From Utricularia gibba (lineage: Eukaryota > Streptophyta > Magnoliopsida > Lamiales > Lentibulariaceae), in contig NEEC01000008.1 of the NCBI GenBank assembly GCA_002189035.1, positions 2,604,001 through 2,668,000 of the forward strand: DNA of 64,000 bases. The letters run 5' to 3'. The notes below the pieces were generated by a model. That model made no database searches. It was not told where the DNA came from and saw nothing but the letters and a program-made list of their open reading frames with translations. Within the stretch, counting starts at the first letter, position 1. Every line of letters begins with the position of its first letter. The translations under genes and the position numbers were made by a program. Shown here one piece after another: positions 1 through 64,000 of the stretch.

Positions 1-112
1 AAATGTGAGATAGATTGTGCAACTAGGTGTGTAGGTTGCTGTCTCCAGGATGCCTATTTATTGCTCACTATGTTATGAATCATTTGATCATTGGAATAAA
101 GAGTTTTTGCAG

Positions 113-1607
113 TGTCAAAAAAGTATAAAGCTGTTATTATACGAATAGATAGCCCTGGAGGAGATGCACTTGCTTCTGATTTGTGAGTGCTACTGATCTT
201 CTATTGCTTCTTCGTTTTCACATGCTAGTTTGTATGAGGCAAAGAGTTAAAAGAGCGGAAAAAATGCTAAATTCTGTTGCTGTTTCATTAACCAGAGATC
301 CTTGTGAAGATATACGTATAAACCTCCAGTCACTTACTACGCATGCCAGCATCTCCTAATCCATGCTCTAATTTTCATTCGCCTTGTGATTGTGTTAGTT
401 TCTATCCTTTTCTAGTGTGTAATCATTTTATTATCACAGAATCTGGAGGGAAATCAAACTTCTGGCTGCCTCTAAGCCAGTAATTGCGTCAATGTCCGAT
501 ATAGCAGCCAGTGGGGGCTACTACATTGCAATGGCTGCAGGTGCAATTGTTGCGGAGAAGCTTACTTTAACGGGTTCAATCGGAGTTGTAACAGGTGAAA
601 CCATGTATGCGTGTGTTGGTTGAAATACTTAGAGCTAATCCATTTCAGAAGCTGTTATTCATCAAGCTTTTATGTCGACACAAGTTCAAAGTTCAGAAAT
701 TTCTACTGCAGGGAAACTTAACTTGCAGAAGCTTTATGAGTACATCGGCTTCAATAAGGAGATCATCTCAAGGGGGAGATATGCCGAGTTTGCTACATCA
801 GAGCATCGACCACTGAGGTTTGTAAGTAATTTGCTGATGCTAGATTCATTAAAAAAAATGCACATTTACTTAATAGAATATCTGCTGCTCTGCAATAACG
901 GCCCTTTTTCTGTTTTTCATTAGATATATACTAATATCATCTCCCAAACTAAAGTAGATTTCATCCAATGTAACTTGGCTTGGGCAGAGCGGATGAAGCT
1001 GAGCTTTTCGCAAAAAAGGCACAGGATATTTATAATCAGTTTCGAAACAAAGCAGCTTTGTCGAGATCAATGACAGTAATGCTATGAAACGTTATACTCA
1101 TCCTTATTGAGGTGGTTGTTTATTTTTCTGTAACTAACAAATGACCCTTGAAGGTGGAAAATATGGAAAAAGTTGCACAAGGCAGGGTTTGGAGTGGTTG
1201 TGATGCTGCTTCACTCGGCCTTGTTGACGCAATTGGTGGGATTTCTCGAGCGGTGGCAATAGCCAAGCAAATGGCCAATATTCCCCAAGATAAACAGGTG
1301 CCTTTTTTATGCATTGAGCTGATCTCTTGCTCCATGAAAAAACTGGTTTTCAAACCATTTTCATATTGAAAACGTTGATCATCAGGTGACGCTAGTTGAA
1401 CTCTCGAGATCGCCCCCAAATCCATTCGATATATTGAGGGCCATTGGAAACACATTGGCGGAAGCAGATGAGATGGTTGGTGAGTTGTTGACACAGGATG
1501 ATGAAATTCAAGCCAGAATAGATGATACTCTGTATCAAAATGTTGATGGTGCTTCAAATACCAAGCCTGCCTTGTCCCTAATAAAAGATTGCCTCAGATG
1601 GCTTTGA
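113..1607 (+). CDS. SPPA: Signal peptide peptidase A (SppA, protease IV-like), 3' part
   Basis: Partial gene: the N-terminal half lies left of the window. Six exons are supported by GT-AG sites and continuous phase: 113-182, 440-594, 712-817, 988-1075, 1154-1297, 1386-1607 (TGA). Together they give about 261 residues. The product matches the C-terminal half of plant SPPA, a light-induced thylakoid-associated serine protease of the SppA/protease IV family. Visible landmarks are [15 protein letters not shown], the nucleophile-serine segment [21 protein letters not shown], and [20 protein letters not shown]. The general-base lysine of the family sits in the missing N-terminal half, so the full catalytic dyad cannot be checked here. 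It is transcribed away from the left edge and followed by about 300 bases before the convergent mTERF gene. Family assignment is firm; plastid targeting is inferred from homologues, because the transit peptide is not in view. Confidence 0.93.
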
Positions 1608-1911
1608 TCAGTAACTGTACCCAGCCTCGTATATTTGCTGAACCCGTTTGGAATTTCATTGAACTTTCGCAGACTGCAATGTGCATAAACATTGCTAAAC
1701 GATCATGAGTTCGGATTAAATCGGATTCCTGTATTTAAAGACACTGCACTACACTGCAGAAACATTGCTGTCATTTAGAAATGATGAGCATTACTTGGAA
1801 CTCCTTTGAGATTGAATCTTTGAAGAGCCTGGAGAAATGACTAGGAGTGCTTTAAACAGTTAGAAAATGCAGTGATGTATGGTTGGTATACAGGAAATGT
1901 TGGATATGTGT
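1608..1911. other. Short intergenic region between convergent genes
   Basis: This lies between the SPPA stop and the mTERF stop, which converge. It must hold both 3' UTRs. I see no further coding sequence or structured repeat. Confidence 0.6.
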
Positions 1912-2850
1912 TCACTGAAGCACACAAGACTGGCTACCACCATTTTGGTGGTTGCCACCGCCGCTGAGGAGTTGTGTGAATTCTTGATCGGTAGTCGTGA
2001 GCATCAATGGCAATGGAAGCACGATTCCGCTCTCCAAGATGGCGGCGTGCCGCGGTCTGATTCTTTTCTCAAGGCTGAAACCAAAGTACTGGGGAAACTC
2101 CTGGAGCTCCTCCACCTCACCCCGAATCTCCTCCACGAAGTACTGAAACTTGGGTTTCAAATTATTCTCTATATTGAAGGCGAACAGTTCGGGGCACCTG
2201 AGCACCATTGCCACAGCCTCTGTCCTCGAAAAGCCAATGCTCACGAGGTAATCCAGTTTTGGGATCAACGTTTTTTCGACGCTGGAGACGAGTAAAATGG
2301 GATCCCGGTAAGCCAAAGCACGGAGGTCTTTGAATCCGAGTCTCTGCAGGAAGAACAAAGCGGGCTTCAATTGGTCCCTGGCGCTGGAAATGAGGAGCCT
2401 CGGGCATTTATTGACTACCCTTCTGAGATCATGGTCCGGCACTTTAAGATCATTGGAAAGGAAATGGAAAACAGGGGAGAGATCGGATTTGATATCCGAA
2501 GTTAGGATTCTGGGGCACGTCCCCAATATCTTGGGCATGTCTTTCAACTGGAGGCCTTTGGATTGGAGGAAGATGATAATTTGATGGATGGAGTGAAGCG
2601 ATGCGGAGTGAAGCATCGGGTTCTGGGCGAGGGCGCGGCCGGAGTCGACGCCCATTATTTCGAGGCATAGGATTTTTTCTTTGAATTGGAGGGAAATGTT
2701 CGAGTCGAGAGTGGCTTGTTGGTACAGAGGGTGTTTCAGAAGGAGGCTTTGGGGTTTTGTCGTGAAGCTGCTGTTATTGGATGCTTCGAGAGACAGGGAG
2801 TTTTTTAGCGTTGCAGTTGCGGCGGCGGAGGCAGCAACAGCCGTCATCAT
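1912..2850 (-). CDS. mTERF family protein, intronless
   Basis: Single-exon reading frame of 312 residues. I place the start at the ATG at 2850 (MMTAVAAS). The frame is open a little further upstream, but only through a GTG codon and then a stop, with no ATG. The N-terminus is rich in Ala, Ser and Thr, as in organelle transit peptides. The body carries repeated mTERF helical motifs of about 30 residues, each with a proline near its start: LGTCPRILTSDI, VNKCPRLLISSA, AYRDPILLVSSV, VLRCPELFAFNI, and a final FPQYFGFSLEKRI. Plant mTERFs act on transcription, splicing or ribosome assembly in chloroplasts or mitochondria. Length and lack of introns fit the short plastid-type members (for example the At2g34620 and At2g03050 relatives), but I cannot assign an orthologue. 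The C-terminus ends in a Gly/Asn/Gln-rich tail. Confidence 0.9.
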   Translation of the reverse strand: MMTAVAASAAATATLKNSLSLEASNNSSFTTKPQSLLLKHPLYQQATLDSNISLQFKEKILCLEIMGVDSGRALAQNPMLHSASLHSIHQIIIFLQSKGLQLKDMPKILGTCPRILTSDIKSDLSPVFHFLSNDLKVPDHDLRRVVNKCPRLLISSARDQLKPALFFLQRLGFKDLRALAYRDPILLVSSVEKTLIPKLDYLVSIGFSRTEAVAMVLRCPELFAFNIENNLKPKFQYFVEEIRGEVEELQEFPQYFGFSLEKRIRPRHAAILESGIVLPLPLMLTTTDQEFTQLLSGGGNHQNGGSQSCVLQ

Positions 2851-4061
2851 GGTGATGATGGTGTTGGGTCCGGCGAGGGAACGCTTCACTTTGCATATGT
2901 CGTCTGGTTCAGATATGCCTTCAACTTATCCTCGTCGCCACTTGTCAAGAAAGAAGTGGCTGGTAATGGATAGCATTTCTTTGGAAGCATTTTATAGAAT
3001 CGTATGAAAAGCAAAAACAATCTATCTGCTTTTCCTGCTGTGAACTTGAGAGCAAGAAGCAAGGTTGAGGCCGAGAGAAACGTCACTGGAAATTGTTTCA
3101 TGGTTCAGTTGTTGACTTCAAGGGATAGAAGCAACGTTCTGAGTGCTTATATTCATTAGTTGGTGCTGATTCTCAAAGCTAGAAATGGGGAGGGGTAGGG
3201 GCCTGGATCAACAAACAGGTAGCTAATGTTCAGCTATGTGCCTGCACTACAAATGAGACTTTGAGAAATTTATCAAGTGTGTTAGCTTACGTTTACACCT
3301 TAAACTTAAGACTCTAGCATCCCTGATTTGTACGCCCTGCAGGCTGCATATTGCTACAAGAATGCAACTGTTTTGGGACTCGGAAACAGAAGTATCTGCA
3401 CTTGGAGGGACATGAGAAATGCCTGTTGGGGTTCCTTGCACTTTGTGGGAGAACAACTTCAAACAATGAAAGTAGATACGTGGGAGTGACTACCATCTGT
3501 GAAATGGTTAGAATTATGGGAGTGATGATGCACTTCCAATGAGATGTTCTTAACCTCCTGTTGCAGCAGTTTCTGGTTTTGGATTCACACTGATACAATG
3601 CATATTTGAACCCAATACCGTTAAAACGAAGCTCTTTATCGCATGTTACTCGCATGGAGATGAAAAGGTTCTCATCATTGCCTGATCGGTAAGCAAATGA
3701 AAAAGTATTTATGAAAGGTGTTCTATAAAGCAGTTAACACATTCGTGCTCAAAAGTTTACAGAGAGTATGAAAGTGGGTGCACGTATACTGGCAACCAAC
3801 ATGAGCCAACCTGGTTTTGTAAAGATTGGTGATGACCCGATTCGCAGCATTTCAAAACCAGGGGCATTCAAGAGGGTGAAGGTTCAACAGCTCCCCGAGA
3901 AAAGTAGGCTTCAGGAAGTGCTTCTTTTGCTGAAACTGTAGAAGTGGTTCGTGGAATACTTGAACCCCTCTCGAAGGATTGACTAAGAGGAGGCAACAGA
4001 AGCTCCCAAAACATGATGAACTAATCCAAAAGTTTTCTGTACAAGCAGATCGATATCAAAA
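2851..4061. other. Intergenic and probable MAP kinase 3' UTR
   Basis: It lies downstream of the MAP kinase stop at 4062 and upstream of the mTERF start at 2850. The higher-complexity part (about 3770-4061) is probably MAP kinase 3' UTR and the part just above 2850 is mTERF 5' UTR. Several short open frames occur, but none shows a recognisable motif. Confidence 0.5.
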
Positions 4062-7843
<3,782 letters not shown>

Positions 7844-7887
7844 GTAAAGAACTGAACCTGAAAATGATAGCCGATGACACCCTTCAA

Positions 7888-8878
7888 AATTCCGCGAAAA
7901 TCCCGCGTTTCCTTACTCTTAAAATAAAAAAACTAAGAATAAAATCGTGACTTTAAGATTGTCCTACACCTACAACTGCATTTATTACACTGGTTGAAGT
8001 AGGTTTTATTACAGTTCTCAAAATTCAAAGATGAAATCTTGCACTATCTCGGAACATATTTTCGGTAGCGACTATTGGGTAGTAGGCAGGAATACAAATT
8101 CCATTGAAAGAACTACACAACGCAGTGCTCACAAATTGATCGTTTTCTACGGTGCGGTGCGTATCACCTTCTTTAAAAATTTCCGAATTCCAAGGAGCGC
8201 TGCTAAGCATCAATTTTGTAAATAAAAAAAAACAAATATCATCAGGATTGATTCAGTAGCTCAGTTACACATTTCAAACAAAATTCTTCAAAAACCAACA
8301 GCAAACATTGTTAAATGGATTCCAAGCTATCCCTAGAACACAAATTCATAAACTACAACATCTTCCTTCATTAGATAACCAAGAGTATCCGTCCGAAGAA
8401 ACACGCTATAACTATAATCACAGTATTTCGGATAAGTGAGGTTTTCGTCAGGTTGGCCAGTCCGTACGCAGATGGCCATGGCCAACCGGGGAGTAGAAGT
8501 AGGCTTGATATTATGTCTTTATGGGCCCGCTTTTTGAGCCGCCTAGTGACCAACTAGACCAAGCCCATCAGAAAGAAATATGGAAACTTTTTAACAATTT
8601 ATTTTTACCTTTTAAATAGTAAAAAATAAAAATAGAAATTTTTAAAATAGTATTTTAATCATTTTAGAAAACATCTGAGATTATTTTTATTAAATTATTT
8701 ATCAAAAAATGGGAACTAATTTTATGAAAGCTGGATTTTGAAATAATAGGAATAAAAATTTTGAAAACCATTTAGATAAATAGTAGAAACTATTTCTTGC
8801 AATTATTCAAATGGAGCATGAGTGACACACAGTGGCTCTGCAGTACACAGATTTTTTATTCAACTAAGCCTCTCATGC
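7888..8878. other. Intergenic region, promoter side of MAP kinase
   Basis: It contains the upstream region of the MAP kinase and the downstream region of the beta-glucosidase. The stretch around 8580-8815 is very AT-rich. No gene, RNA gene or clear repeat is recognised. Confidence 0.5.
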
Positions 8879-11267
<2,389 letters not shown>

Positions 11268-12628
11268 CTTTCACCGAGAGGGGAAGGAGAAACACCGGGG
11301 GATTTTGTGAGACTGAAGATGGGATAGAAGTATACAGCGGCCTTCGGACATTCACGTGAAATTCCTTTGTTTTTTACCTCAGAAACGGACAGCCTCGTAA
11401 TGGTCATGGACAGTGGACACCTCTCTCTCTCTCGATAAGACCACACCAGCTCCCTTCAGCTTCAATGATTGCATGGTAAGAGCGTGCGAATGTAAGGGAT
11501 GGAGTCAAAATTCAAAATACAAAAATATTTATTTGAAATCGAAAAAATGACAATTAATTCAAATAAATCTAATATTAATTACGTAAATTAGTAAAAAGTT
11601 ACACTTTATAAATTACTAATAATACTCATTTTTCAATTTAATATTTTTAATAATTATATAGAGTAGATGATATTTAAATTTTATATTCAAAATTAAATAT
11701 TTCTATTTATTTTTACTATTAAAAATAAAATAAATCAGGTGATAAAAAACTTTAAATGAATATTGTTCAATACAAATTATTTTCATATATATTATTTAAA
11801 TAATCAATAAAAAAATAAAATAAATTGATATCGCGGCGGCGCCCGGACGGCATATGGACTTGTAATCTCTGTTTGATGGGTCAAATGAAAGCCCCTTGTG
11901 TTTGAATGTTATTGACCTTAGCGTTTCGTTTCGTGAGGAGTGTGGCGGACACGGCCAGCTTCGTTGTGACGCGTGCGGTGGACACGCTCTATTCTTCGTC
12001 AATGTTTCTTCTTTTCTCTTCGGGGATCATTTTGCACCAAGCAACCTATGGCGGTTCCATGAATCTATCGATCCAGGAATTGAATGCTCTGCAGATCTGT
12101 CTGTAGGATTTACTGATTCATTTTTTTGAGATACATGAATATGAAGAAACATGCTGTTCGAAGTCACAAATTTGTTACAGAAGATGGCTGTTTTTCCATT
12201 AACCAAACTGATCAGGAGGATAACTAGCCTGCTGTACCACATCCCCTGTTTTGGGGGAAGCCTGTTGGTGCTCATGTTTGGTATTGATTCCATGTTCTGT
12301 TTACATCTGGGTTGTTCTTAGTTGCTGCTAATCATGTGTTTGAATTCAGTATTGTTGTGTCTGAAATTCATTGACTTCCTACGCAGCAAAGCTTGAGAAT
12401 TGCCATTCTGTTCGCATTTAGTTTCTGTGTATCTTAATTTTGTAAAGGGAATGCAGCTACTAGTCGTGTTCTTGTTTTTGCTCCATTCGTTAAACAACAG
12501 GCATTCTGTAATCGTGGGAAATGCAAATTACAGAGAAGAAAAAGCGTTACTGAAGCAATGAAATTTTGTTGAAAATGGAATGCAATACAAAATGGGGGGC
12601 AACCAATCCAATTCTTGAGTTGAAAATC
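11268..12628. other. Intergenic region, beta-glucosidase promoter
   Basis: The upstream region of the beta-glucosidase is AT-rich (about 11500-11825). A more GC-balanced block at 11830-12300 has short open frames on the + strand, one with a Cys/Gly-rich run (CGGHGQLRCDACGGH), but no family match that I can defend. The right end is LPR 3' UTR. Confidence 0.5.
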
Positions 12629-14532
12629 TCAACGCTGAAGCATCAATGGGCGAATCATCTCGTTGTCTTCGTGGTCAAGAATCTGCAGAAAAAGGAAGAT
12701 GTCAAAAGAATATTCTGACTGCGTGGAATTGACAGAAAGAACTCACATGACAGTGGTAAACGTAGCCGGGGTCAGCGGTGGCATCGAATGGGTAGGGCTC
12801 ATCGTTGTGCACCAGGTTGAACTTCACCACCACCGTCGTCACCTCACCAGGCGCAAGTTTCACTATGTTTTTCCAGGTTCTCTCGTACGCCGGAGTCTGC
12901 GTAATAGTCCCGGTGGCGTAGGAAGAAATATTGCAAGCGAGGGCATCCGAATTCGCATGCATGCAGTTCGCGAACGCGCCGTTGGGATCATTCAGACTCT
13001 GAGATTGGATGGCTTGGAACTCGGCGATGTGAAGGTGAAGCGGGTGGTTGTCGCCGGTGAGATTTATCACTTCCCACACTTCCGTTGACCCGGTCTTGGG
13101 CGTCTCCGTCGCGGGGTCGGTGAACCGCTTGCCGTTGATATACAGGTGCGTCGGCTCGTTTGCAGAGTTTGTGTACTCAAACAGTGCGATGTATCGCTTG
13201 ACAGAGGCCTTTTGAGCTGCCGCCACTGCAGACTGCTGGGCCTGTAAGCTTGGTGGGATTCTTGATGTGTCCGGACGAGGGGGTGGGCCTTGTATGACGA
13301 ATTTCATGACTTGGCTGCTGAGCCTATCGACCGCCGATCCCGTCGGAAAAGGGTAGGGAGCGTCGTTGGTGATGATCGATTCCGATGCGGAGGTCAAAGA
13401 GAAATCGATCACGACATCGAATGTCTCCGCCGTAGAAAGGAGTATGCTGGAGGATGTCACCGGGGATGGCAGGTAGGAACCGTCGGATCCGACTACGGTG
13501 AACGACAGCCCGTTCGTCATTGCAAGATTCAAGTACCTGGCGTTCGAAGCATTGGTGATACGGAACCTGTATTTGCGGCGTTGGACGTTCATGAACGGCC
13601 ATGCTTTCCCGTTAACAACAATGGCATGCCCAAAGTATTCCGGCCTCCACTGCGGATGAACTTCCGGGGCATTTCCGGTGCGGTTGATATACAGAGAACC
13701 GTCGGCGTAGAAACTCCTATCGAATATAAACAGGTTGCGATCAAATTCAGGGCCTGAAGGAAGATTGAGCCTGGCTTCTTGCTCCGGATCTCTGATAGTG
13801 TACGGTGCAATGAGACCGGCCAAAAGGTTAACTCGCGTCAACCCAAGGGCATGATCATGGTACCAAAGATTCCCCGGATTTTGCACATTGGGATACATGT
13901 ACGTGGACTGGCTCCACTTCGGGCCCTTTTCAGCAAAATTGGCGGTGAACCACGCCAGGGCACTCCCATCGTTGGCCGGCGACATTATACCTCCGTGGAG
14001 ATGGACCACGGCCGGAACACCACCGGATTTCGGTATGGCGGTAGAAATCGTAGGATCCCACGGAAGAATATGGTTCTTAGGGAGATGATTTTCCCATGTC
14101 ACGTAAGTCGGAACACGATGCACGGCATTGATCACAGGCCCCGGCACCGTCGCCTCCGCCCAAGATGTCCCGTAGGCGAAAACAGGAGTCGGTGGGAAGT
14201 CACGGTGAAATTTCTGCACATTGAAATCAGAATAAACCTTAAGCCCCTACAAAAATCAGAACAAAAAACAGATCAGCTAGAGTGCATACCCATGTAGTTT
14301 GATACATCCCGATCGTGAGCCTTCCGGGGCCCTTAGGTTCCCCATGGCGACCCTGCGAGTATCCCAATAGACTGGGGATTTGGGGAACAGGATCCACAAA
14401 CATTTGCAACGATGCAGCGATCTGCTGAAGGGCCTGATCCGTCACCGGAGGCGACTGCGCCAGGCAGAGCATGGCACATGATTCCAAGACAAGGAGAACG
14501 ATGAAAAGTACAGATACCAGAGCCTTTTTCAT
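12629..14532 (-). CDS. Multicopper oxidase LPR1/LPR2-type (ferroxidase)
   Basis: Three exons: 14532-14290, 14213-12747, 12682-12629, phase-consistent, 587 residues (Arabidopsis LPR1 is near 581). A hydrophobic signal peptide opens the protein. Four copper-binding clusters are present: HLHGG (about residue 152), WYHDHALG, HPLHLH and YHCHILDHED, the last split by intron 2. The fold is that of bacterial spore-coat/bilirubin-oxidase type cupredoxins (GPGRLTIGMYQT, ATVPGPVINA). LPR1 and LPR2 are cell-wall/ER ferroxidases that act with PDR2 in the root growth response to low phosphate by oxidising Fe(II) in the apoplast. That role is knowledge of the family, not seen here. The acidic residues proposed to bind iron could be checked by alignment. 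A TATA-like motif lies 70 bases upstream of the ATG. Confidence 0.94.
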
Positions 14533-20071
<5,539 letters not shown>

Positions 20072-23000
20072 ACAACGAATAGCGGCCATAGAACTAGTTA
20101 ATATCTCTGGCCGGGCAGATGCATATGGTATGACCAGGCAGGCATGCTGTAGATAAATGCTCATCTCTCCGCTGTAGTGGTTGGTGTCTTCCCCCTGAAC
20201 TGCCTCCCGCAGAGGAGCTATGCTTATGCTTGTGGCGTTTGTACCATGCTTTGTGTAAAAATGCATAAACAACTTCAGAGGACTTCCATCTTACGCGCCT
20301 GCTCTTTTTGCAATTAGTAACTATTAAAAGAAATAATAACACATCAAAAATGATAGAATAATTAAATATATAAGAAATTATGTATTAATTATAATTGATT
20401 AAATTTAATATTTTCAAATATAATACGTGTTTGGGTGCTCGACTTTTCAATATTAACACCCACTAAAATCCGCCACCAACCACCAAAAAATATGTTGAAA
20501 AATTTAGGATTTAACCACTGGTCAAGCCTAAACCGGGGGCTTTCCCGGTCCGATCCAACCTCAACAAGCTTGTTAAGATCACTGTAGAGACGCTGGTTGT
20601 GATAAAGGTACAAACTTTGATAATTCGAAAAAATTGAAGACACTCAATACATTAGATAAATTGATTTCACTAGAATAATACTCATTTTCTATACAAATAA
20701 AATCAATATTATCTTCTCTACCAAACATGCTGTTATTTTTCAAACTCATCCGGTCCCTTTTGGATGGAGCATCCTCCTCCACACTTACTTTCAACTTCAT
20801 TTTTTTTTTTCAATGGCAACTTGCTCTCAATATCTCGGGTAGTTTTTCTGAGTCCCCAGAACCCAACTGCTTCTCCAGGGAGATCGTGTGACAGAGAGCA
20901 CCTCTCCCTTCCTCCCTGTGTTCTTCTTACAGCCGCAAAACCTCACAATTATTCCACGTCTCCATTGCCGTGTCCGAAGAATCCTGGTCCGTGCAGGATG
21001 ACGGTAACAGAGTGTGGCATCAACACACCACAGCCTAAGGATGAGAGCTTTCTTTCTCTCCCCGTTCAGTTGACATGTTTATATTATAAAACAAGTGTTC
21101 CCAGTGTCGCCAAGACAACTTGGCTTCAAAGTGGGCATTACAAAAATAGTATAAGGAGATAAGTATCATGTATACATCCATCTTATAACAAACTCAAATA
21201 ACGCACCCACCTCCAGTTTTTTTTATGCTTGCTACTCAACTATTGATGTTTCAACATACACTAGTTTTATTGATTTCATTTCGGATCTACGCACTTGGTT
21301 AAGTGATTTTTTTTCTTGTTTTTGACACGGGATTTACACATTGAGAGGGTGTTTGATAGATAGTATAGTTAAAATTAAAGTTAAATATTATCATTAAGAA
21401 TCATTTAATAAAATTTTTTTTTTCAAGAAGTGTTAAAAAGCTAAGATTTTATAATTTTTTAAAAGCATAAGAAACGCTTCTAAATTTTTAAGTTTCTTGG
21501 AATAAAAATCGTTCGTATATAATAACATAACTATTTCGAGGTTTAAGAAGCAAAAGCTATTCCAAACAAAGTCTTAATTCTAAGCTCGCACTTGGTATTT
21601 GGAAGAAAATGTTTATGTGCTTCATCTTTCAATTTTAGATAAAAGAAATGAAATAAATATGTCAAATATAAATTTTAATTAATAAGATCTATAAACTAAT
21701 TACTAATAATTTAAAGGTGTTATTGTCTAACATAAAAATATAACCCCTATCTTTAAATAAAATACATCAACCATTACCTTTATATAAAATAAATATTTGA
21801 CTTGTACTTTTTTAGTAATAATTTTTTTAAAGATTAAAGAATTAGTTACGCCTAAATTTAACTAAAAAATTTGAATGATATCCATATTATACTATTTTCA
21901 AAATATTCAATGAATTAATTATCCGCTCATTCTAAATTAAACTACAAAACAGCTTGATTCCTCGCACACATGTTCATTGGTAGTTAAACGCTCTAAAATA
22001 TACTATGAAATGTCACATTAGTAAACTTAAGACCTAAATGAAATTTCAATATGAATTAAAGCTTTTTTTGGTCTTAGTATGCAGACCATCCAACTAGGGT
22101 TTTTATATTGTGATTCATAACTAGGGTTTTTAACTCGAGGGAAATGCAGAAGCGGGATAGCGGTCTGAAGGCCTCGAACCGTGAACCAACCGAAAAAAGT
22201 GTCCCATACCGGCTTTGGCCGGTTTAGGGTTCCTCATTTCATGTAAGAATCTTAAAAATATGGATGTTCATGGATCTGATAGTATCCGAAACCGAATAGA
22301 ACCGCAATGTTTTAAAAACCGACAATTTGAAACCGATAATAAATGGTTCGGATATATATATAAATTTATAGAAACAATTATAAATGATATGAATTTGAAT
22401 TTGAATTCATATGAATCATTTATTTGAATTTTTATCGATTATTTTTATTTTTATATAAATAATTTTTTATACAACTAATTACGTAATATATTGTGTTTTT
22501 ATGAACAAGTACATACATTATTTAAAATCGATTAATCGAATATTTAATCAGATTCAATTCCAATTCTTGCTGGTACCGAACCGAACCCGATCTACGAACA
22601 TCTCTACTTGAGACATTCCCTCTCCCAGTTATAGTTGACCATCTTGGATTTTAGGTTTTGAGGGTTTTTATTTCTTTTATTTTGTACTATATATTATATA
22701 CCATGATTTTACTATTATAATTAATTTGACGTCAGTAAAAAGAGAGTATGAATGTTTATAATATCAGTATGGGAGTGTGGCGTGAACACGAAAGTAAGAG
22801 CTGGAGAGTTTCATTTCCACAACTCACCACGAGTTGACTTTTTGCATAGTCGCAATGTATGTGGTCCATCATGGTGCATGACAAATCTCTCTATCCTCTC
22901 AGGAGTGACCGTACCATTAAACAATGTTCATTTCAAAAATAGGACACCTCTTGAACATATAATATATGTGTGATAAAACGTACATTTTCAAATAAATTGT

Positions 23001-23509
23001 TCGTGTTCGTTTACACAAAGAGAAACTATGGATGATCATTTTTCGAAATGGTATATGGTTAGAAGTGTCCAATAATTCCTCTTTCATGACCCATTTTTGA
23101 ATATCATCCCTAGAGTTATGCAATTTTTTACACATATCTTTTGCATAGTGTTACAGTTTATTTGCGAAAAAACGAACATTTTTTTATTTTAGTATGTGAA
23201 ATAGAAACGATGAATGGTCATTTTCCGAAATTATTACATCCCATGTTTTGAACGCAAAACAAGTAAAAAAACCAACATTCATCCCATCCAAAAAGGTTTT
23301 TGACAGTAATTTTTACTTTGTAAGAGGATGGAACCTTCCTTGGTACAAGAAAAAGGTGTGCATGTGGAAAGGACAAAATAAGACACATAAGCAAATAACA
23401 TGTCCTAATTCCAGTATTTCGTCTCTATAAATAAAGTCGTGTGCCCTCCACAACCCACACCTCAAGCACACCACGCAGAAAACCCTAGATTCCTTGTTGG
23501 TTTTGATTC
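20072..23509. other. Long intergenic region without a supported gene
   Basis: 20072-20290 is probably 3' UTR of the aspartic protease. 20740-21170 contains a 132-codon open frame on the + strand with no recognised domain, which I do not call. 21350-22760 is AT-rich with short repetitive runs of the AACCGA kind near 22270-22600, possibly an old degraded element. 22750-23400 holds loosely similar blocks (around 22970-23060 and 23160-23230). The last part is the VIT-like gene promoter. Confidence 0.45.
23426..23433 (+). promoter_or_regulatory. TATA-box candidate of the VIT-like gene
   Basis: TATAAATA lies 84 bases upstream of the ATG at 23510 and is followed by a short, A/C-rich leader. This is a well-placed core promoter signal. 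Confidence 0.65.
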
Positions 23510-24118
23510 ATGGCGAGCAGCATTGACATCGAGGCTCCCAAGGCGGAGGAGGTCCCGTTCGACTACGCCAAGCGCGCGCAGTGGCTCCGAGCGGCCATAC
23601 TTGGCGCCAACGACGGCATTCTCTCGATCGCTTCCCTTCTGATGGGTGTGGGAGCTGTCAAAGAAGACACCAAGATCATGATTCTTACCGGAATCGCGGG
23701 GCTGATTGCCGGAGCCTTCAGTATGGGTGTCGGGGAGCTCGTATCCGTCTACTCTCAACGCGACATCGAAGTGGCGCAGATCAAAAGGGAGAAGGAATCG
23801 CAAGCCGGCGGCGACACGCAGGAAGCTGAGGAGAGGCTGCCGAATCCATTTCAAGCTGCGGGGGCCTCGGCCTTGGCCTTCGCCATCGGAGCTGCCATTC
23901 CCTTGCTCTCGGCGGCCTTCATTAAGCCCTACCGTGTGAGATTGGGAGTGGTGGTTGCTGCAGTCACTGTGGCGCTTCTGGCTTTTGGTTATATAGGAGC
24001 GGTTCTCGGGAAGGCGCCGCCCTTGCGATCCACGGCAAGAGTGGTGGTCGGCGGTTGGGTCGCCATGGGCGTCACCTTTGGTTTGACTAAGGCCGTCGGC
24101 TCCGGCGGCTTAGCCTGA
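23510..24118 (+). CDS. VIT-like vacuolar iron transporter homologue (VTL / nodulin-21 type)
   Basis: Intronless, 202 residues, starting at the ATG at 23510. The frame starts with an acidic, hydrophilic N-terminus, followed by QWLRAAILGANDGILSIAS, the signature of transmembrane segment 1 in CCC1/VIT1 proteins. Then come MGVGAVKEDTKIMILTG, AGLIAGAFSMGVGELVSVYS, and three more hydrophobic segments ending GGWVAMGVTFGLTKAVG. The cytosolic loop is short (IKREKES to ERLPNPFQAAGASA) and lacks the long glutamate-rich metal-binding helix of true VIT1, so this is a VTL subfamily member. VTLs move Fe (and possibly Mn) into the vacuole and are repressed by iron deficiency in Arabidopsis. The gene is richer in G and C than its flanks, as is usual for intronless plant genes. 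Confidence 0.93.
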   Translation: MASSIDIEAPKAEEVPFDYAKRAQWLRAAILGANDGILSIASLLMGVGAVKEDTKIMILTGIAGLIAGAFSMGVGELVSVYSQRDIEVAQIKREKESQAGGDTQEAEERLPNPFQAAGASALAFAIGAAIPLLSAAFIKPYRVRLGVVVAAVTVALLAFGYIGAVLGKAPPLRSTARVVVGGWVAMGVTFGLTKAVGSGGLA

Positions 24119-24478
24119 GTTGACATCTCAAAGAAAAAGTGTATAATTACGTGTGAGTTACCTTATGTAACAAATAAGTTGCACCTTAAAAGATGTTTGT
24201 GAGCTAAGTGTAGGGGTTGTAAGTCATGTTATGAAAATTAACTTTGAAGTTGCCCAAAAAACTGGAGATCCTTTCCCCCTAATGCCTTCTCATTAGTGGC
24301 AGAATATAGTGTATACTAAATGAGATTCTGACTCCCCTAATGAAGTCAAAAAATAAAACTTAATTACCAATATATACATTTTTTAAAAAAATAGTTTACA
24401 AAAATTAGACAATGACCCCATTTTATGTACACTATGTTGCTTTTCATTCCATACATAGTCTTTTAGCTCTCCATATGT

Positions 24479-24577
24479 AAAAAAAAAAAAAAAAATAGAA
24501 AAAAGAAAAAAGAAAAAAGAAAAATACACACACACACACACTCAAATTGTTTTTTTTTTTTTTTTGTTTTTTTTTGA
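24479..24577. repeat. Compound microsatellite: poly-A, GAAAAA units, CA dinucleotides, poly-T
   Basis: About 18 A residues run into roughly four GAAAAA-like units, then about nine CA dinucleotides, a short unique spacer and two T runs. It is seen directly and likely polymorphic in length. Confidence 0.9.
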
Positions 24578-26227
24578 TAATTTTACTCATGCATCCAAGT
24601 TCGTGGAAGTGGATGCAATTGTAAATAGGGGGTGGGGCGTGATTGCAATATATACAAGACGAGGGGTGGAAATTGCAAATTGAGAAAATAGATAGATAGC
24701 ACCTGGGATCATGTTCCTTCCTTGTAGCTTGGTTCTATTCCATGTTTTCTGGAAGTAGGGTTTCTCTTTTTCTTTCTTTTTTTTGGGGGTTCATTTCTCA
24801 TTGGTTGACTTTAAACTCTCTGCGAATATTGCGAAAGACTAGGGGGGGCTGCAGGAATAATTTATTAGAACACAAATAAAGTAAAAGGTCAAACCATACA
24901 AGCGTGTGGAAGCCACATTGTGTACACAACACCGTTGACTTTTTGATTCTCAAGTTTGCTTACTTCTTGTTTGGTGGGAATGTTCAGTCACCTGATTTTT
25001 GGCGTCATGGATTAAAAGTATGTTAAGAAATTTTGGATTAGTGTTTTAAAAACGGGTTGAACCCATTATTCGATTTTTTTAAAATTTTTGAAATAATAAA
25101 CTTTTTGTTTAAATAGATTGAAATCAGATCTTTAAAACAGTGCTTTGAGGTTAAAACAAATGGAGATCGGATTTGAATTATGCAATTTTGGGGGGTTGAG
25201 TTTGAATTTACTGAAAATTCAGCGCCGATGTGAAAAAATAAAAAAAAGTAGAGAGCATGGCATTCGACATCATCAGACAAGGGCACATTAGAAAACTGGT
25301 CAGTTATTGGTCCACGTGTTCGCTTCCCAACCAATGAAATCAGTTTTGCTGGATCGGGGATTCGAAGGCGTTTGAAGTAGGGCACTCCGTTTTCATTATT
25401 TATAAATAATATTAAAATTTTAAATTTAGTTTTTTTATAATCCATAAATATAAATTTAAATGATATATATTTCAAATAATTATTCAAAATATTGAATAAA
25501 TAAATTATCTTCATTTGTTTTTATTGATAGTTCATAAATTTTAATTTATTCTGATGCTCAATTTGGTTGGAGGAGTTTCCACAATTTGGAAGTATCAAAT
25601 CAGACAGCCATGATGATCATTTCTATATTATCCCTAGTTACATTCATCAGTAAAGTAGTGGTTATGTTATTCATATTTCAAGTACCAAGAGCAGAGTTCT
25701 ATTTCCAACACTCGTGGTAGATGATAATTAGAAAAGATTAGATTCAATACATTTAATATTGATTTATAATTTTTTATATACTTGATTATTTATGCATGCA
25801 AATCAAAATTTGTGTTATATAATGACTATGCACGTGTTGGAGTTTGGAGCTACGCCTTCCCTTCCTCCACTAGGTACAAAAATGAAGGTGGACACGAAGA
25901 AGCCACTTGAAAAAAAATGGAAATATGAGGAGAAATCATTTTATAGAATAAAGTCTATTTTTCAATATAACATAATGGTGAAATTTCTATATCATGGGTT
26001 GATAAAGAATACAAAATAAGTGGCGTGAGTTGAAGGTGTAGATAGGGGACATCTACTTGAGCCCATTCTTCATCAGGGGGAATCAGCCGGAATTGCAGCT
26101 GGCCGCCACGTGTCACTCTCCCTCGCTCACCTGTTAAATTATTATCCTATCAAAAATAAAAATAAATATCATAGAAAAATAAAAAGGCATGTTACCCACG
26201 GGACGGACCGGACCTGACCTGTCCGCC

Positions 26228-26250
26228 GCTCTCTCTCTCTCTCTCTCTGT
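26228..26250 (+). repeat. CT dinucleotide tract in the RUS6 leader
   Basis: About ten CT units lie some 95 bases before the RUS6 start codon. CT-rich tracts are common in plant 5' UTRs and core promoters. A regulatory role is only inferred. Confidence 0.7.
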
Positions 26251-26342
26251 TCTTCTAGTGAGAGAAATCGGCAGGGCAGCGCCAATCCCTCGTTGATTTC
26301 GATAGGTACACTCCGCGAGTCTCTCCGCTTCTTCGCATTGCG

Positions 26343-29300
26343 ATGAAGCTTAAGCCCTCGCCGCCGACCGCCACCGCGCAGTCCCTCTCTTCATCGGACT
26401 CCAGGTTGCTGGCTCGGGAGACGCTGCGCATTGGTGCTAATCTTGCCTTAGCGCCGAACGCATCGACGGAGGTTTCCGCACCGGAGTGGCCGTCTTCTAA
26501 TGATACACGTTTTGGCGGAGTGATCGAGGATCAGTTTCTGGAGTCGAGTTTGAGGTTGATTTGCTGTGAAGAGATCGGCGGCAGGCGATGGAAGTATTTC
26601 GCGGAGAATAATAATGCGCTCAGGGGCGGTGATTCAGGGAAATTGAAGAACTCTATTCGTGCTGTCAGTTTGCATAATTCTCAGGCGTCTGTTGATGTCA
26701 GTGTCCTCCTGTCTTCAGCTCTTTCTCTTCTCCATTTCATACATTCTTGACAACAAGAATTTTCATCTTTCTTCATTTAGGTCTTGTTCTATTTTTATTT
26801 CTTTGAAAGATTTTTGAATCTGCGAAGTGGAGGATGAAATGAATATGAATTCTATGCATGTTAAAAATGATCAACCTTTTCATGTTTTGCATATACCAGG
26901 AGCTGGTTGGATTTATAAGGTCCTATGTTGTGCCTGAAGGTTTTCCTCACAGTGTTGCACCTTCTTATGTCCCTTACATGACATGGAGAGCATTGAAGGT
27001 ATTGGATGTTTTACTCTCTTAGCAATGGTACTGAGAGATCCGATGATGCATTGCATATTCCAACCTGTTGCCCCTACACAGATCACTGATAATAGGTTTT
27101 TTATCACAGCACTTCTTCGGGGAGCAATGGGTGTATTCACCACGCAAACGCTCCTCAGCTCACTAGGGGTGTCAAGAAACAAATCTGGTGTAGGCGCTAT
27201 CGCAATAAACTGGATTCTGAAGGTACACTTAATTGGGAAATGTTTTCCTCACTGTGTATGATCATGGCGTAAGTTAATGCTCATATTGCTCTGTTGGAAG
27301 CAGCGTTGGCTTTATAAGTTCCAGACAGTGAGAAATGTGTTAGAAACTTACTCAAGATGTGGTGCGTTATGTGACAGGATGGTGCTGGCCGGGCTGGGAA
27401 GATGATATTTTCTCGGCAAGGAAGGAAATTTGATTATGATCTAAAACAGGTGAGCGAATTGTTTGGTCTGGTTTCTCGTTGAGAGATTATCTGTCATATA
27501 GTTGCATGTGTTTTCATACAAATCCATTCAGCTTAGGTTTTCAGGCGATTTATTGATGGAGTTGGGAGCTGGGATTGAGTTGGCCACAGCAGCTTTCCCA
27601 AGCCTGTTCCTCCCAATGGCATGTGCTGCCAATGTTGCTAAGGTGTTGATGAATTTCACTTCTCATAGATGTCAGTGGCTGAGACTTCCTATACTCATAT
27701 CACTCCAATTGTAGAATGTTTCTGCTGTGACATCAACTTCGACCCGCACGCCAATTTACAAAGCCTTTGCTACAGGGGAAAATATCGGAGATGTTACTGC
27801 AAAGGGAGAATGTGTTGGAAACATTGCTGATCTGGTATGTCAAGCGTCTGCAAAATGTTTTTTCTTATTTTAATATGTGAACGTGTTATATAACTTACAT
27901 TTGTTGGTAGATGATATTGAAGGTTCTGATTTTGGTTATTTTTGTGGCTCCCTTGCTGAGGGCACTCCCTTATATTTCGTTGGTGTGTTCATGCTACGTT
28001 ACATGTTAGGTTTCCAAGGTGCAGAATTCTCGGTAATTTTAGAGTTTGTAGTAGCGGGAACTCTCTGGCATTCCTCCCTACATAATGATCATTTTAAGCA
28101 TCACATATTTGAATCAGATTCTTACTTTACTAATGTAAAGGCTACATAAAACCATAGCTGAAATAACGAACTTAGTTGATGGTGTGGCATCACTTAGTTT
28201 GCACTGCCACATATAAACCAAATGCTTTTGTAAAGAACAGATATCTGTTTCCATAATTCATTTTGAGCTGAGAGTCATCATTTCGTTAAGCTTGGAACTG
28301 GGCTCAGCATCATGATTGCGAAAAGAAACCCATCAATGTTCACCACATTCGCTCTCCTCTCGTGTGGATATCTATTGAGTTCATATCAAGAGGTTAGATG
28401 ATGTGAATGGCTAGTTTTCCCCTCATTTCTCATGTGGGAAATATTTTTCAATTGTACTATGATTTTTGTTTCAGGTGAGATCTGTTGTTCTGCATACACT
28501 AAATCGTGCAAGATTCACAGTTGCTGTGGAATCCTACCTAAAAACAGGTAAGAAGAGAAATTGCGTTTTTCTGCTTACAAATGACTTCTTACTCACCTTT
28601 TTCGGTCTCCATATGATTCTTCTTTTAGACATTTTTCACGGATGCAAAATTGCATACAAGAATGTGTTCAACTGGCCTGGACAGAAATGTGGATGTTCTC
28701 ATAAATAATTATAGAATTGGATGGTTTTCAAACGTCATATTCCTGGATTTTCACCCTGAATAAAAAGTTCATTTTTTGCTCTCAATGGATCTTTGCGGAC
28801 GAAATGAAAGGAACAGTTCTTTGTTGTTGTGGTGTCCAAATTTCAGGCAGAGTTCCAAGTTTGCAAGATGGGAACCTAAAAGAAAATATTTTCAGCCCCC
28901 ATGGAAGGAAAACAGACCTATTGTCCTTGGTTACCCTTCTCTCCCTCACTCTCTTGTTGCGTTGTGCAAACTCGTAGTTATAAACTTAATATTATCTTGT
29001 TCATCAATGCATTTTCATTCCAATCTTTCATGTATTGATTACTTAATGAAGCATATCCACTTTGTGAAGTAGTATCCCTGATTCATTTTTTCCTCAGGAC
29101 CAAGATTCAAAGATGCATTCCAAGACCCTAATTCATATCTCGCTGTAAAGCCAATTTTCGAGGTATCCTATTAGTTTCATGCTTTCAAATATTCTGCGTG
29201 GAGTTTTAATCCTCGTGACTATGCAAAGGAAATTGACTCAGCAAGTAGCTGGCATATGTTTTTGGTTGCAGAATGAGCAGTACATTGTAACATACAATCC

Positions 29301-29888
29301 TTCAAGGAGAAATGTTTATGCACTACTCAAGGACCAAGCAAAGTCCGACGATATATTAAAAGCTGCATTTCATGTAAGGCTGCAACCATCTTGACCCGTG
29401 TTTGAATTGCTTGTTAATGTCTCTGTCTCAATGGACGCTGAATTGCAGGCTCATTTGCTCCTTCACACGATCTGTACATCCAGCAAGAGAGAGGCTTCCT
29501 CTCGCAAATTAGAACATGATCTCTCACGCATCATGCTATCACCTAGAGATATCCAAATCCGTGTTGCGGAGTCATATAAGATGGTGTCAGCTCTGTATGG
29601 CTCCTTTGCCGATAAAGCCAAGGAACAGGTGACAAAAGCGGCTATGCATACCATTTTGAACTTTTGGTGCAACCTCATATTGAACGCCTACTCTTTTAGA
29701 AGCCAAAAAATGCCAGTCTGAGGACAAGGAAATTAGGCATTTCATTTCTGAAATGCATACCACAAAATGTTTGTAGGTAATTTTATTGCCCTCAACAACT
29801 GCTGATATTTTCCTGTTATCAGGGATGGGTTATGTCGGAAGCACTACTCAATCCAGGAAGCGCCCGGCTTTGTGAATTGGGTGGGTGA
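26343..29888 (+). CDS. RUS6: Root UVB sensitive 6 homologue (DUF647)
   Basis: Thirteen exons: 26343-26696, 26900-26998, 27110-27222, 27378-27449, 27532-27642, 27715-27834, 28291-28392, 28475-28547, 28847-28929, 29098-29162, 29272-29373, 29449-29628, 29823-29888. About 513 residues if one base is added to each of exons 3 and 9. Every other boundary is phase-perfect. Diagnostic blocks: LARETLRIGANLALAP, ELVGFIRSYVVPEGFPHSV, GAMGVFTTQTLLSSLG, DGAGRAGKMIFSRQGRKFDY, LMELGAGIELATAAFPSLF, STRTPIYKAFATGENIGD, VRSVVLHTLNRARF and EQGWVMSEALLNPG. The RUS family acts in UV-B response and vitamin B6 homeostasis; Arabidopsis RUS6 (At5g49820) is needed for embryo development. Exon 3 breaks at a G4 run (27119-27122) and exon 9 at a C5 run (28896-28900). 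See findings. Confidence 0.93.
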
Positions 29889-31724
29889 TGCGACTCGGGC
29901 CTGGTAAGAGTCTGAGAATGTTTCCATGTGGCTGCTGCCGCTGGTTTTCTCATGCTGCAGATTAAAAACTCCAGTAAGCAGGTTTTTGTTCTAATTTGGG
30001 TTGTGTGAGAATAAGTAGATGTGAGAAGACGAATGTGTCATTTTGTTTTCCCTGCCTTTCATTTGTTTTTTTAGTGTTTTAAATAGTAAAAAAAAACATG
30101 AATATTTATTTTGTATGATTGGATAGTGATTTAAATCGTAATTAAATTATATTTTTTTAATTCTTTTTTTTCAAAAAAGCAAAATGATGTGATGAAAAAT
30201 TAGATCGTATATTGCGATTCAATAGTGATTCAAGAACCATTGAAATGTAATTTATTTTTTATATTTGTGGAAATTTGAATTTGATTTAATCGTTATTATG
30301 AATGATTTGAGATTCAAAATGATCTTTTTAATATATATAATCTAAGAGTAGGGTTCTAAACGATGTCTTATGAAAGAAAGAAAACCAGACAAAAATGACT
30401 CTGAAAATCTTACATCACATCATGCCTGAAGTTTAATGTCTTAAACACTTTGGAGTCCAATACTTGTTAATTAAAAATACAAAAAAGAATGAGACAAGTT
30501 GGTCTGAAGCAGGGCTACATTACAAACTGTCGAGGAAACAAACATAGGGTATTGGAAACGGCAAGAGCCGCATGAATTTATTTAACTGAATTATTATTAT
30601 TGTGATCAGTCGTTGTTTGACATTTTTTGTGCAGGCAGCCCAAAAAACACCTTTTCTTTGATCGCAAATGGGAGAACTGAACTTGAAAAATACGAATATT
30701 TTAGGGCTCAGTGATTCCACCTCAGAGCTTGGACCCCAAGTGCTGAATCTGAACATACTTTGAAACGTTGTGGTGTATGTAAGATTGAGGTTAATTTGAA
30801 AAGTAATCATCTTATTGTTACTGTGTGTGAAAAGTAATCATCCTAAAAATTTGTTCTCACTATGTAAGAGAAAATGTCAGGATGGTTACTTTTCAAAACG
30901 AGCCGTAAGATTGTGATTCCACTTCAAGAGACGCATCTTGTAAGTACAACCGACATTAAGATTCCTTAACACAGACACGATACATGCAGCAAGTAAGCTG
31001 TTTAAGTGGCTAATCAGTTCAACTTGAACACTGTTCCTCTGATGAGTCGATTAGGTCGCCCGCGGCAACAGAGGGAGGGCGAGTGTTCAGAATAGACCGA
31101 TAAATGACTCATTAATGACTGATAATCCACATTTGGCAGCTGATCCCGGCGGGTGTCACGTTCTTCAATTATTTACCTCTGACTTTTTGGCCCAGTAGCT
31201 CTAAATGCAGCATCTACACTACGCCTATTGAGTTCAGAAGAAAGCAAGGCACCCCCACCCCACCCTACCCCTGCGTAACTGGTATTCCTGGTAAAGAAAA
31301 CATCGTGTTATTGGCCAGATTTTCGTCATTTTTATTACCCTTTTGCTTGCTGCATCAGTTCTTTTTTCAGGGAGGAGCAATTGAATTCCTGGTGACTGAA
31401 GAGCTAACAACGTTTTGCATGTGATGAAAGAGGAGTTAGTGAACAGCTAACTCAGAAACTAGTTTCATCGCCGACCTAGAGATACAGTAAACACTGGATA
31501 GTCAATGGTTGACTGCTATAATGCTTCCTCTCTTGCAATATTTGTTATTTATTTTCTATTTTAACTGTATATTAAAAAAAATAAACCCTAGCAACATTTA
31601 ACTAGGGATAGGATTTGTGGGTCTTAACCCTTGTGATCCAAGTTTCACCTTCAAAAGTTGAGTGGGTTTTGATGATCTTCTTGAGCTGGTTCTGAGTTAC
31701 TTGTGAGGTTTCTGGGGGTCTAAA
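29889..31724. other. Intergenic region
   Basis: RUS6 3' UTR comes first, then AT-rich spacer (30060-30370). A mixed region from about 30900 to 31720 presumably holds the promoter and leader of the first methyltransferase copy. No other gene is recognised. Confidence 0.5.
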
Positions 31725-33053
31725 ATGGTGAATCGGGATGTTTTTAAAGATTACATTCCGAGACTACCATCTTTCAAGATGAATCAGAACAAGCTGATGC
31801 TTGTGATCCTCATGTTGATCATGCTGACAAATGTCCTCACACTCTACACTTTCGTCAGCCCTCATGCCAACGTCTTGTATTCTATCTCTAGAACATCCAA
31901 GTTCTCGACTTGGGATTCGACTACGCTGATCCTCAAGCTGAACGCCACTAGGGATGAACTTATGGTCAGGGATTTGCAGATTGAGGACTTGAGGAGTGAG
32001 CTGAAGTCGGCCAAGTCTGTGATAGAGGACCTTCAGTCCCGTCTCAGGGTCGCGGCGGAGAAGAGTCTGGAGGTTAAGTATGATCATCTTGTGGCTGATT
32101 TAAGCGAAGAAGCCAGCCTAGCTGTTAAGCCTCATCTGCTTCCTCTTGGAAGTACACCGAAGATAGGGAAAGAGATCGCCTTTTCCTATGGCGCGGGTTG
32201 CTTGAAGTTCAAACAAGAATTCAAAAAGTACATGAGCTATCAGGTCGGAGGGGAGTGTCCCGTGGATGATCATTTTGCTCAAACACTTATGCTTCTGGGC
32301 TGTGAGCCCCTTCCGAGGAGGCGGTGCCGTCCAAAGTCTCCGGTGAACTACGTCGAGCCGACTCCGTTGCCCAAGAGTCTGTGGACAACTCCATCGGATA
32401 CCACTGTTGTATGGGATCCTTATCCTTGCAAGAACTACACTTGCTTGAGTCAGAGGTGGCGCTACCCTGGGAGCTACGATTGTAGCGATTGTTTCGACTT
32501 GAGAGGCAAGGAATCATACAGATGGACGTTCGACAAAGATCTCGATTACGGAATAAAAGAAGTTCTTGCTTTCAAGCCGCCGGGAACTGTTCGCATCGGC
32601 CTTGATATAGGCGGCGGATCGGGAACTTTCGCAGCCCGTATGATGGAAAGAAACGTGACCATCATCACGACTTCCATGAACTTCGATGCTCCCTTCAATA
32701 CCTTCATCGCATCAAGAGGGTTGCTGTCAATGCACATCACCATCTCACAGAGGCTTCCCTTCTTCGAAAACACCCTCGACATCGTCCATTCGATGCACGT
32801 CTTGAGCCACTGGATCCCGGATACAATGCTTGAGTTCATTCTGTATGATGTCCATAGGATACTGAGGCCTGGAGGCCTATTTTGGCTCGATCATTTCTTT
32901 TGCTTCGGTTCCCAGTTGAATGCAACCTACGCCCCCATGTTTGAACGTCTCGGTTTCAAGGTATTGAGGTGGGATACCGGGAGGAAGTTGGATAGAGGGA
33001 TTGATAGGGATGAAATGTACCTCTCGGTTGTCTTTGAGAAGCCAATGACCTAA
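31725..33053 (+). CDS. Membrane-anchored SAM-dependent methyltransferase-like protein, copy 1
   Basis: Intronless, 442 residues, ATG at 31725. One N-terminal transmembrane segment (about residues 24-46, LMLVILMLIMLTNVLTLY) makes it a probable type II Golgi/endomembrane protein. A short coiled coil follows (about 65-110). The lumenal part has a conserved cysteine block (YMSYQVGGECPVDD, GCEPLPRRRC, PCKNYTCLSQRW, YDCSDCFDL) and a class I methyltransferase fold: glycine motif GLDIGGGSGTFAARM, then SMHVLSHWIP and RILRPGGLFWLDHFF. It belongs to the plant family of At1g29790-like probable methyltransferases, whose substrate is unknown. It is related to the pectin methyltransferase-like group only in general layout. 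The neighbouring copy 2 is a tandem duplicate in the same orientation. Confidence 0.88.
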   Translation: MVNRDVFKDYIPRLPSFKMNQNKLMLVILMLIMLTNVLTLYTFVSPHANVLYSISRTSKFSTWDSTTLILKLNATRDELMVRDLQIEDLRSELKSAKSVIEDLQSRLRVAAEKSLEVKYDHLVADLSEEASLAVKPHLLPLGSTPKIGKEIAFSYGAGCLKFKQEFKKYMSYQVGGECPVDDHFAQTLMLLGCEPLPRRRCRPKSPVNYVEPTPLPKSLWTTPSDTTVVWDPYPCKNYTCLSQRWRYPGSYDCSDCFDLRGKESYRWTFDKDLDYGIKEVLAFKPPGTVRIGLDIGGGSGTFAARMMERNVTIITTSMNFDAPFNTFIASRGLLSMHITISQRLPFFENTLDIVHSMHVLSHWIPDTMLEFILYDVHRILRPGGLFWLDHFFCFGSQLNATYAPMFERLGFKVLRWDTGRKLDRGIDRDEMYLSVVFEKPMT

Positions 33054-33830
33054 ACCCCAAACAGCAGCAATTGTATTTTTTTCCCCACTTTCCTCTTAAC
33101 CCCAGCTCATATTGTAGAGTAAATGACATGATGCCATGACTCCCTCCCTTCTTCCTGCAACAAAGGTACACCTCTCCATGGATTTATTCTTCCAAAGGGA
33201 GCTTCAACTTCACTAAAAACCAGAAAATATATCATCAGTTACAACACATTCAGGTATGCAATTCTCTGGCCTTCTTTAAATGTGACGCCTTTTCAACATG
33301 GGAGATAAGCACCACCTTGAATCGTATAATGCGAGCTAATTCTCGGCAGATGAAGCAGTTAGTGCTAAATCCAGCTGAAGTTACATGCGCAAGCTTGAAT
33401 GTGTTGTGTCCAAAACTCAGTACAAGACAAATAGTTGAATGTGTTGTGTCTGTTTTGGATCAATTTAGCCCGTTGACATATCTCCTTGGATGGAGCTATT
33501 GTGTACCAGTTCCACTTTGGGCGGAACAGATCTGCTACTAGTATATTGATTATATTTATTTAACACAGGTCAAATAAGTGAACTCTATAGACAGGGTTTG
33601 GCAAACGTTGAATGCAGAAAATGCTTTTCATGTAGTGCACTGATTTCCAAGGAACTCGACACTTGCTTGTAAAATTCAAAGCATTTGGTATTTAAAAAGT
33701 ATTCTACGCCATCACACCTTCAGAAGACATGAATGTAGAATTTTTTTTCTTGTGTGAGTGGATTTGGATGAACAAACTTTGACTTGTTCTCCTGCTGTCT
33801 GTGGTGAATCCAGACGATATTGAAAAGGGC
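33054..33830. other. Spacer between the tandem methyltransferase copies
   Basis: It holds the 3' UTR of copy 1 and the promoter of copy 2. 33801-33830 is the counterpart of the first ten codons of copy 1 but begins with GTG, not ATG. No other gene is seen. Confidence 0.55.
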
Positions 33831-35114
33831 ATGATGCAAACTCCATTTGTGAATCAGGGGAAGAGCGTTCTTATGCTTGTGATCATCATCGCAATGAATT
33901 TCATCATACTCTACAGTTTCATTTTTCTTCATGGCGGCACCGTGAATGACGCTGTAAAAAGTTCTTCAAACTCCTCCTCTTGTGATTCAGCCACTCTGAT
34001 TCTCCAGCTTAACGCTACACGACATGAACTCCATGTCAAGGAATCATTAATCGATAACTTGAAGAAGGAACTGGAATCGGCACAATCCCAGAACGCTGAG
34101 CTTCGATCACGTCACATGAACGCTAATTCTGAGGCTAAGTACCGTGATCTTGTTGCTGGATTTAGTGGGGAAACCAAGATCATTGTTGACTCTCACAAGC
34201 TTTTCTTCGGAAATACTCCCAGAATAGGGACGAAGCTTCCATTTTCTTATGGAGCTCGTTGCTTGAATCAAAAGCGGGAGCTCATGAAGTACATGAGTTA
34301 TCAAGTTGGAGGTGAGTGTCCCATCGACGATGATCTCGCTCAAACTCTCATGCTTAAAGGGTGTGAGCCCCTTCCTAGGCGGCGGTGCTACACGAAGACA
34401 CCACCCAATTACGTCGAGCCGACTCCGTTGCCGGAAAGCTTGTGGTCAACTCCATCGGACAAGTCCATCATCTGGGATCCCTATCCGTGCAAGAACTACA
34501 CTTGCTTGGCACAGAGATGGCGCCTCCCTGGGAGCGAGAGGTATGACTGCAAGGATTGTTTTGATTTAGAAAACGAAGCATCTAGATGGACGCACAAAGA
34601 TGATCTATACTACGCATTAGATGAGGTTCTTGCACTCAAACCTGGTAGAACGATTCGCATCGGCCTGGATATAGGCGGCGGATCGGGGACCTTCGCAGCT
34701 CGTATGATGGAAAGAAACGTGACGATCATTTCAACTTCCATGAACTTCGATGCACCTTTCAATAGCTTCATTGCATCAAGAGGGTTGTTGGCGTTACACA
34801 TTACCATCTCACACAGGCTTCCATTTTTCGACAACACCCTCGACATCGTCCATTCGATGCATGTGCTGAGCCACTGGATCCCAGATATCATGCTCGAGTT
34901 CATTCTTTACGACATCCACAGGGTACTGAGGCCCGGGGGCCTTTTTTGGCTTGATCATTTCTTTTGTTATGGCTCACAGATGAACCAGACCTACGTCCCC
35001 ATGTTCAAGAGCCTCAGTTTCAAGATCCGAAGGTGGAGTATTGGGAAGAAATTGGATAGAAGAATTCAAGATGAAGTGTACATTTCAGCTATCTTTGAGA
35101 AGCCATTGGGATAG
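33831..35114 (+). CDS. Membrane-anchored SAM-dependent methyltransferase-like protein, copy 2
   Basis: Tandem duplicate of copy 1, intronless. The frame aligned with copy 1 begins at 33801 with GTG GTG AAT, where copy 1 has ATG GTG AAT. I therefore start it at the next in-frame ATG (33831), giving 427 residues. That start keeps the transmembrane segment (VLMLVIIIAMNFIILYSF) close to the N-terminus. The coiled coil, cysteine block (GECPIDDDL, GCEPLPRRRC, PCKNYTCLAQRW, YDCKDCFDL) and methyltransferase motif GLDIGGGSGTFAARM are intact, as are HVLSHWIPD and RVLRPGGLFWLDHFF. Divergence is concentrated in the N-terminal stem, and the catalytic half is strongly conserved between copies. This suggests purifying selection on both. 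The substrate is unknown. Confidence 0.87.
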   Translation: MMQTPFVNQGKSVLMLVIIIAMNFIILYSFIFLHGGTVNDAVKSSSNSSSCDSATLILQLNATRHELHVKESLIDNLKKELESAQSQNAELRSRHMNANSEAKYRDLVAGFSGETKIIVDSHKLFFGNTPRIGTKLPFSYGARCLNQKRELMKYMSYQVGGECPIDDDLAQTLMLKGCEPLPRRRCYTKTPPNYVEPTPLPESLWSTPSDKSIIWDPYPCKNYTCLAQRWRLPGSERYDCKDCFDLENEASRWTHKDDLYYALDEVLALKPGRTIRIGLDIGGGSGTFAARMMERNVTIISTSMNFDAPFNSFIASRGLLALHITISHRLPFFDNTLDIVHSMHVLSHWIPDIMLEFILYDIHRVLRPGGLFWLDHFFCYGSQMNQTYVPMFKSLSFKIRRWSIGKKLDRRIQDEVYISAIFEKPLG

Positions 35115-35819
35115 ACCCTAAATGAGCAGGCGTTTGTCTTCTTTATTGTAAAAACTGGAGGCCATTTGATGCACTCCACGTTAGCAACTAAAGTTTGGGA
35201 AATCTTCTTCGTTTTTGTTGTAACTTGGAGGCCAAATAAATGCATGTCATCTTTGATGTTCAACCCGACAACCGACACTTTAACAGGTATCACCTACCCA
35301 GAAGAAAATCTGTGGGAGTCAGGATGTTCATGTCAGCACGTATCAAGGGAAATGGAGGAGCTCTATCTTATCAGAATAATTTCTTTACTGAGCCTAATTG
35401 GCCTGGTCTTCGAGATGTGGACTAACAAAAATGGGATTCAACCACCTAGTGTTGATTCCTGAGTTGGTTCTTTAATCTATTTTTTTTCTTCCAGGGCTTC
35501 ACAGCAGCTACAAATTCCCTGGTAACATTTTGGGAAAAACCAGCACATTGGTCATACATGTGTTATAAAGTTGGAAGGAGCAATTAAAGGTAAGAGTGAA
35601 TATAGCTGAAGGTTGTTTGAGAGGCTCCAGCCATTCTTCCATTTCCTGGCAGATGTGCAGAATACAGATAATCTTATTCCAGTCCCATGCTAGGACTCTT
35701 TGAGAGTTGAATCCATAAGAATCCGAAGTAATCAAACCAATTTATTGTACAACTCACGGTACATTGTCGGTTTATTCAAACATAGACAAAAGGAAAAGGA
35801 CAAGCAACTGTGTACATTT
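35115..35819. other. Intergenic region between convergent genes
   Basis: It holds the 3' UTRs of methyltransferase copy 2 and of the LRR kinase copy 1, which converge. Short open frames occur but none is recognisable. Confidence 0.5.
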
Positions 35820-40814
<4,995 letters not shown>

Positions 40815-42342
40815 AGCTGAAGGAAGTTAAACCGAAAAAAGGAAAAGTAGTTTATCCCCTTTTCTGAACTGCCTGCTGCCTTCAATTACCGCAAGAAATT
40901 CCAAACCTTTGGACTTTTTCTTCAACTACTCCAAAATCTGGGCAGAACACGGCATCTTGGTTGGTGTCGTTCAGGCCCCATTTTATTTAATCTCCCATTC
41001 AATCAAATGGGAACATACCCATTTAATGAATCACAGAAACTCATGTGGCAGTGGCTTCATCAGCTGTCCCTCAGGCTCCCGAAGAAGCGTAGCCTTCGGT
41101 TTTAATGGTGACGACGACCTGATCTGATCCGAGAGAAGTCTTTCCGATCCCCGGAATTGAAATGGTCTTGCTTTGTGGCGCCACTTCAAGTCAACGGCCA
41201 CCTTGACTTCCCTTTTTGTTTGATTTTTAATACCGGCAGCCTGTCGTACTCCCCATTCCCGCCTCCTCTCGGAAGCCACGTAGACTTTCAATATAATAAA
41301 TATTAAAGACAATTAGTTTATGTACGTAATCATAAAAAAAATATTATTTAATTTTCCAGAAAAATGCTAAATCCTCCCACACGTCTCTATTAGGTCATGT
41401 TTGAATATGTTTTTAAAAAATATTTTTCAAAAATATTTCTATTAAAATATAAATTAAAAAATAACATTTTTCAAATTTTTGTTATTTTTTGAAACATAAT
41501 TTATTGGCTATTTTCTAAAAGTTTTCATATATATTATTAATATTTATACTTATATATAACTTGAAAATAATATTTTGCAATTCCACTCCTATTTATTTTA
41601 ATGATTTTCCGAAACATGTGAATTAAAATCCGAATGAAAAAAATTGATGCCAGTAAATAAAAACCATGAATACAATTCTTTTTAATTAAATATTTATTGC
41701 CTATAAAAATTAGAAATAAAAATGATTCAATTTATAATCAGAAAAAAAAATCAACTAATCCACTTGCACGAATCTATTATAATGAGTCACGTGACTTAAT
41801 TCTATTATATTATATATTTTTTATTCCATGATATTAAGATGCAGATAATAGTCTCACACCATATTATAAAATCTGATAAAGTCAAAACAAATCAAATTTG
41901 TAAAAACAAAAAAAAAAAAAAATCTGATAAGAAATTGATTAGTTTTTATAAAAAAAAATTGAACAAAAAAAGAATCTAATTACACAATCACATAACTCAA
42001 AACTTGAAAGAAAAAAATCTTGCATGGATAAGGATCAATATACACCACAAATTTATGAAGTTTTCAAGTATTCTCATATCACACATTTTATTTCAAGACA
42101 GGAATGATATATGATCATGTAGTGTCACCTCATGAAAATGTAATCAAGAGAAGGGAAACTTTGTATGATACAGAAACAGGATAACAATCTCATAGGAGTT
42201 TTCTGCAAGTGTAAAATCACACATAAAGAGCTCATTGCATCTGAAATGAAACACATGACAACAACCATATTTTGTATGAGTGATTGTTCATCAAGAAAGG
42301 ATAGGAAGGCATGCCAGAGAAGTTGAGAGGCTTATGCTTATA
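40815..42342. other. Spacer between the tandem LRR kinase copies
   Basis: 40815-41290 is the promoter side of LRR kinase copy 1. 41290-42010 is very AT-rich. 42010-42342 is probably 3' UTR of copy 2. No gene is seen. Confidence 0.5.
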
Positions 42343-45300
42343 TCACTCCACTTGATTCAGATTTGATACACGATAATTTCCACTGAAGGACATGAGGCTT
42401 TCGTTGCTGTAAAGATGGCGAGGACTTCTGGTAGAGGCACTGGGATGGCTGGCTGAACTTGATGCAGAATCCAGATTAGGATTGAGCCCAGCTTCTTCCA
42501 TTATCTTCTCTATCTCTTTAACCACCTCGCTCATGGAGGGACGGTCATGGCCTGATTCTCGAACACAGTTCAGGGCTAAATCAACAAACATCTGAACACT
42601 TGTTTCAGAAGCAGATGAGGCAACTATTGGATCAAACAGTTTATGAAGGTTATAAAAGCTCTTGGTTTTATCCATGGTTTCCATCACCTCACGAACAATG
42701 TATCTGCCTTTCTCAATCGGGGCTCTGGAAGTGAGAAGCTCCAACAGCAATACGCCAAAGCTATATACATCACTCTTTTCTGTTAGCCGCTGTGTCATGT
42801 AATACTCAGGATCCATATATCCCTGTCCATAGAAGAAACAAAAGTTCGTTGGGATTATAAGAATTCAGCAAACTCGGTAAGGTTAGACTACCATTGTCCC
42901 TTTAACTTGAGTGGTGAGATGATCTTCTGCCGGCTCTAGTAAAAACTGCTTTGAGAGACCAAAGTCGGATACTTCGGCATTCAGTCGCTGATCCAACATG
43001 ATGTTTTGTGACTTTATATCTCTGTGTATGATGGGAGGGTTCACAAGATCATGCAAATATTGAATCCCTTTTGCTGCTCCCAGAGAGATTTTAAGTCTCC
43101 TTGCCCAGTCCAATCTAACCCCCGTCTTCCCTATAAAATGTCCACAACCATAACCCATCAAGTTCCCATCCAAACAAAAGGATACAAAATCAAGATAGGA
43201 AACCTTTACAGGGTAAAAAATTAAATGAATCACTTGACTTGGTGGGGCTGATAAAGTTAGAAGTACCTGACAGACTATCCTTCAAACAACTGTTTGCAGC
43301 ATACTCATACACAAGCATTTGTTCCCCTCGCTCAAAGCAATAACCCACCAAGCTGATGACGTTCTTGTGATGAACCCTTGACAGGAGTTGAATCTCAGTT
43401 CTGAACTCAAGTTCACCTTGCAAAGATCCCTCTCGAGCTCTTTTGATGGCAACTTGCTGCCCATTCGGCAGTGTTCCTTTATATACCTGAAAGAGCATAT
43501 TTAAAAAAGATAAACAATGACATCAAATGAAAACCCTGAGGATATGCAAAGTTTCATAATGCAGCGATCCAATAATGTTTTTTGTATTATCGTTTCTAAA
43601 ACACTCATTGTTACAGACATGATGAAATTTCAACACAAGCGACATTGATGCTTCTACAAACCTGAAAGAGATTAGAATCAAATACAAACCTTTCCATAAC
43701 CACCAACCCGATTGAATTCATTTCTGAAAAATTATTGGTGCACTGCTTAAGTTCTTCAAGTGAGAAAAACCTTGGTCCTTGTATCTGAGGAAATCCACCA
43801 CTTTCCCATGGCGCTTCAACAAAATATAAAGAGTAAGAGCTATGACAAATATAATTATAGCGTGTGAAATACTACATTTTACCAATAGGATCCTTCCTGT
43901 GTAAAGGTGTTTCATGCCTTCTCCAACGGATGGCAGCATAAATTCCAACAAAAAGCAATAACAAAAACAGGACAGTTCCTCCAACTGCAGCACCAATGAT
44001 TGTGTTTCGTGAACCGGTTGTTGATCCTGGAAGATGACATAGAAATCAATTTTCAGAAATGAAAATGTTCTCTTAGTAGATTACGTAGTGAGGACGCTTT
44101 ACATTACCAGGAAATTTATACACCTCTGCAATGAAAAAATAAGGCCCAAACTACCTGGGTGTCTTGATAGACAGACTGCTCAACTTACCACCAACCATTA
44201 CAATCCCAGACTCATTGAAAACGGTGTCGGATGGAAAAATATCTACTCCAAGCAATAGATAGCCGTCCGTACGTTTAACAGGATTACTCAGAGAAACAGA
44301 GTCTACAGGAAGAGATCTAAATGCTTCCATCATGTTACTTTGAAGGGCTACGAAGGCTGTTGTGTTTCCAAGATCAGAGAAAGAAGGAGCGCGAAAATAT
44401 AATTTTCCCCTGTACGGGTATGCACATCTGCAATTTGGGCTGGATCTCATATATTTTCCACAAATAGGCATGCAGTTTTCTCGGGGCGATGAGTATGGAG
44501 GTCCCGAATTAGATTGCTGAGAGGTTCTACAGTAGGCCTCTGTTGATGTGGAGCATACTGGATTTTCCACAAGTCTTAAGTGAGCAGAGAATACAAGCGT
44601 CAGAGAAAGATAATAAATCATGAACGAAATAGATGGCAATCAGTATCCGATACTCACATGATCTCGACACCTGTTCCAGTGCCTGGAACAACATTATTAA
44701 TTGAGTTTTTCTGCAAATCAACGCGCCGCAGGCGTGTACTAGGACTAGGCCCCAGATCTAGTGTCCCATTAATATGGTTGTTCTTCATTGTACTAAAAAT
44801 CCATCAAAGAGAAAAATTTATATTACTGAGTAAATTCACAAAAGAGATTAAGTCAACGACTCACACAGTTTGCAACTCGTAAAGACTGAAAAGTTCTCCT
44901 GGAAGTTCCCCATGAAGATGCACGTTTTCCAAGACACTGCGGGTACGGGTGTTATGGAAAACGTTAGAAGCATTAGATTGAAAAGAAAACCTTTCGGACG
45001 AAGCAATTGTATGTACAGTGTTGTCAATGAGAGCAACTCAAGCGATGAAAACCACGGTGGAATATCCGTCTCTTCAAAGGAATTATTGCTCATATCCCTA
45101 CAAGTAATAGTATTTTTAGTCATGCACTTATGAACTAAACTATAATGAGATGGGTGTTTAAAAAAATACATAATATTTACAGATAATGTTATGACATACA
45201 CATAGGTCAGCTGAACCATGCCGCTTAGGTCAGGCAAGGGTCCATCCAACCTATTATTCGACAAGTACCTGAAATATTTGACTCACACGCAATCTTAGTT

Positions 45301-47158
45301 TAATGCCAGAATGAAGCAGGATTCATAATCGAAGTTGATCATAAAATTGATTATCTATCAACATACAGCTCTGCAAGAGAGGTAAGATTATTGAGATTTT
45401 GTGGAACAGTTCCAGTGAACGAGTTGTGATCAAGGCGCCTATAAAAAAAGCATTATGCGTTTAAAACATGTCATCCAGAAAAGGGATAGAAATTCAGTAC
45501 TTACAGAATCTGCAACTTCGAAACGAGCCCCAAAGTCGAAGGTATGCCTCCACTTAATTGATTGTTGTGCAGAAGTCTATGCACCACCAAACATCATGTG
45601 ACAACATTATCCAAGAAACACTCAGCAACAACTGATCAACACATACAAACTTACATGTGTATCAACGATAAATTTGAATGGAATAGCTCGGGTGGTAGTG
45701 ACCCAGAGAACTTATTATTTTCCAGATGGCTGCAAAGTGAAAAGTTTTGAAGCACGTCCTTACCCAACTCACGGAAACCACATCTTCATCATAAAAAGAC
45801 CACTAGACTCACAAATGGCCTGCCTTGACAAGCCGATCAAGGCCCGGTTGCTCTTCATGTGACACAGGAAGGTTTCCAGTAAGTTGATTATCAGCTAAAT
45901 CCAACACAACAAGATTTGACAACAACCCAATAGAAGGTGGTATTCTTCCACTGAAGGAGTTCTTATTAAGCAACCTGCATTGCAAATACAATCATGTGGC
46001 AGCACATTCATAAGTACTGGAAGAAGCTCAAGTATTTACAGCATAACCAATTTCTCCAATTCCCCAATTTGATCTGGTATTTGACCTGAAAATCTACAAC
46101 CAGTAAGAATCCTGCAATAAACAATCATTTCGTACACCTTCACTCGAGTCTTCATCAATTCCAGTAATTGTAAGATACCAAAAACCTTACAAGAGAGTAA
46201 GGTTCGATAAACTCCCAATCCCTGCTGGAAGCGTTCCCTCCAAATGACGATTATTCGATAAATCCCTAGAGTCGCGAATTCAAAATCAGTACACATATAC
46301 CCCTAGAAATAACCAATTATCGAACTTGAACAAGAATAGGGGTGCACAATCTCTGCAGCTCGGAAAGTTCGCCTATGTCTGCAGTGAGTTGGCCTCTCAG
46401 GTTTTGGCTCGCAAGTGTTCTGAACGCAACAAAAACCGCGAAGAAGAACAAGAATTAAATCACCCCTTTATATATACGTGTTTGTTAATATATTTTTCAA
46501 AAAAACATTAAAAAAAGATTCAAATTCAATTTATTTTTCAATAATTAAATCATGAACAATCATCTCAATCTAATATTTGAAAAAAAATAATTATTTTTCC
46601 AAAAAAAATAAGAATTTGAATTGAATCCAATCGACCTTGAATGATTTTTTTTAAGAGTAATTGAAATTCAAAATAAAGATTTTTTTAATCGTAAAGCCAG
46701 AGAAACTTACATGGCCACAACACGGTTATTATTGCACGTGATTCCGGTCCAACCGGATTCGCATGGATCTTTCCCATCATCCCAGTTCCGCGGGACGTTG
46801 CGCCATTCCCTTTTGATATTCAGCAGGTGTGCATCTGTTTGAATTCAGGATTAGATATGTTGAATGAATACACGTGAAGTCCAGATATACAAAAATGAAT
46901 CAAAATCGAACCGATTGCTAATAATTCATAATTTCTTATATACTTATTATTTCACTTTTATTTCTAATATGAGATTATATATTTTAACACATCATACAAT
47001 AAGAATGAAAGTCGAGCAGTGGATCCAGTGCATGTGAAGAGAGACTGAAATAAGCAGCACATACAATCGTTCGGCTCGATCAGTGCTGCTGTCATCAAAG
47101 CACCGAGTGCGCCCAACACAAGAAGGACTCCGGAGATCTTCTTCTTCTTCTTCATCAT
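42343..47158 (-). pseudogene. LRR-VIII receptor-like kinase, HPCA1-like, copy 2, reading frame interrupted
   Basis: Tandem copy with the same nineteen-exon structure: 47158-47065, 46834-46711, 46419-46348, 46265-46191, 46111-46040, 45974-45813, 45729-45655, 45576-45505, 45438-45367, 45268-45200, 45097-45017, 44936-44865, 44792-44658, 44574-44108, 44026-43883, 43813-43690, 43486-43267, 43130-42892, 42822-42343. Splice sites, LRR exons, cysteine cluster (CRCAYPYRG), membrane span and kinase motifs ([26 protein letters not shown]) are all recognisable. Two lesions break it. One is a TAG codon (44151-44153) where copy 1 has a glutamine codon before FGPY. The other is a single missing base at the glycine loop (43707-43709) that puts GGYGK out of frame. 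As written it would yield only a truncated ectodomain. The rest is so well kept that a recent pseudogene or a sequence error is likelier than an old relic. Whether the locus works is open. Confidence 0.7.
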
Positions 47159-48565
47159 TGCTTAGGAGGAGGATGAGAGTGGAGGCTGGTTGACTGGGGA
47201 GGAGACTTGGTGATTTGGTAGAGGGTTATCGTGTAATGAAATGGCTTAAAAGCATTGGGGGCCAGATGTATAAGACAAACTAACAAACCCCTCTCGACTA
47301 TTGCATTAAAATCAGGGGAGGGATTGGGATTGGGATTGGACAATTTTGGGATTTTAAAAATGGAATCAATTATGATTAAAAATGCATGATTCTATGTATT
47401 AAAATGCAACCATAATACCATACACCTGTTTATTGACACCATTTGAGTTTAGGTGAATCATGAAATAAGTGTTTATTTATAAATTAGTAATCCAAATGCA
47501 GTAGGATAAATTAGAAATTTGGGCATGTATCAGATATTATGTAAAAAAAATCACATTATATGTATTTTTTTAACTAAAACAATTAAAATTTTTAGAATCT
47601 ATTTTTACTTTTTCAAAAATATTTTAGATAATTAAAAATAATGAATAGAAATAGAATTATTTTAGTAAACTTTAAAAATATATGTAGAATTATTTTTCAA
47701 ACTAAATAAATAAATGGAAAAATAGAAAAATATGTAAAATTAGATCATTAATTAATTTTTCAAAAATAATTTTTATAGTATAATTTTAATATAATTATTT
47801 TTATAATTGATATTATTCTAAAATAAAATTATTTTTACTTTTTGAAAAGTAAAAATAGACTTAAAACATTTTACAGAACAGTGCTAACTATATGAGATAG
47901 AACTTGTCATTGGGCAATTTTATAAAATGTCCCATTTGACGTTAATGTCATGATCTGGGAAACGGAAAGAGACCTCGGAAGACCTGCGGGACCAGACATT
48001 TAATAAAGAAAAAGACGGGGCGTAGATTGGATACTTGATGTTTTGTTACATTATTACAATATATTAAAAAATGAGATTCTACAATTATTTAAAGAATTTT
48101 CCAATTTGATATTGGCTGTTCAAGATTTCAATATAACATATTTATAAATATTGGGTATTAAAAAAATAGGATTATCACGAGGATAAAATAGTACACGAGG
48201 TCAAGCTCAAGAACACGTGTCTTCAATCATATGTGGCGGCTTTTATTCTAAGCCGCTCATAACTTGTGTGCTAAAAAAACTTAAAAATTATTAAAAATAT
48301 TATTTAAATTTACATTGTAGAGTTAATAAAAATATAGAAAAAAAAACTTTTTTCATTTTCCTGCTAGAAATAAGGATCAAATGTCGGGGGGAATGCATCC
48401 AAGAACAAGCGTTGAGGCCAGGAATGAAAATGGGAAAATCTGTAGGAGATCAGAGTTGAGAACAAGTACCGGAACTGCAGCTGGGAAGGGGAGGCTGGTT
48501 CTCCGGGAGAGCTGGCAGCTGCTACGCCCGTTCTTCTGCGAGCAAGGCATCATCTGTGCTTATTG
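47159..48565. other. AT-rich intergenic region
   Basis: It is the promoter side of LRR kinase copy 2 and the 3' flank of APC13. Most of 47340-48360 is AT-rich. Open frames here (for example near 48381) overlap the last APC13 exon and are shadows. Confidence 0.5.
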
Positions 48566-49662
48566 TCATTGGTTGCCCACGGCAAGATCATGCCAAGTGT
48601 CAGCATCGACTGGCTGGGTTTCCTGGTCTGGAAGCACAAAGCAATGCAGGAAAATGTAGCTCAGAATTTCCATGAGTTTCTTCAATTTGCTCTTGCTACT
48701 AATTTGGCAGGAATTACACATGCTGTCAAAAATCACATCTAGTCGCCTTAGAGTGTGCCAAATCCGTTTTTCAAATGCTCTAGACCTTTGAACTGAACTC
48801 TATCCGCTATACCAAGTTGGAGAATATAGAATAAACTGAAACTGAACTGGCATAGTTAACAGCTAGTTTGATGGAATTTTAAGGTCAAAGGGAAACCAAA
48901 CCACAACATGGAGGACTAAGACAACAGCATTCTTGGTACCCCCGGGAGACTAAATGTCAACAATGCCATAGTTAGAGGGACACGTTTAACCGTTTTCCTC
49001 AGTGTTTTACGCCTAGCGATGGTTTCAAAGAACAATGGTGTTTTGTCAAACAGCTAAATAAATTTTAGAAATAGAACCAGAAGGCAAAAGAGATTGCAAA
49101 AATTCAATAAATAAGAGTTTTGGGTCAAAAACTAGTCTTTTGGCTTGAGACATTGGCTAAAACGCAATTGGAAACACACAATCTGGGAGCATTCCTTTAC
49201 ATGATCCAAACCAAAGAACTGTCACATGAAAGCAGGAAAACTGGGAAACATTGAAGCAGTAACAATATTCACAAATTCACGCTGTCTTCAACAAGCATTT
49301 TTCAGAGAAATCAATTCCAAACCCCATAATCAGCCAACTAAAGATCCCTAAAAGCAAAAAAAATGATGCACAGGGGTTAAAAGGAACCTCGTCAATTAAG
49401 CACACTCAAATGAAAGGAATGACAGTAGGAACAACGCACTCGAATCTTCACCTTCCTCTGATCTGGCTGCAACCTCAGGAGGCAATGGGAGATCTACAAA
49501 CCATACAAATACCAAAACTGTGTTCAATATCCGAGCGAGCAAAGAAGAACAGAATCCCCGTGCAAAAGATATATAATGAAAATAACCATCATCAGGCAGC
49601 GTATCCCTCATCCATTCCTCGTCAACAACATCTATGAGCATGCCCAAGCTTAAATCCGCCAT
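48566..49662 (-). CDS. APC13: Anaphase-promoting complex subunit 13 (BONSAI)
   Basis: A 63-residue protein spread over three tiny exons: 49662-49587, 49493-49440, 48627-48566 (TGA). The exons join in perfect phase. Exon 1 gives MADLSLGMLIDVVDEEWMRD followed by TLPDD. Exon 2 supplies DLPLPPEVAARSEEGEDS. Exon 3 ends QETQPVDADTWHDLAVGNQ. Both the length and the sequence match Arabidopsis BONSAI/APC13, a small structural subunit that stabilises the APC/C ubiquitin ligase controlling mitotic exit. The acidic, Pro-rich middle and the terminal W-x-DLA motif are family hallmarks. It is easy to miss because no exon exceeds 76 bases. A 5' UTR intron may end just before the ATG, since a CAG precedes it by a few bases. 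Confidence 0.92.
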
Positions 49663-51477
49663 CCTTCCTGCAGATTTCCGGTGAACTTTACGCACAATTT
49701 TCGAAAAATTAACGATTTCTAAGTGAAACCGAGAATGTTACCGTAAATCACTTTGAACTGCGCAAGGAAGTTCCCAAAGATTTGGCTTCGCACTTCCCAG
49801 TCCTCACAACAGCGAAATTAGGTCAACATTCAAATCACCCAATAGAAATCAATCTGTTTTTTTTCTTTATATTTTTAAAACGGTATATCAAAAGAAAGTT
49901 TTTTTTATTTTCCCTCTTTGATACGCTGAGTTGCACAATTGGTGCAATGATGTGACTCTTGTTGGCATCTCCAACCGCCAATGTGCATTATATTGTCATG
50001 TATTACATATATCTTCATTATTTTACATTTTTTATTTTCGAAAAAAAATATCTCATGTAAAATTAAAAAAGATCTCTTTATATAAATTATTCATTTATCT
50101 TGTCTATAATTAAGATGGAATTCGATATCTGCAACCATTCTCTCAACATGAAAGCAATGTCAAAGTTTTCTACAATAGAGATGACCGGGTTACACTAACA
50201 TTTGGCAACATCCAATTTTTTACCTTCTCCTGAATCAATAAGAGAAGCAAATTTAGTACTTGTAAGTTAATTTAGCAATATTGGATTATGTGTCATATGG
50301 ATATAGTATGTAACTTCATAGCTAGATTGCACAGTTCAAGACAATAGATATAGGGGCTTTTAACCCTTGGCATATAACATAGTACAAAGAATATTGTATA
50401 TAACAATGTAACACGATATATGTATTTTAAAAATAAAATAAACGATAAAAAAAGCCATTCTCTCAACAACAATGAACCTCTACATTGTTAGAATCATCCT
50501 AGTGAGGCTTGGTGCTAACGAACTTCTTCTTCTTCTTTTTTATGCATTAACTTCACTTGAATGAGAGAAATTTGAGAACATGGTGTGCTTTTGTTGGGCA
50601 GTTTCTCATGAATTTTTTCTACCAAGTTCATGTACATGGACACAACCCTTCTCATAAACAACAAAAAAAGTTGCCCACAGCAAACCAGGCAGGTGCAGGT
50701 AGGGCTCTGGCTGGGAGGTCAAAGGGAGGCCTAACATGAGTTTGAATTAGGGGCGATGGTGCTTGCAGTTGCCGTGAAGCAACAACTGAACTGCCCCCAA
50801 ACGAGAAGCAAAAGAATGATCCATGGGATGGCCAACTTCCCCAACCGCTAACATAAAATCATCACGCTCTCACATTGCATAATTTATACGGTTGCATTTG
50901 AATTTATATTATATATGAATCAATACGATGTTACGTAAATATGTAATATATTATTGAGTTAATATGATAATAATAAAGTATTAAAAAATAATACTTTTAA
51001 ATAATAAAAAAATTATAAACTAATGAATGTATTGTTCAAATGCGTATCATGTTACACATTTAATATATCCCACTTGAAATATTTTCATAATACATGTAAC
51101 ATAGCTTTGAATGGAACCAATTCGAATTTAACTAATAAATAGAGGTATTATTTATTTTTAATGTTTATGTTAATTTATGTGTTTTAGTGAAAAAATATAT
51201 TTTTTTTCATGAAGTTAGTTATTTTTTTAATTAGTTAATTTTCTTGAATTTACGGAGGAGGAGGGCGATGGGGCTCCATGATGGAAAAATGGCATCCCAA
51301 ACTGCAAATGAGAAACCCCACACACTAACTCGAAAACGACGCCGCATTGGCCCAAAAATAAATACATGTCTCGCCAGCCGCACTTGGCGACACCAGAAAG
51401 GAACAAAGAAACAAGCGCACAGCACTCACTACATGTTCACATCCTCCGCACACTACTACTCCTACTCCGCCTCCGCC
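49663..51477. other. Intergenic region between divergent genes
   Basis: It has the APC13 promoter and leader on the left and AT-rich spacer from about 49850 to 51230. From about 51240 the sequence becomes GC-richer and probably holds the leader of the small basic protein gene. No further gene is supported. Confidence 0.5.
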
Positions 51478-51747
51478 ATGGAGCCGGCCTACTTCCTCCG
51501 GAGCGAGACGGCGGAGAAGCGGCTGCTCTTTCTCAGAAGCTACCAGTTCTCCCGGAAGCGAACCCTGGCCGAGAAGATGAAGAGATCCCTCGTCAGAGTG
51601 AAAAGGGTACTGTGGCTCCGCTTCAGAAGGCTTCTCCAGAATGGGGCCTTCGGTATCCGCCGCAGACGCCGAGCCTTCTTCTCCCGGCGCCTCTACGCCG
51701 CCCGCAGCTGCTACCACTACCACCACGGCACCCCTTCTTGGTTTTGA
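51478..51747 (+). CDS. Small basic plant protein of unknown function
   Basis: Intronless frame of 89 residues. I start at the ATG at 51478, in CTCCGCCATGGAGCC, a good plant start context. The wider frame begins upstream without a better ATG. The product begins MEPAYFLRSETAEKRLLFLR, continues SYQFSRKRTLAEKMKRSL, and is extremely Arg-rich (runs such as RRRRRAFFSRR) with a His/Tyr-rich end. I recall short plant proteins of the same shape (FLRSET, LLFLRSYQFSRK) of unknown role, but cannot name a family. There are no transmembrane segments or signal peptide. GC content is well above the flanks, as for other intronless genes here. Nuclear or RNA-binding location is only a guess from charge. Confidence 0.7.
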   Translation: MEPAYFLRSETAEKRLLFLRSYQFSRKRTLAEKMKRSLVRVKRVLWLRFRRLLQNGAFGIRRRRRAFFSRRLYAARSCYHYHHGTPSWF

Positions 51748-52662
51748 TCCACACCTTCAACAACCCATTACACCCTCCTTTCTGCGCTTCCCAGATCTTG
51801 TTCTGAAATTAGTTGCGATTGTGTACAAAATCATCCATCCTGGAATTCGCATAATAAGAGCAGACCATCGAGCTGCAGAAAATGAATACCAACTGTCGAG
51901 TGGTTGGAGTGTTGGAGACAGCCAACTCCTTACAGGGATCCCCATTGCCGTTAGCCAGCCATAAAGAAACGTTACTGTTTATTACAAGGTCAAAATGGAC
52001 AAAATCGACCACCACGCGGTTGAAGTCGTTAATGTTTTTTTAGAAATAATTTTATTTAAAAAATAAAAAAGATGTAGATTACGTTTGTTTCTATTTTACG
52101 AAAATTATGAAATATTTTTCTAGAAGTAGAAGTGCTTCCATAGGAGTAAGAAAATATTTAATATAGTAAGATTCAATATCAAATTTGACACAATTTTACT
52201 TGAATTTAATTTTTGGTTTATTTTATATTATAATTTGCGTGCAGATTTTTTTTTCTTTAGGACAGTCGACCATCTACTAATGGTGAAGTGTAAGCAAAGA
52301 AGTGCGACTTTGGAGAGCTTTCGCAGGTTATTATTTTTTGTATTAAAAGGAATTTAATAAATTTATAATGCGTCCGTACTCCTGCAGCAACCAATCATAT
52401 TAATTGACCTTGCGGTTAAAAAATATTATATTGTCTTCGTTTGTATTTTTGTATGTTTTTTTATGTGTTGAAAAATTTAAATTCTATTAAATATAAATTA
52501 GGAATACAAGTGCTTCTTTATTTAATTAATAATAAAAATATATTGATGCGGATTTGGTGTAGGGTGATAAAACGCAACTAATCGTCAAAGAAATCATGAG
52601 AATTTTTATTGGTTTGAATTCCGAAGACGGTTTCACAATGCAGATTAAAAAAAGTTTCACTT
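51748..52662. other. Intergenic region between convergent genes
   Basis: It holds the 3' UTR of the small basic protein gene (to about 52020), AT-rich spacer and the 3' UTR of the germin-like gene. Nothing else is recognised. Confidence 0.5.
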
Positions 52663-54342
52663 CTAGGGAGCAAATCTGGACTTGATTTTCTCTACTTCCG
52701 GAGTTGCGATGTGGAACGCCTTTGCCAAGACAGTGCTGGGAACCGCAGACGCCGGCCCGAAGAGCGTGGTTGCGATGGACTGGGTGCCCGGGAGCTGGCT
52801 GTTGAAGGCGGCAATGACGGCGGCGTTAAATCTCCTGTTGTTTACTTGGAAGTGGACGAGGCCCTTAGGGAAGACGAATATCTCCCCCTTTCTAATGGTC
52901 TTCGAGATCAGGCGGTTGGCGGTGGTGATGAACCCGACGTCGAGTTCGCCTTCCAGGACGAACACGATCTCGGTGGCGCGTGGGTGTGTGTGAGGAGGGT
53001 TGAGGCCGCCTGGCGCGTAGTCGATGCGCGACAACGACACCCCGAGCGTGTTCAGCCCCGGTATCGACTGAACGTTCGCGGCGGTGACGAGGGAACCAAA
53101 GGAGTTGTTGGTTGCGCCGGGCAGCTTCAGCCGGTCGGAGAAGAAGTCTTCCGCCGTCGCATTCGCCTTGCATGGGAACCCGTTCACTTTCACCGCTGAA
53201 AAATCAAACCCCAGATAAAGTAGACGCAAATTTGATGTAATCCAATGGAGAACACAGATCGAAAGAGCCCAAAATTAGAGTGCTTTTATCCTCACGAATT
53301 CATGATTAAAATATTCGATTTAATCATTTTTATAAATAAAAAATAAAAAAATTCTAAATTTTGAATAATTATTGTTAGTTTTTGTAATATTTTTAGAATA
53401 AAAAGATTTAAATCCAAACCATGAACCAACACAAAAAATGGATTAAATCCGGTTTTAAACACTGGCCAAGAATCTATCTACCCGCCTCATCAATGACGTG
53501 TTCCACAACAACTATGAACCTACCAAACCTAATCCATCAATTCAACGTGCAATGGTATGGCACGTTACAATGAATGAATGAACATGTTCATTTTAAACTT
53601 TTTTAATATATACATATATATATATATATAATAATAAGTATTGATATTTTAGAAACATTAATATTAGAAACATGCAGAGGCTTAGTAAGATGGATACAAT
53701 TATGTAAAAAAAAAAAAGAAAGGAAATAATTTAGTAGTTCGAAAATTGGTGGGAATCAATGCGGGTGGTCCCTACAGCATGACTAAGTCTTGCCGTTGAC
53801 TTGAAAATTTAGAAGTTCACTAGCCCTTATTTTTTTTTCTAAATGTATTTTGTAGCAATTTCGGGAAAAAGAGAGACGAGTTAATGGCGCTGCTTGCTAA
53901 TCCTAGTTTGAATTGTAATTAACTAGAAATAATTAGGGCGTAGATTAGCATAGCCTACTACATATTGACAGTTGGCAAGTTGAGCGAATCGGCGCTGCAG
54001 TCCGATCGCTAAAAGAAAAGGAACCAGGAAGGCTAAAGACGAAGAAGATGCTTCAGTTAAGAACATAGACGCAGTTTCAAAAGGCAAGCACACGACCTAC
54101 TGCACAATCGGAGGCATTAATCCCTAGCGACTTTTTCGGAAACTTTTAGCAAATTGAAAAAAAAAATTCGCGAACCACAGAAATTGAAAGGCGCAAAAAT
54201 CAGAGAAGGAGAAGAGTGTGGTACTGGAGTTAAGATCGGCGACGCAGATATCTTGAAGCGCCTCCGGATCCGCCGAAGCTCCGCCGCAGAGAATCAGAAA
54301 AACCGCCGCAATCGCAACCGCTACAGAGATCGGCACCGCCAT
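52663..54342 (-). CDS. Germin-like protein (cupin)
   Basis: Two exons: 54342-54225 and 53195-52663, split by an intron of 1029 bases, giving 216 residues in phase. The start is ATG at 54342; the frame upstream reaches only a TTG. A signal peptide (VAVAIAAVFLILCGGASA) is followed by DPEALQDICVADLNS, and after the intron VKVNGFPC with the usual N-terminal cysteine pair. Germin box 1 is complete: HTHPRATEIVFVLEG holds His 108, His 110 and Glu 115. Box 2 (GEIFVFPKGLVHFQVN) gives His 154. These four bind Mn in germins. Germin-like proteins are secreted, hexameric, and act as superoxide dismutase or oxalate oxidase in the wall. Which activity this one has cannot be told. A TATA box is well placed. 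Confidence 0.93.
53606..53632. repeat. AT dinucleotide repeat in the germin-like gene intron
   Basis: A nearly pure TA run of about 13 units, broken by one CA, lies inside the intron. It is likely length-variable. Confidence 0.85.
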
Positions 54343-55618
54343 CGGAACAACTATTCCCAAGGATAACGGAGAGAGAGAGAAGAGAGAGAAGGGCAGGCAG
54401 CGAATGCGAGTCTGGAGCTGGGAGGTGAGCTCTGCTTTTATAAGGAGAAGACGAAATCCTTGAAATGATTAAATTAATTTCCTCTAATAATTTCATTATC
54501 ATTTTAAACGATCGAAATTTAAATGATATCATCATATACAACTGTTCAGCACTTTCGTGTTTACCAATAGTTGATAAATATTTTAAATATTATCTTTTTT
54601 TTTAATTTAATGTTTGTGGAGTCAATGCCCTAAACACGAAATAGGGCTCATAATTTACAGTGGTGCCCTCATCCCTAGACTCACTGAGTGGTCTACACGT
54701 GTGATTGGCTTGAAATAGATAAGGCTAAATAGGTACTTTCATATAAAACAGACTCCACACAACGTTATTATTGGTTCTTATGATCATTAGTTACATTTAT
54801 TCAAAACAACTTTTGAAAAGTGTATTATTTAATAAGATAGAAACTAAAGTTTTTTATTATTTTAAAAATAGCAAATATTTCTACATTTTAAATTAAAAGC
54901 TGTTATAAGTAGACTTTCATTGTCACATATTGGAAAGTGATATCAATTGGGGATGGATATATCCCATGATTAATTCTTAATATATAATTAAAATAATATT
55001 TTTTGTCTCTGTTGTTCAAATTTGACATATTGAATATATTTAGTTTCTAAAATTTGATGTATTGAGTTTCTTAATCTTTTTTACTTCAATTATTTTTTGT
55101 TTTAACTATTAAAAAAATATGATATATTTAATTCACTTTCATAATTTGGCAACTATTTTGACAGTAACCAAAATTTGATTTTATTGAATAGGTACAACAA
55201 AATTTGATTCAATTAATTCACAAAAAATAGCAATTTTTTTGTGGTTTTATTTAAGAAATAATAATAATAATAAAGAAGCTGTAAATGGGACTTCAACAAC
55301 ATCAATCGGAAGAAGAACGAAGCTACTACCCGCCAGAGAGAGATTAAGGTTTTAATAATTCAATTATCTAGAATATATTTTTCTATTATTTTAAAAAAAT
55401 TAAAAATAATTTTATTATAAAATACAATCGATTTTTAATTTGGAAAAACACGTTCTAAATTATTGATGGGCCCAGTTTTTATTGAATAATAATACCAAGC
55501 AATTTACACTCCTGTCTCAGTCCTACAACTTTTTTGTAACTCCTACGGACACGACATGAGAAAAAAGGTCTGTACTAACTAAGACAAGCACCAACCCCAT
55601 TAGCTTTAGCTTTAGCTT
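54343..55618. other. Intergenic region between germin-like and bZIP genes
   Basis: Promoter of the germin-like gene, then AT-rich spacer and the bZIP 3' UTR from about 55500. No other gene is seen. Confidence 0.5.
54436..54442 (-). promoter_or_regulatory. TATA-box candidate of the germin-like gene
   Basis: TATAAAA on the minus strand, about 94 bases upstream of the ATG at 54342, with a GA/CT-rich leader between (GA tract near 54368-54390). Confidence 0.65.
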
Positions 55619-56903
55619 TCACCATTGCAAGGAACGCACTCTGCGAAGAACTACTCTCGGTGGTGGCCGCTGCTCCGTCACTGGAATCAGGTTCTCCATC
55701 AGCTGCAGGGGGATCAATAATCAAATTCAGATCTTTAGTTTGATTCTAGAAAGAAGCACATGGTTGCTGCAGAGGCAGCTTGCCGAAGTCTAAAAATGGT
55801 GATAGTAGGAAGTTCAGCAGCTAACTTAAACTCGAAATCCATCATACTGTCGCAGATGATATGATATGGGAGCAGAGAATATGTGTTGGTGAGGCATATG
55901 TTCAGCTTCTCATACAAATTAGCCTCAATAGTAAAGTACAGGCAGTTTTCGACTAAAATGTGAAACATTCTCAGAGGGATACTTCCATGGCAGGCTGTTT
56001 CAAGCGTTGAAGACAATCTCTTAATGAAAAGGTGAGAGTTAAATAGGACAGCTGATTTCAGTTACGACAAATCTAGAACAGACATGCACTGTGTAAAGTC
56101 AGTAAGAGTAGACACAGGCACATTGAAGAGATCTATCTGCTCGAGGAAAACGGAGCATTGAAAGTACCTGCTTATATCGCTTCCTGCTCAGCTTAGCCTG
56201 TAAAAAGGACATTCTCCTTAGCATCTGGTTATTGTTTAGGAATCAATTGAATTCACTGGGATCTTTGGTGAGAAAAACAGTATAGATGCATACATCCACC
56301 CCCAGTAATTTAAAGGGGAAAATTGAACTTTTCGATGTCTACCTACCTCTTGTTCCAGAAGCTTCGCATTGTCTGCTTCTAGTTGAGCCACCAGTGCCTC
56401 CATTTCCATGGTGTAAGCCTTAAAGGGAGAAGAATAACCGAGTAAAATTTGAAAAAAGTTGGAGCTTTGAGAAAAAAAAAAAAGGAATGCAGAACCTGCT
56501 TTCGTTGCCTGGACCTTGCTGCTGACTCTCTATTCTTAATCATTCTTCTCTGCTTCTGCAACGTGAACTTTTCGAGTGGTGGTTCAGCCATTTGAGGGGG
56601 TCCCCGCGTCTTCCCTCTACCCTTCTGCATGGACGGTGCCACCGCGAGCTGAAAACCCGGAATCTCGCTACCCGGAGTAGGAATCGAGGAATCCATCACT
56701 CTGAAGTCATCCGGCGGCGGCGGCGAATCTCCGACGCCCCCCTTGTTGACCGCCCCTGCCTCAGCGAGGAAATCTTCCAAACTCATCGTCGATTTCCCGC
56801 TCCCCCACATCGCATTCATCTTGCTCCTGGTCTCATCCTGCATCCCGTCCCCGGGAGACTGCGACTCGTAGTACGCTCTCCGCAATATATCGTCAATGTT
56901 CAT
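55619..56903 (-). CDS. bZIP transcription factor, GBF4 / group A type
   Basis: Four exons: 56903-56496, 56418-56347, 56197-56168, 55702-55619 (TGA), total 197 residues. The start is the ATG at 56903 (MNIDDILRRAYY). The frame is open further upstream but has no ATG. An N-terminal conserved block MSLEDFLAEAGAV corresponds to the phosphorylatable C-domain of group A bZIPs. The basic region is QRRMIKNRESAARSRQRKQ (about residues 118-136), with the zipper starting AYTMEMEALVAQLEADN and continuing across exon 3. The C-terminus LMENLIPV plus a Pro/Arg stretch to RSLQW resembles the end of GBF4 and bZIP40. It should bind ACGT-core (G-box/ABRE) sites in the nucleus. An ABA role is inferred from the group only. 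The 10-codon third exon is unusually small but in phase. Confidence 0.92.
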
Positions 56904-57567
56904 AAAAACCAAACCTCCACCACAATCAGAACCAAAATTACATTCAAAATCCGATGACGAAAGACAGGCGGCAATCAAATCCAAAGCTTCGCCTTGTACG
57001 AAGCCATACCTCCCGGCGGCGAACTTCTGATACCCGATACTGTTTCAGTTAGGGTCCCGTGTGACATAATGGGGTCAATTGGAAATTTATCAAAAGTACC
57101 TCGGTTAAATTAAAAACGCTTTTTTTTCTCTATGGGCAATAGTGATAGATTCTAAAAAGTCCATGCTGCAAAGTTAATTAATATATGTTGTGAATTAGGT
57201 GAAAAGTGAAATTTCCATAAATTCAGGGCACCCATAAACTTTCAAAATCATGCAAAACACCCCCCCAAAATTGGCATATGTGCAACAGAAGTTTACATTT
57301 TTAACCAAGCAAACCCCTAATTTTTATTTTATTATAATTACTTCTAGAAAAAGGGAATAAAACAAATTGTACTTATAATTTTTGACATTTTATATTTAAA
57401 AATAGAGATAAATTTAGAAAAAAATCCATAAATCGGAAAAAAATTGACAACCTAAAGATAGAAAATCAACAGGCCATGTATAAATCTGCCCTCAAATATC
57501 ACCATTCAATCTACAAGTAACTGAGTAATTGTGCACATCACAAAAATCTTTGTCCAGATTTTAGGAT
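56904..57567. other. Intergenic region, bZIP promoter and WRKY 3' flank
   Basis: GC-rich bZIP leader to about 57010, then AT-rich spacer and the WRKY 3' UTR. A frame without ATG continues the bZIP reading frame upstream to about 57010. I treat it as leader. Confidence 0.5.
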
Positions 57568-59048
57568 TCAAGTACCCGGTTTGGATCCGGGATCCTTCTT
57601 CTCCTTGGAGCTCGCCCCATCAGGCGCAGAGCTTGTTTGACTCTCCTTGTTGATCAGGGAAGAAATGGCTGCCGCAACAGCAACTCTGAAGGCAGGGTTT
57701 GTAGTAAGGGAGTTCACATTGGCAACCATATTGAAATTGCATCTCTGCCCAAGAGCACTACCTTCTGATCCTTCCATGGCGCTGCTGTTGAACAAGCCCT
57801 GCTGTTTAGGCATGAAGGAGAACCCCATCGGAGGCACCGAGCTAGATGATCCCATGGAGTTGATTATGTTGGGATTGGGGAAGTTGAGCTGATTGAGGTA
57901 TGAAGACTGTAGGGTGTTGTAGGGGATTGGAAATGTGCTGCCGGAGTCAAGCTGCTTGAAGGAGGCTGCTGCCGCAGCGGAGGCGGTGGAGGCAATGGCC
58001 GTGGCGGTCACCGGAAGTGGGTGGTTGTGAGTTCCTTCGTAGGTCGTGATGAGTATGGACATGTCTTCTTGGCACCTTTGTACCTTTGTATTCAGCACAA
58101 GTCACATATTTAACCCTAACATGGTAACTGATGACCTTGTGGAGAAGAAGATCAGACCTATTCTTCATGTTTAACAATGTGAAAGATACCTGTTTTCTAG
58201 CAGGACAACCAGCAGCAACAGTGCATCTGTAGTAAGCTCGAGGACAAGGGTTTCCTTTGGCAATCTTTTGGCCATATTTTCTCCATTGACAGCCATCATT
58301 CATCTTTGAGGATTCACAGAGGTAGAAAACAAGTTACAGAAGCATAAAGGATGTTACTTTTTGATCAAATGATGGTAAATATACAGAAGAAACTCACTGT
58401 TGCAGATTCACATCTTGCTCTAACAGAAACCCTAGCTCTCCTGTTGGCTGATGTAGAAATATTGCTCATGATCCCAGATAACATGTTGTTCCTCTCAGCT
58501 TCTCCTTGGATCTGGCTTAGTCCTATGCTCATATCGCTCTTGTTCCTTTGCGTGGTTTCCTCGCCGTTATCGGCTCGAACCAACCCTAATAAGTCGGCCG
58601 TTTCCCGCCGCCACCGCCTTCGTTTCGAGTCTCTGATGACGCTTTGCCGCCACTGCTTTCACCGTGAGTCATGAGGGCCATACCCGATTCCTGCTCGTTG
58701 TTCTGATGAAACCCGGAGCATTTCGCACGCAGATCGGTATAGTCTTTTAACGACTTCTCGATTGCGGTTCGTAGGAACTGGTTCTCCTCCTTCATCTGCT
58801 TCATTTTCTTTTGCAGATTCCATAGCTGATGAACACGACACGATTAAAACCCATCAGCCGTCTCCATTCCCCCTGTCAAATGAAAAGCAAACGCATACCT
58901 CTTCCTCCTCCTTGAAGCTCTGGTCTGAACATTCTTGATCATTTTTGCTCGATCCTTCCAGCTGATCGTCTCCGTTTTGACCCGATTCGATCCGCTTATC
59001 GGGTGGCTCTTGCGCAGGAACGAGCTTGAGGGAGAGATCAATCTCCAT
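57568..59048 (-). CDS. WRKY transcription factor, group IIb
   Basis: Four exons: 59048-58899, 58825-58398, 58303-58190, 58083-57568. About 402 residues if one base is added in exon 2, whose length (428) is one short of phase. The N-terminus has the LxLxL-like [10 protein letters not shown]. Exon 2 encodes a coiled coil ([19 protein letters not shown]), typical of IIb dimerisation. The DNA-binding domain has [20 protein letters not shown], then [20 protein letters not shown] and [10 protein letters not shown], with the zinc ligands C-x5-C-x23-H-x-H. The intron after the RKQ codons is the usual site in groups IIa/IIb. The C-terminus ends with an Ala-rich helix [14 protein letters not shown]. 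Such factors bind W-boxes in defence and growth genes. It is closest in my memory to WRKY9/61/72. Which one is not resolved. Confidence 0.92.
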
Positions 59049-61334
59049 TCGCTGCTCTCCTCCAGCTCCCTGTTGACAAAACCTCTTAGTTCAATGAAGC
59101 TTTGAACCACAGAAGTCAAATTTCCTCCTCTCAAGTTAAACAAGTCATTAATATAAAATGGCAAGGTGTGGAATTTGAGATGGAATTAATTAATTAAGAG
59201 AGCAGTGGAATTCTGACTTTAATTAAGTATTGGATTAGGTCCTTAATTGTTTGCTTGTGTGTCTACTTAGCTAAGATTGGGCATAACAACAATCAATGCC
59301 TTTCTCACTTGCCCAACTCCTCATTCATTTTCTTGGAATGTCTTAGTTTTATGGTTAACATCTTCAAATACCTCAACTTGTACTTAAAAATATTGACCCC
59401 CATGAGTTACCAAGGGGCTTGTCCACCTCCAACAAAGGAGTCAATGAAAATATTTAACATCCAAAAGTCAGCTAATCTCAATATTTTTATAAAGATAGTT
59501 CGGTTTATGACGTATTTGATTTTTTTATATTCCAATAAACATGCTGGTACATGATTCATTGAATTTTTTTATAAATATATATTGAAAATATTATTAGAGG
59601 ATATTAGATAGTATGGTATAAAAAATTTATAATCAAAGTTATACATTTATCACTTTTTAATTAATTAATATGTGTACACCAGTATTTTATAGCTATATCA
59701 CTTATATACTCATTTTTTGAATATGCGACTCATATATATAAATAAAAGGGAAGGGGGAGGAGAAGAGAAACTAATTATATCTATGTCACTCACATATTCA
59801 TATTTTTATTTTTGGATATCAAACGTTATATGTAATTGAATATATACATATCCAATTATACCATACTTAAACATACTAATATCTTAATATCAAACATCTC
59901 TTACGCATATAATAGATGTGTTCAGAATGAAGGGAAACAAAAATTACTTGAAATTTGATAAATGTGGTTGGAGGGGTTTTACAAATGACATGTATATTGA
60001 AAAAATACGTTTACTAAGCATATGTGATATATTTTGATGCGGAAATAAATAGTATGACATAGTTGGTAGTTAGCCTCTCAACTAGGACAACTTCTCTATG
60101 TTCAGTACCTTTGGTGATAAGGTGATTACTACGAGCACATTCAGTTATACCATAAAATGGAAAGTCAATTGGAACCAGATGATGGTACCCTCTTCCAAAT
60201 AATAAAAAAATAATAGTCGTAGGTGACATTGACATGCCATGAGATAATGGAGTAGAGCTTGGAGATTGAATTAAAGAAGGAGTAGAGACCGCGGGCGTTG
60301 CCCTTAGGCAAGGGGAAGTTCATGATTATGTAACACCTATCAGAAGTAGGGCAACAACTCTACTTCTCATATTCAATACTCAACCCCACGCTCCATGAAA
60401 CTATGCGCCTGTATGTAGGTCCATTTTCTCTCTGAGCGAGACGACGTGATGGGTTATGGATTTTAGACTAAACAAAGCATTGATAACAGTAGTATTCTAT
60501 GGAACTGCACGCAGACTTCTGGTCTACCTTGCCTATTGGGGAAGATGGCTATGTCCTTAGGGTAGTTATGCATAGATTTGGTGTCAGTTGCAGGGGAAGG
60601 ACATGGTTGTTCTTTATGTTTTGGGACTAAAAAGATTGTGGAAAGAGAAATGACTTTTGGTGTTTTGTTACTCTCATGTTTCTTGAGAACCAACCTGGTT
60701 TTTTCAAGGAAATTTGGCTTATTAAACAAGAGTGTATGGACCTCATCCCTGCTTCATGGATCACCTACCCTTTTGACATTGTGTGGAAGTATGATGTGAT
60801 TTGGGACTAGAAGATAAGTAGTTGATTCGCAATTGGAGGAGATAATGGTGACAGGACAGATGCCATGGCAGCTCTGGATAGCGGTTGCATTTGGTATGAG
60901 TAGCACAGACAGAGGGAATCAAAATCATCATACTTTCTATAAGCAGGAGGAAAAAGCCATCATCCTCCGCAGGAAAAGAAAAACAACAAAAGGTCCAAAA
61001 GAGTGGAAAACATGAATCAGCGAATTGGAGCAAGTGTAATGGCATATACTAGACATCCACCATCATCTCCCCTCATGGATGCCACAAAAAAGTAACCTTT
61101 CAAGACTTCAGGAATAGCTTGGGAAAAAGCTTGTCAACATCTGTCTTAGAAATGGACCGGTTAACTGCTCATTCCACTTCAAGGAAGCATGAAATATGTG
61201 GACAAAACTTAGTCCTCGCCCAATTGGCTGCCAATATTTCATTAACCAATTTCAACGAGACCGAAAAAAAAAAAAAAGAAACGGCGCCCCGCATCGAAAA
61301 GAAAAAAAAAAACAGGAGTCGAAGTTGCAGAAGA
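59049..61334. other. Intergenic region
   Basis: WRKY promoter and AT-rich spacer (59160-60060), then a mixed block 60060-61080 with short frames on both strands and no recognisable motif, possibly the remains of an old element. The A-rich end (61260-61320) is probably 3' UTR of the vasculin-like gene. Confidence 0.45.
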
Positions 61335-64000
61335 TCACGACTCAGGATTAGCATCAGAGGAGCCAGAAGACATCCCATTTCCTTTGTGTGAATCATATGG
61401 CATCAAGAATCCCAACTGCACTCCTTGCAAAATTCTAGGAGATGGATTTGATTCTATATACTGCAAACATTCGATGGACATATAGACATATCAACACGTT
61501 GAAAATGCGGTTGAATTGCATGTACACACAGGATGGAAATAATTAGTCAATCGTACCTTGGTCAAATTCATCCGGAAAGAACTGATTTCTTCTTCAGTGA
61601 GCCCGCCCTCTTCATCATTTTCCTCCCATCCTAAAGACCGAAGGAATGCAGCTTCTTCCTCATCCTTGATAACAGGATCAGAGCAGGGGTGCTCACCATT
61701 TATAAGAACCTTCTGATCATTACATGTACCACAGTTATAGGTTAATGCATGTTTTCCGTTCGGTACCGTGCCCACATGTTGCCTTTCTGCGGCATCTGTA
61801 TGAGTAGCAGGTGACACATTCATTTCAGAATGCTTATCAGAAAATGACGGTGAATTAGCATTGTTGCTGTTGTCCATCACAAATGAGGTCTTCGAAACAT
61901 CTGAATCAGAAGTGGGAGAAGAGTTTGCCATTGATTTCTTCCTCACTAGATTAAAGAACTCATTTCGACTCTGAGCTTGAAAGCTTGCTCTCTTATCCAG
62001 CGCTGCTGCCACAGGCCTACGATCACCACTCGTTATCTGACTCCTGGCAGCTGCAGAAAGGGGAGGAGAAAATGCAGAACTGCCCACATTGTTACTGCTC
62101 GTTGTGCTCAAGTTATCTTTTATACCATGGGTGACGCCATTCTTTTCTCTTGCAGGTTTCAGAACATGGAAATTCCCTGAATTGGAAGACTTTGAAGCAT
62201 CACCATTTCCAGGCACACTTCGAGGAGAGTTGTTGGCTGGTGCTGAAGATATGGCAGAAGGCAGCACCTGGCCCAATTTACTTTTTTGTTTATCTGACAG
62301 GCTCAAAGACTGAGAATGCCGACACCAAGAATTCAGAAACCTTGTTATGTTTAGTAGGAATTCATGGAGAATTTAAATCGTGAAAACAAATGCTAATCAG
62401 GACTCCAAAAACCATTTACTTCAAAAATAACAACAAAGTTACAAAAAAAAAATTCCATCTAAAAGGTGGGAAAAACAACAAGAGGGACACATGCATGTAT
62501 TGTGGGAAACATGATACGCAAGACTGTGGATTCAAGCTGAAATGTCATTTTCATTTTCCAAGAAACGTCATTTAAATAACCCGAATAAAAAGATGATACA
62601 AGCTTTCTTTATTGTACAAAAATATAAGCACTTGAAGATTCCCCAAGGAATACATTAGCACTTGTTGTCAGGCATTTCATTTACTGTAAACAACCAAAAT
62701 TTTGAGCTACAAATTAAGTGACGCTCATTTCTATCTGAGTCAACTCTAAAAGTAAATTGATCAGACAAACACGAAACATCTAACATGCTGGAAAATACAC
62801 AGAAAAATAAACTTGGAAAAAAGTGTTATTACCAAAGATTTCGGCATGGATGGTGTCACTGGAATTAATTGCCTAGATTGTTTCATCACCAATTCTTCGC
62901 GCCTCTGAGACCCAGAAGTCAACTGCATAACAAAAATGTGACTTCAAGGTTTACTTGGTCATCTTTAATTGAAAAAACACTTATGCCCTGTATATCCACA
63001 GAAAAATTGTATGTGCACACATTACATCCCATATCTCAGATGGACATGGAACAATGGCCAGTCTTCTAGTTCAAGATTCTGTTTAAAAATATGAGACCAA
63101 TCTTGATAACAGAAAGGTTTAATCCTGTAAATATCAGGAGCCATTCTAGAAAGTGACACATGCATCAATCTTCCATATTTCACATTACAACGAATGAACT
63201 AACAAAGTGCTTAAATAAATTTGGACGATAGAAGCTACCTGGAGTGCAGTTTGAGCTCGTACAGGGGCATGAGTCAAAGCTTCTGCCATGTTAAAACTTG
63301 CATTTGCACCCAAGATTACAGAATTTGAACCTGCTGAAGCCATCTGTGATGCTGAAGAAAAGACAGAACCATGACTTGCAACGTGTATAGGAACCTCTGC
63401 TAAAGCTGAGGTGCATTTCTCCCCCATTGATGTTGAGGGACTGATGTGTAAGTTCAGAATGGCAGTAGTCAGACCAGGAGATGGAACTCTTCCAACATCA
63501 GGAAGGGCCGCTCTTTCATTGGTCCCCAAAGATGGAAAATCCCTCTCAAAACTTGTCTTACTTGCTCTGCTGTGCAAACTGACCTTGGAAAGCAAATTCC
63601 CCTCGGTATTCTTTCCACCAACACTGAGATCAGTAAATACTTTTCTGGGCTGTGCATCTTCATGTTTTCCAGGTATCATAGACTGCGCATGCCTTAATCC
63701 ATCCTTCTCGAATCTACTAAATAGTGAGCTGCCTTCTGGTTCCAATAAGTCCCAATGCTCACAGCCCTCTGAAAATAATTTACCTTGCTCACGAGAACCA
63801 AATGAATCCTTTCCCCACTCCCTATCGCGCTGATTCCTACCAGATCTAAATTTACCAGCACTAATCCCATTAGAACCCCACTTAACGTACGCAGAAGATG
63901 TCTTTTCATATCCAGAAGACCGTCCATGGTTATGCCCATTACTAACTGCAGTGGACTTGTTCTTTGAGACCCTAGATGCAGCGAGACCATCTACAACACC
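61335..64000 (-). CDS. Vasculin-like (GPBP1-type) nuclear protein, 3' part
   Basis: Partial: the 5' end lies right of the window. Exons seen: 64000-63239 (open at the window edge, phase 0), 62922-62833, 62309-61557, 61460-61335 (TGA), all multiples of three. The protein is low-complexity and Ser/Asn-rich. Segments include GHNHGRSSGYEKTSSAYVKW, RNQRDREWGKDSFG, FERDFPSLGTNERAALPDVG, LVMKQSRQLIPVTPSMPKSL and NEFFNLVRKKSMANSS. The most diagnostic block is EEEAAFLRSLGWEENDEEGG followed by LTEEEISSF, which resembles the C-terminal motif of vasculin/GPBP1 (LLKEMGW...LTEDE). The FPSLG motif is also vasculin-like. The animal proteins are GC-rich promoter-binding regulators; the plant role is not established to my knowledge. 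Family assignment rests on short motifs, so I hold it moderately. Confidence 0.72.

Follow-up and report, generated by a model that had tools for sequence, protein, structure and literature searches.

A candidate newly intronised in-frame segment enclosing the nonsense codon of an HPCA1-like receptor kinase gene in Utricularia gibba

Exitrons are exonic introns that by definition contain no stop codon; compared with ordinary introns, their splice sites are weaker (Marquez et al. 2015, PMC4484396). They have been listed in the LRR receptor gene FLS2 (review PMC10985678). Intronization of exonic sequence has also been reported, in small cases (Roy 2009, PMC2740785). Among LRR receptor relatives, the rice protein XA21D is without a transmembrane segment (TM) and kinase and gives partial resistance (PMC3655273), and Arabidopsis HPCA1 is an extracellular hydrogen-peroxide sensor (PMC12040379). 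Here we analysed a window of 64,000 nt of Utricularia gibba DNA (contig NEEC01000008.1, positions 2,604,001 to 2,668,000) that holds two tandem HPCA1-like receptor kinase genes, copy 1 and copy 2, the second of which carries an in-frame TAG within a potentially spliceable segment of exon 14.

The copy 2 segment resembles exitrons in being internal to a coding exon, bounded by canonical GT-AG splice signals (with a marginal branch point), a multiple of three in length and derived from coding sequence. It differs from them in containing a TAG, so that it is not stop-free, and in having unusually strong sites. In its testable features, the segment fits intronization of exonic sequence as described (PMC2740785): both boundaries lie in frame inside an ancestrally coding exon that is still coding in relatives, and the donor is of the GTRAGT type. 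It differs from the described cases in that the piece carries a stop, so that unspliced mRNA would be non-functional. We regard it as a candidate case of known intronization and not as a new kind of event. If the stop were used, copy 2 would resemble XA21D as a paralogue without TM and kinase, but the TM and kinase exons of copy 2 remain downstream with their frame conserved. HPCA1/CARD1 (LRR-VIII-1; PDB 9vbv, 9vbd, 21az) has ectodomain homology, the cysteine motif and the LRR-TM-kinase order in common with copy 2. What sets copy 2 apart from HPCA1/CARD1 is the stop, the divergent sequence immediately 5' of it and, as assembled, a kinase frameshift.

Exon models were built for three genes: copy 2 (47158-42343, minus strand), its tandem paralogue copy 1 (40814-35820, minus strand) and paralog 3 (C451:205001-214500, locus L026). 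All three have 19 exons separated by GT-AG introns (18/18 in copy 2), and the exon phases of copy 2 agree with those of copy 1 and paralog 3. A search of the assembly (516 contigs) with exon 14 recovered paralog 3 as the sole family member besides copies 1 and 2, and the copy 2 locus is single-copy in the assembly. The exon model and ectodomain homology identify copy 2 as an HPCA1-like (LRR-VIII-1) LRR receptor kinase gene. Its exon 14 (44108..44574, minus strand) encodes the post-LRR, cysteine-containing part of the ectodomain and is alignable with HPCA1 along its entire length. This domain has no Pfam model; in copy 1 it matches the HPCA1 ectodomain structures 9vbv, 9vbd and 21az with E ~1e-36. 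Four cysteines that align with HPCA1 ectodomain cysteines are kept in copies 1 and 2, and the post-LRR cysteine motif is present (NCMP-IC...NCRC in copy 2 versus NCSP-C...TCRC in HPCA1). The VAIK, HRD and DFG motifs are present in kinase exons 17-18 (42892..43486, minus strand), which are followed by exon 19 with the remainder of the kinase and the C-terminus (42343..42822, minus strand). Adjoining the tandem receptor kinases on the plus strand are two further tandem paralogous genes (31707-33050 and 33783-35111); their open frames are long, and a methyltransferase-like motif is present (IGLDIGGGSGTFAARM).

The in-frame TAG lies at 44151..44153 on the minus strand (CTA on the plus strand), at residue 533 of the unspliced reading frame and directly before TTT GGG CCT TAT, the start of FGPYFF. 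This is where a preliminary description of the stretch had placed it. That description also had the upstream exons intact, and all 13 exons before exon 14 are indeed open, the TAG being the only in-frame stop ahead of exon 16. It further took the stop to be a one-step change from CAG. The aligned codon of copy 1, which is without the stop, is CAA; that of paralog 3 is TAT and Arabidopsis HPCA1 has Ile at this position, so a CAG ancestor is an assumption. By the exon model coordinates, five exon junctions lie downstream of the TAG, four of them >50 nt away. A stop upstream of exon junctions is the usual configuration for nonsense-mediated decay (NMD), and unspliced copy 2 mRNA, ending at the TAG, is probably an NMD target. 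Across the assembly, in-frame stops were seen in about 3 of the 50 strongest kinase matches and in about 15 of 150 in all, counts that are upper bounds because some of the matches extend into introns. Receptor-kinase exons that are broken or mis-spanned are therefore not rare in this assembly.

Every exonic GT and AG of the three genes was scored with weight matrices derived from their 54 introns. An internal donor, GTG|GTAAGT (44183..44188, minus strand; first intron base 44188), scored 9.0, the highest of 401 exonic GTs in the three paralogs, compared to 6.5 for the normal exon 14 donor. It lies 81 nt before the end of exon 14 and is in frame with exon 15 too. The acceptor ATTTTTTCATTGCAG|A (last intron base 44126) scored 13.2, the highest of 482 exonic AGs and above all 54 real acceptors. 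The TAG falls between these two sites, which delimit a candidate in-frame intron of 63 nt, a multiple of three (GTAAGT...TTATTTTTTCATTGCAG; 44126..44188, minus strand). Their summed score of 22.2 would rank third, bettered by 2/54 real introns. Such pairs are rare in coding sequence. No other exon of the three genes contained a pair with a donor of at least 6.5 and an acceptor of at least 7 at 60-300 nt. Stop-to-stop frames of at least 250 codons from the same genome were used as coding proxies, and 50,430 nt of these other long ORFs contained no pair with a sum of at least 20 at up to 120 nt and none of at least 22 at up to 300 nt. In-frame pairs with a sum of at least 16 covered 0.12% of bases in these ORFs, and when synonymous codons of exon 14 were resampled, 0.2% of trials produced an in-frame pair of equal strength around the stop; these splice-pair probabilities were computed after the pair had been seen and are indicative only.

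Other properties of the candidate intron are less distinctive. Its length is just under that of the shortest of the 54 real introns (65 nt; the shortest in copy 2 are 65, 66 and 69 nt), and its A+T content of 57% is exon-like, falling near the bottom of the intron range (0.52-0.78). The sole usably placed branch-point-like YTNAY, 15 nt from the 3' end, is marginal. The homologous segment is plain coding sequence in copy 1, paralog 3 and HPCA1, and copy 1 and paralog 3 are without the GT and AG at both candidate boundaries. A further potential donor right at the stop, CAG|GTAGTT at 44154 (score 5.4), was rejected because a splice from it to exon 15 is out of frame.

We put the probability at roughly 0.5 that the TAG segment is a newly intronised in-frame segment of an HPCA1-like kinase gene that is spliced out together with the stop. 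The piece of copy 2 exon 14 at 44188-44126 would have acquired near-consensus splice sites and become removable as a small in-frame intron, the TAG going with it. The spliceosome would use both sites, or would join the same donor to exon 15. Spliced mRNA would then encode a membrane receptor kinase minus 21 (or 27) extracellular residues, with the one-base deficit in the kinase (see below) taken as an assembly error. In conceptual translation, removal of the 63 nt skips the stop and keeps the transmembrane segment and the kinase frame. Joining the internal donor to exon 15 also skips the stop and remains in frame (...GIVMVG-GSTTGSRNT...). The flanking splice signals thus predict transcripts that skip the TAG codon, an outcome that the preliminary description had listed only as a refutation. 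Conservation of FGPYFF extends to copy 1 and, almost fully, to HPCA1 and paralog 3, and the motif is the last beta strand in a predicted model of the copy 1 domain (low confidence, pLDDT 59.5). It is absent from all three products (unspliced, 63-nt-spliced and donor-to-exon-15), so even the spliced receptor would be altered.

Between copy 1 and copy 2, dN/dS was 0.31 for the LRR region, 0.37 for exon 14 before the stop and 0.19 for the kinase, at a dS of ~1. A dN/dS measurement on the kinase half had been suggested as a check, and with the kinase at 0.19 versus 0.31-0.37 for the ectodomain there is no sign of a kinase freed from constraint. Dating the stop by dN/dS was rejected, since pairwise dS among the paralogues is ~1 or saturated. 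In relative-rate tests with paralog 3 as the outgroup, copy 2 evolved faster than copy 1 before the stop (63 versus 37 unique amino-acid changes, chi2 6.8), and the kinase difference was not significant (28 versus 18, chi2 2.2). Among columns common to copy 1 and HPCA1, copy 2 had changed 5/8 from the donor to the stop compared to 13/58 upstream (Fisher p 0.03). From the stop to the acceptor (FGPYFFIA), it had changed 0/6. This means that the segment was under coding constraint until recently and that any intronisation is young.

The kinase had been described as wholly intact, which does not hold for the gene as assembled. Its motifs are present, but exon 16 (43690..43813, minus strand) is one base short in the glycine loop, with GGG at 43709-43707 in place of GGGG. 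It reads ATC GGG TTG GTG, and a GGGG would keep I-G-V-G-G-Y-G-K in frame. After the deficit, the frame shifts and ends ~70 residues on, within exon 17; if the deficit is real, spliced mRNA is still broken, at residue 684. Rescue of the frameshift through another donor, ATCGGGTTG|GTGG, was rejected because the glycine loop is deleted. Similar one-base errors occur elsewhere in the assembly. Two of the five cytosolic HSP70 genes (L031 and L032) are frameshifted by one base, at an expected GGGG and an expected CCCC, and paralog 3 is one base short at a G run in exon 19 (L026:7043-7494). In copy 1, a T run at ~35.89 kb (window ~35894-35877) is one T too long, and the gene is out of frame thereafter (35820-35900); past this run, its other frame gives a SYSG-type end, which we take to resemble the usual C-terminus of the family. 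Short-homopolymer one-base frameshifts are therefore found in all three paralogues as assembled. G4/C4 runs showed no general shortage in a test of the assembly, so the errors hit only a minority of runs. At roughly one homopolymer length error per 3-4 kb of coding sequence, the odds are about even that copy 2 contains a spurious frameshift, and we do not count the exon 16 deficit as a lesion. It is probably an assembly error, given the same signature of four G or C reduced to three in the HSP70 genes and paralog 3. More broadly, these length errors mean that frameshift-based pseudogene calls in this genome need care. A GH9 gene beside paralog 3 also seemed frameshifted on reading, and its tblastn match was too fragmentary to count. 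The HSP70 genes at C241:12834-18511 and C304:2235549-2238296 had identical match scores, which suggests a duplicated haplotig or a recent duplication.

The main rival to splicing is a recent pseudogene or null allele, in which the TAG, perhaps with the base loss in the P-loop, is too recent for decay and the splice-like signals are coincidental. The preliminary description had raised a very young pseudogene, and we consider this a possible reading, with about a third of the probability. The in-frame stop and the frameshift as assembled speak for it, as do the faster change of copy 2 before the stop (and slightly, not significantly, in the kinase) and the upper-bound counts above, by which in-frame stops are not rare among kinase matches. 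However, all other exons, splice sites and kinase motifs of copy 2 are retained, the frameshift bears the signature of an assembly error and the TAG could be bypassed by in-frame splicing, as it sits in a spliceable segment whose strength has no match in 50 kb of other ORFs. Splicing of the segment best accounts for the position of the single stop, in an otherwise well-kept gene, within its one spliceable in-frame segment. The excess of changes between donor and stop and the constraint on the kinase also speak for it, whereas the marginal length, exon-like composition, marginal branch point and loss of the conserved FGPYFF strand speak against it.

Two other explanations appear less probable. 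The TAG may reflect a wrong base or a haplotype collapse in the assembly, with copy 2 intact, which we consider unlikely. Single-base indels at short homopolymers do occur in each of the three paralogues and in two of the five cytosolic HSP70 genes. A true C would give CAG, a CHG context in which base calling can suffer from cytosine methylation in plants. However, the identified errors are all one-base homopolymer length errors, whereas a false TAG requires a substitution; the four open HSP70 reading frames are free of in-frame stops; and the copy 2 locus is single-copy in the assembly. The secreted or shed ectodomain put forward in the preliminary description, translated and acting on the intact neighbour, copy 1, as a decoy or modulator, found no positive or specific support and is the least probable of these readings. 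The signal peptide, LRRs and four HPCA1-aligned cysteines of copy 2 all precede the stop, and XA21D provides a precedent (PMC3655273). Against this, the five downstream exon junctions make the mRNA NMD-prone, the product would be without the conserved FGPYFF strand, conservation is not confined to the ectodomain (kinase dN/dS is below ectodomain dN/dS), and a strong in-frame splice pair flanking the stop would be superfluous for a translated decoy. A regulated splice switch, in which the HPCA1-like ectodomain would be made in soluble form from unspliced mRNA and spliced mRNA would yield a membrane receptor kinase whose extracellular stalk is shortened, is an improbable extension of the splicing reading. 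If it were true, one gene would supply both a sensor and its soluble competitor, adjoining a stop-free paralogue.

A nonsense codon does not by itself make an otherwise well-kept plant receptor gene dead, and in-frame cryptic introns and homopolymer assembly errors should be checked before pseudogene or decoy calls are made. If splicing of the TAG segment is false, copy 2 would be an ordinary recent null allele. If it is true, copy 2 would offer an intron of recent origin in a family of extracellular redox sensors, and one that can be compared with paralogues in which the segment is still coding.
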